A DNA stretch of 64,000 nucleotides, from assembly GCF_000730165.1 (NCBI RefSeq), contig NZ_CP022111.1:1364001-1428000 (forward strand), read 5' to 3'. Positions 1 to 64,000 of this stretch are shown one piece after another. Every line of letters starts with the position of its first letter. Positions within the stretch are counted from its first letter, which is position 1. Below the pieces are notes generated by a model. That model searched no databases and was not told the DNA's origin. It saw only the letters and a program-made list of their open reading frames with translations. Both the position numbers and the translations under genes were made by a program. This stretch comes from Nitrospirillum viridazoti CBAmc (GTDB lineage: Bacteria > Pseudomonadota > Alphaproteobacteria > Azospirillales > Azospirillaceae).

Positions 1-255
1 ATGCCCTGGGCCATCGGCCGGGGCATCGGCCCATGGCTGCTGGACTGGGGCGTGCGCCTGGCCTGGACCAAGCCGTCGGTGCGGCGGCTGACCGTCAACA
101 CCTGCACCTTCGACCACCCGTCGGCCCTGGGCCTGTACCAGCGGGTGGGCTTCAAGGTCCTGCGGACGGAGGACAAGCTGGTGGACGACCCGCGCCTGAC
201 CGGCCTGCTGCCCCTGTCGGCCGCCCCGCACATCCCCCTGGCACGCCGGCCTTAA
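1..255 (+). CDS. GNAT family N-acetyltransferase, C-terminal part (5' end outside window)
   Basis: This is the last part of a GNAT acetyltransferase, an enzyme class that moves an acetyl group from acetyl-CoA to an amine. Its 84 visible residues match residues about 120 to 200 of the complete paralogue at 412..1134: MPWAIGRG, RRLTVNTCTFDHP, LYQRVGF and VDDPR recur in the same order. The ATG at base 1 aligns with an internal methionine of the paralogue, so the true start lies left of the window. The glycine-rich IGRGIG is the pyrophosphate-binding part of GNAT motif A. The stop is TAA at 253. The substrate cannot be told. Confidence 0.8.
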   Translation: MPWAIGRGIGPWLLDWGVRLAWTKPSVRRLTVNTCTFDHPSALGLYQRVGFKVLRTEDKLVDDPRLTGLLPLSAAPHIPLARRP

Positions 256-411
256 GCCCCCGCCCCCAAGCCTGCGCCATTTGCCGCATCCCAAGGCCCG
301 CAAGGTTGCAGGATCGTCCGACGTGCCATCCCTGAAGGGGCGCAACGGGTGCAGTTCTGCGCGCACTCCTGCACAGGAGCCGCCCCGCAACCAGGCAGGG
401 GAACCGGGGCG

Positions 412-1134
412 ATGACGACCATGGTGACGACGGGCGAGGTGCCGGCCGGCAAGCTGCCGGTGCTGATCACCTTCATGGAAATGGCCAAGCGGCCAGAGGG
501 GACGGCCCGGCCCATGCCGGAAGGGGTGCACGGTCCGGTCTTGGCCCGGCACTGCACCCTGGCCTATTATCGCTTCCTCTACGACACGATCGGCGAGCCA
601 TGGCTGTGGGAAATCCGGCGGCGCATGGACCAGGGTGAACTGGCCCGGATGCTGGCCGACCCGCAGGTGGAGGTGCATGTGATCCATGTCGACGGCATGC
701 CCGCCGGCTTTGTGGAACTGGATTGGCGCCTGTTGCCGGCCGATGGCACGGTCGCCATCGACTATCTGGGCCTGATGCCCTGGGCCATCGGCCGGGGCCT
801 GGGGAGCTGGCTGTTGGACTGGGCGGTGCGCCGGGTATGGGAACGCCCGCGCGTCCGACGCTTGACCATCAACACCTGCAGCTTCGACCACCCCGCGGCC
901 TTGCCCCTCTACCAGCGCGCCGGGTTCCGCCGTCTGCGCCAGGAACGCAAGTTCGTCGACGATCCGCGGCGCGCGGGCGTCCTGCCCCTGGGTGCCGCGC
1001 CCCACATTCCGCTGGCGCGGCCGGCCCCCCCCGCCCCGCCCCATGCCCCGGCCACACCCGACGGCGCGCCGTCGCAAGCCGGTGACCCGTCCCGCCGGCC
1101 CATGGCCTTCCGTCCCACGGCTGGCAGCCCATGA
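412..1134 (+). CDS. GNAT family N-acetyltransferase (tandem paralogue)
   Basis: A 240-residue acetyl-CoA-dependent N-acetyltransferase. The GNAT core runs from about residue 50 to 190: a central strand IDYLGLMPWAIGRGLG carries motif A, followed by RRLTINTCSFDHP and LYQRAGFRRL, which form the C-terminal motif B. The tail is rich in Pro and Ala and is absent from the neighbouring copy at 1..255. I chose ATG 412 because an AGGGGA stretch precedes it at a usable distance; an upstream in-frame GTG at 349 has none. The stop overlaps the next ATG (ATGA, 1131..1134), so it is probably cotranslated with the FUSC gene. The substrate is unknown. Confidence 0.8.
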   Translation: MTTMVTTGEVPAGKLPVLITFMEMAKRPEGTARPMPEGVHGPVLARHCTLAYYRFLYDTIGEPWLWEIRRRMDQGELARMLADPQVEVHVIHVDGMPAGFVELDWRLLPADGTVAIDYLGLMPWAIGRGLGSWLLDWAVRRVWERPRVRRLTINTCSFDHPAALPLYQRAGFRRLRQERKFVDDPRRAGVLPLGAAPHIPLARPAPPAPPHAPATPDGAPSQAGDPSRRPMAFRPTAGSP

Positions 1135-2330
1135 GCCTGCTGGCGGCTTTGCGTGCGCCTGAGGTGCGACTGGCCTTCCGCGTCACCGTCGCCGGCACGG
1201 CGGCGCTGGCCATGGCCCGCCTGTTCAACCTGCCCCAGGGCTACTGGGCCGTCATCACCGCCATCATGGTCATGCAGGCCAGCATCGGCGGCTCATTGAA
1301 GGCGGCGCTGGACCGGTTCGCCGGTACCCTGTCCGGGGCCGCGTGGGGTGCCCTGGTCGCCACCTTCGGCCTGCACGACACGCTATTGCACCTGTGCCTG
1401 ACCCTGGCCGTGGCGCTGGCGCCCCTGGCGTGGCTGGCCGCCCGCTATCCCGTGTGCAAGCTGGCGCCGGTCACCGCCGTCATCGTGCTGCTGACCTCCG
1501 GCGGGGGAACGCAATCGTCCTTCATGCTGGCGCTGGACCGAGTGTTCGAGATCGTCATCGGCAACGTCATCGGCCTGGCCGTGGCCCTGTTCGTATTTCC
1601 CGCCCGCGCCCATGGCGTGGTGCTGACCACCGCCGCGCGAGTGGCCGACCTGTGCGCCGACATGCTGGACGTGCTGCTGGACCCGGACTTGGCCGACGAT
1701 GTGCGCCAGGGACTGTCCAAGCGCCACGCCCAGCTGTGGGCGGCGCTGCGCCCCCTGGATACGGCAGCGGAAGAGGCGCAGCGGGAACGCCGCACCTGGC
1801 TGGGCGATCAGCGCGACCCAGCCCCCCTGGTGCGCACCCTGACACGCGTGCGCCATGACCTGGTGATGGTGGGCCGCGCCACCAGCAGCCGCGCGCCCTC
1901 GGGCGTGGCCGCTGCCCAGCGGCTGGAAGGTCCGCAGGCGGAGGTGCGCCGTCAGGGCGTCCTGTTCCTGCGCCATGCAGCCATGGCCATGCGTGCGCCT
2001 TCGGCGCTGCACGGGCAAGGGCAGATACCGCCCGTCGAGCCGGTGCAGGCCGCGACCCACGCCTATCTGGACATGGTGCAGACCTTGCGGGCGGAGGGCG
2101 TGCTGCGGGAGTTGCCGCGCGGCGTGACGGGACAGATCTACACCCTGTCCTTCGCGCTGGAACAACTGAGCCAGGATCTGGCGGACCTGCATGCGCGGGC
2201 GGAAGAGATGATTCCACCGGCCCGGCATCAGGACAAGACACCAGAGGAAGCCGCCGTGCCGGCCGGTGTGGAGCCGGTGGCCACCCAGCCGCCGGCGGCG
2301 CCATCCCAGGATACCCCCTCACCGGGGTAA
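1131..2330 (+). CDS. FUSC family inner membrane protein
   Basis: A 399-residue protein whose N-terminal 160 residues contain about six hydrophobic segments, with QGYWAVITAIMVMQ and the following LDRFAGTLSGA matching the start of the fusaric acid resistance/aromatic acid exporter (FUSC, AaeB-like) family. A second conserved stretch, LDRVFEIVIGNVIGLAVALFVFP, follows, then a hydrophilic, mostly helical cytoplasmic half. Classical FUSC exporters are 600 to 700 residues long with two such modules; this one has only one. It overlaps the GNAT stop by 4 bp. A role in efflux of small aromatic acids is inferred from the family only. Confidence 0.75.
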   Translation: MSLLAALRAPEVRLAFRVTVAGTAALAMARLFNLPQGYWAVITAIMVMQASIGGSLKAALDRFAGTLSGAAWGALVATFGLHDTLLHLCLTLAVALAPLAWLAARYPVCKLAPVTAVIVLLTSGGGTQSSFMLALDRVFEIVIGNVIGLAVALFVFPARAHGVVLTTAARVADLCADMLDVLLDPDLADDVRQGLSKRHAQLWAALRPLDTAAEEAQRERRTWLGDQRDPAPLVRTLTRVRHDLVMVGRATSSRAPSGVAAAQRLEGPQAEVRRQGVLFLRHAAMAMRAPSALHGQGQIPPVEPVQAATHAYLDMVQTLRAEGVLRELPRGVTGQIYTLSFALEQLSQDLADLHARAEEMIPPARHQDKTPEEAAVPAGVEPVATQPPAAPSQDTPSPG

Positions 2331-2345
2331 GGGGCCCCGGCGTGA

Positions 2346-2377
2346 GGCGGGGACGGGGCAAACCCCGCCGTCCCGCC
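2346..2377. terminator. GC-rich hairpin between convergent genes
   Basis: GGCGGGGACGGGG pairs imperfectly with CCCCGCCGTCCCGCC around an AAA loop. It sits between the converging FUSC gene and the small secreted-protein gene. There is no clear T run, so it is only a weak terminator candidate. Confidence 0.35.
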
Positions 2378-2407
2378 CCGGCACCGGAGAGACGCTGGTG
2401 GACCTGA

Positions 2408-2785
2408 TCAGCGGGCGGTGTCGGCCACCTGCTCGGCCGGCAGGGTGGCGAAGTCGCGGGCCACGGCCTTCAGGTCATGGATGGCGCGGTCATAGCTGTT
2501 GGCGATGGCGGCGCGGCCGTCGGGCGTCCAGGCGATGACGCTGCGGGCGCTCAGATTGTCCAGGCAAGCCAGGCGGGCCTGGGTAGCCTTGCCATAGGCA
2601 CGAACCTCGGCCGTGGCGGCGCTGACCTCGGCGGCGGAGGCGGTGGCGGACAGGTGGTTCACCGGGGCCACGGGAGCCTTGCCGCAGGCGCGCTCGACAC
2701 CCAGGGACTGGGCGGAGGCGGGAAGGGCGGCGGTAACCAGGCCACCCAGGACCAGGGCGGCGAAAACGCGGGAAACGGTAGCCAT
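2408..2785 (-). CDS. small secreted cysteine-pair protein (unknown family)
   Basis: A 125-residue protein that I do not recognise. It has a clear Sec signal peptide (RVFAALVLGGLVTAALPASAQS, cleavage after about residue 24). The mature part has a CGKAPVAPVNHL stretch and, about 40 residues later, YGKATQARLACLDNL; the two cysteines could form one disulfide. The gene at 3114..3413 encodes a paralogue with the same layout (CGPAPVLSLKHL and KARGACLAQV). The start is ATG 2785: GGAG at 2792..2795 is 6 bases from it but abuts the alternative ATG 2791. Location is expected to be periplasmic; function unknown. Confidence 0.7.
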   Translation of the reverse strand: MATVSRVFAALVLGGLVTAALPASAQSLGVERACGKAPVAPVNHLSATASAAEVSAATAEVRAYGKATQARLACLDNLSARSVIAWTPDGRAAIANSYDRAIHDLKAVARDFATLPAEQVADTAR

Positions 2786-2848
2786 AATCATCTCCGATGG
2801 CGAAAGGTGGTGCCCTTGACGGTCGCGCCCTCCCCCGCGGATTGATTG

Positions 2849-2866
2849 GCGAAATAGCGATTTCGC
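2849..2866. promoter_or_regulatory. perfect inverted repeat
   Basis: GCGAAAT, four bases AGCG, then ATTTCGC: a perfect 7-bp inverted repeat about 60 bp upstream of the 2408..2785 gene. It could be an operator or an mRNA leader hairpin. Confidence 0.4.
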
Positions 2867-2939
2867 ATACGCACATTTTCATTGTGCGCTGCGGCAAACT
2901 TACTGCCGGCCAGTTGCGCCGTCAACCATCGAGCCTCGA

Positions 2940-2957
2940 TGTGATAACGCTATCACA
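2940..2957. promoter_or_regulatory. perfect 18-bp palindrome, likely operator
   Basis: TGTGATA and TATCACA are separated by ACGC. The spacing between the TGTGA and TCACA cores is 8, not the 6 of a CRP/FNR-family site, so a different dimeric regulator is more likely. It lies about 155 bp upstream of the small secreted-protein gene. Confidence 0.45.
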
Positions 2958-3059
2958 GGCGACGATTTTGCCCAGAAAGCATTGCCAGAAAAGCGAATTA
3001 TACTTCTGATCTCCTCGCCTGCGGTTTTTGCGACCCTGCCATGCCCAAAGCACGTCAAA

Positions 3060-3081
3060 GGCGGCCGGTTTGCCGGCCGCC
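3060..3081 (-). terminator. hairpin terminator of the 3114..3413 gene
   Basis: GGCGGCCGG, loop TTTG, CCGGCCGCC: a perfect 9-bp GC stem 32 bases past the stop of the minus-strand gene. On that strand only TTT follows, so termination may be partial. Confidence 0.5.
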
Positions 3082-3113
3082 TTCAGATGGAACGTGCGGG
3101 ATGGGTCTTGGGT

Positions 3114-3413
3114 TCAGTCGCCGGACGGGGCGGGAGCCATGGCCGGGCTGGTGGTGCCGCTATTGGCGGCGACCTGAGCCAAGCAGGCACCACGGGCCTT
3201 GGCCTTGGCGGCGTAGCGTTTGACATGGGCGACGAAAGCGTCGCCGTCGATAGCAGCCGGCGGCGCATCGAGGTGCTTCAGGGATAGGACGGGGGCCGGC
3301 CCACAGGGGCTGGACGAAGCGCCACCGACACCCGCCGCCATGGCACTACCGGCCCCAGCAAGGGCAAAAATGGTGAAGAAAGCGTAAATCCGGGCGCGAG
3401 CTGCAAAAATCAT
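3114..3413 (-). CDS. small secreted cysteine-pair protein (paralogue)
   Basis: A 99-residue protein, unrecognised, with a signal peptide (ARIYAFFTIFALAGAGSAMAAG, cleavage near residue 26). The mature part repeats the plan of the neighbour at 2408..2785: CGPAPVLSLKHL, a helical KRYAAKAKARGACLAQV segment, and two cysteines about 40 residues apart. Identity outside these blocks is low, so the duplication is old. GAGGA lies 8 bases before the ATG and supports this start. The two genes are on the same strand but have their own upstream regions and a terminator between them. Expected to be periplasmic; function unknown. Confidence 0.65.
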   Translation of the reverse strand: MIFAARARIYAFFTIFALAGAGSAMAAGVGGASSSPCGPAPVLSLKHLDAPPAAIDGDAFVAHVKRYAAKAKARGACLAQVAANSGTTSPAMAPAPSGD

Positions 3414-3788
3414 CAGTCTTATCCTCTAAGAAAACAGTGGCGCGAACGTCCGAGCGTCACTCCGCCCCTCATGGACATTGCCCCACCATTATTTGAGACC
3501 GTGAATTTTGAGTTAACACTACTCTTCCGCTTATGGCTGATTCAACAGCGCGGAGGGTAAGGGCGTGACGCCGAGGCCATAGATTGGCCCACACAAATGG
3601 GAGAGGACATATCAGAGGGCCACCCACATGGGTTATCTAAGGGGATAGCCTGCGCCCGCGAATGCATATCTGCCATGCGCCGCCGTGTGAGTGCGACAGG
3701 CTGGCCGGAATGGAGTGGATAGGTACCCTTTCCCAGAAGGCCAAGCCAATCCAAGGCGATGGCGGCAAACAACAAGGGGCGGTGACAG
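3414..3788. other. 375-bp divergent intergenic region
   Basis: It separates the minus-strand secreted-protein gene from the plus-strand M20 hydrolase gene, so it must hold both promoters. An A+T-richer patch (about 3485..3540) is the best candidate promoter zone. A short ACCCA-CA-TGGGT palindrome lies near 3625..3636. No gene is visible. Confidence 0.5.
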
Positions 3789-5132
3789 ATGGGCAAGCGG
3801 CATTTCGGCTGGACCTTGGCCTTGCATGCGGGGGCCTTAGGTGCGGGCGTGAGCGCCCTGCTGGCCTCGGGAACGGCGGCCTGGGCCGGCGATCGTGAAA
3901 CGGCGCAGGCCACGGTGGATACCCGCGCGGCGGTGGAACAGCCCAAGATCATCGCCTGGCGCCGCGACATCCATGAGCATCCCGAGTTGGGCAACCAGGA
4001 GACGCGCACGGCCGCCCTGGTGGCCAAGCACCTGAAGAGCCTGGGGCTGGAGGTGCGCACCGGTGTCGCCAAGACCGGCGTGGTGGCCGTGCTGAAGGGC
4101 GGCAAGCCCGGACCCGTGGTGGCCCTGCGCGCCGACATGGACGCCCTGCCGGTGACGGAACAGGTGGACCTTCCCTTCGCCTCCAAGGTGAAGACGCAAT
4201 ATGAGGGGCATGAGGTGGGCGTGATGCACGCTTGTGGCCACGACACCCATGTCGCCATGCTGATGGGCGTGGCCGAGGCGCTGGCCGGCATGAAGGACCA
4301 ACTGCCCGGCACGGTGAAGTTCATCTTCCAGCCCGCGGAGGAGGGGCTGGCCAAGGGCGAGGTCGGCGGTGCCGAGCAGATGCTGAAGGAAGGCGCCTTC
4401 GAGAACCCCAAGCCCGACGCCGTCTTCGGCGTGCACGTCATCTCCACCCTGCATGCCGGCGACGTGGGCTACCGCCCCGGCCCCTTCATGGCGGCCGCGG
4501 ATGAGTTCGTCATCACCGTGCATGGACGGCAAAGCCATGGCGCCCTGCCCTGGACCGGCGTCGACCCCATCGTCACCGCCTCGCAGATCGTTCTGGGCCT
4601 GCAGACCATCGAAAGCCGGCAGATGGAGGTGATCAAGGAGCCGTCCATCCTCAGCGTGGGCAGCATCCATGGCGGCAACCGCAACAACATCATCCCCGAC
4701 ACGGTGACCCTGAACGGCACCATCCGCACCTTCGACGAGGGCATGCGCGCCGACATCGACAAGCGCCTGCGCCGCACCGTGGCCGGCATCGCCGAGTCCG
4801 CCGGCGCCACCGCCGACGTGGACATCATCAAGGGCTATCCCGTCACCATCAACAACCCGGAACTGACGGCCAAGATCGTCCCCACCCTGCAGCGGGTGGC
4901 GGGCAAGGACCATGTGAAGCTGATCGACAAGGTCACCCCGTCGGAGGACTTCTCCTTCTATGAACAGCAGGTGCCGGGCGTGTACCTGTTCGTCGGCATC
5001 ACCCCGCCGGAGACGGACCTGTCCAAGGCGGCGTCCAACCACTCGCCCAAGTTTTTCGTGGACGAGTCCGGCCTGATCGTGGGCGCCCGCACCCTGGCCC
5101 ACCTGACGGTGGATTACCTGTACGGGCTGTAA
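3789..5132 (+). CDS. exported M20 family amidohydrolase (aminoacylase/hippurate hydrolase-like)
   Basis: A 447-residue zinc-dependent hydrolase of the M20D type, which removes acyl groups from N-acyl amino acids or cleaves related amides. RRDIHEHPELGNQE near residue 57, ALRADMDALP, MHACGHDTHVAML (metal-binding His/Asp), FQPAEEG (catalytic Glu pair) and the late DFSFYEQQVPGVYLFVG are all intact. A dimerisation lid domain lies between. Residues 1 to 35 form a signal peptide ending in TAAWAG, so the enzyme acts in the periplasm, unlike most cytosolic relatives. AAGGGG lies 10 bases before the ATG. It stands alone between a divergent gene and metC. The natural substrate is not determined by the sequence. 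Confidence 0.88.
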   Translation: MGKRHFGWTLALHAGALGAGVSALLASGTAAWAGDRETAQATVDTRAAVEQPKIIAWRRDIHEHPELGNQETRTAALVAKHLKSLGLEVRTGVAKTGVVAVLKGGKPGPVVALRADMDALPVTEQVDLPFASKVKTQYEGHEVGVMHACGHDTHVAMLMGVAEALAGMKDQLPGTVKFIFQPAEEGLAKGEVGGAEQMLKEGAFENPKPDAVFGVHVISTLHAGDVGYRPGPFMAAADEFVITVHGRQSHGALPWTGVDPIVTASQIVLGLQTIESRQMEVIKEPSILSVGSIHGGNRNNIIPDTVTLNGTIRTFDEGMRADIDKRLRRTVAGIAESAGATADVDIIKGYPVTINNPELTAKIVPTLQRVAGKDHVKLIDKVTPSEDFSFYEQQVPGVYLFVGITPPETDLSKAASNHSPKFFVDESGLIVGARTLAHLTVDYLYGL

Positions 5133-5232
5133 CGCAACGGAGACATGACGGGACGCGGCGGAGGGGCCGCTTCCCTGGGGCCGGGGGCAGTGCCAAGATG
5201 CCCGCCTATTTCCGTTTATGACTTGGCGCCCC

Positions 5233-6432
5233 ATGTCCAACGACACAAAAAACTCAGGCGACGCTCAAAACCCCGCCACCCTGCTGGTCCACGCCGGCCG
5301 CAATCCGCTGGACAATTACGGCGTGGTCAACGTGCCGCCCTATCGCGCGTCCACCATCCTGTTCTCCTGTCTGGATGAGCTGGAGGGGCACGATCCCGAG
5401 CATCGCGCCCCGCGGTACGGCCGTCGCTCCACGCCCAGCAGCCTGGCGTTCGAGGACGCGGTGGCGGCGCTGGAGGGTGGGCACCGCGCGGTGGTGGCCA
5501 GCTCCGGCCTGGCCGCCGTCACCACCGCCCTGCTGGCCTATGCCAAGGCCGGCGGTCATCTGTTGGTGGCCGACACGGTCTACGGCCCGTCGCGCGATTT
5601 CTGCGACAAGGTGCTGACGCGCCTGGGCGTGACCGTGGAGTATGTCGACCCGCTGATCGGCGCCGACATCCGGCACAAGCTGCGGCCGGAGACCACGGCC
5701 ATCCTGCTGGAATCCCCCGGGTCCCTGACCTTCGAGGTGCAGGACATCCCCGCAATATCCCGGGCGGCCCATGACAAGGGGGTGGCCGTGCTGGTGGACA
5801 GCACGTGGTCGGCCGGCATTTGCAGCAAGCCGCTGGACCTGGGCGCCGACGTGGTGATTCACGCCGCCACCAAGTATTTCGTGGGCCATGCCGACGCCAC
5901 CGTGGGCGTCATCGTCGGCACGCGCGAGGCCTGGCAGCGGGTGAAGGATACCGCCCTGCAGCTGGGCCAGAACGTGGGCGGCGACGACCTGTATCTGGCC
6001 ATGCGCGGCATGCGCACCCTGGCCGCCCGCATGGCCCGCCACCAGGAGACGGCGCTGGCCATCGCCCGCTGGCTGAAAGGGCGGGACGAGGTGCAGCGCG
6101 TCCTGCACCCGGCCTTCGCCGACTGCCCCGGCCACGACATCTGGAAGCGCGACTTCACCGGGTCCAGCGGGCTGTTCACGGTGGAACTGAAGAAGCAGCC
6201 GCGCGCCGCCATCGCCGCCCTGGTCGACGGCATGTCCCACTTCGGCATCGGCTTCAGCTGGGGCGGGTTCGAATCCCTGATCCTGCCCACCGACCCGCGC
6301 AAGATCCGCACGGCCACGCCTTGGACCGGCACCGGCACCCTGATCCGCCTGCATGCGGGCCTGGAGGACGCCGACGACCTGATCCGCGACCTGGAACGGG
6401 GCCTCGCCCGCATGAAGGGAGCCGCCGCGTGA
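5233..6432 (+). CDS. metC: cystathionine beta-lyase
   Basis: A PLP-dependent Cys/Met metabolism enzyme that splits cystathionine to homocysteine, pyruvate and ammonia in methionine synthesis. Motifs: RYGRRSTPSSLAFEDAVAALEGG near the N-terminus, SSGLAAVTTALLA, the AAHDKGVAVLVDSTWS aspartate that holds the pyridine nitrogen, and the Schiff-base lysine in IHAATKYFVGHADATVG. The C-terminal FGIGFSWGGFESL is typical of the MetC branch rather than gamma-synthases. ATG 5233 gives 399 residues; an in-frame ATG at 5218 would add five, and neither has a strong ribosome site. The stop overlaps the hisI GTG (GTGA), suggesting coupling. Confidence 0.9.
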   Translation: MSNDTKNSGDAQNPATLLVHAGRNPLDNYGVVNVPPYRASTILFSCLDELEGHDPEHRAPRYGRRSTPSSLAFEDAVAALEGGHRAVVASSGLAAVTTALLAYAKAGGHLLVADTVYGPSRDFCDKVLTRLGVTVEYVDPLIGADIRHKLRPETTAILLESPGSLTFEVQDIPAISRAAHDKGVAVLVDSTWSAGICSKPLDLGADVVIHAATKYFVGHADATVGVIVGTREAWQRVKDTALQLGQNVGGDDLYLAMRGMRTLAARMARHQETALAIARWLKGRDEVQRVLHPAFADCPGHDIWKRDFTGSSGLFTVELKKQPRAAIAALVDGMSHFGIGFSWGGFESLILPTDPRKIRTATPWTGTGTLIRLHAGLEDADDLIRDLERGLARMKGAAA

Positions 6433-6875
6433 GCACCGTCGTGTCATATCCCCTGCCCCCGGCCACCGTTGACGCGACGCTGGCCGCCATCCGCTTCGAC
6501 GCCAACGGCCTGGTACCGGCCATCGCCCAGCAGCATGACACGGGCGAGGTGCTGATGATGGCGTGGATGAACGCCCAATCCGTGGCGGAAACCCTGGCCA
6601 CCGGGCGGGTCTGTTACTGGTCGCGCTCGCGCCAATCCTTCTGGCGCAAGGGCGACACCTCGGGCCAGCTGCAATACCTGCGGGAACTGCGGGTGGATTG
6701 CGACGGCGACACCCTGCTGCTGCTGGTCGACCAGGCGGGGGTGGCCTGCCACACCGGCCGCCGGTCCTGCTTCTACCGTGCAGCGACGGCGGATGGGCTG
6801 TCCACAATCGCGGATGTGGTCACCGACCCCCTGGACCTGTATCCGCTGCATGGCCACAAACACCCAACAACTTAG
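6429..6875 (+). CDS. hisI: phosphoribosyl-AMP cyclohydrolase
   Basis: This 148-residue enzyme opens the adenine ring of phosphoribosyl-AMP, the third step of histidine synthesis. Diagnostic blocks are VLMMAWMN, CYWSRSRQSFWRKGDTSG (substrate loop), DCDGDTLLLLVDQAGVACHTG with the metal-binding Asp and Cys residues, and RRSCFYR with the third cysteine. It lacks the HisE domain, as in other alphaproteobacteria where hisE is separate. Translation starts at GTG 6429, overlapping the metC stop. The pairing with metC rather than other his genes is a local arrangement and does not imply a shared pathway. Confidence 0.93.
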   Translation: MSTVVSYPLPPATVDATLAAIRFDANGLVPAIAQQHDTGEVLMMAWMNAQSVAETLATGRVCYWSRSRQSFWRKGDTSGQLQYLRELRVDCDGDTLLLLVDQAGVACHTGRRSCFYRAATADGLSTIADVVTDPLDLYPLHGHKHPTT

Positions 6876-7011
6876 CTAAAAGTCCAGCAATCGTTTCCCG
6901 TTTCCAGTATTGTCCAATTGACGGCGACTGCTTGGTCGCCGACCATTTGGCAGTGGGGGCCGATCCGGTTTTTGGGTGGAACCGGCGGATCCCCCATGGG
7001 GGAAGACGGGT

Positions 7012-10000
7012 ATGACTGGCGCTGTTCAGGGGGCTGGTGGCGAATTGGGATCGTCATCCCCACGCCCCCGTGACTTGGCGCAGGCCGCCACCCTGTTCGC
7101 GGCCCCCACCACACCATCGCAGCACGCGGCGGCCTTCCTGGTCGGCCTGGCCATGCTGGCCCTGTTCCTGATCGGCGCCATGGGGGCGAAGACGCCCGTG
7201 GGCAACATCCCCGGCCTGCTGCCCGCCTACGCCGTCATCATCCTGGTCACCGACCTGCTGACGTCCTTCCTGATCGCCAGCCAGTTCCTGCTGTCGGGCC
7301 ACCGCGCGCTGCTGTGGCTGGTGGGCGGCTATGCCTATTCCGGCGTCATGGCCGTGCTGCAGGTGGCGGCCCTGCCCGGCGCCTTCGCGCCCCTGGACCC
7401 GGACGGCACGCTGTCGCAGTCGGCGCTGTGGCTGTACACGGCCTGGCACATGGCCTTCCCGCTGGCGGTGCTGGGCTTTGCTCAGCGGCAGCGCCAGGCC
7501 CCGCCGCCGGTGGCGGGCGACGTGCGCAAGATGCTCGCGCTGGGCGTGGGGGTGGGCGCCGTACTGGCGGCCGGCCTAACCCTGGCCGCCGTCCTGTTTT
7601 CCATAGACCGCTGGCTGCCGCGCGTCACCCTGGTCAACACCTACAACAACGACATGGCGGTCAAGGTCATCTACGTGGCCATGCTGCTGATCAACTTCTG
7701 CACGCCGGCCATCCTGGCGACGGTGACCAAGGTCCGCACGGTGGGCCATCTGGGGCTGTTGATCTCCACCGTCGCCCTGGCGATGGACACGCTGCTGAAC
7801 GGCCTGGGCCTGGCGCGCTTCACCCTGGGCTGGTTCCTGGCCCGCGCCGATGGCGCCATCGCCTCCAGCGTCGTTCTGCTGTTGCTGCTGGCGGAAATGG
7901 TCAGCCTGTATCGCCGCGTCCACCTGATGAACGGCCAGTTGAACGCCCAGCGCGAGCGTCTGCTGGCCCTGACCGGCGACCTGGACCGCGCCCGGCGCAC
8001 GGCGGAAGAGGCCCGGCAGGTAGCGGAGCGGGCCAACGCCGCCAAGTCGGACTTCCTGGCCAACATGAGCCACGAAATCCGCACCCCCATGAACGGCGTC
8101 ACCGGCATGGCGCAGATACTGCTGGATACGCCGCTGACCACCCAGCAGCGCGGATATGCCGAAATCATCCGCGACAACGCCGACGCCCTGCTGGGGGTCA
8201 TCAACGACATTCTGGACATCTCGAAGCTGGAGGCGGGCAAGGTCAGCCTGGAACGCATCCAGTTCAACCTGGATGAGCTGGTGGACGGTGTCCTGTCCAT
8301 CCTGGGTCCAAAGGCCCGCGACAAGGGGCTGGAGATCGGCGCCCTGGTGCACGAGGGCGCCATGGGCATGTGGTGGGGCGACCCGACCCGCGTGCGCCAG
8401 GTGCTGCTGAACCTGGTGGGCAACGCCATCAAGTTCACGGCCAAGGGGGCCGTGTCGGTGGACATCAAGCTGCTGGGCGATGGACCCGCCCTGCCGGAAC
8501 AGACGCGGCGCCTGCGCGTCACCGTGCAGGACACCGGCATCGGCATCGACCCGGCGAAGGCGGGCAGGCTGTTCCAGATGTTCGAGCAGGCCGACAGTTC
8601 CATCACCCGCCGCTTCGGCGGCACCGGCCTAGGTCTGGCCATCAGCCGCCAGCTGGTGGAACTGATGGGGGGCAGCATCGGGGTGGAGAGCACGCCCGGC
8701 GAGGGTTCCACCTTCTGGTTCGACATCCCGCTGGAACGGGCGGTGGCGCCCAGCCGCACCGTCCAGCCCCTGGGCGACCGCCTGCGCGGCCGCCGCGCCC
8801 TGGTGGTGGACGACACCCCCGTCAACCGCCTGATCCTGGTGCATCACCTGATGACCTGCGGCATGACGGTGGATGAAGCCTCGGGCGGGATTCAGGCCCG
8901 CAACCATCTGCTGCGAACCATGGCGGTGATTGACGGAACCCTGGACGGCGCGTGTACGGATGGCGGCCAGGCCGCCCTGCCGGATGTCATCCTGATCGAC
9001 CACCACATGCCCGAACTGGACGGGCCTGGCCTGGCCGCCTGGATCCGGGCGGAACCGCGCCTGGCCGGCGTGCGCCTGCTGCTGGCCAGCTCGCTGGAGG
9101 CGCCGGCGGCGGGCGACGGCGCCCGCGAAAGCCTGTTCGATGCCGTGGTGCCCAAGCCCATCCGCCGCCCCCAGCTGCTGGAGGCGCTGGCCAAGGCCTG
9201 CGGCCTGCGCGTCGAACTGGCGGAGACCGCCCCGCCCCGCCCCGCCGCCGTCACCCCGACAGGCGGCAACAAGCCCCGCATCCTGGTGGTGGAGGACAAC
9301 ATCACCAACCAGACCATCGCCTCGGTCCTGCTGGAAAAGGCAGGATACCACGTGCAGATCGCCGAGGATGGGGCGCAGGCCGTGCGCGCCTGCCTGCAGA
9401 CCCGGTTCGACCTGGTGCTGATGGACGTGCAGATGCCCGTCATGGACGGCATCGAAGCCACCCGCCGCATCCGCGCCGTGGACGTCCGCGTGCCGCAGAT
9501 GCCCATCATCGCCATGACCGCCAACGCCATGGCCGGCATGCGTGAGGAATACCTGGCCGCCGGCATGGACGACTATGTGTCCAAGCCGTTCAAGTCCGAG
9601 CGCTTCCTGGAAACGGTGGACCGCTGGCTGGCGGAGCGCGCGCCTCAGCCGGTGGCGGAACCGGACGCGACCACCCTGCTGCTGGAACCCCGGGTGCTGG
9701 CGCGACTGGAACGGACGGTGCCGCCGACGGATTTCCGCGCCTTGGTCGACGGCATCGTCAGCCGCGGCCGCGGCCGGCTGGATGCCGTCCTCGAGCTGGG
9801 GGCCGCCAACGCCACCGAGGCGCTGCGCGAAGCCACGCGCGACCTGGCCGTAATGGCCGATAGCTGCGGCCTGGTGCTGCTGGCCCGCCAGGCGCGCCTG
9901 CTGGGCGACAGCCTGGCCCAGCCGGATGTCGGGGCTGACGGCGGGGCGGACGTGGGCGGGCAACTGCGGGCCCTGGCCGACCTGGGCCACCGCTCCTGGG

Positions 10001-10041
10001 ATGCGCTGCACCAACGTTTCCTGGGTGTGGGCGTGGCGTAG
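7012..10041 (+). CDS. MASE4 hybrid sensor histidine kinase with two receiver domains
   Basis: A 1009-residue membrane-bound phosphorelay protein. Residues about 30 to 290 form seven to eight membrane segments with the MASE4 signature ([28 protein letters not shown] and [18 protein letters not shown]). A coiled linker leads to HisKA ([15 protein letters not shown], His354) and an HATPase domain with [23 protein letters not shown] and [10 protein letters not shown]. Two receivers follow: Asp663 in LIDHHMP, with an unusual acidic insertion, and Asp805 in LMDVQMP. The last 100 residues look like an HPt bundle, but the expected AHxLKG histidine motif is replaced by [12 protein letters not shown] 7012 has GGGGAAGACGGG upstream. 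The output partner is unknown. Confidence 0.88.
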
Positions 10042-10091
10042 GTTCCCCCCAGGTCCCCCTGACCTTGGCCTGCCCTTTCGCCATGACGAAA

Positions 10092-10120
10092 AAGGCGGCC
10101 CCCTGGATGGGGACCGCCTT
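10092..10120 (-). terminator. rho-independent terminator of the autotransporter gene
   Basis: AAGGCGG-CCCCC pairs with GGGGA-CCGCCTT. The A run at 10089..10093 gives five U residues on the minus strand, directly downstream of the autotransporter stop at 10146. Confidence 0.75.
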
Positions 10121-10145
10121 GCCAGGTGCCCGCGAAGCGCCCGGA

Positions 10146-13142
10146 TCAGAACCGGAACTTGCTCACGAAGCGGGCGTCATAGCCAATGAAGCCGCGACGG
10201 TCTTCGCCGCCCAGCTCCAACGCGATGTCGGAGTAGCGGTTGCCGCCCTGCACCGTGATGCGGGCGATGGGGCCGCCGCCGACCACGGACTGTGGCATCA
10301 GGGTGAAGCTGGACCCGCCGGCGAAGCTGGCGGTGGTGTCGCCCGGGCCATCGCCGAACACCTGCTTCCACCCCACGGTCAGGGCGGGCTTCCACTGGAA
10401 ATCGCCGCCCAGCTGGGTCCCGAAGGTCAAGGCCGCCTCGGCATTGCCCTGCTGACCGGTGCGCTCGTCGATCTTCAGGTTGAAGCCGTCGCTGCCGCCG
10501 CTTTCCTGGTGGGCGCCATCGGACAGCACGAAATAGTCCAGCGAGGCGGTGGGCCGCACGAACATGAAGCCCAGCGACTGCTCATACCCTAGGCCGAAAT
10601 GGGCGTCGCCCAAATAGCCCGACCAGTGGGCGTTGGCGTCGCGCTCGAACGCGGCGCCCTCATCGTCCGTGCCGGTGAAGACGCGCTTGCTGGAGAACCG
10701 GATATAACCGGCGTTCAGGCTGGCGCTCGCCATCAGCCCACCATACCGGTCGCGCCAGTAGGCGCCGCCGGTGAAGACCTCGCCCTTCACCTGGTTGCCG
10801 TTGGAAGCGTCGGGATCGTTGACGGCGGTGATCATGTAGGAGGAGGACAGGCCGACGATGCCGACATTCTCCATGGATTTCTCGTAGCCGCCCATCAGCG
10901 CCACGCCGTTGCCGTTGTAGCCCGGGCCCTCACCGCGGTTCTGCGACACGGCGAAGCCCAGCTCCTGCACCCAGGCGCCGCGCCTCTCATCCTTCATGGC
11001 CACGGTGGGGTCGGATTCGGTACGGGCCAGCGCCATCATGCCGCGGTTCAGCAACTGGAAGGGGCCGCCGTTGTAATCCGGCAGCATCTTCTCATAGAGA
11101 CTGCCGAAGGTGCTGGCGCTGGTGGCGTTGAAGAAGGCCTGGCCGATCTGCGTATCCTTGTCGAAGGCGCCGTAGACAGCGTTGAACGCGCCGGCACCCA
11201 CGGTGATGCCCGCCTCGGCCGCCGTCCGGCGCGCCACGTTCACCGTTACGGTGCCGGCGGTGGTGTCGGCGGCGATGTTGGCCTTGTACCAGTAGGACAC
11301 ATCACCCAGCAGCGACTGGTCGGTGCTGCCCACGCTCAGGCTGCTGGCCTTGATGACGGTGAAGCTGTTGCTGTCGGTGACCTTGCTCTTGAAGATCAGG
11401 CCGATTTTGGTGCCCGACGCCAGCGAGGCGGCGCCGGAGACGTTGAACAGGGTGTTGGTGTTGTTGACCGGATCGGCGGTGAAGTCGATCTCGCCGCTGG
11501 ATCCCACGGTCAGCGACCGCATGGTGATGGTGCTGGTGCTGCTGTCGCGCAGCTTGCCGTTGGTCACCGCGGCGGCCAGGGTGCCGTCGCTGGTCAGGGC
11601 GCCGGTATAGACGGCGCCGCCGTCGATGGTCAGCGTGTTGGTGCCGCTGCCGAAGGACAAGGCGCCCGTGACCTTGCCCCCCGTCAGGTCGACGGTTGCA
11701 TCGCCCGAGCCCAGCAGGATGTCGCCGGTGATGGTGCCGCTGCTGGTGATGGTGACGCCGACGGTGTTGGCCCGCAGGTCCAGCGCCGTGGCCGTGCCGG
11801 TGATGCCGGTGTTGTCCGTGGATAGCGTGACGGTGGCCGAGATGGTGCCGCTGTTGGTGATCTGCGTGACGGTGCCGGACCCGTCGTAAATGGCCACGGC
11901 GTTGCTGCCCACGGCGGTGGTGGCGCCGGCAAAGCCGGTGGCATAGGCCGCGACGGTGCCGCTGATAATCAGGCCGTTGACGTTGGCGCCGCTGGCAATG
12001 GAAATGGCGGTCGCCTTCGAGGACTGCGAGGAAACCGTGGTGCTGATGGTGCCCGACACCGTGATGTTGTCGGGAATGGTGGCGCCCGACCCGACCGACA
12101 GGCCGGTGGAGTCCGCCTTGTAGGACACGGTGGTCACGGTACCCGTCAGGTTGATGCCACCATCCACCAGCACCGTTCCGCCCAAACCGCCGATCTGGAC
12201 GCCGGTCGTGCTGAACCCGTCATAGACGCCGTTGGCGACGATGCCGCCGGCCAGCAGCAGGCCATGGGTATCGCCCGGGACCACCCCCAGTTCGACCTCG
12301 CTGTTGGCGCTGCCGATCACCACCGCCGGGGCCGACCCGTAGGAGGTGATGGAGGAGGTCGATTCCAGGTTCAGGCCACCCGTCGAGGTCGAGGCGATCC
12401 GGAAGGCGGCGCCGCCCTGCAGCTCGTCATTGGCGGTCAGCGCCGCAAAGCCGGCCGTGGTCGTGGGACGCGTGGTCGAGAGGTAGCCGGTGGACGTGAT
12501 GCTGCCCGAGACGCTCACCTCGCCTTGCGTGACACCATCCAACGCCACACCGACCGAGCCCGTGCCCAGCGCGCTGACCGTGCCGGAAATGGCGATGTTG
12601 CCGGTCGTGGCCGTGGTCCGGATGCCGTAGGAATTGTTGCCGGTCACGGAAACGGTGCCGCTCATCGTCAAATCGCCATCCATCTGGGACGCGACCAGGA
12701 TGCCGGCGCTGTCGTTGCCACGGACCGTGATGGTGGCCGAGGTGTTGATGGCGCCGGTGAACACACCGTCGCCCGAGACCCAGATGCCATAGCGCCGCTC
12801 GGCCGAGGTCAGCGGGATGGTGGAGCTGACGCTGCTGTCGGTTAGCGTCAGGGTGCCGCTGACCGAGACGCTGCCGGTGTTCCCCGCCTTCACCAGGATG
12901 CCCGTCGTGTCGTCGCCGCCGGTGATGGAGATGGTGCCGGAACTGCTGACGGTGTTGCTGCTGTCCAGCGTCACCGCCGTCCCGCTGGAGGGGCTGACCG
13001 TGCCGGTGATGGTGAGATCACCCGTTGTGGACGTCGCCACCCCGCTGGACCGGGTATCGGAGATCGTGGTCGCCGCGTGAAGGTCGGTCAGGGCGGCGAG
13101 GCACAGGGGCGCGGCGGCCACCGGCGCGAGAAGGCGCTTCAT
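10146..13142 (-). CDS. autotransporter (type Va secretion) with low-complexity passenger
   Basis: A 998-residue outer membrane protein. A Sec signal (LLAPVAAAPLCLAALTDLHAA) is followed by a passenger of about 650 residues made of short, Ser/Thr/Gly-rich repeats such as GTVS, ITGTVS, VSGTLTL and NSGTISATV, typical of a beta-helix. The C-terminal 280 residues form the translocator barrel, beginning with RRGAWVQELGFAVSQNRG and ending in ARFVSKFRF, with the aromatic last residue expected for BAM recognition. AGGA precedes the ATG by about 11 bases. A strong terminator follows. No protease or adhesin motif is recognisable, so surface display or adhesion is an inference. Confidence 0.85.
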   Translation of the reverse strand: MKRLLAPVAAAPLCLAALTDLHAATTISDTRSSGVATSTTGDLTITGTVSPSSGTAVTLDSSNTVSSSGTISITGGDDTTGILVKAGNTGSVSVSGTLTLTDSSVSSTIPLTSAERRYGIWVSGDGVFTGAINTSATITVRGNDSAGILVASQMDGDLTMSGTVSVTGNNSYGIRTTATTGNIAISGTVSALGTGSVGVALDGVTQGEVSVSGSITSTGYLSTTRPTTTAGFAALTANDELQGGAAFRIASTSTGGLNLESTSSITSYGSAPAVVIGSANSEVELGVVPGDTHGLLLAGGIVANGVYDGFSTTGVQIGGLGGTVLVDGGINLTGTVTTVSYKADSTGLSVGSGATIPDNITVSGTISTTVSSQSSKATAISIASGANVNGLIISGTVAAYATGFAGATTAVGSNAVAIYDGSGTVTQITNSGTISATVTLSTDNTGITGTATALDLRANTVGVTITSSGTITGDILLGSGDATVDLTGGKVTGALSFGSGTNTLTIDGGAVYTGALTSDGTLAAAVTNGKLRDSSTSTITMRSLTVGSSGEIDFTADPVNNTNTLFNVSGAASLASGTKIGLIFKSKVTDSNSFTVIKASSLSVGSTDQSLLGDVSYWYKANIAADTTAGTVTVNVARRTAAEAGITVGAGAFNAVYGAFDKDTQIGQAFFNATSASTFGSLYEKMLPDYNGGPFQLLNRGMMALARTESDPTVAMKDERRGAWVQELGFAVSQNRGEGPGYNGNGVALMGGYEKSMENVGIVGLSSSYMITAVNDPDASNGNQVKGEVFTGGAYWRDRYGGLMASASLNAGYIRFSSKRVFTGTDDEGAAFERDANAHWSGYLGDAHFGLGYEQSLGFMFVRPTASLDYFVLSDGAHQESGGSDGFNLKIDERTGQQGNAEAALTFGTQLGGDFQWKPALTVGWKQVFGDGPGDTTASFAGGSSFTLMPQSVVGGGPIARITVQGGNRYSDIALELGGEDRRGFIGYDARFVSKFRF

Positions 13143-13476
13143 TTGCTGAAAAATCCTGCCTGTTCAGACGAATTAAAGGACATTTGGCCGGTGGACCGGC
13201 GGGAAAGGACGGAACTGGGCCAAGGTGTGGGCGGCCGGGTTGCGGGCGGGGATCGCGGCCCATACGGACCGGGTTACACGGCGCGGCCGTTCAAACCCGG
13301 CGGGCGGTCTTGAAAAAAATTCCCGCCATCGCGGTGATCGGCCAATTTGCCGCAGCCCAGCCCGGGCCTATCCTTCCGAATGGCGGAACGCGATGGGCCT
13401 GGGATATTTGCAACTGGCCGCGGCGCGGAGACCTGGCGTAGAGTTCCCGCGTCCCAGCCTGCCGGAACGCGAGCGC
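13143..13476. other. divergent intergenic region
   Basis: This 334-bp spacer lies between the autotransporter (minus strand) and the small gene at 13477 (plus strand) and should contain both promoters. The part next to the autotransporter is A+T-richer. I see no further gene or convincing operator in it. Confidence 0.5.
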
Positions 13477-13830
13477 ATGAAGGAACTACGCTGCATCGTC
13501 TTCACCGACCGCGAGGTGGTCAGCGCCATCACCGAACGGCGGCGCAAGCTGAACGATGCCTTCCCCGACGGGGATGTCACCAGCCTGGAATACACGATCA
13601 ACCGCGGCGTCAGCGCCCGCCTGTCCGTGACCCTGAACGGTGCCGCCAACGACGTCACCATTCCGGAACAAGAGCTGCAGGCGGCCCTGGTGGGCTATTG
13701 CATGTCCCGCAACGTTCCGCTGCCCGTTGTGGCCGACAAGGCCCTGTACGTCATCAAGGGACGGGCCACCCTGATGATCACCATGAATTTCAAGAAGCCG
13801 GCGCGCCTGGTCGTTTTGGGAGTGGAATGA
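13477..13830 (+). CDS. conserved small protein of unknown function
   Basis: A 117-residue soluble protein that I cannot assign to a named family. It begins MKELRCIVFTDREVVSAITERRRKLNDAFP and has alternating charged strands and helices, with no signal peptide and no membrane segment. ATG 13477 was chosen over an extension to 13225 because GGAACGCGAG lies just upstream and the upstream residues are low-complexity Arg/Pro. It sits between the autotransporter and the flagellin gene, and shares the bidirectional terminator at 13867..13893 with the latter. Any link to motility or surface functions is only positional. Confidence 0.6.
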   Translation: MKELRCIVFTDREVVSAITERRRKLNDAFPDGDVTSLEYTINRGVSARLSVTLNGAANDVTIPEQELQAALVGYCMSRNVPLPVVADKALYVIKGRATLMITMNFKKPARLVVLGVE

Positions 13831-13866
13831 CCCAAGCGATTCCTCAGGTTTGAGCGCAAAATGAAA

Positions 13867-13893
13867 AAGGGCGGCCCGCTGGGGACCGCCCTT
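13867..13893. terminator. bidirectional rho-independent terminator
   Basis: AAGGGCGG pairs with CCGCCCTT, extended by GC pairs around a short loop. An A run (13864..13868) and a T run (13892..13895) flank it, so it can serve both the 13477 gene and the flagellin gene. Confidence 0.75.
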
Positions 13894-13985
13894 TTCCTTG
13901 TGCCCGCCGCTGTCCGGGACCGGGGCGGCGGGAGGGGTATCGGGTGGCCTTTTGCCACGCCGCCGCCCGCCCCCGCCGTCGCCGA

Positions 13986-15851
13986 TTAGAACAGCTTCAG
14001 GATGGCCTGCTGGCTCTGGTTCGCCAGCGACAGGGTGGTGACACCCAGCGACTGGCGGGTCTGCAGGGTCAGCAACTCCGCGCCGGCCTGGTTCTGGTCG
14101 ACCTGCACCAGGCTGTCAGCGCCGTCCGACAGGACGTTGTTGAAGGCGTCGGTGAAGTCGGACCGGGTCTGGATGACGTTCAGGTTGGTGCTGAGCGTCT
14201 GGCCGGCAGACCGCAGCTGGGTGGTGGCGTAGGTCAGCTGGGCCACCGCGGCATCGATGTCCGACCGGTCCAGGAAATCGTTCTGGGCGTAGTCGAGGCG
14301 CAAGCCCTGGCCGTCGGTGGTGACGTTGGTGGATTTGACGCTCAGCGAGTTGGTGTTGGTCTCGTTGAACTGCACCGACAGGTCGTTCTGGGTGTTGGCC
14401 GGCGTCTGCTGCGACGTCGTCATGTTGGCGGACCGGTTGGCCGAGGCCGCCTGCATGATCTTCGTCGAGTCGACGTTGATGCGCACCGTGCCGGTGGTGA
14501 AGGACATGGCGTTTTCGCCATCCGTCAGCTTGCCGCTGCCACGATCATTGGCGCCCGACCGGGTGATGGACACGCCGTTCAGGTCGGTGGCCGTGACGGA
14601 CAGATCCACATCCTTCTCGACGGTGGAGGTACCGTTGCCCGCCGTGCCCAATCCTTCCAACGTGGAACGGTCGACGGTGAAGGACACGACCGAGCCCGAG
14701 GAGAAGGACACGGAGATGTCCTTGGTCAGGGCGTTGACGGTCGAGCTGCCCAACGTGAAGCTGTTGGACGTGCCATAGCTGCTGGCCGCGGTGATCTGGA
14801 AGGTGCCGGGCGTCGAGGAACTGACGGTGAAGCCTGAGATCGAGCTGCCCGGGATGGAGATGGAGTTGGTGATCAGATTCTGCAGGTTGGTGGCGATGGT
14901 GGCCTGGCGCGTCGTCGGCGACGGATTGGACACGTCACCGGCCGAGGCGGTGTAGCTGAACGTCCGGCCATTGATGGTGACGTTGAAGGTATCACCTTCA
15001 TCAATGTTGCCGGTGATGTTCACCTGCGAAATCTGTTGCGTGCCCGAGGTACCGGCGCTCACCAGGCTGTTGGTGGCGCTCTGGGTGTTGTCGAAGAAGG
15101 TGATGGACCGGGACTCGCCGCCTTCGGTGACCACGGCCGTGCGGGTCTGTCCCACGGCGCCACGGATTTCGATCGACACGTCGGAGAAGTTGCCGGCCGT
15201 GCTGCTGAGCTTGCCGGACACCTTCAGGCCGAACAGGCCGCGGGCGTCTTCCGCCGAGGCGATGTCGCCGGCGTTGCCGGAGATGTCGCCCGTGCCGGCC
15301 ACGCGGATGGAATAGGTGTCCGAGGTGGTGACGTTGGTCACGCGGCTGTTGGACAGGCCGGTGATGGAGTTCACCGTGGATCGCGACGAGGAGGTGGCGT
15401 CGAAGGTCTGGCCGCTGCCGGCCAGCAGGTTCTTCCCGCCGTAGCCGCTGTCGGCGGCCAGCTTGTCGATCTGGTCCTTGATGTCATTGAACTGGGCGGC
15501 CAGCGACTTGCGGGTGGCGATCGCGCTGGGGTCGTTGCCCAGGTTGGAATAGGCCGAGGTCGTCAGGCCCTTGGCCTGGTCGATCAGCTTTTGGATGGAG
15601 GTGATGCCCTGGTTGCCCGCCTTGATGGTGCTGATGGCCTGGCCCATCGCGTCCTTCAGGGTGGACAGGTCGCTGGCACGCTGGTTCAGCCCCTGCGCCG
15701 CGAAGAAGGCCGTGGGGCCGTCCAGCGCGCTGTTGACCTTGTTGCCCGTGGACAGTTGCGACTGGAGCTTGTCGATCGAGCTGTTGGTGTTCTGCAGCAA
15801 CAGCAGGTTGGAACGCATTGCCGAAGAGAGGGCGACTTGAGAGGACATCAT
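13986..15851 (-). CDS. flagellin
   Basis: A 621-residue filament subunit secreted by the flagellar type III apparatus. The N-terminal D0/D1 region reads NLLLLQNTNSSIDKLQSQLSTG then NSALDGPTAFFAAQGLNQRA. The C-terminal D1/D0 region has QTRSDFTDAFNNVLSDGADSL and ends QSQQAILKLF. Between them lies a long variable D2/D3 region of about 400 residues, rich in Ser, Thr and Asn, with a TFNVTINGRTFSYTASAGD unit. AAGGAG is 4 bases before ATG 15851 and 7 before ATG 15848, so the second may be used. The size and ending resemble azospirilla flagellins, but polar and lateral types cannot be separated here. Confidence 0.92.
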   Translation of the reverse strand: MMSSQVALSSAMRSNLLLLQNTNSSIDKLQSQLSTGNKVNSALDGPTAFFAAQGLNQRASDLSTLKDAMGQAISTIKAGNQGITSIQKLIDQAKGLTTSAYSNLGNDPSAIATRKSLAAQFNDIKDQIDKLAADSGYGGKNLLAGSGQTFDATSSSRSTVNSITGLSNSRVTNVTTSDTYSIRVAGTGDISGNAGDIASAEDARGLFGLKVSGKLSSTAGNFSDVSIEIRGAVGQTRTAVVTEGGESRSITFFDNTQSATNSLVSAGTSGTQQISQVNITGNIDEGDTFNVTINGRTFSYTASAGDVSNPSPTTRQATIATNLQNLITNSISIPGSSISGFTVSSSTPGTFQITAASSYGTSNSFTLGSSTVNALTKDISVSFSSGSVVSFTVDRSTLEGLGTAGNGTSTVEKDVDLSVTATDLNGVSITRSGANDRGSGKLTDGENAMSFTTGTVRINVDSTKIMQAASANRSANMTTSQQTPANTQNDLSVQFNETNTNSLSVKSTNVTTDGQGLRLDYAQNDFLDRSDIDAAVAQLTYATTQLRSAGQTLSTNLNVIQTRSDFTDAFNNVLSDGADSLVQVDQNQAGAELLTLQTRQSLGVTTLSLANQSQQAILKLF

Positions 15852-16535
15852 CTATCTCCTTTTGAGCTGCCGGAGGGCGGCCGTTTGGGCCGGTCTGATC
15901 CTTCTGGCGAGAGCAAGCTGCTGGTCCCATGCCATCGAAGAGCGCCACCCGCCCGCTGCCGGGGGGGCCTAAGTCCCCGTCTCCGGGCGGCAACCCGTTC
16001 CTGCCGGGATGGCTGGACGGATTGGTCCGGGGTTGCCCGGGGGCGCTACGCTGGTATGGACGCCATCAACCTCCTCTGATGGACGGTTAGGTTCGGCCGG
16101 CTAACCGCAGAAACCGTGCCAACCGCCCGCAGCGATATTTACGCATCTGTAAATAAAGAGGTTTTCCGGTCCCGGACGGCCAACAGCCGCAGGAATGCGA
16201 ACAATTGGGGCGGTCGGAATTTCCCGCCGCCCGGTCAAAATTGCCGGGTGAAGCAGCCCAGGGCGGTCGGGATTTCCTGGTTGTCGGCCCGAAATTGGCG
16301 CCGCCTGCGCCCCGCCGGGCCCCAGACAAGGCCATGGCCCCGGGCCTGGGGGCCGACCCCAGCCGCCGCCGCGGCGCTTTTTGCCGGGCGCCGCACCACT
16401 CTTTCGTGCGTTGGGCGGCGAGGATTTCAGCTGATGAACTGAGACGCGGGGCGGGCCAGGGTTGCCGCGCGCCGGGCCGCTTTCCTGATTGACCATGGCC
16501 CCGCGAACCGCGTAAACCCTAGCTCGCGATGGTTT
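15852..16535. other. 684-bp region upstream of flagellin
   Basis: It contains the flagellin leader and promoter on the minus strand and runs up to tRNA-Pro. I searched for a sigma54 (TGGCAC-N5-TTGC) and a sigma28 site and found no convincing match. Short open frames on both strands have no recognisable product. A 17-bp direct repeat lies at 16208..16277. Confidence 0.5.
16208..16277. repeat. 17-bp direct repeat pair
   Basis: GGGCGGTCGGAATTTCC at 16208..16224 recurs as GGGCGGTCGGGATTTCC at 16261..16277, with 16 of 17 bases identical. Start-to-start distance is 53 bp, close to five helical turns. Function unknown; a paired protein-binding site is possible. Confidence 0.5.
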
Positions 16536-16612
16536 CGGGGCGTAGCGCAGTCTGGTAGCGCGACGGTTTTGGGAACCGTAGGCCCCCGGTTCGAATCCGG
16601 GCGCCCCGACCA
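16536..16612 (+). tRNA. tRNA-Pro(TGG)
   Basis: A 77-base cloverleaf. The acceptor CGGGGCG pairs with CGCCCCG, the anticodon stem ACGGT/ACCGT encloses TTTGGGA with anticodon TGG, and the T arm contains GGTTCGAATCC. The CCA end is encoded. It reads proline codons, chiefly CCA and CCG. Confidence 0.96.
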
Positions 16613-16682
16613 TCGCCCGGACCGGCGCTGGCATGGCGACGGCAGGCAACAGGTGTTTCGTTCAACCGGGGACGTTCCAGAG

Positions 16683-16988
16683 ATGCAGGTTCGTATCTAT
16701 CAGCCGGCCAAGACGGCCATGCAGTCCGGCCGGGCCAAGACCCATGCGTGGATCCTGGAATATGAACTGGCCACCGCCCGCCGGCCGGAGCCGCTGATGG
16801 GCTGGACCAGCTCGGGCGACACCCTGAACCAGGTGAAGCTGACGTTCGACAGCGCCGAAGAGGCCATCGCCTACGCGACCCGCAAGGGGTGGGCCTACGA
16901 GGTCATCACCCACAACGACCGCATCGTCCGGCCGAAGAACTACGCCGACAACTTCCGCACCGACCGTCCCCGCGTCGGCCGCTTCTGA
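16683..16988 (+). CDS. ETC complex I accessory subunit, NDUFS4 family
   Basis: A 101-residue homologue of the 18-kDa accessory subunit of NADH:ubiquinone oxidoreductase, which binds the peripheral arm at the membrane face and helps assembly of the N module in mitochondria and alphaproteobacteria. Typical features: MQVRIYQPAKTAMQSGRAKTHAWILEYE at the start, PLMGWTSSGDTLNQVKLTFDSAEEAIAYA in the middle, and GWAYEVITHNDR near the end. Start ATG 16683; the preceding GGGGAC is a modest ribosome site. It lies between two tRNA genes, away from any nuo operon, as is usual for this gene. Confidence 0.9.
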   Translation: MQVRIYQPAKTAMQSGRAKTHAWILEYELATARRPEPLMGWTSSGDTLNQVKLTFDSAEEAIAYATRKGWAYEVITHNDRIVRPKNYADNFRTDRPRVGRF

Positions 16989-17038
16989 TCCTTTCCTGAT
17001 ATCGGGCGCCCCGGCCCTCGGGCCCGGGGCCGCCTCCG

Positions 17039-17115
17039 GGCCCCATAGCTCAGTTGGATAGAGCAACCGCCTTCTAAGCGGTAGGTCGCTGGTTCGAATC
17101 CAGCTGGGGTCGCCA
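17039..17115 (+). tRNA. tRNA-Arg(TCT)
   Basis: A 77-base cloverleaf. Acceptor GGCCCCA pairs with TGGGGTC with one G-T pair, the anticodon stem CCGC/GCGG holds anticodon TCT, and the T arm contains GGTTCGAATCC. CCA is encoded. Its 3' end marks the boundary to A+T-rich DNA, so it is a possible insertion site. Confidence 0.96.
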
Positions 17116-17122
17116 TTGATAG

Positions 17123-17168
17123 AACGCTCGTTAAGCGATTCAATTGCTTGACGAGCGTTTCTTGTTTT
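17123..17168 (+). terminator. strong terminator after tRNA-Arg
   Basis: AACGCTCGTTAAGC pairs with GCTTGACGAGCGTT (one G-T pair) around GATTCAATT, followed by TTTCTTGTTTT. The stem is 14 bp long and ends the tRNA-Arg transcript. Confidence 0.85.
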
Positions 17169-17302
17169 AAATCCGAGTCTTGCTTAGATGCACTGAATAT
17201 AACCTGCCCTTGCCAAAGACTACTATAAGATGTAAAATCTTTCCAGATAATCGCCAAACGGGCAATTTGGCCACGGGAAGCTAATCGGTTGGGAGGGCGA
17301 AG

Positions 17303-18343
17303 TTGGAAAAGGACCATCTAGACAAAGAGCTTACTATTTCCGCCGAAATCACTCCATCTGGAATTAAAGCTGCGGCCAAACTCAGAACTCTAGCAGCGGT
17401 TGATCGACTCCTTGGCAGCGCATTTGACAGAATCAGCGCACCTATCGAGGCCAAAACGGCGGAGCTTCGCGCAGAGGCCGCTAATAGGGTGCAATTAACG
17501 AAAATTATAACAAGTACTTTGATTGAGAAAATAAAATCTGATCCAGATTTCGCCGCAGCTGTTGTTGAGAAACATCTTCATTCCGTCTTCAGACGCCATG
17601 AGAAAATGGCCACTCTCGTCGAAGCGTCCTTGGATGACCTCAAACGTTTGCCGCCAACTGCTGAAGAAGCGCTTGAGGGTGGCGAGAGTCTCAGCTCAGC
17701 ATTCTTAGACCGCATAGAACGATATGCAGAAGACTCCACAGAAGACCAAATTCGCGAAAAATGGGGCCGTATCTTAGCCCAGGAAATTCGCAAACCCGGC
17801 ACATTCGCAGCAAAAGAATTGCGAATCTTAGACGAAATTGATGGGAAAACTGCTTCTCTCTTCGAGCGCATCTGCCAATATCGGATTGATAAATTTATCA
17901 TTAAAGATTTTTCTGGAGATCTTCCACTCTCTGAAATTGAAGATCTAGCCTCAGCCGGCCTCTTGTCAAATCCGGGACCTACGGGTCATTCGGTAAGATT
18001 TACCGAACAACCTAGCGAAACAGGGAGATTGTTGTTTATTCCTTTTGGAAATTCAGCGATTGGCACCCCTTATGCAGGCCCACCCCCCAGTAATTTAGCC
18101 TACAAAAACCTAATAAATATGAATGACCAGAATCTAATGTTACATGTATATATATTAACCTCATCTGGACACAGAATATCTTCAATACTTGAAGATAAAT
18201 CTGACAATAACTTAGAACGCCTGTGTGAAAGATTGGCCGGATGCTTGGCGCCAAGCGAAGTTATCAGGTACAAAGCCGTCGATGGGCGTTATCAGATTGC
18301 TTCAATCCATAAAAATTCAGCAGAATCAGAAAAAGATAACTGA
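17303..18343 (+). CDS. DUF2806 family protein on low-GC DNA
   Basis: A 346-residue cytoplasmic protein. The long helical N-terminal half (AKTAELRAEAANRVQL, then the EQLQEKWG-like segment EDQIREKWGRILAQEIRKPG and FAAKELRILDEID) is what identifies DUF2806, a family without known activity. The C-terminal half is a mixed domain. It starts at TTG 17303, with GGGAGG 6 bases upstream. Base composition falls to about 45% G+C with many AAA, ATA and AAT codons, unlike all neighbours. It is a single gene directly after a tRNA, with no integrase in view, which fits a transferred cargo gene. A role in phage or plasmid defence is possible but untested. Confidence 0.75.
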   Translation: MEKDHLDKELTISAEITPSGIKAAAKLRTLAAVDRLLGSAFDRISAPIEAKTAELRAEAANRVQLTKIITSTLIEKIKSDPDFAAAVVEKHLHSVFRRHEKMATLVEASLDDLKRLPPTAEEALEGGESLSSAFLDRIERYAEDSTEDQIREKWGRILAQEIRKPGTFAAKELRILDEIDGKTASLFERICQYRIDKFIIKDFSGDLPLSEIEDLASAGLLSNPGPTGHSVRFTEQPSETGRLLFIPFGNSAIGTPYAGPPPSNLAYKNLINMNDQNLMLHVYILTSSGHRISSILEDKSDNNLERLCERLAGCLAPSEVIRYKAVDGRYQIASIHKNSAESEKDN

Positions 18344-18392
18344 GTATTATCTTCATAAATTGGACCCTTTGCAGTAAATTCCTTGCCATTGC

Positions 18393-18407
18393 TGCATCTA
18401 CGATGCA
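18393..18407. promoter_or_regulatory. 15-bp palindrome upstream of the iron permease gene
   Basis: TGCATC, TAC, GATGCA: a perfect inverted repeat about 80 bp before the permease start, at the boundary where GC content rises again. It does not match a Fur or Irr box. A regulator site is possible. Confidence 0.35.
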
Positions 18408-18484
18408 TCCGGTCACGCCGCGCCCGCAAAGCAGACACGCGCCGGCCCATGCTTGCAAAGAGGCCGGCGACGGAGTTACTGAGA

Positions 18485-20443
18485 ATGACTCGCACTTCTC
18501 AGCCGGGCCGCATCATGGTCAGAGCGCATCACCTCCTCGCCGTCGCCTTCATGCTGCTGGGCCTGGCTACCGCACTGCCTGCCCAGGCGGCGGAACCGGC
18601 CCCAGCACAAACCATCTGGCGGCTGCTGGACTATGTGGCGGTGGATTATGCCGGCGCCGTGGCCGACGGCCGGGTGACCAGCGAGAGCGAATATGCCGAG
18701 CAGGCGGAGTTCGCGGCCAGCGCGCGGGAGCGGATGGCCGAGCTGCCGCCCACCCCCGTCCTGCCCCAGTTGCAGGCCCAGGCCGACGCGCTGAAGGCCG
18801 CCATCGCCGCCAAGGCGTCCCCGGTCGAGGTGGCGGGCCTGGCCCGCGCCCTGGGCCGGGATCTGCTGGCTGCCTACCCCGTGCCGCTGGCGCCGACCAC
18901 CCCGCCGGACCTGGCGCGGGGCCGGGCCCTTTACGCGGAGAATTGCGCCGCCTGCCACGGCGCCAAGGGCCATGGTGACGGCCCGGTGGGCGTCACGCTG
19001 GACCCCAGGCCCGTGGCCTTCAGCGACGCGGAGCGCGCACGGCAGCGCAGCGTCTTCGCCCTGGAACAGGTGATCGAGCAGGGGCTGGACGGCACGCCCA
19101 TGGTCAGCTTCGCCCACCTGCCGGCCGACGACCGCTGGGCCCTGGCCTTCATCGCCGGCGGCTTCGCCTTCACGCCCGGCGACATCCAGGCGGGCGAGGC
19201 GCTGTGGCGCGCGCGGCCGGACCTGCACGCCCTGTTTCCCAATCTGGAGGCCCTCACCCAGACCTCGCAGGCCGCTTTGGAAGAGAAGGTGGGCGCCCAC
19301 GACGCCCAGGCGCTGCTGGCCTACCTGCGCGCCCATCCCGACGCGGTCATGCCCAAGGCCAACGACAGCCTGGCCATCGCGCGCGCCAAGCTGGGCTTGG
19401 CCGTGAAGGCCTATGAGGCCGGCGACGCCAAGGCGGCGGGCGACCTGGCCCTGGCCGCCTACCTCGACGGGTTCGAGCCGGTGGAGCCCATCCTGAAGGC
19501 GCGCGACGGCGGCCTGATGACCCGCGTGGAAAGCGCCATGGGCGCCTTCCGCGGCGTCATCGGCCAGGGCCGGCCGGCAGACGAGGTGCGCGCCCAGGCC
19601 CAAGCCATCACCGGCCTGCTGACCGAGGCGGAGCATGCGCTGTCCCCAGCCGCCGCCAGCGACGCTTCCACCTTCGTCGGCGCCTTCACCATCCTGCTAC
19701 GCGAAGGGCTGGAAGCCTTGCTGATCGTGGTGGCGATGATCGCCTTCCTGCGCAAGGCCGGGCGCGCGGACGTGCTACGCCATGTCCACCTGGGCTGGAC
19801 CACCGCCCTGGCGGCCGGCCTGGCGACGTGGGCCGCAGCGACCTACCTGGTGTCCATCAGCGGCGCCAGCCGGGAACTGACGGAGGGCCTGGGCTCGGTG
19901 TTCGCCGCCGTGGTGCTGCTGTCGGTGGGCGTGTGGATGCACGGCAAGTCCCAGGCCGGCGCCTGGCAGCTGTACATCAAGGAGAAGCTGTCCCACGCCC
20001 TGTCGCGGCAGTCGGCCTGGTTCCTGTTCCTGCTGACCTTCGTCGTGGTCTATCGCGAGGTGTTCGAGACCATCCTGTTCTACATGGCGCTGTGGGCGGA
20101 GGGGGCGCACATGGCGGTGCTGGCCGGCGCCGGGGCGGCCGTGCTGCTGCTGTCCGGCATCGCCTGGGGACTGCTGCGCTACAGCCGCCGCCTGCCCATC
20201 GGCGCCTTCTTCGCCTGGAGTTCCGGCCTGATGGCCGTGCTGGCCGTGGTGCTGGCCGGCAAGGGCGTGAAGGCCCTGCAGGAGGCCGGCTGGCTGGACG
20301 TCATCCCCCTGGCCCATGTGCCCAGTGTGGAGATTGTGGGCCTGTTCCCCACGGCGCAAACCGTGGCGGCCCAGGCGGTGATGGCCGCCGCCCTGGCCGC
20401 CGGCTTCGCGTATAACGCCCTGCGGGCTGGCCGGAAAGCCTAG
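18485..20443 (+). CDS. cytochrome c-FTR1 family iron permease fusion
   Basis: A 652-residue inner membrane protein. A signal peptide ends at LPAQAAE. The periplasmic part contains a c-type haem site, CAACH at residues 154 to 158 (ALYAENCAACHGAKGHGDGP), with a distal methionine plausibly in DGTPMVSF. The C-terminal 240 residues are an FTR1-type permease with seven membrane segments and two REXXE iron-binding motifs: REGLE at 406 to 410 and REVFE at 524 to 528. In yeast, FTR1 imports iron oxidised by Fet3; here the haem domain may supply the electron transfer. ATG 18485 has GGAG 9 bases upstream; ATG 18515 is an alternative. It has no efeO/efeB partner nearby. Confidence 0.88.
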   Translation: MTRTSQPGRIMVRAHHLLAVAFMLLGLATALPAQAAEPAPAQTIWRLLDYVAVDYAGAVADGRVTSESEYAEQAEFAASARERMAELPPTPVLPQLQAQADALKAAIAAKASPVEVAGLARALGRDLLAAYPVPLAPTTPPDLARGRALYAENCAACHGAKGHGDGPVGVTLDPRPVAFSDAERARQRSVFALEQVIEQGLDGTPMVSFAHLPADDRWALAFIAGGFAFTPGDIQAGEALWRARPDLHALFPNLEALTQTSQAALEEKVGAHDAQALLAYLRAHPDAVMPKANDSLAIARAKLGLAVKAYEAGDAKAAGDLALAAYLDGFEPVEPILKARDGGLMTRVESAMGAFRGVIGQGRPADEVRAQAQAITGLLTEAEHALSPAAASDASTFVGAFTILLREGLEALLIVVAMIAFLRKAGRADVLRHVHLGWTTALAAGLATWAAATYLVSISGASRELTEGLGSVFAAVVLLSVGVWMHGKSQAGAWQLYIKEKLSHALSRQSAWFLFLLTFVVVYREVFETILFYMALWAEGAHMAVLAGAGAAVLLLSGIAWGLLRYSRRLPIGAFFAWSSGLMAVLAVVLAGKGVKALQEAGWLDVIPLAHVPSVEIVGLFPTAQTVAAQAVMAAALAAGFAYNALRAGRKA

Positions 20444-20471
20444 ACTGTCCCCCAAGCCGCCAGGCGGCGGG

Positions 20472-22226
20472 TCAGGGCTTGGCCCCCTGCCGGGCCAGCC
20501 AGCGCCCCATCTGATCGTGCAGGATGTCCATGGGCATGGGGCCGTCGTCCAGCACGGCGTCATGGAAGGCGCGGATGTCGAAGCGGGCGCCCAGCGCCTG
20601 CTCCGCCCGCCGCCGCTCCGCCAGGAACTTCAGCTCGCCCACCTTGTAGGCCAGGGCCTGGGCCGGCCAGGCGATGTAGCGCTGCGTCTCCCCCAGCACC
20701 ACGCGTTCCGGCAGGGCCGTGTTGTCGCGCAGGCAGCTGGCGGCCTGCTCCGCACTCCACCCCTTCCAATGGATGCCCACGTCCATCATCAGGCGGCAGG
20801 CGCGCCACATGTCGAAGGACAGCCGACCGAAACGTTCGTAGTCCGTGCGATAGACGCCCATGTCCTCGCCCAATTGCTCGGAATACAGCGCCCAGCCCTC
20901 GATGAAGGCGGTGGGTTCGTCCTTGCGGCGGAAGGCCGGCAGGTCCGTGCGTTCCTGGCCCAGGGCGATCTGCAGGTGGTGGCCGGGCACGCCCTCATGC
21001 AGGATCCAGGACGGCAGGCCGAACAGCGGGTCGCCGAAGGATTTGGACCCCACCACCACGCGACCGGGCACGCCCTTCACCGGGTCGCCCAGGTCATAGC
21101 CGCTGGACGAGCCCTCCTGCTCCGGCGGCTTTTGCCGGATGGTCCAGGTCAGGCGCGGCAGCTTGCCGAACCATAGGGGCAGCAGGCCATCGATGCGCTT
21201 GCCAATCTCGCTGGCCTTTTCCACGTAGGTCGCCAAGTCCGGGGCGTAAAATTGCTTGTCCGTGCGCAGCTTGGCGATGAACTCAGGCAATGTGCCGGTG
21301 AAGCCGGTGGCCCGCATCGCGGCCTCCATCTCCCCCCGGATGCGCGCCACCTCACGCTCCCCCAGCGCGAACACGGCGTCGGGCGTCAGGTCGGTGGTGG
21401 TGGAGCGGCGCACGGCGTAGGCGTAGTACTCCCGCCCGCCCGGCAGGCTGCTGGCGCCCAGCGTGTCGCGCGCATGGGGAACGTAGTCCTGCTCGAAGAA
21501 GGCCACCAGCTTCGCCTGCGCCGGCTTCACCGCCTGGGTCACCGCCGCCAGGGCGTCGGCGCGCAGGGCCGCTTGGCGATCGGCCGGGATGGTGGCGGGC
21601 AGGACCTTCAGCGGCCCCAGCAGGGGGCTGGCCTCCGCCGGCTGGTCGGCCGCGATCTTGAGGATGTTGAGGACGGAGGTGGCGGTGGGGCGCGGCTGGA
21701 CAAAGCCGGTTTCCAGCCCACGCCGCATGTTGGCGATCTGCTGGTCATAATAGACGGGCAAGGCCCTGAGGCGCGCGATCCAGGCCTGGGCGTCCGCTTC
21801 CGTCCGGATGACGGTGGTGGCGGCAGCGTAGTTGGCGGTGTTGAAGAAGCCGTCGCCATTGTCGAAGGGGATGCGGTCCTCATCGAACCTGGCAGCTTCC
21901 ACCAGCACGCCCAGACGCCAGTCCAGCAGGCGGCGGGTCAACGCCTCCTCGCCATCGGGAGCCGAGGGCGGCAGCCCGTCCAGGCGGGCCTTCAACGCGG
22001 CATAGCCTTGGGCGCGGCGGTCGGCGGCGGCCTTGCTGACGTCCGGCCAGCCGGGCCCGTCGGTACCGTCCGTCTGACGGGCCAGCGCCTCATAGTCGGC
22101 GATGACGGCGTCCACGCCGCCGGCGGGCTTGGCGATCGGGATGCCGGGCTTGGCCCCGGCGGGAGAAGTGGCGGGGGACACCGCCGCCAGAGTGAATACC
22201 AGCGCCACCGCGGTACGGTTCATCAT
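20472..22226 (-). CDS. exported DUF885 family putative metallopeptidase
   Basis: A 584-residue DUF885 protein. It has a signal peptide (NRTAVALVFTLAAVSPATSPAGA) and the family's gluzincin-like motif HEGVPGHH at residues 410 to 417, with FIEGWALYSEQLGED following; the second glutamate is a likely metal ligand. The C-terminal YIAWPAQALAYKVGELKFL and FDIRAFHDAVLDDGPMP are also characteristic. The start is at ATG 22226 or 22223, after AGGGGG; an open frame continues upstream to 23159 but runs across two other genes. A related but Tat-exported copy is at 32083..33945. Substrates of bacterial DUF885 proteins are not established; peptide hydrolysis is inferred from the fold. Confidence 0.85.
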   Translation of the reverse strand: MMNRTAVALVFTLAAVSPATSPAGAKPGIPIAKPAGGVDAVIADYEALARQTDGTDGPGWPDVSKAAADRRAQGYAALKARLDGLPPSAPDGEEALTRRLLDWRLGVLVEAARFDEDRIPFDNGDGFFNTANYAAATTVIRTEADAQAWIARLRALPVYYDQQIANMRRGLETGFVQPRPTATSVLNILKIAADQPAEASPLLGPLKVLPATIPADRQAALRADALAAVTQAVKPAQAKLVAFFEQDYVPHARDTLGASSLPGGREYYAYAVRRSTTTDLTPDAVFALGEREVARIRGEMEAAMRATGFTGTLPEFIAKLRTDKQFYAPDLATYVEKASEIGKRIDGLLPLWFGKLPRLTWTIRQKPPEQEGSSSGYDLGDPVKGVPGRVVVGSKSFGDPLFGLPSWILHEGVPGHHLQIALGQERTDLPAFRRKDEPTAFIEGWALYSEQLGEDMGVYRTDYERFGRLSFDMWRACRLMMDVGIHWKGWSAEQAASCLRDNTALPERVVLGETQRYIAWPAQALAYKVGELKFLAERRRAEQALGARFDIRAFHDAVLDDGPMPMDILHDQMGRWLARQGAKP

Positions 22227-22487
22227 CGCCCCCTGCTGCCCATCATTTCCCCCAGGGTCGATGATGGGATATTGTATGTCAAATATTTTATACGATGCTG
22301 TCATGGCGCGCCCGGGACCGGAGTATCCATCCGTATAAGCGTCATGGCCCCAACCCTTCCACGCCACCACCCCAGAGTCGCCACAATGCCCGTGCAGGTA
22401 AAGGGGCGACGCGGGGATGGGGGCGTGATGGGGTATTCGCCCTGCCCGCCCGCCTTCCCCCGTCGCCCAGTCCCCGATGAGGAAGAG

Positions 22488-22997
22488 ATGCGCCTGACAC
22501 TCCGTGCCCTGGCCCTGGGCGTCGCGCTGGCCGGTTCCGGCCTGGCGTCGTCCCAGGCCGCCCCACCCCCGGCCAACCAGGCGGCCGGCGCCACCAGCAC
22601 CCGCATCCCCGACAGCGCGGCGGAAGGCGAGGCCAACCGCCAGACGGTTCTGGCCTTCTACGACGCCTTCTTCAACAGGCACGACCTGTCCGCCGCCGAC
22701 CGCTACGTCGCCCTGGACTGCCGGGAGCATACTCCCGGCCTGGCCGATGGACGCCGCGCCCTGCAGGACGCCTACGCCACCTTCTTCCAGCATCATCCCG
22801 ACGCCAAGGTGGAGGTGGTTCGCAGCATCGCCCAGGGGAATCTGGTCGTGCTGCATGTGCACGCCATCCCCGGCCCGGACGCCCAGGGCACAGCGGTGGT
22901 CGACATCTTCCGTGTGCTGGACGACAAGGTGGTGGAGCACTGGTCCGTCAGCCAGCCGGTGCCGGCCAGCGACCCCGACGGCAAGGGCGTGTTCTGA
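22488..22997 (+). CDS. exported SnoaL-like (NTF2-fold) protein
   Basis: A 169-residue protein with a Sec signal peptide (LRALALGVALAGSGLASSQAA) and an NTF2-like domain of the SnoaL type: NRQTVLAFYDAFFNRHDLSAADRYV at the start, REHTPGLADGRRALQDAYATFF, then the strands VEVVRSIAQGNLVVLHVHA and VVDIFRVLDDKVVEHWSV. The family includes polyketide cyclases and many small-molecule-binding proteins; the catalytic role here is not shown. GAGGAA is 5 to 6 bases before ATG 22488. It is divergent from the DUF885 gene, with which it shares a 260-bp promoter region. Confidence 0.8.
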   Translation: MRLTLRALALGVALAGSGLASSQAAPPPANQAAGATSTRIPDSAAEGEANRQTVLAFYDAFFNRHDLSAADRYVALDCREHTPGLADGRRALQDAYATFFQHHPDAKVEVVRSIAQGNLVVLHVHAIPGPDAQGTAVVDIFRVLDDKVVEHWSVSQPVPASDPDGKGVF

Positions 22998-23252
22998 AGC
23001 CCCGCCCTTGACGCCAGCGGCGCGGGGCTTAGTCAGCGGGCCCGCACCATCCAGCCCCTTCGGCCCGCCGTCCATGTCCTCCCCAGCCTGCCTGAGGCGA
23101 CCGGGCTGGACATCCCCGCCGCCGTGCTGGCGGTAGCGGCCTTCATCGCCCTGCGCCATACCCGCCTGGGCCTGCTGCCTATGCCGGCCGCCTGCGCCAT
23201 GGTGGGGGTGCTGCTGGGCGCTTCAGCGCCTGTAGCCGAACATTCGCGTTAA
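22998..23252 (+). pseudogene. remnant resembling the C-terminus of a chromate transporter (ChrA)
   Basis: An open stretch without a start codon encodes about 84 residues ending at TAA 23250. The hydrophobic part TGLDIPAAVLAVAAFIALR, then TRLGLLPMPAACAMVGVLLG, looks like the last two membrane segments of ChrA (CHR family). It begins directly after the stop of the SnoaL-like gene in the same frame and has no ribosome site. The rest of the transporter is absent. The family call is from memory of the motif pattern; a random hydrophobic frame is possible. Confidence 0.4.
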
Positions 23253-23444
23253 GATCGGGAATAACCACCTCGTAATGGTGGCGATGAGGCCTATCTCAAC
23301 CATCCGTCTTTCCACTCATCCGGCCTTGCCGTAGCATATTTGTCAGGCAGGTGGCGCCATAGCCCCCCGGCTTCAGACGCCGCTGGTTACAGGAAGAAGC
23401 GCCCGTGCCCAGCAGCTTTTCCTCAATAGGAACTGTGAGTGAAG

Positions 23445-24263
23445 ATGCCGAATATGGAGATCCCGCGCGCCAGCTTGGCGGGCCAGCAGGTTTTCCCCTT
23501 TTCGCCACGCGACAGCGGGTATCACGAAACAATCGACGGGCGCCTGAACGCCATATGCAATGTATGCGGGACGCGTGGGGATATTGTCGGTTTCCGTGAG
23601 GATGATCAGCGGGAGTCGGGGTTCTGTACGGCGTGTGGCTCATTCTGCCGCCAGCGCCAGATGATGAAGGTCTTTCGCGCCCTGACAGGGCAAAGCGAAA
23701 GCGGGCCCCTTGATTTTCCGGAACTCTTCACCGTGTATAATACAGAGTCCCGGCGCGCCGTGCATGATCTCCTGAGCCGCCTGCCCGGTTACGTCTGTTC
23801 GGAATATTTCGGCCCGGATATTCCCAGCGGCCCTCATGTCGGTGCCGTGCGCCATGAGGACCTTCAGCATTTATCCCTGCCATCCAGCGCCTTCGACATT
23901 GTCATGTCCAGCGATGTCTTTGAGCATATTCCCGACCCCTATGCCGCTCACCGGGAGGTTTTTCGAGTGCTGAAACCGGGTGGGAGGCACATCTTCACTT
24001 TACCTTATCATGTGGGCGAAGCACTCGACGACGTACGGGCCTTCGCGGCGGGCGGGCATGTCACGTATCTGAAAGAGAAAATATTCCACGGTGACCCAGT
24101 TCGGCCCGACGAAGGCGTGCTGGTTTGGACAATTCCCGGTTTGCAGATGTTCGTCAAATTGGCCGAAATCGGCTTCCGGCCGGCCATGTATCACCTCCAC
24201 GACCCCCAGCACGCCATCATCGGGCCATGGTCACTGGTGTTCGTCGCGGAAAAGCCCCGCTGA
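23445..24263 (+). CDS. class I SAM-dependent methyltransferase with N-terminal zinc ribbon
   Basis: A 272-residue cytoplasmic protein. Residues about 30 to 65 have two cysteine pairs, CNVCGTRGD and CTACGSF, which should bind one zinc. A methyltransferase domain follows: HLSLPSSAFDIVMSSDVFEHIPDPYAAHREVFRVLKPGG contains motifs II and III, and LPYHVGEALDD a later strand. The glycine-rich motif I is poorly conserved (SEYFGPDIPSG). I took ATG 23445; GTG 23439 and ATG 23454 are alternatives. G+C is lower than in flanking genes, suggesting a different origin. Proteins of this plan often lie near glycan or lipid modification genes, but none is here. Substrate unknown. Confidence 0.75.
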   Translation: MPNMEIPRASLAGQQVFPFSPRDSGYHETIDGRLNAICNVCGTRGDIVGFREDDQRESGFCTACGSFCRQRQMMKVFRALTGQSESGPLDFPELFTVYNTESRRAVHDLLSRLPGYVCSEYFGPDIPSGPHVGAVRHEDLQHLSLPSSAFDIVMSSDVFEHIPDPYAAHREVFRVLKPGGRHIFTLPYHVGEALDDVRAFAAGGHVTYLKEKIFHGDPVRPDEGVLVWTIPGLQMFVKLAEIGFRPAMYHLHDPQHAIIGPWSLVFVAEKPR

Positions 24264-24355
24264 TCGCTCGTTCGCGCCCGCCTGTATCGCCTGTGGGCCC
24301 ATCCCTGCGACGACTTGGCCGACTGGCTGCACACCATAGCCGGAAACCCTGTTTC

Positions 24356-25231
24356 ATGAGCCCTGACAGCCCGCCACCCAAACGGCCCCCCGGCCTGACC
24401 GATCCGGGCCGGACCCATCCAGGCCGGACCCATCCGGGCCTGACGGGCGTGCCGGAAACCATGTTGTGGACCCTGCACAATCGGGCGGCGGAGGCCATGC
24501 GGCCCAATGCCCGTTTCCACGACCCGGAGGCGGTGCGCATCTACCTGGCCCTGGCCTATGATTATGAACGCCACTTCGGCCGGGCCGACGGCTCCCACGC
24601 CATGCGCGCCGCCGCCATCGATGCCATCCTGCGCCGCTGGCTGGAACGGCATCCGGACGGCACCATCGTATCCTTGGGCGAAGGGCTGGAGACGCAGCGC
24701 CACCGCGTGGACAATGGGCGCCTGAGCTGGCTGACGGTGGATTTGCCGGAGGGCATCGCCCTGCGCGACCATTTCCTGCCGCCTGGCCCCCGCGTGCGCC
24801 ACCTGGCGGCCGACGCGCGCAACCCCGCCTGGATGGACGCGGTGACAGGCGATGGCCCCGTGCATATCGTCGCCCAGGGGCTGTTCATGTACCTGCCCGA
24901 GGCCGACGTGCGCCGGCTGGTGGCCGCCCTGGCCCGGCGCTTCCCCGGCGGACACCTGGTGTTCGACACCGTGCCCGCCTGGCTGTCGCGTCTGACCCTG
25001 CGCGGCCTGCACCGCACGCCGCATTACCGCATCCCGCCCATGCCCTGGGGCATCGACGCCGACGCCGTGGATCCTACCCTGCGCAGCTGGTCGCCCCAGG
25101 TGGCGGTGGTGGAGACGCTGGACTACCGCATGCCGCGCGGCCTGCCCCGCCTGATGGACACGCTGTTCCGCCTCACGCCCGCCCTGCGCCACAAGCTGCC
25201 CGGCCTGGTGCGGGTGGAGTTTGAGGGTTAG
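24356..25231 (+). CDS. LCMT/COG3315-type SAM-dependent methyltransferase
   Basis: A 291-residue protein of the leucine carboxyl methyltransferase-like group, used for O-methylation in several secondary pathways. After a repetitive N-terminus come RAAEAMRPNARFHDPEAVRI, MRAAAIDAILRRWLERHPDGTIVSLGEGLETQRHRVDNG (SAM-binding motif I), LTVDLPEGI (acidic residue for the ribose) and VHIVAQGLFMYLPEADVRRLVAAL. The first 30 residues hold four near-identical pentapeptides ending in PGLT or PGRT, encoded by a 15-bp tandem repeat. The stop overlaps the stop of the convergent DMT gene by two bases. The substrate cannot be told. Confidence 0.85.
   Translation: MSPDSPPPKRPPGLTDPGRTHPGRTHPGLTGVPETMLWTLHNRAAEAMRPNARFHDPEAVRIYLALAYDYERHFGRADGSHAMRAAAIDAILRRWLERHPDGTIVSLGEGLETQRHRVDNGRLSWLTVDLPEGIALRDHFLPPGPRVRHLAADARNPAWMDAVTGDGPVHIVAQGLFMYLPEADVRRLVAALARRFPGGHLVFDTVPAWLSRLTLRGLHRTPHYRIPPMPWGIDADAVDPTLRSWSPQVAVVETLDYRMPRGLPRLMDTLFRLTPALRHKLPGLVRVEFEG
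24386..24445 (+). repeat. 15-bp tandem repeat, four units, in frame
   Basis: Units start at 24386, 24401, 24416 and 24431 and encode PPGLT, DPGRT, HPGRT and HPGLT. The unit length keeps the frame, so copy number changes would lengthen or shorten the methyltransferase N-terminus without breaking it. Confidence 0.8.
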
Positions 25232-26145
25232 CTGGCAGTCGCCGGGGCGGTGTCCGCCTCCGGCTTGCGCCAGGTCTTGGGCCCCAGCACCAGCAGGTTG
25301 CCCGCCACCGCGAGCGCCAGGCCGATGAAGGCCGCCGCCGACCAGTGATAGCCCTCGAAAACGGTGGAGATGATCAGCGCCAGGATAGGGATCATCACGG
25401 CGACGTAGCCGGCGCGGTCCGCCCCGATGCGGCCGATCAGGGAGAAGTAGGCCAGGAAAGCGATGACCGAGCCGAACAGGGCCAGGTAGCCCAAGGACGC
25501 GGCGTAACTGAGGCTGGCCGGAAAGCTGAAGACGGCGCCCCGGGCCAGGGCCACCCCCACCATGAGGACGGCGCCGAAGGCCATGCTCCACGCTGTGGCC
25601 GGCAGCAGGGGGACGCCCAGCTTGGCGCCGCGCTGCACCCAGATACTGCCCAGCGATGAGCTGACGTTGCTGAGCATGACCAGGGCCAGGCCCACCGCCG
25701 CCTTGCCCGTCAGGCCGTCCATCCGCAGTTCCGGCAGGAACAGCAGCACGACCCCGCTCATGCCGACCAGCCCGCCCAGCAGCACCAGGGGGCGGATGGG
25801 CTGGCGCAGGAAGATGCGGGCGTTCAGCACGTTCATGAGGCTGAGGGCCGAGCCCGCCACCGCCACCAGGCCGGACGGCAGCCGCTCAGTCGCCAGATAG
25901 ACCAGCAGGTAGTTGGTGGAAAAAGTGAAGGCGCCGACCAGGGCAACCTGCCGCCAGGCGTGCCGGGGCGGGATCACCTTCTGCCCCCGCGCCACCAGCC
26001 AGCCCATGAGCAGCACGGCCGCCAGGCCGAAGCGATAGGCCACCGACACCGCCGGATCCACGGCCCCCAGCTGGAACTCGATCACATACCAGGTCGATCC
26101 CCAGATGAGGACGGCGGTCAGGTACAGGCCCAGGATGGGGGACAT
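25228..26145 (-). CDS. EamA/DMT superfamily transporter
   Basis: A 305-residue inner membrane protein with ten predicted membrane segments in two EamA halves. The opening LYLTAVLIWGSTWYVIEFQLGAVDPAVSVAYRFGLAAVLL is the family's first-helix signature. The second half starts around VGLALVMLSNVSSSLGSIW and ends with GLALAVAGNLLVL. Relatives export amino acids, purines or other metabolites, but the cargo here is unknown. The 72-bp repeat copy at 26181..26252 lies only 35 bp upstream of its ATG and probably includes its promoter. No good ribosome site is visible. Confidence 0.85.
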   Translation of the reverse strand: MSPILGLYLTAVLIWGSTWYVIEFQLGAVDPAVSVAYRFGLAAVLLMGWLVARGQKVIPPRHAWRQVALVGAFTFSTNYLLVYLATERLPSGLVAVAGSALSLMNVLNARIFLRQPIRPLVLLGGLVGMSGVVLLFLPELRMDGLTGKAAVGLALVMLSNVSSSLGSIWVQRGAKLGVPLLPATAWSMAFGAVLMVGVALARGAVFSFPASLSYAASLGYLALFGSVIAFLAYFSLIGRIGADRAGYVAVMIPILALIISTVFEGYHWSAAAFIGLALAVAGNLLVLGPKTWRKPEADTAPATAS

Positions 26146-26180
26146 GGCGGCAACCCGTGAACGGCATGGCGCCGGCCACC

Positions 26181-26252
26181 GCCGGCGCGGGCGGCAACGT
26201 TAGAGCGAGGGGCCCGCCCGGCCAATCCGTTTCTTGTGCCGGTGACATTTTT
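26181..26252. repeat. 72-bp direct repeat, copy A
   Basis: Identical over 72 bp to 27033..27104. It starts GCCGGCGCGGGCGG and ends GGTGACATTTTT. Copy A lies just upstream of the DMT transporter start; the two copies enclose 780 bp. Confidence 0.95.
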
Positions 26253-26299
26253 CAACGGTTGCCTGAGACTGCTGCCCGTTCAGCCACAAGGCGTTACGC

Positions 26300-26716
26300 A
26301 TGTTCATCTTCACCGGCCTATTCGCCGACCCCGCCGAAGGCTTGCCCGAGCAGTTTGCCCGCCTTTGGCCCGGGCTCGACATCATCCGTATCGATCGGCC
26401 AATCGTGGCGATCGCGGCGCGGTTCGATCCACATCTGGATGATGAAGCCATGGACCGGGCGGTCCCCCTGGTCGAGGCCTTGTCGGCGCGCCATCCCGCC
26501 GGCCGTTTCCTGCTGCTACACACCGAGTGTTTCGGCGGCGATTGCGGATACAGGGGCCAGATCCTCCAGGACGGCCGGACAGTCTTGGAGGCGGATGGGG
26601 ACGGGGCGGCGCTGCGGCGCCTCATTGGATATTGGGGTATCGACCTGGGGCCGCAGGCGCGGTTCGAGCCCCTACGGCGGGATTTTCCGTGGCGCCAGGA
26701 AACGCCCCCAGGGTGA
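26300..26716 (+). CDS. protein of unknown function between the 72-bp repeats
   Basis: A 138-residue soluble protein that I do not recognise. It opens MFIFTGLFADPAEGLPEQFARL, has VAIAARFDPHLDDEAMDRAV, a hydrophobic strand RFLLLHTECFGGDCGYRGQ with two cysteines, and an acidic helical C-terminus. There is no signal peptide. It looks like an alpha/beta fold and has normal local codon use, so I think it is translated. It lies inside the segment bounded by the 72-bp repeats, beside the truncated flavin reductase, and could be lost with it by recombination. ATG 26300 has no strong ribosome site. Confidence 0.55.
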   Translation: MFIFTGLFADPAEGLPEQFARLWPGLDIIRIDRPIVAIAARFDPHLDDEAMDRAVPLVEALSARHPAGRFLLLHTECFGGDCGYRGQILQDGRTVLEADGDGAALRRLIGYWGIDLGPQARFEPLRRDFPWRQETPPG

Positions 26717-26805
26717 GCCTCACCCACTCGTGAGCGTTGTCCGTGACGGCTGGCGCCGGATGGGCTGCCTCTGCCGCAATTCCCCGTTGCTAGAAAGCCA
26801 GCCCC

Positions 26806-27030
26806 GTGGACGCCGCCTTCATCCAACCCGTCGACCTCGCCAAAGCCTACCGCCTGCTGAACCACGGCCCCACCGTGCTGGTCTCGGCCCACCATGGCGG
26901 GACGGACAACGTCATGGCCGCCGCCTGGGCCTGCCCGCTGGATTTCGACCCGCCCAAGGTCACCCTGGTGCTGGACAAGGCCACCGCCACCCGCGCGTTA
27001 GTGGAGGGCAGCGGCGCCTTCGCCCTGTAG
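26806..27030 (+). pseudogene. truncated duplicate of the flavin reductase gene
   Basis: This 74-codon frame copies the first 75 codons of the intact gene at 27818..28390. From the IQPVDLAKAYRLLNHGP segment on, the two differ at about six of 205 bases, mostly silent. A CAG codon of the intact gene is TAG here (27028..27030), ending the frame after GAFAL. Similarity continues for about 15 bp past the stop, then meets the 72-bp repeat copy B. The upstream leaders are also related (CGGATGGG, CCTCTGCCG). The catalytic C-terminal two thirds are missing, so it cannot be a working reductase. Confidence 0.85.
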
Positions 27031-27032
27031 GT

Positions 27033-27104
27033 GCCGGCGCGGGCGGCAACGTTAGAGCGAGGGGCCCGCCCGGCCAATCCGTTTCTTGTGCCGGTGACAT
27101 TTTT
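27033..27104. repeat. 72-bp direct repeat, copy B
   Basis: Identical to 26181..26252. It abuts the truncated flavin reductase copy; the first bases (GCCGGCGCGGGCG) resemble the intact gene's next codons (GCCGACGCGGGCG), so a short homology may have guided the join. Confidence 0.95.
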
Positions 27105-27177
27105 AAAAACGGGAGATGCCGGCGTCGCCAAACGGCGCGGCCGGCACCCCGATCCCGTACTGTACGATACGAATGGA

Positions 27178-27546
27178 TCAGCTGCCGCAGCTGGGCGTCA
27201 CCGCACCCGTCGCCGAGACCTGGCGGTTGGTGGTGACCCTCACCTGCCCACCCGAGGCGATGGACATGTAGCCCGGAACGGCGCCTGCCCAATGATAAGC
27301 GCCGTCCTTGAGCGGCAGGTTGGTCCCCAGCCGCACCGACGCGCCACCGCCCGGCGGCAGGTAGTCGATGGTCACGGCGGTGGCTGGCAGCTTGGGCGTG
27401 GAGGTTACGGTGCCGTCGACGGACAGCAGGCAGGATGCCGCCGCCGTCGGCGTGTTGACGACGATGTCACTGTCGGCCGCCCAGCATGCGGCCGGAACAA
27501 GGAACGAGGCCGCGGCGCAAACCGCGGCGAATACCGATTTCCACAT
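27178..27546 (-). CDS. small secreted protein of unknown function
   Basis: A 122-residue protein, not recognised. It begins MWKSVFAAVCAAASFLVPAACWAAD, a signal peptide cleaved near residue 24. The mature part is rich in Ala, Thr, Val and Pro, is probably all-beta (VTSTPKLPATAVTIDYLPPGGGASVRLGTNLPL), and has two cysteines, one near the start (ASCLLSV) and one at the end (PSCGS), suited for a disulfide. AAGGA is about 9 bases before ATG 27546, which I preferred to an upstream start at 27657. It lies between the rearranged segment and the intact flavin reductase, on the opposite strand. Confidence 0.65.
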   Translation of the reverse strand: MWKSVFAAVCAAASFLVPAACWAADSDIVVNTPTAAASCLLSVDGTVTSTPKLPATAVTIDYLPPGGGASVRLGTNLPLKDGAYHWAGAVPGYMSIASGGQVRVTTNRQVSATGAVTPSCGS

Positions 27547-27817
27547 AATTATTTTCCTTCCATATCCTGCCGGGAATAGGGCTTCGTGAACCCCACCCTG
27601 TGTCGGCATGTTATCCATACCTATCCGGCGGCAGAGGCCCCGTCGCCGGCCACACAACCGTACGGTAGGGGCCGCTTATTTCCTTCTTCCCTTATTCTTC
27701 CGCCCGCCTTTGCGCAGATTCCCGTTAAGCGCGCAGCGGCGCGCCCATCAACGATGACGTCGGCCATCGGATGGGTTACCTCTGCCGTGCGCAGCCCACC
27801 GCCAGAGAGGCAGATCC

Positions 27818-28390
27818 TTGGAAATCGCCCCTATCCAACCCGTCGACCTCGCCAAAGCCTATCGCCTGCTGAACCACGGCCCCACCGTCCTGGTGTCGGC
27901 CCACCATGGCGGGACGGACAACGTCATGGCCGCCGCCTGGGCCTGCCCGCTGGACTTCGACCCGCCCAAGGTCACCCTGGTGCTGGACAAGGCCACCGCC
28001 ACCCGCGCGTTAGTGGAAGGCAGCGGCGCCTTCGCCCTGCAGGTGCCGACGCGGGCGCAAGCGAGCCTGACCCGCGGCGTCGGCGGCGAAAGCCTGGCAG
28101 ACGCACCCGACAAGCTGGCCCGCCACGGGGTGGAACTGTTCCGCATGGACGGCCATGTCCCGCCCCTGGTCGCCGGCTGCGCCGCCTGGCTGTCCTGCCG
28201 CGTCATCCCCGAGCCGCACAACCAGCAAACCTATGACCTGTTCATCGGCGAGGTGGTGGCCGCCTGGGCCGACGCCCGCGTCTTCAAAGACGGGCACTGG
28301 ATGTACGAGGCGGCCGATCCCGCCTGGCGCAGCCTGCACCACGTGGCCGGCGGCCATTTCTACACCATTGGCGATCCCATCAGCGGGTGA
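27818..28390 (+). CDS. flavin reductase family protein (FMN-binding split barrel)
   Basis: A 190-residue cytoplasmic flavin reductase/flavoredoxin-like protein. It binds FMN and passes electrons from NAD(P)H to flavin or to a partner oxygenase. The FMN-binding region is in YRLLNHGPTVLVSAHHGGTDNVMAAAWACPLDFDPPKV, followed by the phosphate-binding stretch DKATATRALVEGSGAFALQVP. The C-terminal VIPEPHNQQTYDLFIGEVVAAW completes the dimeric barrel. Translation begins at TTG 27818, with GAGAGG 7 to 8 bases upstream. A near-identical truncated copy lies at 26806..27030. No oxygenase gene is adjacent, so the partner is unknown. Confidence 0.85.
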   Translation: MEIAPIQPVDLAKAYRLLNHGPTVLVSAHHGGTDNVMAAAWACPLDFDPPKVTLVLDKATATRALVEGSGAFALQVPTRAQASLTRGVGGESLADAPDKLARHGVELFRMDGHVPPLVAGCAAWLSCRVIPEPHNQQTYDLFIGEVVAAWADARVFKDGHWMYEAADPAWRSLHHVAGGHFYTIGDPISG

Positions 28391-28577
28391 GGCCTGCGCC
28401 GGTGCGATGGCTTAACCATCAGCCTGTGCAAAAAATTCAAACGCGCCGCCCCAGTCGTTAGCAACCTGTTCATCTTCCCGGGCGTAAAAATAACGTCATG
28501 AGCCGCAACGCGCTGCTTCCCGCCTTAATCCTTCCACAATAAAGGACGATGGTTGGGGAAGTTTAGGAGTAGGGATC

Positions 28578-28784
28578 ATGACCGCCGTGTTCAATAAAGA
28601 TCGCCTGGTCACTTTGAGCCTGTGGGTGCTGCTGTTGAGCATCGCCTGGTCCCTGCCGGTGATCAGCTATATGCGTTCGGAACACGAACGCGCCCTGGTC
28701 AAGGCCGGCCACTACTATAAACCCGCCTTCCCGGCCGAGTTCTACGTGAACCAGCAGCCCTCCAGCGCCGTCACCCCGCGCTAA
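28578..28784 (+). CDS. small single-span membrane protein
   Basis: A 68-residue protein of unknown function. Residues 10 to 30 (LVTLSLWVLLLSIAWSLPVI) form one membrane segment; a charged, Tyr-rich tail (HYYKPAFPAEFYVNQQP) follows. The start is well supported: AGGAG and GGGA lie just upstream of ATG 28578. It stands alone between the flavin reductase and the convergent TonB receptor gene. Too short for a family assignment. Confidence 0.6.
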   Translation: MTAVFNKDRLVTLSLWVLLLSIAWSLPVISYMRSEHERALVKAGHYYKPAFPAEFYVNQQPSSAVTPR

Positions 28785-28825
28785 GTATTCCGCCGCGCCC
28801 CGACAGTCCTTTCAGTTGACGCGCA

Positions 28826-30880
28826 CTACCAGGCAACACGCACCCCGCCGGATATGATCCGCCCCGGGGCAATCGCCACCAGGCCATCGATGCGGCGTCC
28901 TGATTCCACCGTGCGGTCGAACAGGTTCTCCGCCGTGGCGAAAACCGCCAGATAATCCGATATCCGCCAGGTGCCCGACAGGTCCACCGTGACCGTGGGC
29001 GCCAGCGAGCGGCTGTTCAGTCCATCCTCATATTGCTGGCCGCTGGCCTTGACCCGCAGCGCCGTGGTGAAGGCGGACGACGGCCTCCAGGTCAGGTCCG
29101 CCGTGCCGGTGTGCAGCGGGCTTTGCGCCAGGCGCTTGCCCACCAGGGCCGCGAAACCGTCGGCGCGCAGCACGGTCGACCGGCTCCACAGATAGCCCAA
29201 GGTGGCGTCCAGCGTGGCATCCAAGGTCCAGGTCGCCCGCATCTCCGCCCCTTCCGCCCGCACCCGATCCAGGTTGCGGCGCTGGGCGAAGGTGCCACCA
29301 GCCGGCACCACCACGCCGAAGCCCGGCACCGTCCCTGGCTTGGTAGTGATCAGCACATTGTCCACGGCGTCGGTCACGCCGTCGTGATAGGCGGTCAGGC
29401 TGACCGTGGGACCGTGCGCCGGCGCCCAGGTCACCCCCGCCTCTGCGCCCACCATGCGTTCCGGCTTCAGCTGGGCGTTGGCCTCGATGATGTCGTTGCC
29501 CACGCGATAGGGGCGATACAGCTCATTGATGGTGGGCAGGCGGAAACCGGTGTAGGCCGCGGCGCGCAGGGTCCAATCAGACAGGGGGCGCCAATCGGCG
29601 CCCAGCCGCGCCGTGGGCAGGACCCCACCCCGATCGTCGTACTGGTCGTTGCGGGTCACGGCGCCGGTCTGGATAGAGCGCTCCACCCGGTGGCCATCGC
29701 CCGTGCTCCAGCCATCCAGGCGCACGCCGCCGTGCAGGTCGACAACCGGCGTCAACGGCCACGTCTGCTCGGCATAGACGCCGCCCACCAGTTGGTCGCC
29801 GCCGGCGTCGCGATCGCGCTGGAACACCCCGGCCACGGGCTGGAAGCGCTCATGCGTCGCCCCCTCGGCCCAGCGCAGGTCGGCGCCCAGCACGGTGCGG
29901 CGGCCGCCCCCCTCCTCCACAATGGTGGACAACGATCCCCCGGCGGCCGTGGCCGGTACGCGGTACTGGTCCAGGGCCGGCGTTTCAGCCGTGCGGGTGG
30001 CGTTGACGGAGGAAAACATGTTCTTGAAGACATAGCGGCGCAGGTACAGCGTGCCGTGCCAGGGCAGGCCCAGGGGGCCATCCTCATCCGCCAGGCGCAG
30101 GCTGCCCTCCAGCGCGTCGGTGCCGTTCTCCTGCAGGGGCGTGCCGTTGGCGCGATGCTCATGGAAGGCGGAAAGGGTGCCGGCCAGTGCCAGCGGCCCG
30201 GCATCGCCCTGCGCCTTCACATCCACCCAGGCGTCATCCCAGCCGGCCTGGGTGTCGATGGGGCCGCGCTGATCGGATCGCACGAGATAGCTGCCGTCGC
30301 TGCGGCTGGCGTGCGCCACGACCGAGACGCCACCGGCAGAGGCGCCGGCCGTTCCCTCCGCCAGGCCATTGCTGCCGGCGCGAACCTCACCCCCTTGCAG
30401 CGGCTTGGTGGTGATGCGGATGACGCCGTCCAGGGCCTGGTTCCCCCAGGGGCCGGCGCCGCTGCCCTCGGTCACCGCCACGCTGGCGATGGCGGCGGTG
30501 GGCAGGCGGCTCCAGTACACCCAGCCGCCGAAGGGGTCGTTGACCGGGATGTCGTCGACCAGCACCAGGGTGCGCCCGGCGCCGTTGGGGCCCAGGGCGC
30601 GCAGGGAAATGCCCTGTGACGTGGGGTGGGCGCTGGTGCTACCGGTGCGGCGGAACAGGGAGAAGCCGGGCACGCTGCGCAGCGCCTCATCCAGCCGCCG
30701 CTCGGGTGCCGCGTCCAGCCAGGTGCCGTCCAACTGCAAGGTGCCGTAGATGCGCTCGGTGGCGGCGTCGGGCGGCACGCGGTCGGTGACGATGATGGTG
30801 GGCAGCTGGTCCGCATCCCCCGCCCCCCAAGCAGCCGCCGGCAACAATGCCGCCGCCAGCGCGATCCCCGCCCGCCTCAT
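28826..30880 (-). CDS. TonB-dependent outer membrane receptor
   Basis: A 684-residue receptor. After a signal peptide (MRRAGIALAAALLPAAAWGAG) comes a TonB box-like PTIIVTDR, the plug domain (RRLDEALRSVPGFSLFRRTGSTSAHPTSQGISLRALGP, LVLVDDIPVNDPFGG) and a 22-strand barrel with the late segment AAYTGFRLPTINELYRPYRVG. The C-terminus GRIISGGVRVAW has the aromatic end needed for insertion. Such receptors import ferric siderophores, cobalamin or similar ligands with energy from TonB-ExbBD. No cobalamin riboswitch or clear Fur box was found upstream, and no ABC transporter or siderophore gene is adjacent, so the ligand is open. Confidence 0.88.
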   Translation of the reverse strand: MRRAGIALAAALLPAAAWGAGDADQLPTIIVTDRVPPDAATERIYGTLQLDGTWLDAAPERRLDEALRSVPGFSLFRRTGSTSAHPTSQGISLRALGPNGAGRTLVLVDDIPVNDPFGGWVYWSRLPTAAIASVAVTEGSGAGPWGNQALDGVIRITTKPLQGGEVRAGSNGLAEGTAGASAGGVSVVAHASRSDGSYLVRSDQRGPIDTQAGWDDAWVDVKAQGDAGPLALAGTLSAFHEHRANGTPLQENGTDALEGSLRLADEDGPLGLPWHGTLYLRRYVFKNMFSSVNATRTAETPALDQYRVPATAAGGSLSTIVEEGGGRRTVLGADLRWAEGATHERFQPVAGVFQRDRDAGGDQLVGGVYAEQTWPLTPVVDLHGGVRLDGWSTGDGHRVERSIQTGAVTRNDQYDDRGGVLPTARLGADWRPLSDWTLRAAAYTGFRLPTINELYRPYRVGNDIIEANAQLKPERMVGAEAGVTWAPAHGPTVSLTAYHDGVTDAVDNVLITTKPGTVPGFGVVVPAGGTFAQRRNLDRVRAEGAEMRATWTLDATLDATLGYLWSRSTVLRADGFAALVGKRLAQSPLHTGTADLTWRPSSAFTTALRVKASGQQYEDGLNSRSLAPTVTVDLSGTWRISDYLAVFATAENLFDRTVESGRRIDGLVAIAPGRIISGGVRVAW

Positions 30881-30993
30881 GACGATTTACTCCCCGCATT
30901 GCCCCCATGTCCGGGGCTCGACGGCTTAAATGCCGCCCGGGGCCCTGTCAAATCCCGACGGGGGGCGCGGACCCCTTGACTTCCCCCCACCGG

Positions 30994-31938
30994 ATGGCGT
31001 CCAAAAACGCCATGGCACCCTACCATGTTCCAGACCCTGATTCGGCCGATACTTTAGAACCATTCCAAGACGGTTCAGCCGAGCAACCGTTGCCCTCCAG
31101 CCTCGCAGCGGCCGCCATCCATGTGCTGACCACGGCGGCACCCCAGGAGAAGGTGCGCCTGACGCGGGCCTACGCGGCGGCCTGGCGCGGCGGATCACTG
31201 CCCGACCTGCCCGGCCCCATCCCACCGGACCGGCCGGCGCGACCCGGACGGCCGGAACTGAAGCTGCCCCGCGACATGCCCAAGCGGCGCAAGGCCGGCA
31301 GCGTGGCGGGCCGCGTGGCCCTGCTGCACGCCCTGGCCCATATCGAGCTGAACGCCATCGACCTCGCCTGGGACATCGTCGCCCGGTTCACCACCTTCCC
31401 CGACGGCACGCCGGCCCCGCGCGCCTTCAAGGACGACTGGGTGACAGTGGCGGATGAGGAGGCCAAGCACCACGCCCTGCTGGCCGCCCGCCTGGCCACG
31501 CTGGGGGCGGCGTACGGCGACCTGCCGGCGCACGATGGGCTGTGGCAGGCCAGTGAGATCACGGCCCACGACCTGGCCGCCCGCCTGGCCCTGGTGCCCA
31601 TGGTGCTGGAGGCGCGCGGCCTGGACGTGACGCCCATGATGATCGCCAACCTGAAGAAGGTAGGGGACGAGGACAGCGCCGCCGTGCTGCAGATCATCCA
31701 TGATGAGGAGATCGGCCACGTCGCCGCCGGCCGCCGCTGGTTCGGCGTCATCGCCGCCGCCGTCGGCGACGATCCGGCAGAACACTGGCGCGCGCTGGTG
31801 CGCCGCTATTTCAAGGGCGACATCAAGCGCCCCTTCAACGACGCCAGCCGCATCAAGGCCGACTTCCCACCCGACTGGTATGAGCCGCTGGCGCCCCTGG
31901 AGACCATCCTGGGCGGGGTGGTGGGACTGGACGGCTAG
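30994..31938 (+). CDS. DUF455 ferritin-like protein
   Basis: A 314-residue ferritin-like protein. The four-helix core has LLHALAHIELNAIDLAWDIV, WVTVADEEAKHHALLAARLATLGA, LALVPMVLEARGLDVTPMMI and VLQIIHDEEIGHVAAGRRWF. The glutamates and histidines in HIELNA, DEEAKHH, LEARG and HDEEIGHV are arranged as in di-iron carboxylate proteins, so metal binding is likely. The family's activity is not established. ATG 30994 and ATG 31012 are both possible starts; no strong ribosome site separates them. It is divergent from the TonB receptor gene, sharing a promoter region, but a joint iron role is only suggested by that. Confidence 0.82.
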   Translation: MASKNAMAPYHVPDPDSADTLEPFQDGSAEQPLPSSLAAAAIHVLTTAAPQEKVRLTRAYAAAWRGGSLPDLPGPIPPDRPARPGRPELKLPRDMPKRRKAGSVAGRVALLHALAHIELNAIDLAWDIVARFTTFPDGTPAPRAFKDDWVTVADEEAKHHALLAARLATLGAAYGDLPAHDGLWQASEITAHDLAARLALVPMVLEARGLDVTPMMIANLKKVGDEDSAAVLQIIHDEEIGHVAAGRRWFGVIAAAVGDDPAEHWRALVRRYFKGDIKRPFNDASRIKADFPPDWYEPLAPLETILGGVVGLDG

Positions 31939-32082
31939 GCCTGTAAGCCCCCTTATCATTCAGTCACAAACTATCCTTGGGCGCCGCCCATCGCCCTTGC
32001 TACCATCCGCGCCATTCGACCGCCCCGGCGGTTTCCGCCTTGTCCCGCTGCCCGACAGCCCCACCACGGTATGCAAGACCCC

Positions 32083-33945
32083 ATGACCGCTTCCTCCTCC
32101 CGTGAGACCATAACCCGCCGTACCCTGCTGCGTCGCGGCCTGATGGCCGGTACCGCCCTGGTGGCCCTGACGGCCGTCCCCGGGATGATCGCCCAGCCCG
32201 CTGCCGCCGCGGAGCCGTCGGAGACGGAGAAGGCGCTGAACGCCTTCTTCGAGGATTGCTGGAACGAGGATCTGGCCCGCGACCCGCAACAGCGCACCGT
32301 GCTGGGCCTGCCGGGCCCGCATGACAAATGGACCATCCCCGACGACGCCCATCTGCTGGAAAGCTTCCACCTGGCCGAACAGCGGCTGAAGACCCTGAAG
32401 GGCTTTAAGGTAGCGGAGCTGTCGCCCGGCGCCCAGGTCAGCGCCCGGCTGTTCGAGAATGAGCTGCAGCAGACCATCAGCCAGTACCCCTGGCGCAACC
32501 ACAGCTATGTCATCAGCCAGCTGACCGGCCCCCACACTGACATCGCCAGCTTCCTGATCACCTACCACGCCGTGGGCAGTGCGCAGGACGCAGAGGACTA
32601 CGTGGCCCGCCTGGTGGGGATCGCCCCGCTGATGGACGCCTACATCACCCGCATCGGCAAGCAGGCGGACATGGGTGTCCTGCCGCCGGCCTTCGCCTTC
32701 AAATCCATCCTGGAGGCGGCGCGCAACGTCATCACCGGCAAGCCGTTCACGAACGGCGCCATGGAGAGCAGCCCCCTGCTGGCCGACTTCACGGAGAAGG
32801 TGACGGCCCTGAAGCTGGCGGATGCCGAGCAGGCCCGCCTGATCGCCGCCGCGGAAAAGGCCCTGACCGGCCAGGTCCAGGCCTCTTTCCAGAAGCTGAT
32901 CAGCACCGTGTCGGCGCTGGAGACCAAGGCCACCACCAGCAACGGCGTCTGGGCCCTGCCGGATGGCGAACGCTTCTACCGCTCACAAGTGCAACTGATG
33001 ACCACCCTGCCCCTGGACCCGGCGGCCGTGCATGTCCAGGGCCTGAAGGAGGTGGCGGCGCTGCAGGACGAGATGCGCGCCATCATGGCCAAGGTGGGCT
33101 TCAAGGGCGAGCTGCGCGCCTTCTTCGACTACCTGCGCACCGACAAGCGCTTCTTCGATCCGGCCACGCCGGAGGGTCGCGCCACCCTGCTGAAGCGCGC
33201 CACCGACATCATCGACAGGATGCGGTCGGACCTGGACCGGTTCTTCCTGACCAAACCCAAGGCCCCCATCGTGGTCAAGGCGGTGGAACCCTTCCGCGAG
33301 AAGGCCACGGCCAGCGCCTTCTATGAGCCTGCCTCCCCCGACGGATCGCGGCCCGGCGTGTTCTACACCAACCTGTACGACATGTCGGTCAACCCCATCC
33401 CCATGCTGGAGAGCCTGGCCTATCACGAGGGCATTCCCGGCCATCACATGCAGATCGCCATCGCGCAGGAGATGGCCAACCTGCCCACCTTCCGCCGCTT
33501 CATCTGGAACAGCGCCTATGGTGAGGGCTGGGCCCTGTATGCCGAGCGCTTCCCCAAGGAGTACGGCTATTACCAGGACCCCTACTCGGACGCCGGCCGC
33601 ATCGCCTCGGAGCTGTTCCGCGCCGCCCGCCTGGTGCTGGACACCGGCATCCACCTGAAGCGGTGGACGCGGGAACAGGCCATCGCCTACATGAACGACA
33701 ACACGGCCAACCCCGAGCACGACAACATCACCGAGATCGAGCGCTACTTCGTCTGGCCGGGCCAGGCGCTGGCCTATAAGATCGGCATGAACAAGATCCT
33801 GGAACTGCGCGAGGTCGCCAAGGCCAAGCTGGGCACCAAGTTCGACATTCGCGCCTTCCACGACACGGTGCTGACCTCGGGCTCGGTCAACCTGCCGGTG
33901 CTGGAGGCGCTGGTGCAGGATTGGGTGAAGCGCACGGCCGCCTGA
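32083..33945 (+). CDS. Tat-exported DUF885 family putative metallopeptidase
   Basis: A 620-residue DUF885 protein, paralogous to 20472..22226. The N-terminus has a twin-arginine signal: TRRTLLRRGLMAG followed by TALVALTAVPGMIAQPAAAAEP, implying export in folded form with its metal bound. The motif HEGIPGHH begins at residue 448, followed by YGEGWALYAERFPKEYG and the C-terminal YFVWPGQALAYKIGMNKILELRE. A start at ATG 32071 would add four residues; neither start has a clear ribosome site. The other copy uses a Sec signal, so the two may work under different folding conditions. Peptidase activity is inferred. Confidence 0.85.
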   Translation: MTASSSRETITRRTLLRRGLMAGTALVALTAVPGMIAQPAAAAEPSETEKALNAFFEDCWNEDLARDPQQRTVLGLPGPHDKWTIPDDAHLLESFHLAEQRLKTLKGFKVAELSPGAQVSARLFENELQQTISQYPWRNHSYVISQLTGPHTDIASFLITYHAVGSAQDAEDYVARLVGIAPLMDAYITRIGKQADMGVLPPAFAFKSILEAARNVITGKPFTNGAMESSPLLADFTEKVTALKLADAEQARLIAAAEKALTGQVQASFQKLISTVSALETKATTSNGVWALPDGERFYRSQVQLMTTLPLDPAAVHVQGLKEVAALQDEMRAIMAKVGFKGELRAFFDYLRTDKRFFDPATPEGRATLLKRATDIIDRMRSDLDRFFLTKPKAPIVVKAVEPFREKATASAFYEPASPDGSRPGVFYTNLYDMSVNPIPMLESLAYHEGIPGHHMQIAIAQEMANLPTFRRFIWNSAYGEGWALYAERFPKEYGYYQDPYSDAGRIASELFRAARLVLDTGIHLKRWTREQAIAYMNDNTANPEHDNITEIERYFVWPGQALAYKIGMNKILELREVAKAKLGTKFDIRAFHDTVLTSGSVNLPVLEALVQDWVKRTAA

Positions 33946-34150
33946 GACCGATTTCAGGCGCCCCGGATTTGGAACGGCCATGCCAAACAGCCCGCCGTCC
34001 CGGCCATATCCGGTATGCGTTATATTATCACATGAATTAATGGCACCGGGCGCCGGGTCAGGGCACGGTGCCGCGTAATAGGGGAAAGGGCAGCCCAACC
34101 AAACGTGGCGCCCGATCCGACGAGAGCTTTGGCAGTTCACGGCATGCGTG

Positions 34151-34188
34151 GGGGCGGCATCCCGATCCGGAGCCGCCCCTTCGTGTTT
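34151..34188 (+). terminator. hairpin terminator between convergent genes
   Basis: GGGGCGGC pairs with GCCGCCCC across a 13-base loop, followed by TTCGTGTTTT on the plus strand. It lies about 200 bp past the DUF885 stop and just before the stop of the convergent 34212 gene. Confidence 0.55.
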
Positions 34189-34211
34189 TGGCCTTCGACG
34201 CCTTCGTGCCC

Positions 34212-35503
<1,292 letters not shown>

Positions 35504-35627
35504 ACCGCCGGCTGGGTGGCCGGCGGGGGTGGCGCCAACAAGATCCTGGACGCGCCGCCGCAACCGGCGTAAGCGCTCTCCGTCCGCTGCGGCGTGCCGC
35601 TGCATCGGACGCCTGGGAGGGAATGGG

Positions 35628-36215
35628 ATGGATCAGCGGACGCTTGCCGCCTACGACACCGCCGCCGGAGCTTATGCCGAGGACTGGCACAGCCAACCAC
35701 CACCGTCGGACCTACACAACCTGATCCGTCGGCACTTTGCGCCCGGCCAGCCCACGGTCGACATCGGCTGCGGCAGCGGGCGGGAGGTGGCGTGGCTGGC
35801 GGAGAACGGTTTTCCGGCGGTGGGCTATGACGCGTCGGAAGGTTTGCTGGCGCAGGCGCGGGCCCGCTACCCCGGGCTGGACTTCCGCGCCGCCCGCCTG
35901 CCCGACCTGGCCGGGCTGCCCGCGCACGGCTATGCCAACGTGCTGTGCGAAACGGTGATCATGCACCTGGACGCCGGCCTGGTCGTGCCCGCCGTCCGCC
36001 GGTTGGCCAGCCTTGTACGTCCGGGCGGCGCCCTTTATCTCAGCTGGCGGGTGACCCGGGGCGCCGATGCGCGCGACGGCGCCGGACGCCTCTATGCCGC
36101 CTTCGACAGCCGCCTGGTGCGGGAGACGCTGGCGGGTGCGACCCTGCTGTTGGATGAGGAGGCGACCAGCGCCTCGTCGGGCAAGACCATCCACCGCCTG
36201 GTCGCGCGGTTCTGA
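35628..36215 (+). CDS. class I SAM-dependent methyltransferase
   Basis: A 195-residue methyltransferase with a compact Rossmann core. It opens MDQRTLAAYDTAAGAYAEDW, a common lead-in for this group. Motif I is TVDIGCGSGREVAWLAENG, motif II GYDASEGLLAQAR, and motif III lies around LRRLASLVRPGGALYLSW (written here from VRRLASLVRPGGALYLSW). GGGAGG is 7 bases before ATG 35628. It stands 124 bp after the acetyltransferase and ends at a bidirectional terminator, so the two may be cotranscribed. The acceptor is unknown. Confidence 0.85.
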   Translation: MDQRTLAAYDTAAGAYAEDWHSQPPPSDLHNLIRRHFAPGQPTVDIGCGSGREVAWLAENGFPAVGYDASEGLLAQARARYPGLDFRAARLPDLAGLPAHGYANVLCETVIMHLDAGLVVPAVRRLASLVRPGGALYLSWRVTRGADARDGAGRLYAAFDSRLVRETLAGATLLLDEEATSASSGKTIHRLVARF

Positions 36216-36239
36216 AAAGGACTCCTTTGAAAATGATAA

Positions 36240-36265
36240 GGGCCGGCGGATCGTTCCACCGGCCC
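36240..36265. terminator. bidirectional hairpin terminator
   Basis: GGGCCGGCGGA pairs with TCCACCGGCCC (one G-T pair) around TCGT, with AA before and CTT after. It separates the methyltransferase gene from the convergent prfB. Confidence 0.65.
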
Positions 36266-36304
36266 CTTCATTACGCACTCAAAATGACACTGGCAGATGG
36301 CGGC

Positions 36305-37427
36305 TTACGCCTCCGCCTCATCGCCCTGCCCCTTGATGCGGTGGGCCAGGGCGGCTTGCAGGAACTCGTCGATGTCGCCATCCAGAACGGCCCCGCTCTG
36401 GCTGGTTTCGACCCCGGTGCGCAGGTCCTTCACCATCTGGTAGGGCTGCAGGACGTAGGAGCGGATCTGGTGGCCCCAGCCGATCTCCGTCTTCTGCGCT
36501 TCCAGGTTGGCGGCGGCCTCCTCACGCTTGCGCAGCTCCATCTCATAGATGCGGGCGCGCAGCATGTCCCAGGCCTTGGACCGGTTCTTGTGCTGGCTGC
36601 GTTCCTGCTGGCAGGCGACCACGATGCCGGTGGGCATGTGGGTCAGGCGCACGGCCGAGTCCGTCTTGTTCACGTGCTGGCCGCCGGCGCCCGAGGCGCG
36701 GTAGGTGTCCACCCGCACGTCCTTCTCGTTGATCTCCACCACGATCTTGTCGTCGATGACGGGGGTGACGGAGACGCTGGAGAAGCTGGTGTGCCGGCGG
36801 GCCTGGCTGTCGAAGGGGCTGATGCGCCCCAGCCGGTGCACGCCCGATTCCGTCTTCAGCCAGCCATAGGCGTTGTGCCCCTTGATCTGGATGGTGGACG
36901 ACTTGATGCCGGCCTCTTCCCCGTTGGTCTCGTCCAGCAGTTCGACCTTGAACTTATGCTGTTCGGCCCAGCGGCTGTACATGCGCAGCAGCATCAGGGC
37001 CCAGTCCTGGGCCTCGGTGCCGCCGGCGCCGGCGTTCACTTCCAGATAGCAGTCGTTGGCGTCGGCTTCGCCCGACAGCAGGCTTTCCAGCTCCAGGGCC
37101 GCCGCGCGCTTCTGCAGGGCGACCAGGCCCTGCTCGGCGTCGGTGACGATCTCCTGGTCGCCTTCCAGCTCACCCATCTCGATCAGCTCGATGCCGTCGT
37201 TCAGGTCGCGCTCCAGCGCGCGATAGCCTTCGATGGCCGTCTCAAGCTGGGTCTTTTCCCGCATGATCTTCTGCGCGCGGTCGGAATCGTCCCACAGCTT
37301 GGGGTCTTCCGACAGGGCGTTCAGTTCGTCATAGCGGCGGAGGGCATTCTCCCAGTCAAAGATGCCTCCTTAGCAGCGTCAAGGACTGTCGCACAGCCTC
37401 GACGACCGCCTCGATCTCGGCCCGCAT
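36305..37427 (-). CDS. prfB: peptide chain release factor 2, with programmed +1 frameshift
   Basis: Release factor 2 ends translation at UGA and UAA codons. The gene begins at ATG 37427 after GAGGAGG. After 23 codons it meets CTT TGA (37361..37356) and must shift +1 to enter the main frame, which runs from GAC 37357 to the stop at 36305. The product would have 373 residues. The main frame has [16 protein letters not shown] with the catalytic GGQ, and [28 protein letters not shown] of domain 2. UGA is decoded by RF2 itself, so low RF2 favours shifting and raises its own synthesis. An annotation that ignores the shift starts at ATG 37264 and loses 54 residues. Confidence 0.95.
37355..37370 (-). 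promoter_or_regulatory. RF2 programmed +1 frameshift site
   Basis: On the minus strand the order is AGGAGG, CAT, CTT, TGA, C. The internal AGGAGG sits three bases before CTT, as in the classical E. coli site, and acts as the stimulating anti-SSU element. The stop TGA followed by C is a weak termination context. Confidence 0.95.
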
Positions 37428-37571
37428 CGCGGTCCTCCTCGTCTCGGGTCATGAAATGGTCTTGTAACGGACCGCTTAGATAACCGCTTGGACGCCCGAT
37501 TAGAACCCTGCATTTCGATGGGGGGCCTTGCGGCGCCCGCCCCCTGGTGACGTGCAAAAAAGGGCCGCGCG

Positions 37572-37601
37572 AAAAAAGGGCGCCCCCGTGGGGACGCCCT
37601 T
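37572..37601 (-). terminator. rho-independent terminator of the chemoreceptor gene
   Basis: AAGGGCG-CCCC pairs with GGGG-ACGCCCTT around CGT. The six-base A run at 37572..37577 becomes a U run on the minus strand. Confidence 0.75.
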
Positions 37602-37630
37602 CAAGTTCCGGATCAACGAGGTGAGGGTCC

Positions 37631-39127
37631 TTAGGCGACCATGGCCAGCGAGGCCTCGTTGATCCGGCGGGTCAAGGTGCTGGCGCCGGTGGTGGCGTCG
37701 GCGATCTTGGTCAGGCTGTCGCTGATGCTGGAGACGCCGTCGGCGGCGGTCTGCATGTTGCACGAGATGTCGCGGGCCACCGCGTTCTGTTCCTCCACCG
37801 CCGCCGCCATGGCGCCGGAGATGGCGCTGATGCGGTTGATGATGCCGCCGATACCCTGGATGGCGCTGGCCGATTCCGTGGTGGCCAGCTGCACCGTGCT
37901 GATCTGCTCGGCGATCTCACCCGTGGCCTTGGCCGTCTGGTTGGCCAGGGCCTTGACCTCGGACGCGACGACGGCGAAGCCTTTGCCCGCCTCGCCCGCC
38001 CGCGCCGCCTCGATGGTGGCGTTCAGGGCCAGCAGATTGGTCTGGCTGGCGATGTCGCTGATCAGCTTCACCACCTCGCCGATGCGCTGGGCGGCGCTCA
38101 GCAGGCCGGAGACGGAGGCGTTGGTCAGGTTCGTCTGATGCACCGCGTCCTCGGAAATCTTGGAGGCCTCCGCCATCTGGCGGCTGATCTCCTCGATCGA
38201 GGCCACCAGCTCGGTGGCGCCGCCGGCGATGGCCTGCACATTGCCCGAGGCGATCAAGGCGGCGTTGGAGGCATGGTTGACCTGCTCATCGGTCACGGTC
38301 ATGGCGCCGGCCAGGCCGTTCAGGTCCTGGGAGATCACCTTCTGCGTGGCGGCGCGGCGGTCGCGCGCCTCAACCTGCTCGGTGATGTCGGTGGCGAACT
38401 TGAGCACCTTGTAGGGCTTGCCGCTGATGTCGAAGATGGGATTGTAGGTCGCCTGGATCCACACCGGGCGGCCGCCCTTGCCCAGGCGCTTGTATTCGGC
38501 TGATTGGAACTCGCCGCGCTCCAGCGCCGCCCAGAAGCGCCGGTACTCGTCACTGGACCTGTAGGCCGGGTCCACGAACATGCTGTGATGATGGCCCTGG
38601 ATCTCCGCCAGACTGTAGCCCAGGGCGTTCAGGAAATTCTCGTTGGCCGTCAGGATGGTGCCGTCCATCTTGAACTCGATGACGGCCTGGCTCTTGTGGA
38701 TGGCCTTCAACTGACTGCACAGGTCGTCGTGCCGCGACCGGCGCTCGGTGATGTCGGTCGCCAGTTTGACGACCTTCACCGGCTTGCCGGTAACGCCGAA
38801 CACCGGGGTGTAGGTCGCCTGCAGCCAGACCTCCCGACCGCCCTTGGCTATGCGCTTGTACTCGGCGGTCTGGAATTCACCGCGGGCCAGGCTGGCCCAG
38901 AAGTTCCGATACTCGTCACTGTTCCTGTGGGTCGCGTCCACGAACATGCTGTGATGCCGGCCCTGGATCTCCGCCAGGGTGTAGCCCATGGTCTTCTGGA
39001 AGTTCTCGTTGGCCGTCAGGATGGTGCCATCGAGTTTAAACTCAATGATGGCCTGGGAACGGTTGACGGCTTCCAGAATGAACTTCAGATCAGAGCCCGC
39101 ACCCTGTGAAAACAACCCATTCATCAT
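37631..39127 (-). CDS. soluble double-PAS methyl-accepting chemotaxis protein
   Basis: A 498-residue cytoplasmic chemoreceptor without membrane segments. Two PAS domains with their PAC ends (residues about 20 to 130 and 140 to 255) are strikingly alike: [20 protein letters not shown] versus [20 protein letters not shown], and GRHHSMFVD versus GHHHSMFVD. The MCP signalling part follows, with the CheA/CheW-contacting tip [21 protein letters not shown], then [18 protein letters not shown]. The adaptation region is short. It resembles BdlA-type sensors, which report redox or oxygen state. ATG 39127 or 39124 is the likely start; GTG/ATG codons further up lack support. A terminator follows. Confidence 0.9.
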
Positions 39128-39355
39128 GATCGACCCCGATCTTGTCATTATTGCGCGTGGCCGAGGTTTCTCGGCCGGACATGCAAAAATTTGGGGCCGT
39201 ATCCTTAATGTTTCCTTAAAGGCGCAGACTACAAATGTTCTGGTTAATATTTTAGAATCAAACGCTTAGCATGTCATTTACTTACCATTCATTACTAACC
39301 TGAAGGATTGGGTCACCTTACCGCTCAACTCGTTTTACCGCTAACGATCCGCGTC

Positions 39356-39398
39356 AAAAACGGCTGGGCCGCCCCACGCCTGGTGGGACGGCCCAGCC
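39356..39398 (-). terminator. rho-independent terminator of ompW
   Basis: GGCTGGGCCG pairs perfectly with CGGCCCAGCC, with an inner CCCCAC/GTGGG extension. The AAAAAC before it gives G-UUUUU on the minus strand. It lies 29 bp past the ompW stop. Confidence 0.75.
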
Positions 39399-39426
39399 TT
39401 TCAACAACGGATAGATGGTACGCGCG

Positions 39427-40080
39427 TCAGAAGCGGTAGCCCACGCCAAAGCCGACCAGCCAGGGGTTGATGTCAACGTCCGCCTTGATGGGCGTGCCCA
39501 GGCCGGCGTTCACCGTGGCCGTGGTGTTGAGCATCAGCTTCTTCAGGTCCAGGTTCAGGGACCAGTGGTCGTCCAGCTTGTAATCGACGCCGGCCTGGAA
39601 GGCGTAGCCGAAGGTGTTGTCGTACTTCAGACCCAGGGCATCGCCCTTGTCGACGCCGTAGAACAGCGTGTAGTTCACACCGACGCCAATATAGGGGCTG
39701 ATCTTCTCATGCGGCATGAAGTGGTACTGGAAGGTCAAGGTCGGCGGCAGCAGCCAGACATTGCCCAGATCCACCTTGCCCAGCGGCGTGCCCGACGCCT
39801 TCACATTGTGCGGCGTGGTGCCGGCGATCAGTTCCGCAGCGATGCTGTCGGTGAAGAAGTAGCTGAAGTCTACTTCCGGCACGATGGCCGTGCTGATGTC
39901 GGTGTGGCCGGGAATGCCGGCGCCCCCCAGCGACAGGGAGCTGCCGACGTCCGGCGCCACCACAAGGGCGCGACCGCGGATCAGAAAATCACCAGCGTCG
40001 GAGGCATGAGCCGCCGGGGCCATACCGTAAATCCCGGCCAAGAGCGCAGCGGCGGCCACCGTGACGGACAAAAACTTCAT
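39427..40080 (-). CDS. ompW: OmpW family outer membrane protein
   Basis: A 217-residue eight-stranded beta-barrel of the OmpW family, which lets small hydrophobic molecules cross the outer membrane. The signal peptide ends at MAPAAHAS. Typical features are GDFLIRGRALVVAPD, VPEVDFSYFFTDSIAAELIAG, VWLLPPTLTFQYHF, ISPYIGVGVNYTLFYG and the end DINPWLVGFGVGYRF with a C-terminal Phe. AAGGAGGGG lies just upstream; I prefer ATG 40080 to the adjacent GTG 40083. A possible FNR/FixK-like half site is found about 105 bp upstream, consistent with oxygen control known for OmpW elsewhere. Confidence 0.92.
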   Translation of the reverse strand: MKFLSVTVAAAALLAGIYGMAPAAHASDAGDFLIRGRALVVAPDVGSSLSLGGAGIPGHTDISTAIVPEVDFSYFFTDSIAAELIAGTTPHNVKASGTPLGKVDLGNVWLLPPTLTFQYHFMPHEKISPYIGVGVNYTLFYGVDKGDALGLKYDNTFGYAFQAGVDYKLDDHWSLNLDLKKLMLNTTATVNAGLGTPIKADVDINPWLVGFGVGYRF

Positions 40081-40195
40081 CACTTACCCCTCCTTGAACA
40101 GTGTGGCCGGCGAATGTTCCACCGCCTTGACGCCGCACTTGTTTTTCAATGAGAGGAGTTTTATTGGAGATCGGGCAGCTTATCTCTGACCTGTA

Positions 40196-40744
40196 TCAAT
40201 CAGCATCTTCCAGGGACGCAATACGGATCGGCGGAAAGGCCATGACTGGATCATCGCCTGCCCCGACAACCAGGGCCGCCGCGATGGCGTCCAGATCGGC
40301 GCCGTCCAGCCGCGTCAGCCCCACGGGCAGGCTGAACCCCCAGCCCATGGCCGCCAGCGCCCCGTCCAGCACGGCGGCCAGCGGCACCGGCCGCGACGGC
40401 AGATAGGCTACCGGCAGGCAGGCCCATGCCCGGCCGGCGGCGTCATGCTCGATATACATCCCGCCGGGCAGGACGTGGCCCACCGCCAGGAAACAGGAGC
40501 CGCCCAGGGTGTCGGGGGCGAAGCAAGCCACACGCTGCCCCGCCGCCACGCGGCGCAGCACCCCGTCATGGCGCACCGGCAGGCGCATGTCGCCCGCTGC
40601 CCGGCCCCGGCCGATGGCACCGACGGAGGCCACCCACACCCAGCCCGGCATACCGGTGGCCAGGGGCCCGGTGACCAGGGGCCCGGTGACCAGGGGCATG
40701 GCAGGCGGCAGGCAGCGGGAAGCGGGGGCGGTTTCGGGGGTCAT
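40196..40744 (-). CDS. protein of unknown function with N-terminal pentapeptide repeat
   Basis: A 182-residue protein, unrecognised. Near the N-terminus is PLVTGPLVTGPLATG, produced by a 15-bp tandem repeat. The remainder has a beta-rich middle (MRLPVRHDGVLRRVAAGQRVACFAPDTLGGSCFLAVGH) and a helical, Ala-rich C-terminus (LDGADLDAIAAALVVGAGDD). There is no signal peptide. ATG 40744 follows GGAG at 7 bases. It ends 116 bp before the ompW start on the same strand, so its 3' end may overlap the ompW promoter. Coding bias and length make it likely to be real. Confidence 0.55.
   Translation of the reverse strand: MTPETAPASRCLPPAMPLVTGPLVTGPLATGMPGWVWVASVGAIGRGRAAGDMRLPVRHDGVLRRVAAGQRVACFAPDTLGGSCFLAVGHVLPGGMYIEHDAAGRAWACLPVAYLPSRPVPLAAVLDGALAAMGWGFSLPVGLTRLDGADLDAIAAALVVGAGDDPVMAFPPIRIASLEDAD
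40655..40699 (-). repeat. 15-bp tandem repeat, three units, in frame
   Basis: Units start at 40655, 40670 and 40685 (core GGTGACCAGGGGCCC) and encode PLVTG-type pentapeptides on the minus strand. Like the repeat at 24386..24445, it is a 15-bp unit near a protein N-terminus. Confidence 0.75.
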
Positions 40745-40894
40745 GGCGGCGCTCCATCGACGGATAGATCTGCATCCTAGCACCGCCCCCTGACAGATCC
40801 TGTCAGCAGCATCGCCACCCTCGCCAAACCATTCGGCAGGCGGTAGGGTCCCTGCCTTTCGCGCACCCGCTCGATACGCGCCTAAGGAAACAGC

Positions 40895-41293
40895 ATGCTT
40901 TTCCGGATCCTATTGCTGGCCGGCGTGGCCGCCGGCACCGCCATCCCCGCCTGGGCCCCCGCCTGGGCCCATGATTGCCAGCCCTACCAGCCGGAGCCCG
41001 TGATCCTGACGGGGGAGATCACCCTGCAGCACGGCACCCGCAGCGGCGCCAAGGGCGTCACCAAAGAGGACTATTACGTGCTGACCTTGCCGCAGATGAT
41101 CTGCGTAGCGGGCGGCACGGCGGAAACGGATGAGGACGTGGAGTCCATTGACGCCCTTCAGCTGAAGCTGCCCCAAGGCGTCAAGCCCCCGCTGGGCCGC
41201 CGGGTGGCCGTGACCGGCACCTTGTTCCACCGCCTGGCCGATGGCCATACCGACGTGCTGCTGACCTACGACAGCGCCAAACCCGCCCCGTAA
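40895..41293 (+). CDS. secreted DUF4431-type protein
   Basis: A 132-residue exported protein. The signal peptide is FRILLLAGVAAGTAIPAWAPAWAHD. The mature part begins CQPYQPEPVILTGEITLQ, has YYVLTLPQMICVAGG, VESIDALQLKL and the final GRRVAVTGTLFHRLADGHTDVLL. That order of a first cysteine, an ICV cysteine, an LQL strand and a VTGTLFH strand matches DUF4431, a small OB-like domain. It may bind a ligand or neighbouring protein; no function is established. AAGGAAAC precedes ATG 40895. Confidence 0.75.
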   Translation: MLFRILLLAGVAAGTAIPAWAPAWAHDCQPYQPEPVILTGEITLQHGTRSGAKGVTKEDYYVLTLPQMICVAGGTAETDEDVESIDALQLKLPQGVKPPLGRRVAVTGTLFHRLADGHTDVLLTYDSAKPAP

Positions 41294-41305
41294 GGGACCC
41301 AGGGC

Positions 41306-41998
41306 CTACGTCTCCTCCGGCGCGTCCATCTCCGCCTTCCAGTCGGCCAGCAGGGCGTGGCGGCGGCGGGGATAGCGGTCGGCCTCCACCGTCACCTCGA
41401 CGATGCGGTCGGTACGGAAATGGCGGAAGGCCTGCCGCGTCTCACACCACGCGGCCACCATGCGGATGCGTTCCATAAAGGCCAGGGCGAAGGGCCAGAT
41501 GGTGCGGTCGCTGGCCCGCCCCTGCCCGTCGGTGTAGGCGATGCGCAGCTTGCGCTCCATCCGGATGGCACGGCGGATTTCCGTCAGGTCGCGCGGCTCC
41601 GTCACGCTGGGCTTCAGCGACACCGGCACAAGGCCGCTGTCCTCCGCCAGTGCCTTCAGGTCGGCGGGCAGCACGGCCGTGATCTTGGCGGTGGCGTTCT
41701 GCGCCGCCAGGCCCAGGGGGCCGTCGCCCCGCTGCGCCACCCAGCGCAGGCCCAGCACCAGGGCCTCGATCTCATCATCCCCGAACATCAGGGGCGGCAG
41801 CATGAAGCCGGGGCGCAGGACGTAGCCCAGGCCGGCCTCCCCCTCCACCGGCACGCCCTGGGCCGCCAAGGTGGCGATGTCGCGGTAGACGGTGCGGATG
41901 GACACGCCCAGCTCCGCCGCCAGGTCGGCGGCCGTCACCGGCCGGCGATGGCGGCGCAACGCTTGGATGAGGTCGAGCAGGCGGGCGGAGCGGGACAA
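41306..41998 (-). CDS. YafY-type transcriptional regulator (HTH and WYL domain)
   Basis: A 230-residue DNA-binding regulator. An N-terminal winged helix, SRSARLLDLIQALRRHRRPVTAADLAAELGVSIRTVYRDIATL, is followed by a linker, then a WYL-like ligand-sensing domain with EIRRAIRMERKLRIAYTDGQGRASDRTIWPFALAFMERIRMVAAWCETRQAFRHFRTDRI. The frame is open up to 42151, but the family normally starts at SRSxRLL, so TTG 41998 is the best guess although no ribosome site is clear. It is convergent with the DUF4431 gene and 149 bp downstream of the pepsin-like gene on the same strand. Confidence 0.78.
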   Translation of the reverse strand: MSRSARLLDLIQALRRHRRPVTAADLAAELGVSIRTVYRDIATLAAQGVPVEGEAGLGYVLRPGFMLPPLMFGDDEIEALVLGLRWVAQRGDGPLGLAAQNATAKITAVLPADLKALAEDSGLVPVSLKPSVTEPRDLTEIRRAIRMERKLRIAYTDGQGRASDRTIWPFALAFMERIRMVAAWCETRQAFRHFRTDRIVEVTVEADRYPRRRHALLADWKAEMDAPEET

Positions 41999-42147
41999 GG
42001 GATAGAAACCGGCGCGATGGATCGGAGGCCCGGCATGGTAGCCCGGCCCCCGCCCGCCCTCAATGCCAGCGGCTGATGTCAAAGGACATGTGGTCGCGAT
42101 ACCGGCACTCTTGTAGAAATCCAAAGAAGACCTTCGCGACCATACCC

Positions 42148-43293
42148 TCATGGCCGAGGCCGCGATGGCGGCTGGTTCGGCCGGACACCGAAATAACCGC
42201 CGTCGGCATCGAACGCCACCTGATAGCTGCGCAGGAAATGCCGGCCGGTGTTGGCGAAGGCCGGCCGCTGATGCACGTAGACGGCGGAAGGCTGCAACGG
42301 GTCCTGGGGGTTGACCGTGAAAGCGTATGTCGCGATGGGCATGCCGGTCGCCGGGATCCGGATATTGACGGCATCCCCCTTGCCCAACGTTTCCGCCTTG
42401 GCCTGCGGCAGGTTCAGGTACATCTGCGCGATGCCGGTATCGATCAGGGCGTTACCGGCATCGCATTCCTGTCCCTTGACGGAAACGCAGGCCGTCACCT
42501 GGGCCCAATCTCGCGGCAGCGTCGATCCCTGATAGGGGTTCAACTGGCTGAAGGTGAAGCCCGCGGTGTTGTCCTGGGTCAGGCCCAACTGCATGCCGTC
42601 CGCCGTGATGATGTAGCCGGCGCGCATGGTGCCGGGCTGCACCGGCTTGCCCTTGATGCTGACGATGCTGAGCAGCGCGTTGCGGTCCGGGAAGCCCTGC
42701 GGCTGGCCGTCATAACGCCGGCCGAACCCCACGCCCATGTAGTGCGGATAAGGCGGCCTGGGCTCACCCTCGCAGTCGGGCAGCGCCTTCTGCTCGTCAT
42801 ATGAGCTGCACTTGATCTGCTTTTCCACCGCCAGCACGCGCAGGTGCGCCATCGCCACCGGGTTCTTGTCCTTGTCCACGAACACCAGATCCTGCGGAAC
42901 CCAGTAACCGACCGACAGAAGGTTGTCGCTGGACAGGAATTCCCACCCCTTCTCCATCTTCACGACCTGGTCGCGCGTATAGCCGACGATTTCGCCAATC
43001 GGCAGCATCACGCCGGTGGAGCCCGTGTCCATGTCCATCGTGTGGACCTTGGCGTCGGCCTTGGTCCCGATCCTCACGTGAAAGGACGGCGCGTTGACGA
43101 ACTTCTCCAGCTGCTTGGTCCCGTCGGGGTTGGTGACCATTTGGGTGATGGACGGGATGAAGGGGATCAGGACGGTCGTGGTGTAGGCGCTGTAATCGGG
43201 CGTGGATCCGGCCGCCTGGGCCACCGGCGCCAATCCCATCGCGATCAGCGCGCCGGCCAACAGGTGACGCGGGGTTCCGGACAAAAAAGACAT
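42148..43293 (-). CDS. secreted pepsin-like aspartic protease-like protein
   Basis: A 381-residue protein with a signal peptide (LLAGALIAMGLAPVAQAAG). Two catalytic-type motifs are present: DTGSTG starting at residue 89 and IDTGIAQ with Asp285. Their spacing of 196 residues is like pepsin's (32 and 215). The C-terminus FLRSYQVAFDADGGYFGVRP matches the pepsin-family ending in which FLR-YY-VFD precedes a final G-A strand, so this is a two-lobed A1-type fold rather than a dimeric retropepsin. The flap tyrosine is uncertain. AAGGAGAGG precedes ATG 43293. It is the last gene of the LodA/LodB operon, 14 bp after lodB. Pepsin homologues are rare in bacteria. Confidence 0.7.
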   Translation of the reverse strand: MSFLSGTPRHLLAGALIAMGLAPVAQAAGSTPDYSAYTTTVLIPFIPSITQMVTNPDGTKQLEKFVNAPSFHVRIGTKADAKVHTMDMDTGSTGVMLPIGEIVGYTRDQVVKMEKGWEFLSSDNLLSVGYWVPQDLVFVDKDKNPVAMAHLRVLAVEKQIKCSSYDEQKALPDCEGEPRPPYPHYMGVGFGRRYDGQPQGFPDRNALLSIVSIKGKPVQPGTMRAGYIITADGMQLGLTQDNTAGFTFSQLNPYQGSTLPRDWAQVTACVSVKGQECDAGNALIDTGIAQMYLNLPQAKAETLGKGDAVNIRIPATGMPIATYAFTVNPQDPLQPSAVYVHQRPAFANTGRHFLRSYQVAFDADGGYFGVRPNQPPSRPRP

Positions 43294-43307
43294 GAGGCCT
43301 CTCCTTA

Positions 43308-44507
43308 TCATCGATCGGTCACGACGCGGGTAGGTGCACCGCCCTGGGCGCCATCCGAAGATCCGCCCGGCCGCGCCAGGTCGGCGCGCCGCTGCCGCTC
43401 CCGCCAGAACAAGGCGTCGGGCCATCGGGTTTCCAGGCCGTAGAGGTAGGCGCGGTTCAGGCAATAGTCGGCATAGCGTTCCGCCACCAGCGCCGCCCGG
43501 GGCCGGGGCGGCGGCGGCAGGGCGGCGCCCCAGCCCCGGGCCACATCCCGGCCAGCGGCAACGCCATCCACCAGCGCCTTGTAGACCCCCTGCGCCGCTA
43601 CCGGGTCATAGCTGGCGGCGGCATCCCCCACGGCCAGCCAGCCCGGCCCATCCACCTGCGCCAGCAGGCTGGACTGGATGGGCAGCAGCGCCGGTTCCGC
43701 ATCACCGGCACCCGGATCCACCCCGGCCGCCGCCAGCCGCGGCCCGATCAGGGCGGTGGCCGCCAATCCGCGCCGCCAGGACGGCAGTGTCCCGTCGTCG
43801 CGCAACCGGCGGAGACCCGCCTGGTCGGTCACCATCATGACCACCACCCGCTCATCGGGCAGACGGGCCGCGTACCACCAGCCGTCGGGCGTCGCCTCCA
43901 GCAGGGTTTGCCAGGTCAGCATTCCGGGCAGGGGCAGAAAGGCGGCCAGGGCGTACAGGGTGTCGTCCACCCGGCGTTCCACACCCAGCGCGCGGGCGAA
44001 GCGCGCCTCCGGCCCCGTCGCGTCCACCACCTGGCGGGTTTCCACGGCTCGGGTGGTGCCCGCCACGTCCAGCATCAACCGATGGCCCAAATCCGGCATG
44101 ACCTCCACCCGCCGGAACGCGGTGTCGAAGACCACCGTCACGCCGGCGGTTTCCGCCGCAGCCACCAGCATGGCGTCAAACCGGCGGCGGTCCAGCCGCC
44201 ACGCGGGCCCCATGGGGTTGTAGAGGAAGTCGTTATGGCCAACCCGGTCGCCACCCCACAGGGACGCGCTGCCCGGACACGGCGCATGACCATCGGCCCG
44301 GAAGCGCGCCGTCAGCCCCAGTTGCCCCAGGGGCAGCAACAGGTCAGGCGGCGCGCTTTCGCCGATGCGCTGCCGCCCCGCCACGCCCGCCTCCGCGACC
44401 AGGACGGCGATGTCCGGGCAGTGGTTCTTGAGGGACAGGGCCGTGGCCAGGCCAGCGGGCCCGCCCCCCAGGATGATGGCGTCGTACCGCGTCCGCACCG
44501 GCAGCAC
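43308..44507 (-). CDS. LodB-like FAD-dependent oxidoreductase (quinone cofactor maturation)
   Basis: A 399-residue flavoprotein related to tryptophan halogenases and geranylgeranyl reductases. The dinucleotide fold YDAIILGGGPAGLATALSL opens it; GPAWRLDRRRFDAMLVAAAE and RQVVDATGPEARFARALG follow; WLAVGDAAASYDPVAAQGVYKAL is the second FAD contact. In Marinomonas, LodB is needed to make the cysteine tryptophylquinone of LodA, probably by oxidising the tryptophan. The same role is likely here because the gene starts at GTG 44507, only 7 bp after the LodA-like stop. The next gene downstream, 14 bp away, is the pepsin-like protein. Confidence 0.82.
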   Translation of the reverse strand: MLPVRTRYDAIILGGGPAGLATALSLKNHCPDIAVLVAEAGVAGRQRIGESAPPDLLLPLGQLGLTARFRADGHAPCPGSASLWGGDRVGHNDFLYNPMGPAWRLDRRRFDAMLVAAAETAGVTVVFDTAFRRVEVMPDLGHRLMLDVAGTTRAVETRQVVDATGPEARFARALGVERRVDDTLYALAAFLPLPGMLTWQTLLEATPDGWWYAARLPDERVVVMMVTDQAGLRRLRDDGTLPSWRRGLAATALIGPRLAAAGVDPGAGDAEPALLPIQSSLLAQVDGPGWLAVGDAAASYDPVAAQGVYKALVDGVAAGRDVARGWGAALPPPPRPRAALVAERYADYCLNRAYLYGLETRWPDALFWRERQRRADLARPGGSSDGAQGGAPTRVVTDR

Positions 44508-44514
44508 CCTGCCG

Positions 44515-46620
44515 TCAGCGGCCGCGCCGCCGCCGGCCGGCCGGCGCCCGTCTGGCCCCACCGGCAGTCCCGCCCAGGGGACCGTCCAGCACCGCCTTGG
44601 CCGGGTTGGCATTGAACGGCCAGGCCAGCACCGGCTCATCCGGATCGCCAGCGTCCTGCAACTGGCTGGCGACCTCCAGATAATGATTCGGCGACACATC
44701 GTTGCCGTCGATCACCGTGCCCTGCAGCACGATGCCGATCTGGTCCCACTGCTGCACAGCCTCCAACGGGTCCTGGAAGGTGCTGGCCGTCCGGGGATTG
44801 AGGGCGAAGCTACCCTGGCCCCGGATGGACCATTTCTGCGGCGGCAGCACCTTGGCCACCACCTCATCCGCCACATAGACGGCGTCCGGCCGCTGCGCCG
44901 GCCACGACCAGTAGAGCGTGGTCGGGCTGCCGGTGGCGGTATTGGTGCCGTTGATGCTGGTCTGGTGGATGGAGCAGGAGTTGTAGTCGGTCTGCCAGGG
45001 AATGGCCATGAACTTGCAGAGGTCGCCCGGCTCCAACCCATCATCCTGGTGGCGCAGCGGTATCCACCCGCCCTTCAGGAAGGGATGGGCCGCGACGGCC
45101 TGGCTGTAATCCAGCGGCTTATGCTTGATGCGGAAGGGTCCGGCGCCGGTGCTGGCCCAGTCCTGCTGGTAAATATCCTTCTGGCGGATGGTGTAGCTGA
45201 CCTCGATCCCCGGTACATAGCGCCCGCCCAGGCAGTTGCTGAGCGAGGCCTGGTCCAGCAGCTCGCCAGGGCCCAGGGCGGGTGCTGCGGCGGTGTTGAA
45301 GCGATGCTTGCTCCACTGTTCCAGGAAGAAGTACTGGGTGGGCGTGACCGTCAGGAAGGCCTTGCCCGCGTCGCCCAGCGACAGGGGCATCAGCGGCACG
45401 CCCACCGACGTCTCCCCTGCCAAGTTGGGGTTACGGATGAAGGTCAGGCCCGCCATGATGGTCTGGTCGGGGTCGTCGGCGGCGGCGATGGCGTCCACCG
45501 CCGCGTGCGCCCGCTGGGCGATAGGCGGCAGGTTCACGGTCCAGCGCTGCAAAGCGGCGGCGCGGAACACCGGGTGGATGTCCGTCTCGAAATTGGGCAC
45601 GTAGTCACCGTTGTAGACACCGTTGGCGTAAAGCGACGGCATCAGGTCCAAGGTGCGCACCCAGGCGTCGAACACGTCATCCCAGACGGAGACGACGTTG
45701 CGGATCTGCGGGGCGTAGGACGGATCGCAGCAGACGACCCAGCCGCCGAACGCCTCCGCCACCGTGCCGTCGGTGAACACCAGCGTGGCCGACACCGGGC
45801 CGTCGGCGGCATCATCGAACCAGCTGGGGTTGTTGGTGTCGCCGGTCATCTGGACGACTTGGCTGTATTCGTCATACTTACCGGCGGTGCGGCCGAAGGC
45901 CGACAGCACCAGCAGGCGCCCCTGCGCGTCGGTGCGCAATTCGCCCAGGGTGTCGATGGCGCCCATGGGCTCATACAGCAGGCCGGACGGGAAGCTCTTG
46001 GGATAGTCCGCGTTCTCGGCGATGCCGCCCTTGCGGTCGGAATAGCTGGCCGGGGTGGTGACATCGAAATTCACCACCGCGCTGGGCGTGCCGCCGGCCA
46101 CCAGGGCGCGGGGGCCGGGGTCGATCACCAGAGACTTCAGCCGCGTCTCGCTGTCGGGCGTGCCGTAGACCTGGGGATTGCGCAGCTGCGGCACCTGGCC
46201 GTCAGCGAAGGCGTTCAAGCCTTCGGAGCTGACAACGCAATAGTTGTTGGCCTTCTTGTTGGCCAAGTGCACGGTCCAGACCACCTGCGCCACGGTGCGG
46301 CCATCAGCCAGCGTGGTGCCGGGCAGGATTTCCACCCCGCCACCGTTGGGATAGGCGTCCGGCCCCGCCAGATCGTATGCGTAGAGGCGGAAGCGCGCGG
46401 CCTGGCGCTTCAGGTTGCCGTCGGCGTCGCGCAGGTCGCCGCTGCGCACGAAGGACTCCGTCCCGTCCGCGGCCGCCTGCAAGGGCAAGCCGCCGGTGGT
46501 GTCGGTACCGTCCAGGGGGAGGCCGGCGCTGGTCTCCGGCGAATAGTAGAAATCCTGGCTGGTGCCGAAGCGGGCGAAGTTGATGGTCGGGTGAACGCGG
46601 AAAACGGTCCGGGTCGACAT
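44515..46620 (-). CDS. LodA/GoxA family cysteine tryptophylquinone oxidase
   Basis: A 701-residue protein of the family that includes L-lysine 6-oxidase (LodA, about 726 residues) and glycine oxidase GoxA. These oxidases deaminate an amino acid and produce an aldehyde or keto product, ammonia and H2O2. The N-terminus RVHPTINFARFGTSQDFYYSPET is a family hallmark. The quinone is expected from Cys549 in PWQTDYNSCS, with Asp545 four residues before it as in LodA (Asp512/Cys516), and Trp573 in YWSWPAQRPDAV. The spacing between Cys and Trp is 24 residues, shorter than LodA's. No classical signal peptide; an Arg-rich tail ends it. GAGG precedes ATG 46620. Substrate not known. Confidence 0.85.
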   Translation of the reverse strand: MSTRTVFRVHPTINFARFGTSQDFYYSPETSAGLPLDGTDTTGGLPLQAAADGTESFVRSGDLRDADGNLKRQAARFRLYAYDLAGPDAYPNGGGVEILPGTTLADGRTVAQVVWTVHLANKKANNYCVVSSEGLNAFADGQVPQLRNPQVYGTPDSETRLKSLVIDPGPRALVAGGTPSAVVNFDVTTPASYSDRKGGIAENADYPKSFPSGLLYEPMGAIDTLGELRTDAQGRLLVLSAFGRTAGKYDEYSQVVQMTGDTNNPSWFDDAADGPVSATLVFTDGTVAEAFGGWVVCCDPSYAPQIRNVVSVWDDVFDAWVRTLDLMPSLYANGVYNGDYVPNFETDIHPVFRAAALQRWTVNLPPIAQRAHAAVDAIAAADDPDQTIMAGLTFIRNPNLAGETSVGVPLMPLSLGDAGKAFLTVTPTQYFFLEQWSKHRFNTAAAPALGPGELLDQASLSNCLGGRYVPGIEVSYTIRQKDIYQQDWASTGAGPFRIKHKPLDYSQAVAAHPFLKGGWIPLRHQDDGLEPGDLCKFMAIPWQTDYNSCSIHQTSINGTNTATGSPTTLYWSWPAQRPDAVYVADEVVAKVLPPQKWSIRGQGSFALNPRTASTFQDPLEAVQQWDQIGIVLQGTVIDGNDVSPNHYLEVASQLQDAGDPDEPVLAWPFNANPAKAVLDGPLGGTAGGARRAPAGRRRRGR

Positions 46621-46669
46621 GGGGCACAACCTCAATTGTCCGGAAGTGACGGGGATGCGGCGGTGGGCG

Positions 46670-47626
46670 TCAGCCGAAGCGCGGCGTGACGCCGTTCTTC
46701 CAGCAGTTCTGGATGCCGGCACCGACCGAGATCATCAGCGGGACAAAACCGCCGGGATTGCCCCCGGCGAACAACTGCTCCAGCGCCGTGCGGAAGCGGC
46801 CGAACGTCTCCACCAGGGTGGCGGCCAAGGCCCGCTGGTGGTCGCTGTAATCCACCGCCAGCGTCACCGGATAGGTCAGCGGCTTCGCCACCGTCTGCCG
46901 GATGGTCTGGAACTTCTGGAAATGGGGCCAGCTGGGGTCGCTGTCGTCGGCGGTGTTCTGATAGGCCGCCGGCAGCGCCGCGCTGGCGCCGCTCGCCCCC
47001 TCCCCCTGCTCCCGGATGGTGTTGATCAGCAGCACCACCTGGTTGTAGCCGTCGCCATCGCTGTCGGTGACGGTCAGGGACGGCATGTTATTGTAGAAGG
47101 CGGAGAAGTGGTCGACCTGACGCACGCCGCCCTGGATGTGACGGCGCAGCAGGCCCGCCCCATACTGCAAGGCGTCGTAGAACTCACCGATGCTGCCGTA
47201 TTCGGTGATGGTGTCGCGCAGGATCGCTTTACCGCCCGTGTCCCACTCCGGATATTCGATCAGGCACATGCCGTTGATGCGCGGGATATCCAGCGGGCCG
47301 ATCTCCGCGCTATAGGGCGCGAAGTCCGGCCGGGGATCCGGCTTGTCCAGGGCGAAGTCCAGGTGTGGAATGTCGTGGCCCCGGTAGACGGGGGCGGCGA
47401 AGCGCGGCGAGAGGCCGTAGGCATTAGCGATGTTGCACGCCAACTGGACGTGCAACATCTCCTGGTTCACCACGCTTTGCACCAGTTGAACGGCCTGTGC
47501 CGTCCGATCGACGACCGAATACAGCGCCGACATGTAATAGGGGATGGTCCAGAATTCCAAATCCACCGCCGCCTGCAAATGCTGGTGCAGATGGGCGATG
47601 GTCCACTCATCATCCTTTAGGCGCAT
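46670..47626 (-). CDS. ferritin-like protein (first gene of the LodA/LodB operon)
   Basis: A 318-residue protein with the ferritin-like domain also found at the N-terminus of VioB. Helix 1 reads WTIAHLHQHLQAAVDLEFWTIPYYMSALYS with Glu24, and helix 2 VNQEMLHVQLACNIANAYG with the E-x-x-H pair at residues 56 and 59, both candidate iron ligands. Further helices include YGSIGEFYDALQYGAGL and SDHQRALAATLVETFGRFRTALEQLF. Its function is unknown; iron-dependent oxidation or scaffolding for the LodA-like enzyme are options. GAGGAGG lies 9 bases before ATG 47626, which I preferred to ATG 47644. It is 49 bp upstream of the oxidase gene, on the same strand. Confidence 0.8.
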   Translation of the reverse strand: MRLKDDEWTIAHLHQHLQAAVDLEFWTIPYYMSALYSVVDRTAQAVQLVQSVVNQEMLHVQLACNIANAYGLSPRFAAPVYRGHDIPHLDFALDKPDPRPDFAPYSAEIGPLDIPRINGMCLIEYPEWDTGGKAILRDTITEYGSIGEFYDALQYGAGLLRRHIQGGVRQVDHFSAFYNNMPSLTVTDSDGDGYNQVVLLINTIREQGEGASGASAALPAAYQNTADDSDPSWPHFQKFQTIRQTVAKPLTYPVTLAVDYSDHQRALAATLVETFGRFRTALEQLFAGGNPGGFVPLMISVGAGIQNCWKNGVTPRFG

Positions 47627-47727
47627 GGCGCGCGGCCTCCTCATCCATGTGAGGACGCTTCTTTGCGGATAAGCGCCCTCATGGTCGTAGAGGATAAGTC
47701 AAATACACGCCATAGTACACAATTCAC

Positions 47728-47748
47728 ATGTCACAAGTTGTGACATGG
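47728..47748. promoter_or_regulatory. 21-bp perfect palindrome, candidate operator of the LodA/LodB operon
   Basis: CATGTCACAA, a central G, then TTGTGACATG. It lies 102 bp before the ferritin-like gene's start and 32 bp from the OsmC stop, in an A+T-rich patch suited for a promoter. A dimeric regulator site is likely; which one is unknown. The centre-to-centre arrangement differs from CRP/FNR. Confidence 0.6.
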
Positions 47749-47779
47749 CCCATTACAGAACTATTACCGTGTAGGCCCT

Positions 47780-48253
47780 CTATTCCATCACCACCGTTCC
47801 CTCGGTCACCACCGGGAAGTTGACGGAGTTGGCGATGAAGCAGAAATGGTGCGCCTTGTCGTGCAGCGCCTGGGCCAGCGCCGGGTCGCCGTCGGCGGCG
47901 ATGGTCACCGTGGGGCGCAGGGTGACCTGGGTGAAGTGCCCGTTGCCGTCCGCCGTCTCCACCATCGTGCCCTCCGCCTGGTCCTGGTAGGCGGTGACGA
48001 CCAGCCCGGCCTCGGCCGCCAGGTGCAGGTACCACAGTTTGTGGCAGGTGGAGAGGGAGGAGACCAGCATCTCCTCCGGATTGTAGCGGGTGGCATCGCC
48101 CAGGAAGGCGGGGTCGGAGGAGCCGGGGATGACCGGCTTGCCCGCCGCCTGGATCTCATGGTCGCGGGTGTAGGCGCGATAGTTGGCGGTGCCCTGCCCC
48201 TTGTTCCCGGTCCAGGTGACGGTGACACGATAGGTGTGTTGCTTGCCGGCCAT
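47780..48253 (-). CDS. OsmC/Ohr-like family peroxide-handling protein
   Basis: A 157-residue OsmC-family protein. Members are dimeric thiol peroxidases that reduce organic hydroperoxides with two reactive cysteines. The first is in YNPEEMLVSSLSTCHKLWYLHLAAEAG, the second in HDKAHHFCFIANSVNFPV, both at the expected places, with WTGNKGQGTANYRAYTRDHEI at the start typical of a YhfA/SACOL1771-like subgroup. GGGAGC precedes ATG 48253. It lies immediately upstream of the LodA/LodB operon on the same strand. Since LodA-type enzymes release H2O2, a protective pairing is conceivable, though a separate promoter region lies between them. Confidence 0.88.
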   Translation of the reverse strand: MAGKQHTYRVTVTWTGNKGQGTANYRAYTRDHEIQAAGKPVIPGSSDPAFLGDATRYNPEEMLVSSLSTCHKLWYLHLAAEAGLVVTAYQDQAEGTMVETADGNGHFTQVTLRPTVTIAADGDPALAQALHDKAHHFCFIANSVNFPVVTEGTVVME

Positions 48254-48399
48254 GATGTCGCTCCCTTTGGGTCATCGTCGTTGCGGCCATTGGAGGGGAG
48301 CCATTGCAGGGGCGCCAGAGAGAACCACCGCAGAACGGACATGCGCTCTGACCCTGGGCGGTGTACGATTTCGGACAGTATTGTGGGGGACTTTGCATC

Positions 48400-49824
48400 G
48401 TGACACAGAAAAGCGGCCGTATCCTGATGGTGGACGACGACCAGGACATCCTGGTGGCCGCCCGCCTGCTGCTGAAGCGGGAAGGCATCCTGGTCCATAC
48501 CGAGAGCCAGCCGGATCGCATCCCGCAGCTGTTGAAGGATGAGGTGTTCGACGCCGTTCTCCTGGACATGAACTTCGCCATCGGCGCCAACACGGGGCGC
48601 GAAGGCTTCCAGTGGCTGAAACGCGTGCTGGAGATCGACCCCACCCTGTCCGTCATCCTGATGACCGCCTATGGCGACGTGGGCACGGCGGTGGAGGCGA
48701 TGAAGCAGGGTGCCTGCGACTTCGTGCTGAAGCCCTGGTCCAATGAGCGGCTGGTGGCGACCCTGATGAGCGCCATGACCCTGACCGCCTCCCGGCGCGA
48801 AGCGGCGCAGCTGGGCGCCCGCAACAAGGAGCTGGCGGCAGCACTGGACCAGCCGGGGCAAACGCTCATTGGCAGCAGCCCGGCCATGGCCCGGGTACTG
48901 ACCCTGGTGGACCGCGCCGCCCCCACCGACGCCAATGTCCTGATCCTGGGCGAAAACGGCACCGGCAAGGAGGTCATCGCGAGAGAGATCCACCGCCGGT
49001 CCCGCCGCGCGGACCAGGTGTTCGTGGCCGTGGACCTGGGCGCCATCGCCGAGAATTTGTTCGAGAGCGAGCTGTTCGGCCACAAGAAGGGCGCCTTCAC
49101 CGACGCCAAGGAGGACCGCGTCGGCCGGCTGGTGGCGGCCAACGGCGGCACCCTGTTCCTGGATGAGATCGGCAATCTGCCCCTGTACCAGCAGAGCAAG
49201 CTGCTGTCGGTGCTGGAACAACGCGTGGTCATCCCCGTGGGCGGCAACCGGCCCATCCCCATCGACGTGCGCCTGATTTCCGCCACCAACATGCCGGTGG
49301 AACAGCTGGAAAGCCCGGACACCTTCCGCCAGGATCTGCTGTACCGCATCAACACCGTGGAGCTGCGCCTGCCGCCCTTGCGCGACCGCTCGGACGACAT
49401 CCCGGCCCTGGTCACCCATTTCATGGGACTGTACGCCCGGAAATACGCCATCCCGCCGCGCCGCCTGTCCAACGACGCGCTGGCGCGGCTGAAGGCCTAT
49501 CACTGGCCGGGCAACGTCCGCGCCCTGCGCCACGCGGTGGAGCGCGCCATGATCCTGGGCGCCGGCGACGTGCTGGAGGCGGAGGATTTCTCCCTGCCGT
49601 CCGCCCCCGGCGGCGCCCCCCGGCCGGCGGCACCGCCACCCTCGGCTCTGGCGGCGGTGGGCGATGACGGCTTTACCCTGGGCACGCTGGACCTGGAGAC
49701 GGTGGAGGCGCAGGTGATCCGCCGGGCGCTGGACAAGCACCAGGGCAACATCAGCCACGCCGCCAATGAGCTGGGCATCACCCGCACCTCCCTCTACCGC
49801 CGGATGGAGAAGCATGGTCTTTAA
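48400..49824 (+). CDS. sigma54-dependent response regulator with GAFTDA variant
   Basis: A 474-residue transcription activator. The receiver domain has RILMVDDDQDILVAARLLLKREG and phospho-acceptor Asp56 in VLLDMNF. The AAA+ domain has Walker A GENGTGKE, loop 1 GAFTDA at 231 to 236 instead of the usual GAFTGA, and Walker B GGTLFLDEIGNL. The C-terminal FIS-type helix-turn-helix is GNISHAANELGITRTSLYRRMEKHGL. GTG 48400 follows GGGGGA. The kinase gene starts inside its last codons (49814). The GAFTDA/KEDR form is one I associate with a subclass widespread in Bacteroidetes. Target genes are unknown; the divergent OsmC gene is 147 bp away. Confidence 0.88.
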   Translation: MTQKSGRILMVDDDQDILVAARLLLKREGILVHTESQPDRIPQLLKDEVFDAVLLDMNFAIGANTGREGFQWLKRVLEIDPTLSVILMTAYGDVGTAVEAMKQGACDFVLKPWSNERLVATLMSAMTLTASRREAAQLGARNKELAAALDQPGQTLIGSSPAMARVLTLVDRAAPTDANVLILGENGTGKEVIAREIHRRSRRADQVFVAVDLGAIAENLFESELFGHKKGAFTDAKEDRVGRLVAANGGTLFLDEIGNLPLYQQSKLLSVLEQRVVIPVGGNRPIPIDVRLISATNMPVEQLESPDTFRQDLLYRINTVELRLPPLRDRSDDIPALVTHFMGLYARKYAIPPRRLSNDALARLKAYHWPGNVRALRHAVERAMILGAGDVLEAEDFSLPSAPGGAPRPAAPPPSALAAVGDDGFTLGTLDLETVEAQVIRRALDKHQGNISHAANELGITRTSLYRRMEKHGL

Positions 49825-51193
49825 GTCGTCGTTCAGCACGGCGCTGACCCTGCGGGTGACCCTGCTGTGCCTCAGCTGCGTGGCCCTGGGCCTGCTGCTG
49901 CAGGCCACCGACTACCACGCCACCGAGGCGCTGGTGCTGTTCCTGATCGCCTTCCAGATCGGCGGCGTGGTGCGGGTGGTGAACACCACCAACCGCGAGC
50001 TGGCGCGCTTCCTGAACGCGCTCAGCCATTCCGACTTCACCCAGAGCTTCAGCTATCGCGCCATGGGTCCCAGCTTCCAGGAACTGGGCCAGGCCTTCGC
50101 CGGGGTGTTCGACAGGTTCCGCGACGCCCGCGCCGATGCCGAGCGCAAGGCCGACTACCTGAACGTGCTGGTGGAGCATGTGCCCGTGGCCCTGGCGGAG
50201 GTGCATCCCGATGGCCGCGTCAACCTGCTGAACAACGTGGCCCGGCGCCTGATCGGCCATGACGACCTGAACCGCCGCCTGGTGGACGGCGGCACCCTGG
50301 ATTCGGCGCTGCGCGTGCTGGAACCGGGGAAAAGCGCCCTGCTGAAGGTGGCGGGGGGCATCACGCCCCTGCACCTGACGGTGCGCGCCACCCAGCTGAC
50401 CCTGGCCGAGGGGCCGCGCCTGCTGATCAGCCTGCAGAACATCGGCGGGGAGCTGGAGGCGACGGAGGTCAAGGCCTGGTCGGACCTGGTACGGGTGCTG
50501 ACGCATGAGATGATGAACTCGCTGACGCCCGTCTCCTCCCTGGCGGGCACGGCGCAGTCGCTGCTGGCCGATCTGCGCACCCAGCTGGAGACCATCCCCG
50601 GCCTGCCCCCCGCCGTGCTGCTGGATGCAGCCGACGCGGGCGAGGCCATGGACACGGTCACCCGGCGCGCCGGCGGCCTGCTGCGCTTCGTCGAGCGGTA
50701 CCGCCGCTTCACCCAGATGCCCCGGCCGAAGGTGGAGCGGCTGAAGGTGCGCGAGCTGTTCGGCCGGGTGGAGCGGTTGATGGGCCCGGCGATGGCGGAG
50801 CATGGCGTGGCGCTGGAGGTGGTGGTGCTGCCGCCCTCGCTGGAGATCAGCGCCGACCCCGACCTGATCGACCAGGTGCTGATCAATCTGGTGAAGAACG
50901 CGGTGGAGGCGCTTGACGAGTGGAAGGCCGGCGGCACGGCAACCCGCGCCCCAGCCATCACCCTGGCGGCTCACCTGGACGTGACCGGCCAACTGAACCT
51001 GCTGGTGCGCGACAACGGCCCCGGCATCCCGCCCGAGGTGGCCGACAAGATCTTCGTGCCCTTCTACACCACCAAGCGCGAGGGCAGCGGCATCGGCCTA
51101 CCGCTCGCCCGCCAGATCATGCTGGCCCACGGCGGCACCATCGCGGCATCGCCGGTGGAGGGCGGTGGGACGGTGTTCACTCTGCGGTTTTGA
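49814..51193 (+). CDS. NtrY-like membrane sensor histidine kinase
   Basis: A 459-residue kinase, partner of the preceding regulator, whose 3' end it overlaps by 11 bp. Two membrane segments (TLLCLSCVALGLLLQATDY and ALVLFLIAFQIGGVVRVV) open it, with almost no periplasmic loop between them. A HAMP-like/PAS region follows (ADYLNVLVEHVPVALAEVHPDGRVNLLNNVARRL). The H box is VRVLTHEMMNSLTPVSSLAG with His231, and the ATPase domain has DQVLINLVKNAVEAL, DNGPGIPPEV and GSGIGLPLARQI. The short loop suggests it senses a membrane or cytoplasmic cue. ATG 49814 has GGAGA just upstream. It is convergent with the MFS gene, with 17 bp overlap. Confidence 0.88.
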   Translation: MVFKSSFSTALTLRVTLLCLSCVALGLLLQATDYHATEALVLFLIAFQIGGVVRVVNTTNRELARFLNALSHSDFTQSFSYRAMGPSFQELGQAFAGVFDRFRDARADAERKADYLNVLVEHVPVALAEVHPDGRVNLLNNVARRLIGHDDLNRRLVDGGTLDSALRVLEPGKSALLKVAGGITPLHLTVRATQLTLAEGPRLLISLQNIGGELEATEVKAWSDLVRVLTHEMMNSLTPVSSLAGTAQSLLADLRTQLETIPGLPPAVLLDAADAGEAMDTVTRRAGGLLRFVERYRRFTQMPRPKVERLKVRELFGRVERLMGPAMAEHGVALEVVVLPPSLEISADPDLIDQVLINLVKNAVEALDEWKAGGTATRAPAITLAAHLDVTGQLNLLVRDNGPGIPPEVADKIFVPFYTTKREGSGIGLPLARQIMLAHGGTIAASPVEGGGTVFTLRF

Positions 51194-52439
51194 TCTCGCG
51201 CCAAGGCCGCCAGCCGGTGTGCTTGAGCAGATAGCGCACCCCCACCAGCGCCGCCAGGAAGCCGGAGGCCGCCCCCACGCCCAGGGACCAGCGCGGACCG
51301 GCCACGTCCGCCACCCAGCCGACGACGGGGGCGCCCAACGGTGTGCCCCCGACCGCGATGGCCAGCAGCAGGGCCACCACCCGGCCGCGCATGGCGCTGT
51401 CGGTCGACAATTGCACCAAGCTGTTGGTGGAGGTGGTGAAGGTCTGCGCCGCCACGCCGACCACCACCAGCAGGATGCCAAACGCCCAGGTGGTGGGCAT
51501 GACCGCCGCCAGGGCGCATCCCACGCCGAACAGCAGCGCAGCACCCACCAGCAGGGAAACGGTGGGCGTCGCGCGTCTGGCCGCCAGCAGCGCGCCGGCG
51601 ACCGAGCCGATGGCCATGGTGGAGCTGAGCACCCCGTACTCCCCCGCGCCGGCCTGGAAAGCGTGCACCGACATGGTGGAGATGAAGATGGGGAAGTTCA
51701 GGCCGAAGGTGCCGATGAGGAACAGCATCAGCAGCAAGGCCCGCAAGTCCGCCCGGCCCCAGACATAGCGGAAGCCGCCGACGAAGCTGCCCCGGCTGCG
51801 CACCGCCCGCGTGCGGGGATGGAAATCGGCCGCCCGCAGCAGGCAGAGGGACCCGATGACGGCGATGAAGGAGGCGGCGTTGATCAGGAACACCCAGCCC
51901 GTGCCCACCGCCGCGATCAGCACGCCGGCCACCGCCGGCCCGATCATGCGCGCCGCGTTGAAGGAGGTGGAGTTGAGCGCCACGGCGTTGGCCAGGTCCG
52001 CCTCCCCCACCAGTTCACCGATGAAGGTCTGGCGGGCGGGCGCGTCGAAGGCGGCGACACAGCCCAGCAGGAAGGCGAAGATGTAGACGTGCCACAGCTG
52101 CACCAGGGCCAGCACGGTCAGCAGGCCCAGGCCCAGCGCCAGCAGGGCGGAGGCGGCCTGGGTGCAGAACAGCAGGCGCCGCCGGTCGAAAAAGTCGGCG
52201 GCGAAGCCGCTGAAAGGCAGCAGCAGGGCCAGGGGGCCGAACTGCAGGGCCATGACGATGCCGACGGCGGAGGCGCCGTTGACGTGCGCCAGTTCCGTCA
52301 GCACCAGCCAGTCCTGCGCCGTGCGCTGCATCCAGGTGCCCACATTGGACACGATGCCGCCGGCGGACCACAGGCGGAAATTGCGGTTGGCCAGGGCACG
52401 AAAGGTGCCGGTCGAGGCCGGGTTGGCGGAAGCCGTCAT
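51177..52439 (-). CDS. MFS transporter (EntS-like/MFS_3 drug-efflux type)
   Basis: A 420-residue, twelve-span major facilitator. It opens FRALANRNFRLWSAGGIVSNVGTWMQRTAQDWLVLTEL, typical of the MFS_3 group that contains enterobactin exporter EntS and multidrug pumps. The loop GFAADFFDRRRLLFCTQ holds the 2-3 loop motif, and RQTFIGELVGEADLANAVALNSTSFNAARMIGPAVAG is also characteristic. The start overlaps the stop of the MarR gene (ATGA), so both are one operon under a palindromic operator at 52942..52967. Export of a toxic or signalling small molecule is likely; the cargo is unknown. Confidence 0.88.
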   Translation of the reverse strand: MTASANPASTGTFRALANRNFRLWSAGGIVSNVGTWMQRTAQDWLVLTELAHVNGASAVGIVMALQFGPLALLLPFSGFAADFFDRRRLLFCTQAASALLALGLGLLTVLALVQLWHVYIFAFLLGCVAAFDAPARQTFIGELVGEADLANAVALNSTSFNAARMIGPAVAGVLIAAVGTGWVFLINAASFIAVIGSLCLLRAADFHPRTRAVRSRGSFVGGFRYVWGRADLRALLLMLFLIGTFGLNFPIFISTMSVHAFQAGAGEYGVLSSTMAIGSVAGALLAARRATPTVSLLVGAALLFGVGCALAAVMPTTWAFGILLVVVGVAAQTFTTSTNSLVQLSTDSAMRGRVVALLLAIAVGGTPLGAPVVGWVADVAGPRWSLGVGAASGFLAALVGVRYLLKHTGWRPWREIKTAE

Positions 52440-52921
52440 GACAAGCCCCCGTCCGGGGCATCCGCCACCAGACGCTTCAAAAGGTCCACCGCGCGGCCCA
52501 GCTCCGCCCGCTCATCCGGCGTCAGGCGGGAGCGCATGGCACGGAACAGCCAGTCCTCATGCAAGGCGCGGCCTACCCGCAACCGCTCGCGGCAGGCCGG
52601 GGTCAGATCCCACAAGGTCTGGCGCCCATCGGCGGGATCGGGGCTGCCCATCACCAGGCCCGCCGCCTCCAGCGCCGCGACGGTGGCGCCCATGGACTGG
52701 GAGCGCACCCCCTCCGCCTTGGCCAGGGCCGTCACCGTGGCCGGCCCGCCGTCAAGCCGGCGCAGCACGGCGATTTGCGAGGGCGTCAGGTCGCCGACGT
52801 TGGCCTGCTCACGCAACTTGCGCCGCAGCAGGCCCATGACCACGCGCAGTTCCACCGCCGTTGCCATGACGGCCGAGGCATCGGGGTCGCCCGCGTCGGG
52901 CCTGTCCAAGGGATCGTTCAT
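52436..52921 (-). CDS. MarR family transcriptional regulator
   Basis: A 161-residue winged-helix repressor. The DNA-binding core is LTPSQIAVLRRLDGGPATVTALAKAEGVRSQSMGATVAALEAAGLVMGSPDPADGRQTLWDLT, with the wing in the last part; the flanking helices form the dimer. MarR proteins usually repress their own operon and release DNA on binding a phenolic or other ligand. That fits the coupled MFS gene downstream (4-bp overlap) and the inverted repeat 21 bp upstream of ATG 52921. No redox cysteine is evident in the sequence. Confidence 0.9.
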   Translation of the reverse strand: MNDPLDRPDAGDPDASAVMATAVELRVVMGLLRRKLREQANVGDLTPSQIAVLRRLDGGPATVTALAKAEGVRSQSMGATVAALEAAGLVMGSPDPADGRQTLWDLTPACRERLRVGRALHEDWLFRAMRSRLTPDERAELGRAVDLLKRLVADAPDGGLS

Positions 52922-52941
52922 GCCCTGGGTTTAGCAGATAC

Positions 52942-52967
52942 GAAGGTAGACTACAAAGTCTTCCTTC
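52942..52967. promoter_or_regulatory. operator palindrome of the MarR-MFS operon
   Basis: GAAGGTAGACT, ACAA, AGTCTTCCTTC: an 11-bp inverted repeat with 10 of 11 matches, 21 bp before the marR-type start. Its position over the promoter or leader suggests autorepression. Confidence 0.65.
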
Positions 52968-53112
52968 ATATATCAGCGGCGCACCGGCGATGGCTGTCCG
53001 GGGGCTTATACTCGTCACCACTTTACTGCGCCGTGCTGTTTGGTCGTTCCCTCAATAGGTGTGTCGCGATAGATTTACCGCTCTCAGGCGGGGCCTTGCG
53101 GTTGGGGAGGGC

Positions 53113-54048
53113 ATGGTGCGCAGGATATTTCTGGTGACGGCGTTGCTGGCGCTGCTGGGCGCCGGCTTCCACATGATGGCGGCCACGGCCGACGCGCAGA
53201 CGGCGACGACGACGACGGTCACCGAGACGCCCGTCACCACCACACCGACCCCAGGCATGCCCCCCACCAGCGGCATCACCCTTACGACCGCCACCCCCAC
53301 AGCCACCGCCAGTGGCATGACGGCAGTTGGGCCGATGACCACCGGGGAACCCAGCCTGGCGATGGCCTGGAAATCCCTTCCGCAAAGCCAGAAGACCCTG
53401 GCGGTGGGCAGCGTGCTGATGCTGGTGGCGGTCACGGCCACGCTGCTGTGGCTGACCATGTCCACCGACATGCTGCGCGACAACACGCCCTCCACCTTCG
53501 CCGGCGTCACCAGCGCCACGGGCAAGCCCTTGCGCCGTGCCTTCAGCCTGGCGCAAAGCCAGATGGCCTGGTGGTTCGTCATCGTGCTGGCGGCCTACCT
53601 TTACCTGTTCCTGGTGACCGGGGAGCTGGACACCCTGACCGGCCAGGCCCTGTGCCTGATGGGCCTGGGCACCGGCACCGCCATGGGGGCGGCGATGGTG
53701 GAGCAGAACAAGACCAACCCCATCCTGGCTGCCTACCAGGCCGTGCTGGCGCAGATGGCGGACCCGGCCACGCCGCCGGCCGACCTGCCCACGCTGACCG
53801 CCACCCGCGACACCCTGGCCCGCCAGCTGGCGTCGCGGGATTACGTCCATGACATCCTGACCGACGCCAACGGCATCAGCCTGCACCGCTTCCAGACGGC
53901 GGTGTGGACGGTGGTGATCGGCATGCTGTTCCTGATCGAGACCGTGGTCCACCACAAGATGCCGGACCTGGACCCCTATAGCCTGGGCGTGCTGGGCATC
54001 AGCGCCGGCACCTATCTGGGCTTCAAGATTCCGGAACAGCCCAATTGA
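53113..54048 (+). CDS. multi-span membrane protein of unknown function
   Basis: A 311-residue protein. Residues 1 to 30 form a signal or first membrane segment (RIFLVTALLALLGAGFHMM). A Thr/Pro-rich linker of about 60 residues follows. Then come five hydrophobic segments: TLAVGSVLMLVAVTATLLWL, MAWWFVIVLAAYLYLFLVTG, ALCLMGLGTGTAMGAA, FQTAVWTVVIGMLFLIETVV and LGVLGISAGTYLGFKIPE. The pattern FSLAQSQMAWWF ... ILTDANGISLHRFQTAVWT ... GISAGTYLGFK recurs in many bacteria that I have seen, but has no known role. GGGGAGGG precedes ATG 53113. Its stop overlaps the TTG start of dprA. Confidence 0.7.
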   Translation: MVRRIFLVTALLALLGAGFHMMAATADAQTATTTTVTETPVTTTPTPGMPPTSGITLTTATPTATASGMTAVGPMTTGEPSLAMAWKSLPQSQKTLAVGSVLMLVAVTATLLWLTMSTDMLRDNTPSTFAGVTSATGKPLRRAFSLAQSQMAWWFVIVLAAYLYLFLVTGELDTLTGQALCLMGLGTGTAMGAAMVEQNKTNPILAAYQAVLAQMADPATPPADLPTLTATRDTLARQLASRDYVHDILTDANGISLHRFQTAVWTVVIGMLFLIETVVHHKMPDLDPYSLGVLGISAGTYLGFKIPEQPN

Positions 54049-55163
54049 GAAGTACGCGCGTCCTTTCCCCCGCCGAGCGCCTGGACTGGCTGCGCCTGAC
54101 GCGCACGGAGTCGGTGGGGCCCGTCACCTTTCACAGGCTGATGGAGCGCTTCGGCAGCCCTGCCGCGGCCCTGGAGGCCCTGCCCGACCTGGCCCGACGC
54201 GGCGGGCGCGACCGGCCGCTGAGCATCGCGCCGCGCGCCGCCGCCGAACGGGAGCTGGCGGTCCTGGACCGCATGGGCGCCCGCCTGCTGTGCTGGTGTG
54301 AGCCCGACTATCCCGCCCAGCTGGCCGCCATCGAGGACGCGCCGCCCGTCATCACCGTGCTGGGCGACCCCGCCCGCCTCAGCCGCCCGGCCGTCGCCGT
54401 GGTGGGGGCCCGCAACGCCTCCCTCACCGGGCGCAAGCTGGCGGCCATGATTTCCCGTGACCTGGCGGAGGCCGGCATCACCGTCGTCTCCGGCCTGGCG
54501 CGCGGCATCGACACGGCGGCGCATGAAGCGGCCCTGCACCGCGGCACCGTCGCGGCGCTGGCCGGTGGCGTGGATGTCATCTACCCGCCGGAGAACGCGG
54601 AGCTGCACCGGCGCATCGGCGACCAGGGCGCCCTGGTCGCCGAATCGCCACCGGGGACGGAGCCGCAGGCCCGTCATTTTCCCCGACGCAACCGCCTGAT
54701 CTCCGGCCTGTCGCGCGGCGTGCTGGTGGTGGAGGCGGCGCTGAAGTCCGGATCATTGATCACCGCCCGGCTGGCGCTGGAACAGGGGCGCGACCTGTTC
54801 GCCGTGCCGGGGTCGCCCCTGGACCCGCGCGCCCAGGGCTGCAACCGCCTGCTGAAGGACGGCGCGGTCCTGGTGGAGACGGCGGACGACATCCTGGCCT
54901 ATCTGGGGCCCCAGGGTTTGGCCACGTTCAATGCCCCGCCTGCGGGCGGCGGGCCGGTCCCGCCCCCGGCCGATCCCGGGGAAAAGGAGGTGGAGGCGGC
55001 CCGTCCCCGGGTCACCCTGTGCTTAAGCCCGACCCCGGTACACATTGACGAAATTGTCCGGGACTGCCAATTGTCTGCGGCGGTGGTGCTGACCATCCTG
55101 CTGGAACTGGAGCTGGCGGGCCGTCTGCATCGCCACCCCGGCGGCCGCGTGAGCCTGGCGTGA
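54045..55163 (+). CDS. dprA: DNA-processing protein DprA
   Basis: A 372-residue DprA/Smf protein, which loads RecA onto incoming single-stranded DNA during natural transformation and protects it. The Rossmann-like DprA core has VAVVGARNASLTGRKLAAMI, ITVVSGLARGIDTAAHEAAL, PPENAELHRRI, FPRRNRLISGLSRGVLVVEAALKSGSLITARLALEQGRDLFAVPGSP and GCNRLLKDGA. An N-terminal SAM-like helical domain and a C-terminal winged helix (IDEIVRDCQLSAAVVLTILLELELAGRL) complete it. Start is TTG 54045, overlapping the previous stop. The gene precedes topA, the normal order in this group. Competence itself cannot be concluded from dprA. Confidence 0.93.
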   Translation: MRSTRVLSPAERLDWLRLTRTESVGPVTFHRLMERFGSPAAALEALPDLARRGGRDRPLSIAPRAAAERELAVLDRMGARLLCWCEPDYPAQLAAIEDAPPVITVLGDPARLSRPAVAVVGARNASLTGRKLAAMISRDLAEAGITVVSGLARGIDTAAHEAALHRGTVAALAGGVDVIYPPENAELHRRIGDQGALVAESPPGTEPQARHFPRRNRLISGLSRGVLVVEAALKSGSLITARLALEQGRDLFAVPGSPLDPRAQGCNRLLKDGAVLVETADDILAYLGPQGLATFNAPPAGGGPVPPPADPGEKEVEAARPRVTLCLSPTPVHIDEIVRDCQLSAAVVLTILLELELAGRLHRHPGGRVSLA

Positions 55164-55233
55164 AGCTGGACAGCGCCGTCCCGGGATCAAGGTTTTCGGA
55201 AAACATCGCCACCTATTGCAGTGCGGGGTCCCC

Positions 55234-57909
55234 TTGTCGGGCAGCAACGTCCTCATCGTCGAATCGCCGGCCAAGGCGAAGACCATCAACAAGTACCTGG
55301 GCGATGATTTCACCGTTCTCGCCAGCTACGGCCATGTCCGCGACCTGCCGGCCCGCGACGGTTCGGTGAAGCCGGAAGAGGATTTCTCCATGGAGTGGGA
55401 GCTGGGCGACCGCTCCAAACGCCATATCGACGAGATCACCCGCGCCGCCAAGGGCGCCACGCGCATCTACCTCGCCACCGACCCGGATCGCGAGGGGGAG
55501 GCCATCGCCTGGCACGTCAAGCAGCTGCTGGACGAGAAGCGCATCACCGGCAAGGTGGACGTGAAGCGCGTCACCTTCAACGAGATCACCAAGAGCGCCG
55601 TCCTGGACGCCATCGCCCATCCGCGCGAGGTGCATCAGGAACTGGTCGATGCCTATCTGGCGCGCCGCGCCCTGGACTACCTGGTGGGCTTCACCCTGTC
55701 GCCGGTGCTGTGGCGCAAGCTGCCAGGCTCCCGCTCCGCCGGCCGCGTGCAATCCGTGGCCCTGCGCCTGATCTGCGAGCGTGAGTCGGAGATCGAGGCC
55801 TTCCGCCCGCAGGAATACTGGACCATCGAGGCGGAGTTCCGCACGCCGGCCGGCGCGCCCTTCACCGCCCGCCTGGTGGGCCTGAATGGCAAGAAGCTGG
55901 ACAAGTTCACCCTGGGCAACAAGGGCGACGCCGACGCGGCGCTGGCCACCATCCGCCCGCTGTCCTTCATGGTGCGATCGGTGGAACGGCGCCAGGTGCG
56001 CCGCAACCCCTTCCCGCCCTTCACCACCTCCACCCTGCAGCAGGAGGCCAGCCGCAAGCTGGGCTTCGGCGCCACCAAGACCATGCGCATCGCCCAGAAG
56101 CTGTATGAGGGCGTGGACATCGGCGGCGAGACGGTGGGCCTGATCACCTATATGCGTACCGACGGCGTGCAACTGTCGAACGAGGCCATCGACGGCGCCC
56201 GCCGCCTGATCTCCTCCGCCTTCGGCAACGAGTATGTGCCCAACGCCCCGCGCGTGTACAAGTCCAGTGCCAAGAACGCGCAGGAAGCGCACGAGGCCAT
56301 CCGCCCCACCGACATGTTCCGCCGGCCGGATCAGATGGGCCGCTTCCTGGACAAGGATGAGCAGCGCCTGTACGAGCTGGTGTGGAAGCGCACCATCGCC
56401 TGCCAGATGGCCAGCGCCGAGCTGGACCAGGTGTCGGTCGACATCGCCTCGCCCAAGGCCGAGGCTCAGTTCCGCGCCACCGGCTCCATCGTCACCTTCG
56501 ACGGCTTCCTGAAGGTCTATCAGGAGGACCGCGACGACGCGGGCGATGACGAGGACAAGGACACCCGCCTGCCGGCCATGAAGGATGGCGACGACCTGGC
56601 CAAGGGCGAGGTCAAGTCCGACCAGCACTTCACCCAGCCGCCGCCGCGCTACACCGAAGCCAGCCTGGTGAAGAAGATGGAGGAGCTGGGCATCGGCCGG
56701 CCGTCCACCTACGCCAGCATCCTGCAGGTGCTGCAGGACCGGAACTACGTCCGCCTGGAAAAGCGCCGGTTCGAACCGGAGGACCGGGGCCGCCTGGTCA
56801 CGACCTTCCTGGAGAACTTCTTCAACCGGTATGTCGAGTACGGCTTCACCGCCGACCTGGAAACCAAGCTGGACGACATCTCCGGCGGCCGCATCGACTG
56901 GAAGACGGTGCTGCGCGAGTTCTGGCAGGCCTTCTCCGCCGCGGTGGAGGGAACCAAGGACCTGACCATCACCCAGGTGCTGGATGCCCTGGACGAGGCG
57001 CTGGGCCCGCACTTCTTCCCCACCCCCACCGAGGGCGGGCGCGACCCGCGCGTCTGCCCGGTCTGCGGCGAGGGCCGGCTGTCGCTAAAGCTGGGCAAGA
57101 ACGGCGCCTTTATCGGCTGTTCCAATTACCCGGGCTGCAAGTACACCCGCCCCCTGAGCGTCGAGGGTGGCGAGGAGGGCAACGCCGACCGCGAGCTGGG
57201 CAACGATCCGGAGACGGGCTACCCCGTGTCCATGAAGCGGGGCCCCTACGGCGTCTATGTCCAGACGGGCGCGCCGGACGAGCCCAAGCCCAAGCGCGTG
57301 TCGCTGCCGCGCGCCATGAACCCGCAGGACGTGGACTTGGACATCGCCCTGCGCCTGCTGGCCCTGCCGCGCAGCCTGGGCCCGCATCCCGAGACGGGGC
57401 AGGAGATCACGGCCGGCATCGGCCGCTTCGGCCCCTATCTCAAGCATGGCGACGCCTATAAGAACCTGACGCCGGATGACGACGTGCTGACCATAGGCCT
57501 GAACCGGGCCGTGGTGCTGCTGGCCGGCGTGGCCGCGCGCAAGACGGTGGCGGGCCGTGAGCTGGGCAACCATCCCAAGGACGGCAAGCCCATCACCCTG
57601 GGCAGCGGCCGCTTCGGCCCCTACGTCAAGCACCTGAAGCTGTTCGCCAGCATCCCCAAGGCCATCAACGCCGACACCATCACCCTGGAACAGGCGGTGG
57701 AGCTGCTGGCGGCCAAGGCGGCCAAGGACAGCGGCAAGAAGCCGGCCGCGGCCGAGGGCGAGGAGAAGCCGAAGAAGGCGGCGGCCAAGAAGGCCCCGGC
57801 GAAGGCGGCGACCGCCAAGGCGACGGCTGAGAAGAAGGCCGCCGCGCCGAAGAAGACCACCACGGCCGCGAAGAAACCCGCAGTGAAGAAGACGGCGGCG
57901 GGCGACTGA
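55234..57909 (+). CDS. topA: DNA topoisomerase I
   Basis: A type IA topoisomerase of 891 residues that relaxes negative supercoils behind polymerases. The TOPRIM domain begins SNVLIVESPAKAKTINKYLG and has LATDPDREGEAIAWH with the Mg-binding acidic cluster. The catalytic Tyr306 is in GLITYMRTDGVQLS. One classical zinc finger, CPVCGEGRLSLKLGKNGAFIGC ending in CKY, is followed by repeated GPYVKHLK-type modules and a Lys/Ala-rich basic tail of about 60 residues. The annotated start is TTG 55234; TTG 55216 would add six residues. Neither has a strong ribosome site, but GGGG lies before 55234. Follows dprA by 70 bp. Confidence 0.95.
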   Translation: MSGSNVLIVESPAKAKTINKYLGDDFTVLASYGHVRDLPARDGSVKPEEDFSMEWELGDRSKRHIDEITRAAKGATRIYLATDPDREGEAIAWHVKQLLDEKRITGKVDVKRVTFNEITKSAVLDAIAHPREVHQELVDAYLARRALDYLVGFTLSPVLWRKLPGSRSAGRVQSVALRLICERESEIEAFRPQEYWTIEAEFRTPAGAPFTARLVGLNGKKLDKFTLGNKGDADAALATIRPLSFMVRSVERRQVRRNPFPPFTTSTLQQEASRKLGFGATKTMRIAQKLYEGVDIGGETVGLITYMRTDGVQLSNEAIDGARRLISSAFGNEYVPNAPRVYKSSAKNAQEAHEAIRPTDMFRRPDQMGRFLDKDEQRLYELVWKRTIACQMASAELDQVSVDIASPKAEAQFRATGSIVTFDGFLKVYQEDRDDAGDDEDKDTRLPAMKDGDDLAKGEVKSDQHFTQPPPRYTEASLVKKMEELGIGRPSTYASILQVLQDRNYVRLEKRRFEPEDRGRLVTTFLENFFNRYVEYGFTADLETKLDDISGGRIDWKTVLREFWQAFSAAVEGTKDLTITQVLDALDEALGPHFFPTPTEGGRDPRVCPVCGEGRLSLKLGKNGAFIGCSNYPGCKYTRPLSVEGGEEGNADRELGNDPETGYPVSMKRGPYGVYVQTGAPDEPKPKRVSLPRAMNPQDVDLDIALRLLALPRSLGPHPETGQEITAGIGRFGPYLKHGDAYKNLTPDDDVLTIGLNRAVVLLAGVAARKTVAGRELGNHPKDGKPITLGSGRFGPYVKHLKLFASIPKAINADTITLEQAVELLAAKAAKDSGKKPAAAEGEEKPKKAAAKKAPAKAATAKATAEKKAAAPKKTTTAAKKPAVKKTAAGD

Positions 57910-57938
57910 GCCCGCCACCCCCGGTTCAAGGATTGATC

Positions 57939-60287
57939 ATGCCGAAGCGTCCGGAGGGCCCCCGGCGGGCTTTGCCCAGGCCGGTGCCGGCCCGCCGCGC
58001 GGCCGACGCCCCCTTCCCCACCCGGGAAGAGATCATGGACTATATCCAGTCCAGCCCCGTGCCCGTGGGCAAGCGGGAGATCGCGCGCGCCTTCAACATC
58101 ACCGGCGACGGCCGCATCGTCCTGAAGGAGCTGCTGAAGGAGCTGGAGGGCGAGGGCAGCATCGAGAAGGGCGAGGGCCGGCGCGTCGCCGTGCCGGCGG
58201 CCCTGCCCGAGGTGGCGGTGCTGATCGTCAGCGAAGTGACGCCGGATGGCGAGGTGCTGGCCCGGCCCACCAGCTGGGCGCATGAGGCGCCACCACCGCG
58301 CATCTACATGGCCGCCGAGAAGCGCGGCCATCCAGCACTGGCGGTGGGCGACCGCGTGCTGGCCCGCCTGTCGCGGCAACCCCAGCCTGGTGGGGAAGAA
58401 GACATCTACGAAGGCCGCACCATGCGCAAGCTGGACAGCGGCACGGCCACCCGCATCGTCGGCATCTATGACCGCGCCCGCGACGGCGGCCGCCTGAAAC
58501 CCGTGGACCGTCGCGCCAAGGCGGAATTCGCCGTGGCCGACGCCAATGCGGAAGGGGCGCAGCCGGGCGAGCTGGTGGTGGCCGAGCTGCTGCCCGCGTC
58601 CCGCCTGGGCCTGAAGCAGGTGCGGGTGGTGGAGCGGCTGGGCAGCATCGAGGAGCCGCGCGCCGTCAGCCTCATCGCCATCGCCCAGCACGCCATTCCC
58701 ACCCAGTTCGCCAAGGCGGCGATCGAGGAGGCGGAGGCTGCGCCCGAGCCGACGGTGGAGGGGCGCACCGACCTGCGCGATTTCCCCCTGGTGACCATCG
58801 ATGGCGAAGACGCGCGCGACTTCGATGACGCAGTGTTCGCGGAACCCGACGCCGACCCCAACAATCCCGGTGGCTGGCACCTGCTGGTGGCCATCGCCGA
58901 CGTCAGCTTCTACGTCCGTCCCGGCCTGGCGCTGGACCGCAACGCCTTCGACCGGGGCAACAGCGTCTATTTCCCCGACCGCGTCGTGCCCATGCTGCCC
59001 GAGGCGCTGTCGAACGAGCTGTGCTCCCTGAAGCCGGAGGTCAACCGGGCCTGCCTGGCGGTCCATATGTGGATCGACGCGCAAGGGCGCCTGAAGCGCC
59101 ACCGCTTCGTGCGCGGCCTCATGCGCTCCGTCGCGCGCCTGACCTACACCCAGGTGCAGAAGGCCCGCGATGGCGAACCGGATGAGCTGATCGGCCCGCT
59201 GATGGAGCGGGTGATCACCCCGCTCTACGGCGCCTTCGCCGTGCTGCAGAAAGCCCGCGACGCACGCGGCACGCTGGAGCTGGACCTGCCGGAGCGGCTG
59301 GTGAAGCTGGACGAGGCCGGGACCATTCAGAGCATCGGCGTGCGCCCCCGCCTGGACAGCCACCGCCTGGTGGAGGAGTTCATGATCGCCGCCAACGTGG
59401 CGGCGGCGGAGGCCCTGGAAGCCAAGCACAGCCCCTGCATATACCGCGTGCACGCCGAGCCCGCGCGCGACAAGCTGGAGGCGCTGCGCCAGTTCCTGGG
59501 CTCCCTGGGCTATACCCTGGCCAAGGGCCAGGTGATGAAGCCCATCCTGTTCACCCGCATCCTGAACAAGGCGGCCGAGACGCCGGAAGCGGACCTGGTG
59601 AACACCGTCATCCTGCGCAGCCAAAGCCAGGCGCTGTACCAGCCGGAGAATATCGGCCATTTCGGCCTGGCCCTGCCGCGCTACGCCCACTTCACCTCCC
59701 CCATCCGGCGCTATGCCGACCTGGTGGTGCACCGCGCCCTGGTGAAGGCCTACGGCCTGGGGCCGGGCGGGCTGGATGAGGAGGAAGCGGGCCGTCTGGC
59801 GCAGGTGGGGGAGCACATCTCGGTCACCGAGCGCCGCGCCGCCACGGCGGAGCGCGACGCCCTGGACCGCTATGTCGCGGCCTATCTGTCGGACAGGGTG
59901 GGCGGCACCTTCACCGGCCGCATCGGCGGCGTCACCCGCTTCGGCCTGTTCGTCACCCTGGACGAGACGGGCGCCGATGGGCTGGTGCCCATCTCCACCC
60001 TGCCGGATGATTTCTACGACCATGACGAGGCCAACCACCAGCTGGTGGGCCGCCGCTGGGGCCGCATCTACCGCCTGGGCACGATCGTCAAGGTGCGCCT
60101 GGTCGAGGCCGACCGCATCTCCGGCAGCATGGTCTTCGCCCTGCTGGGCGAGGACACCGACGACGCCCCCTGGCTGGCCGGCGGCCAATCCGCCCGCAAA
60201 GGGGCTGACGGCAAGGGTGGCCGCGCCCGCCTGACCCGGAAGACCGCCACCAAGGCCCGCGTCAAACGGCCACCGCTCAAGGATTAA
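57939..60287 (+). CDS. rnr: ribonuclease R
   Basis: A 782-residue 3'-5' exoribonuclease that degrades structured RNA and takes part in rRNA quality control and trans-translation. Domain order: an N-terminal winged-helix segment (TREEIMDYIQSSPVPVGKREIARAFNI), cold-shock domains (residues about 75 to 230), the RNB catalytic domain with DGEDARDFDDAVFAE and its aspartates, the later YAHFTSPIRRYADLVVHRAL, an S1 domain (GGTFTGRIGGVTRFGLFVTLDETGADGLVP), and a Lys/Arg-rich tail. AAGGA is 6 bases before ATG 57939; a TTG at 57933 is less likely. 29 bp after topA, and 4 bp before the VOC gene, so an operon is likely. Confidence 0.95.
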   Translation: MPKRPEGPRRALPRPVPARRAADAPFPTREEIMDYIQSSPVPVGKREIARAFNITGDGRIVLKELLKELEGEGSIEKGEGRRVAVPAALPEVAVLIVSEVTPDGEVLARPTSWAHEAPPPRIYMAAEKRGHPALAVGDRVLARLSRQPQPGGEEDIYEGRTMRKLDSGTATRIVGIYDRARDGGRLKPVDRRAKAEFAVADANAEGAQPGELVVAELLPASRLGLKQVRVVERLGSIEEPRAVSLIAIAQHAIPTQFAKAAIEEAEAAPEPTVEGRTDLRDFPLVTIDGEDARDFDDAVFAEPDADPNNPGGWHLLVAIADVSFYVRPGLALDRNAFDRGNSVYFPDRVVPMLPEALSNELCSLKPEVNRACLAVHMWIDAQGRLKRHRFVRGLMRSVARLTYTQVQKARDGEPDELIGPLMERVITPLYGAFAVLQKARDARGTLELDLPERLVKLDEAGTIQSIGVRPRLDSHRLVEEFMIAANVAAAEALEAKHSPCIYRVHAEPARDKLEALRQFLGSLGYTLAKGQVMKPILFTRILNKAAETPEADLVNTVILRSQSQALYQPENIGHFGLALPRYAHFTSPIRRYADLVVHRALVKAYGLGPGGLDEEEAGRLAQVGEHISVTERRAATAERDALDRYVAAYLSDRVGGTFTGRIGGVTRFGLFVTLDETGADGLVPISTLPDDFYDHDEANHQLVGRRWGRIYRLGTIVKVRLVEADRISGSMVFALLGEDTDDAPWLAGGQSARKGADGKGGRARLTRKTATKARVKRPPLKD

Positions 60288-60291
60288 GTGA

Positions 60292-60684
60292 ATGCCTCAA
60301 TTCATCGGCGGCGTCGCCCTGGTCGTGCGCGATTATGACGAGGCCAAGGCCTGGTACCGCGACATTCTGGGCTTCGACGCCGTGGAGGACACGGACCTGG
60401 GCGGGGGCAAGCGCTGGGTGGTGATGGCGCCGCCCGGCTCTGGTGAAGCCCGCCTGCTGCTGGCCAAGGCGGCGGGGCCGGAGCAGGAGGCCGCCATCGG
60501 CAACCAGGCCGGCGGCCGCGTCTTCCTGTTCCTGCGCACCGACGATTTCTGGCGCGACTACCATCGCATGAAGGCGGCCGGCGTCACCTTCTGCGAGGAA
60601 CCCCGGGTTGAAGCCTATGGCACCGTGGTGGTGTTCCAGGACCTCTACGGCACCCGCTGGGATCTGCTGCAGCTCAAAGCCTGA
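60292..60684 (+). CDS. VOC family (glyoxalase-like) protein
   Basis: A 130-residue vicinal oxygen chelate protein of two beta-alpha-beta-beta-beta modules. It starts FIGGVALVVRDYDEAKAWYRDILGFDAVEDTDLGGGKRWVVMAPP and ends EAYGTVVVFQDLYGTRWDLLQLKA. Family members bind a metal and act as glyoxalases, dioxygenases or antibiotic-binding proteins. The metal ligands are not clear: no His is at the usual first strand position, and the final-strand Glu is replaced. So it may be a non-catalytic binder. ATG 60292 lies 4 bp after the rnr stop, implying cotranslation with rnr. Confidence 0.85.
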   Translation: MPQFIGGVALVVRDYDEAKAWYRDILGFDAVEDTDLGGGKRWVVMAPPGSGEARLLLAKAAGPEQEAAIGNQAGGRVFLFLRTDDFWRDYHRMKAAGVTFCEEPRVEAYGTVVVFQDLYGTRWDLLQLKA

Positions 60685-60871
60685 TGTCCCCGGCGCACAA
60701 TTCGCGCAAATCACAACAAGTGTAGATAGCAGGGCTGTACCCTGTGAAACGCGTCTGGACCATGGCTCGGGCCATACCCATCATCTAGGCCATGACGACC
60801 GACCCCGTCCCCCTGTTGACCCGCATCCGAGGGCAGTCCGCGAGGCCAGCGTCGCCGAGATGGAGGACACC

Positions 60872-61255
60872 ATGACGGACACGCACGAGGAAATCATCGC
60901 ACCGCCCAAGGGCATGGCCGGCACGGCCATGATGCGCGGCATCCGCCGCTGCTGCCCCAACTGCGGCGCCCACACCCTGTTCGAGGGCTATACCAAGGTG
61001 GCGCCGGTCTGCACCAACTGCGGCCTGGAATTGGGTAAATTCCGCGCCGACGATGCGCCGCCCTACTTTACCATCTTCGTCGTCGGCCATATCGTGGTCG
61101 GCGCCGCCTTGGCGGTCGAACAGAATTTCCACCCCGACCTATGGGTCCACGCGGCCCTGTGGGGTCCGTTGACCATAGGCCTGTCGCTGGCCTTGCTGCC
61201 CTTGTTCAAGGGGGCCGTGATTGGCGTGCAGTGGGCCATGGGCATCCGCGGCTAG
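60872..61255 (+). CDS. DUF983 family zinc-ribbon membrane protein
   Basis: A 127-residue protein. The N-terminal region has a four-cysteine zinc ribbon, CCPNCGAHTLFEGY and APVCTNCG, followed by FRADDAPPYFTIFVVGHIVVGAALAVEQ and LTIGLSLALLPLFKGAVIGVQWAMG, which are two membrane segments. This is the standard form of DUF983, found next to rnr and topA in many alphaproteobacteria. ATG 60872 was chosen because GGAGG lies 5 to 6 bases upstream; ATG 60860 is four codons earlier. Function unknown. Confidence 0.87.
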   Translation: MTDTHEEIIAPPKGMAGTAMMRGIRRCCPNCGAHTLFEGYTKVAPVCTNCGLELGKFRADDAPPYFTIFVVGHIVVGAALAVEQNFHPDLWVHAALWGPLTIGLSLALLPLFKGAVIGVQWAMGIRG

Positions 61256-61279
61256 GGGAACAACAAACCGGGAGGCGCC

Positions 61280-62905
61280 GTGGCCCAGGCCACATGCCGG
61301 GCACACAGCGCCCAGCCCACCCATATCAGGCCCGCCCATGTCAGGCCTGACCGCATCCGCCGGGGCGCCGCCCTGGCCCGGACGGTGGCGGCCTTGGCCG
61401 GCGCCCTGGCCCTGGCGGCTTGCGTCGGCGGCCCGGGAGATCGCGGCAACGTCACCGCCGAACAATTCTACCAAAGCGCCTACGGCAAGATCGACGAGCT
61501 GTACCTGGAACCGGTGGACATGCGCCGCCTGGTGGTGGACGGCCTGGTCCATGCCGGCGTGGTCGTGCCCGACCTGACGGTGACGGTGCAGCCGGGGGGC
61601 GCAGCCGTGACCCTGGCGGTGGGCCGGCGGGCGCCGCGCACCTTCGCCCTGCCCCCCGGTCCCGACGCGGCGTCCTGGGCCCATCTGGCCGCCCTCACCA
61701 CCGACTGGACGGTGGCGCAAAGCGCCGATGCCGGCCCCGGCGACCAGACGCGGGAAACCCTGTTCCGCGCCATGCTGGAGGGCGGCACCGCCGATCTCGA
61801 CCCCTACAGCCGCTATTCCGTGCCGGCGGCGGCGCGGACGGAACGGTCGCGCCGCGAAGGCTATGTCGGCATCGGCGTGACGCTGGAGGAAACGCCGCGC
61901 GGCTTCCGTATCATCGCCGTGGCCCCGGGCAGCCCGGCCTCCGCCGCCGGCCTGTTGGTGGGCGACGTCATCACCGCCGTGGGCGGCATGCCCGTCGACG
62001 CCGCCGGCGGGGGCGGCCCCGCCATGACGGTGGAGGCGATCATGACCCGTCTGAGCGGGCCGGAGGGAACCGGCGTGCCGGTGCGGGTGGCCCGGGCCGG
62101 CGGCATGGTGACGGTGCTGATCAGCCGCCAGCGCATCATCCTGCCCACCGTGACGGCAGAGCGGGCGGGCGCCGTGGGCGTGCTGCACGTCAGCCGCTTC
62201 AACGCCGGCACCGCCGACGCCCTGGCCGCCGCCATCCGCCATCTGCGCGACGCCGATGGTCTGGGCCGGCCCACCGGTTGGGTGCTGGACCTGCGCGGCA
62301 ACACCGGCGGCCTGCTGGACCAGGCGGTGGCCGTGGCCGACCTGTTCATCACCAGCGGCCCCCTCCTGAACACCGTGGGCCGCCATCCGGACAGCGTGCA
62401 GCATTACGACGCCACGCCGGGCGACATCCTGGACGGCGCCCCCCTGGTGGTGCTGGCCGACGGGCAGACCGCATCCTCCGCCGAGATCGTGCTGGGCGCC
62501 CTGGTTGACAGCGGCCGGGCCCTGGACGTGGGCACCACCAGTTTCGGCAAGGGCGTGGTGCAGACCGTGGCCCCCTTGCCCAACGGGGGGGAGCTGTTCA
62601 TCACCTGGTCGCGCATCCTGACGCCGGCCGGCCGCATGTTCGATCACCACGGCCTGGCGCCCGCCCTGTGCACCGCCGGCCTGACCGACGCCGCCGCCAT
62701 CCTGGCACCTTTGCGCGCCCAGCCCCGGCCCGCCAGCACGCCCGCAGCCTGCCCGGCAGAGCGCAACCGTCCGGCGCCGGTGGACCTGACGGTGGCGGAG
62801 ACCCTGCTGGCCAGCCCGCCCCTGCTGCGCCGGGCGGAGCTGGCGGGCCAGACCCTGCTGGCCGACCAGCCGGCGGCCACGGCGGTTATCAGCGGCACGC
62901 CCTAG
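61280..62905 (+). CDS. lipoprotein S41 family (CtpA-like) peptidase
   Basis: A 541-residue serine protease of the C-terminal processing family. GTG 61280 follows GGGAGG. The N-terminus includes a lipobox LALAAC (Cys48), so it should be anchored to a membrane facing the periplasm. A helical domain is followed by a PDZ domain (GYVGIGVTLEETPRGFRIIAVAPGSPASAAGLLVGDVITAVGG) and the protease core with GWVLDLRGNTGGLLDQAVAVADLFI. The catalytic Ser399 is in GQTASSAEIV, and the general-base Lys in TSFGKGVVQ. Such proteases trim or degrade exported proteins and can affect cell wall enzymes. It follows DUF983 by 24 bp. Confidence 0.87.
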   Translation: MAQATCRAHSAQPTHIRPAHVRPDRIRRGAALARTVAALAGALALAACVGGPGDRGNVTAEQFYQSAYGKIDELYLEPVDMRRLVVDGLVHAGVVVPDLTVTVQPGGAAVTLAVGRRAPRTFALPPGPDAASWAHLAALTTDWTVAQSADAGPGDQTRETLFRAMLEGGTADLDPYSRYSVPAAARTERSRREGYVGIGVTLEETPRGFRIIAVAPGSPASAAGLLVGDVITAVGGMPVDAAGGGGPAMTVEAIMTRLSGPEGTGVPVRVARAGGMVTVLISRQRIILPTVTAERAGAVGVLHVSRFNAGTADALAAAIRHLRDADGLGRPTGWVLDLRGNTGGLLDQAVAVADLFITSGPLLNTVGRHPDSVQHYDATPGDILDGAPLVVLADGQTASSAEIVLGALVDSGRALDVGTTSFGKGVVQTVAPLPNGGELFITWSRILTPAGRMFDHHGLAPALCTAGLTDAAAILAPLRAQPRPASTPAACPAERNRPAPVDLTVAETLLASPPLLRRAELAGQTLLADQPAATAVISGTP

Positions 62906-62920
62906 CCGACTCGGCTTTAG

Positions 62921-63325
62921 CTAAGCCCAGCGCTCACCCGGGCAGGCGAGGTAGGTCCGGAACACATAGCGCCAGGGAATCGTCGGAATGAAGACGACCA
63001 CCACCAGCACGGCCTGAATATTGGCAAGGCTGGCCGGGTCGACGTCGCCCGCCAGCCACAGCGGCAGAGCGTAGAAAGCCAGGAAGATGATCTTCCAGGT
63101 CACTTCGAAGATCAGCAGGGGAAGCATCTTGAGCGGGGAGTACAGCCCGAGAAGGGAGAGCAGCCCGATTCCGGCCAGCAGGCTGCGCGCCGTCTGCAGT
63201 CCCAGGATCGGCCCATTGGCGTGATGAATGACCTCGGGCCAGTCGACGATGCCGACCCCAACGGCCATCACCAGATAGAACACCCGCAGCGCATAGAGGC
63301 GGGCCAGGGAAATTTCGCTAGTCAT
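62921..63325 (-). CDS. four-span membrane protein of unknown function
   Basis: A 134-residue inner membrane protein with four hydrophobic segments: LYALRVFYLVMAVGVGIVDW, SLLAGIGLLSLLGLYSPLKML, IIFLAFYALPLWLAG and IQAVLVVVVFIPTIPWRYV. A short DoxX-like layout is possible, but I cannot name the family with confidence. It ends 15 bp past the convergent S41 gene and lies 5 bp after the XRE regulator on the same strand, so it is probably cotranscribed with that regulator and the DUF2975 gene. Confidence 0.65.
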   Translation of the reverse strand: MTSEISLARLYALRVFYLVMAVGVGIVDWPEVIHHANGPILGLQTARSLLAGIGLLSLLGLYSPLKMLPLLIFEVTWKIIFLAFYALPLWLAGDVDPASLANIQAVLVVVVFIPTIPWRYVFRTYLACPGERWA

Positions 63326-63330
63326 CAGCG

Positions 63331-63537
63331 TTACTCCTTCTCGTGGGCCAACAGGTCGCCCGGCTGGCAGTCAAGCGCTTGGCAGATCGCCTCCAATGTC
63401 GAGAACCGGATGGCCTTGGCCTTGCCGGTCTTCAAGATCGAGAGATTGGCCAATGTGATGTCGACCTGTTCGGCCAACTGGCTGAGGGTCATGCGCCTTG
63501 CATGCAGCAGGTCGTCGAGCTTCACCAGGATAGCCAT
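63331..63537 (-). CDS. small XRE/Cro-type DNA-binding regulator
   Basis: A 68-residue single-domain helix-turn-helix protein: LVKLDDLLHARRMTLSQLAEQVDITLANLSILKTGKAKAIRFSTLEAICQALDCQPGDLL. This is the YozG-like compact form in which the whole protein is the HTH domain. It lies between a DUF2975 membrane protein gene (3 bp upstream) and the four-span protein gene. The DUF2975-small XRE pair is a recurring module in many bacteria and is thought to be a regulated membrane unit, though its signal is unknown. Confidence 0.88.
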   Translation of the reverse strand: MAILVKLDDLLHARRMTLSQLAEQVDITLANLSILKTGKAKAIRFSTLEAICQALDCQPGDLLAHEKE

Positions 63538-63540
63538 GGC

Positions 63541-64000
63541 TCAGACCGTCCCTTCGAGATCCGCGCGCAGGGTGGTGCCGAGGGCGAAGACGCGAGCCAG
63601 GACGAAGAGCAGCAGGACAGCGAGCCATCCATCCAGGGAAAAACCCGGATCGATCGCGAAGGGCGTTGCCGCCGAAACGGCGCCGACAGCCAATTTCAGA
63701 ACCTCGATCCAGAGCAGCGCCCAGGCGATGTCCTGCAGGCGCGCCGCGTTCTCGGGAATGAAGGGATCGCCGTCGCGCACCGTCTCGACCATGGTGGACA
63801 ACCGGGTCAGCATCCGATGCGCCAGCGGGATGCCGGCCAAGCCGACGAGCATGACGAGGCGCATGCCGGTCATCTGCTCGGGCTGGGCGCCCAAAGCTTT
63901 TTGCAGCCAGGGCGCGGCGGCGAAACTGGTGCTCAGCAGCACCGCGATTCCGGCGCCGAGCAGAATATTGAGTCCAGTCAGGCCCCGGAGCACGAGGCGG
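63541..64000 (-). CDS. DUF2975 family membrane protein (5' end outside window)
   Basis: At least 150 residues with four hydrophobic segments: LTGLNILLGAGIAVLLSTSFAAAPWL, MRLVMLVGLAGIPLAHRML, AWALLWIEVLKLAVGAVSAA and GWLAVLLLFVLARVFALGTTLR. The sequence ARLQDIAWALLWIEVLK and the ending ARVFALGTTLRADLEGTV are typical of DUF2975. A GTG at 63993 could start it, but the frame is open to the window edge (Arg and Leu codons) and the family is usually longer, so I treat it as incomplete. It is coupled to the XRE gene 3 bp downstream. Confidence 0.78.
   Translation of the reverse strand, partial: RLVLRGLTGLNILLGAGIAVLLSTSFAAAPWLQKALGAQPEQMTGMRLVMLVGLAGIPLAHRMLTRLSTMVETVRDGDPFIPENAARLQDIAWALLWIEVLKLAVGAVSAATPFAIDPGFSLDGWLAVLLLFVLARVFALGTTLRADLEGTV

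What the first reader, a model, noticed from the sequence alone, without database searches (positions are those of the whole stretch)
42148..47626. Four-gene LodA/LodB-type operon with a ferritin-like and a pepsin-like protein
Seen: four minus-strand genes with spacers of 49, 7 and 14 bp encode a ferritin-like protein, a LodA/GoxA-family oxidase, a LodB-like flavoprotein and a secreted two-DTG aspartic protease-like protein. Known: LodA/GoxA enzymes carry a cysteine tryptophylquinone whose formation needs the LodB flavoprotein. Inferred: the two extra genes belong to the same system. The pepsin-like protein could process, release or activate the oxidase, by analogy with other peptide-cofactor quinoproteins that need a protease, and the ferritin-like protein could assist oxidation or supply the enzyme. 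I know of no described system of this composition.
Basis: partly seen in the sequence, partly recalled or inferred. Interest (0 to 1): 0.8.

Follow-up and report, generated by a model that had tools for sequence, protein, structure and literature searches.

The report
Quinone oxidase cassette with ferritin-like partner
A bacterial enzyme expected to build its own quinone cofactor and make hydrogen peroxide is encoded with its likely maturation flavoprotein and a ferritin-like metal protein, a trio that recurs across several bacterial phyla, while the protease-like fourth gene beside it looks like a local passenger.

Summary
The four minus-strand genes are there as described (spacers 49, 7, 14 bp). 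Three form a real, widespread cassette; the fourth does not belong. In the 80 nearest LodA homologues kept (of 410 confirmed) from one scan of species genomes, the gene beside lodA is a PF12902 ferritin-like gene in 37, a protein with one CxxCH haem motif and a weakly P460/c'-beta-like fold in 34, and a distant relative of that in 3; in 6, lodA is fused to a PF14518 iron redox domain. The window lies in a 15-row clade (SH-aLRT 100), all ferritin type. Its ferritin-like protein keeps a 4-Glu/2-His set and matches PDB 3hl1 (Caulobacter CC_0557), itself encoded directly upstream of a Caulobacter lodA. The pepsin-like gene is found in only 1 of the 80 loci, a sister species, with its 3' half deleted; matches in 19 other genomes of the order are not beside a lodA. 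LodA keeps the CTQ residues (Cys549, Trp573). A ferritin-like gene beside lodA is already in print for fungi (PMC4417212). Likeliest role of the ferritin-like protein: a di-metal partner handling O2 or H2O2 for the oxidase; that step is inferred. Verdict: new variant of a known kind.

The parts
46670..47626 (-). Ferritin-like protein (PF12902), 318 aa; conserved E24, E56, H59, E124, E209, H235
44515..46620 (-). LodA/GoxA-family CTQ oxidase, 701 aa; C549 codon 44974-44976, W573 codon 44902-44904
   Evidence: PF17990 1e-50, PF18417 1e-39; alignment to LodA 2ymw/3weu; C549 and D545 in 90 of 90 rows, W573 in 89 of 90 with one gap
43308..44507 (-). LodB-type flavoprotein (putative CTQ maturase), 399 aa, GTG start
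   Evidence: NCBIfam LodB 7.8e-57, GoxB 1.7e-49, QhpG 9e-39, all below equivalog cut-offs
47727..47747 (.). 21-bp palindrome CATGTCACAA-N-TTGTGACATG between osmC and the ferritin-like gene; candidate operator
   Evidence: One place each in G000, G061 and G062 within 2 mismatches; none in the 4 other congeners; reversed-pattern control 0
42148..43293 (-). Two-DTG aspartic-protease-like protein, 381 aa; judged a lineage-specific passenger, not part of the system
   Evidence: DTG motifs; 1 of 80 loci; truncated in the sister species
47780..48253 (-). OsmC-like flank gene, not part of the cassette; one edge of the accessory block
   Evidence: PF02566 7.7e-15; next to the WYL gene without the block in G059, G060, G064
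41306..42000 (-). WYL-domain regulator (exact start not fixed), other edge of the accessory block
   Evidence: PF13280 2e-13, PF08279 5.2e-18; nucleotide match ends at 42000-42001 in 5 of 6 congeners

Best explanation
The unit is a three-gene cassette, ferritin-like protein then CTQ oxidase then LodB-type flavoprotein, probably read from one promoter ahead of the ferritin-like gene. LodB finishes the Cys549-Trp573 tryptophylquinone in the oxidase; the mature oxidase deaminates an amine or amino acid and passes electrons to O2, giving H2O2. The ferritin-like protein most likely carries a di-iron (or Mn/Fe) centre and works beside the mature oxidase, consuming its H2O2 or using O2/H2O2 on its product. 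In related oxidases the same slot is held by a haem protein (P460-like) or by a fused PF14518 iron redox domain; in more distant ones a catalase-fold domain is fused (literature). The pepsin-like gene is a lineage-specific neighbour with no role in this chemistry. Shown here: gene order, conservation, residue sets, partner classes. Inferred: cofactor, metal, co-transcription, export, and the partner's reaction.
For: Partner in 80 loci: ferritin-like 37, haem protein 34, distant haem protein 3, PF14518 fusion 6; 4 of the 37 ferritin loci also hold a distant haem-type gene nearby. Apart from lodA, lodB, ferritin and haem, the largest neighbour cluster that is not a shadow frame over these genes has 7 of 80 loci (clusters of 53, 18, 17, 17 and 14 loci set aside as shadow frames from one example's coordinates each). 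Label clustering on the LodA tree: 9 changes against a shuffled mean of 40.6, 0 of 200 as low. E24, E56, H59, E124, E209, H235 conserved in a ferritin fold. Caulobacter: the protein upstream of lodA is 3hl1 itself, E 1.4e-219. Permanent fusion speaks for a role beside the mature enzyme: PF14518 at the C-terminus in 6 of 6 long LodA frames; catalase-fold and PF14518 fusions are listed in PMC4417212. LodA-like proteins of Caulobacter crescentus and Chromobacterium violaceum were linked to H2O2 in biofilms (reported in PMC4417212 and PMC4699246); here C. vibrioides is ferritin type and C. subtsugae haem type. Pepsin-like gene as passenger; its first 130 codons have dN/dS 0.575 between G000 and G061, against 0.125 to 0.229 for the other three genes (few changes).
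Confidence: 0.5

Rival explanations
1. The ferritin-like protein is a second maturase: its di-iron centre adds the first hydroxyl to Trp573, and LodB then completes the quinone and the Cys crosslink.
For: PMC7876137 (passages) says that LodB and GoxB act on a Trp that is already mono-hydroxylated and that the first step is thought to be autocatalytic, copper-dependent in LodA; a co-encoded oxygen-activating protein would fill that gap. Conserved di-metal-type residues. MauG, a di-haem protein, takes part in making TTQ (same paper).
Against: Two-gene lodA/lodB operons exist without it. Domains of presumably the same role are fused permanently to the oxidase, odd for a one-time maturation step. 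The haem proteins seen have an export-like N-terminus.
Confidence: 0.2
2. The ferritin-like protein is a structural subunit or chaperone of the oxidase, or supplies iron, with no catalytic role.
For: Strict adjacency and conservation; ferritin fold.
Against: All six putative metal ligands are kept in at least 34 of 35 rows, and the other partner classes look like redox proteins.
Confidence: 0.15
3. One reading: the pepsin-like protein processes, releases or activates the oxidase.
For: In G000 and G061 it lies 14 bp or so after lodB behind an AAGGAG-like ribosome-binding site, inside the block that is absent from G059, G060 and G064. QhpE shows that a protease can serve a CTQ enzyme (PMC7876137). 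One other lodA locus, L136, has a pro-kumamolisin-type protein and an S10 carboxypeptidase upstream.
Against: Found in 1 of 80 loci, and truncated there; matches in 19 other genomes of the order are not beside a lodA; the orphan-lodB loci of G062 and G063 show no match to it between WYL and lodB; of the four proteins it alone has a signal-like N-terminus.
Confidence: 0.06
4. The neighbourhood of oxidase and ferritin-like gene is accidental.
For: None found.
Against: One PF12902 gene per genome falling within 2 kb of lodA by chance is roughly one in a thousand (my estimate), yet it is seen in 3 of 12 and 12 of 33 lodA loci.
Confidence: 0.02

Closest known systems
lodA/lodB operon of Marinomonas mediterranea (lysine epsilon-oxidase) and goxA/goxB
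   Same: Oxidase with the CTQ Cys/Trp pair followed by its flavoprotein
   Different: Two genes only; the window oxidase scores far below both equivalog cut-offs and has a ferritin-like gene ahead
Group IB LodA-like proteins (Campillo-Brocal 2015), e.g. Caulobacter crescentus, Marinomonas sp. MED121
   Same: MED121 (L087) lies in the window's 15-row clade and C. vibrioides (L105) in another ferritin-type clade; both have ferritin-lodA-lodB order
   Different: The word ferritin occurs twice in that paper's main text, both times about fungi; no substrate known
Fungal group V lodA/lodB with a PF12902 gene nearby (PMC4417212, Fig. 1C legend and section 6)
   Same: The same three families together
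   Different: lodB in opposite orientation; eukaryotic
3hl1, Caulobacter CC_0557 ferritin-like protein
   Different: No function given in the entry title; a link to lodA was not met in the listings seen
Quinohaemoprotein amine dehydrogenase (qhp genes; PMC7876137 passages)
   Same: CTQ enzyme, flavoprotein QhpG, a protease gene; haem partner (partly recalled)
   Different: CTQ on a small crosslinked subunit with a radical SAM enzyme; subtilisin-like, not aspartic, protease

Membership tests
LodA/GoxA CTQ oxidase family | LodA_N and LodA_C domains | tested here: met
   PF17990 1e-50, PF18417 1e-39, both over cut-off
LodA/GoxA CTQ oxidase family | Cys and Trp aligned with LodA C516/W581 | tested here: met
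   C549 and W573; 90 of 90 and 89 of 90 rows
LodA/GoxA CTQ oxidase family | LodB-like gene downstream | tested here: met
   43308-44507, NCBIfam LodB 7.8e-57
LodA/GoxA CTQ oxidase family | CTQ present, amine oxidase activity with H2O2 | not testable with these tools
   needs protein
Lysine 6-oxidase LodA (equivalog) or glycine oxidase GoxA (equivalog) | Score over NCBIfam equivalog cut-off | tested here: not met
   263.9 of 600 and 153.2 of 750 bits
LodB maturase (equivalog) | Score over NCBIfam cut-off | tested here: not met
   193 of 400 bits; related at family level
PF12902 ferritin-like family | Curated cut-off | tested here: met
   122.2 bits, cut-off 22.3
PF12902 ferritin-like family | Di-metal ligand set | tested here: inconclusive
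   Four Glu and two His conserved in at least 34 of 35 rows; their role as ligands is inferred, geometry not measured
VioB (said to hold a PF12902-type domain, recalled) | NCBIfam VioB equivalog | tested here: not met
   9 of 1250 bits, E 0.26
Pepsin family (PF00026) | Two DT/SG motifs, about 180-200 residues apart (spacing recalled) | tested here: met
   D89TG and D285TG, invariant in 12 of 12
Pepsin family (PF00026) | Profile match | tested here: not met
   No Pfam match for the protein at E up to 1; (own genome) is uninformative, as no control genome rang
Pepsin family (PF00026) | Two-lobed pepsin fold | not tested
Cytochrome P460 / c'-beta (haem partner of sister clades) | Fold and one C-terminal CxxCH | tested here: inconclusive

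The most novel reading that the evidence does not exclude
CTQ oxidases of this branch are two-centre machines: a quinone that makes H2O2 from an amine, and a second metal centre that uses it (or O2) on the next step. The second centre comes in alternative chemical classes, di-iron ferritin-like, P460-like haem, or fused PF14518 iron domain, filling the same genetic slot.
Probability: 0.35. Interest if true: 0.75.

Novelty: new variant of a known kind. Interest (0 to 1): 0.5.

Why it matters
LodA-type oxidases act on neighbouring cells and on biofilms through H2O2 (literature), and the gene that stands beside most near relatives of this one has had little attention in what I could search. A ferritin-like gene in a fixed place, with a crystal structure already solved in a laboratory organism (Caulobacter CC_0557, 3hl1), turns a structure without known function into a directly testable enzyme partner. 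If alternative iron centres fill one slot beside the quinone, the open questions of who hydroxylates the CTQ tryptophan first, and who handles the peroxide, become testable by gene removal.

Tried and rejected
Pepsin-like gene as a system member: rejected on distribution. Limits of that: the 80 loci are 5.8 to 18.1 kb long and many are cut by contig ends; only frames of 110 aa or more were scanned in them. Pepsin-like gene as a known family: see the observation check; DUF3443 in 82 genomes and PF00026 in the own genome rang nowhere, controls included, so both are uninformative. Repeated partner swapping: the quick tree suggested L102 and L111 as swaps, but AU tests do not reject single clades, so it is not claimed. 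Single-protein scans of viral contigs, which reach close relatives only, found none for the oxidase or the pepsin-like protein. Adjacency counts for the order and the phylum were read by eye from two tables each (with 27; 74 with 75), and contig breaks were not resolved. Structure searches of the ferritin-like model: 3hl1 alone is close; the rest are general ferritin folds or chance rows. One search covered an unrelated family and served only to place the window.

Flaws in my scripts: the WYL query was out of frame (7 stops), so its WYL results are not used. In one search the rows naming G061 are invalid (8 residues, wrong slice); only the rows without G061 are used, and one search does G061 again. 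Greedy gene calls were unreliable at this GC and were dropped. The tree left out L151 (partial lodA), 1 of 80 loci, and warns of long branches meeting. The residue count used 34 of 37 ferritins (over 280 aa) plus the window. Fold alignment A4 used 28 of 37 ferritins plus the window; A5 used 31 of 34 haem proteins. Ferritin evidence is partial at contig edges in L089, L098 and L103, and diverged in L111 (28% identity).

Papers: PMC4417212, abstract and sections 6, 7 and 8 read, other passages by word search; PMC7876137 and PMC4699246, passages only; all others, search listings only. That the bacterial ferritin or haem partner was not met in print rests on listings of open-access papers, several of them cut: 30 of 44 shown; 2; 30 of 267; 7; 7; 12 of 63; 16 of 17; 8 of 24.
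Full report
What is there. Four minus-strand genes sit between an osmC-like gene and a WYL regulator in a 7.4 Mb genome (window = G000:C2:1364001-1428000). Locus L077 is Nitrospirillum amazonense BR 11880; its contig is that of G061, listed as same genus as the window's genome, so the window is very probably Nitrospirillum. Domain searches name a PF12902 ferritin-like protein, a LodA/GoxA-family oxidase and a flavoprotein of the LodB/GoxB/QhpG group; the fourth protein has no family. The oxidase keeps Cys549, Trp573 and Asp545, aligned to LodA C516, W581 and D512; these are kept in 90, 89 and 90 of 90 aligned homologues, the one miss a gap.

Is the ferritin-like gene part of it? Yes. In 82 genomes of the order, 29 carry LodA_N at 33 places, of which 12 have a PF12902 gene just upstream on the same strand (compared by eye). 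In 397 genomes drawn across the phylum, 12 carry LodA_N, and 3 of the 12 loci (the window's included) have PF12902 next to it; the other 9 do not. A scan of a collection of 84,980 species genomes with a 9-row LodA alignment confirmed 410 relatives and kept the best 80. In these 80, a ferritin-like gene precedes lodA in 37. The distance from its stop to the aligned lodA stretch is 744 bp in L093 and at most 133 bp in the other 36. A haem protein precedes it in 34 and a distant haem protein in 3 (L102, L115, L134), and 6 have lodA fused to PF14518. Four of the 37 also carry a distant haem-type gene nearby (L092, L093, L097, L105). Each of the 9 query rows had a ferritin-like or haem partner, so this census describes the near clades, not the whole family.

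Phylogeny. On a quick maximum-likelihood tree of 90 LodA sequences the window lies in a 15-row clade, all ferritin type, SH-aLRT 100, whose record titles name Bacteroidota, cyanobacteria, Myxococcales and Proteobacteria. Partner labels need 9 changes, against a shuffled mean of 40.6, 0 of 200 as low. AU tests do not reject a single ferritin clade (p 0.716) or a single haem clade (p 0.686), so partner class may have changed only a few times. Marinomonas sp. MED121 (L087) and Caulobacter (L105) are named group IB in PMC4417212 and are ferritin type; Oceanospirillum beijerinckii is listed there with an IB and a III copy, and its locus L143, probably the IB copy, is haem type.

The pepsin-like gene. 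A 12-row profile finds it in 1 of the 80 loci, L077, and in 1 of 19 wide loci from the order, L032, which is the same place. There the 3' half is deleted and the second DTG is gone. In the order 21 of 82 genomes have a match at E up to 0.001, several of them weak or partial; of the 19 other than G000 and G061, 13 carry lodA on another contig or (G038) some 0.5 Mb away, and 6 have no LodA_N match. Its first 130 codons show dN/dS 0.575 between G000 and G061, against 0.125-0.229 for the other three genes (few changes). I read it as a passenger of this lineage.

History of the block. In congeners G059, G060 and G064 the aligned WYL and osmC flanks end 53-68 bp apart, so the 5.8 kb block is absent there. 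G062 and G063 hold an open lodB-like frame of about 400 codons at that spot, with no LodA_N or PF12902 match in the genome; dN/dS to the window gene is 0.316 and 0.340. A 21-bp palindrome stands ahead of the ferritin-like gene in G000 and G061 and ahead of the orphan lodB in G062, and nowhere else in these 7 genomes within 2 mismatches. This suggests an older cassette at this site, partly or wholly lost in congeners, and a promoter in front of the ferritin-like gene; gain by transfer is not excluded. Synonymous divergence between G000 and G061 is lower in the cassette (0.036-0.056) than in osmC (0.141, a short gene), which may reflect recent exchange.

How it works. Literature: LodB is needed to form CTQ in LodA, and its substrate is a Trp already mono-hydroxylated, the first step being thought autocatalytic (PMC7876137, passages). 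LodA-like proteins of Caulobacter crescentus and Chromobacterium violaceum are linked to H2O2 during biofilm development, substrates unknown (PMC4417212). Redox domains permanently fused to related oxidases (PF14518 here; catalase fold and PF14518 in PMC4417212) make a role next to the mature enzyme likelier than one-time maturation. The committed reading: the ferritin-like protein is a di-metal partner that handles O2 or H2O2 for the oxidase, either removing the peroxide or using it on the product. A first-hydroxylation role in cofactor building is the main rival.

Novelty. The lodA, lodB and PF12902 trio is in print for fungi, in what was read. The bacterial distribution, the link to 3hl1, the P460-like alternative and the clade-bound partner pattern were not met in the listings and passages seen, which are open-access only and partly cut. 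This is a new variant of a known kind.

Noticed in passing
L164 and L161 (G062:C5 about 104266-105700; G063:C215 about 160531-162042): Open orphan lodB-like frames (about 400 codons) at the same chromosomal site, in genomes with no LodA_N or PF12902 match; a maturase without its usual target.
   Followed up: partly
window 47727-47747: Palindrome CATGTCACAA-N-TTGTGACATG, one place in each of three congeners and always ahead of this locus; regulator unknown.
   Followed up: partly
L136:2028-5648: A PF14518-fused lodA with a pro-kumamolisin-type protein and an S10 carboxypeptidase encoded just upstream: another protease company of a CTQ oxidase, of different families.
   Followed up: no
L102:8001-11958: Two lodA-like genes in tandem before one lodB (Roseibium).
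   Followed up: no
L083, L093, L094, L108, L110, L151: A family of up to 340 aa near lodA in 6 of 80 loci; the L093 member weakly matches the THAP4-like haem-binding barrel (E 0.00012, below cut-off).
   Followed up: no
L054-L064: A conserved two-DTG protein family (40-44% identity to the window gene in alignment A3) in genomes of the same order, without any Pfam family.
   Followed up: partly
L105:3438-5258: A 606-aa protein without Pfam match, two genes upstream of the ferritin-like gene in Caulobacter; relatives in L092 and L097.
   Followed up: no
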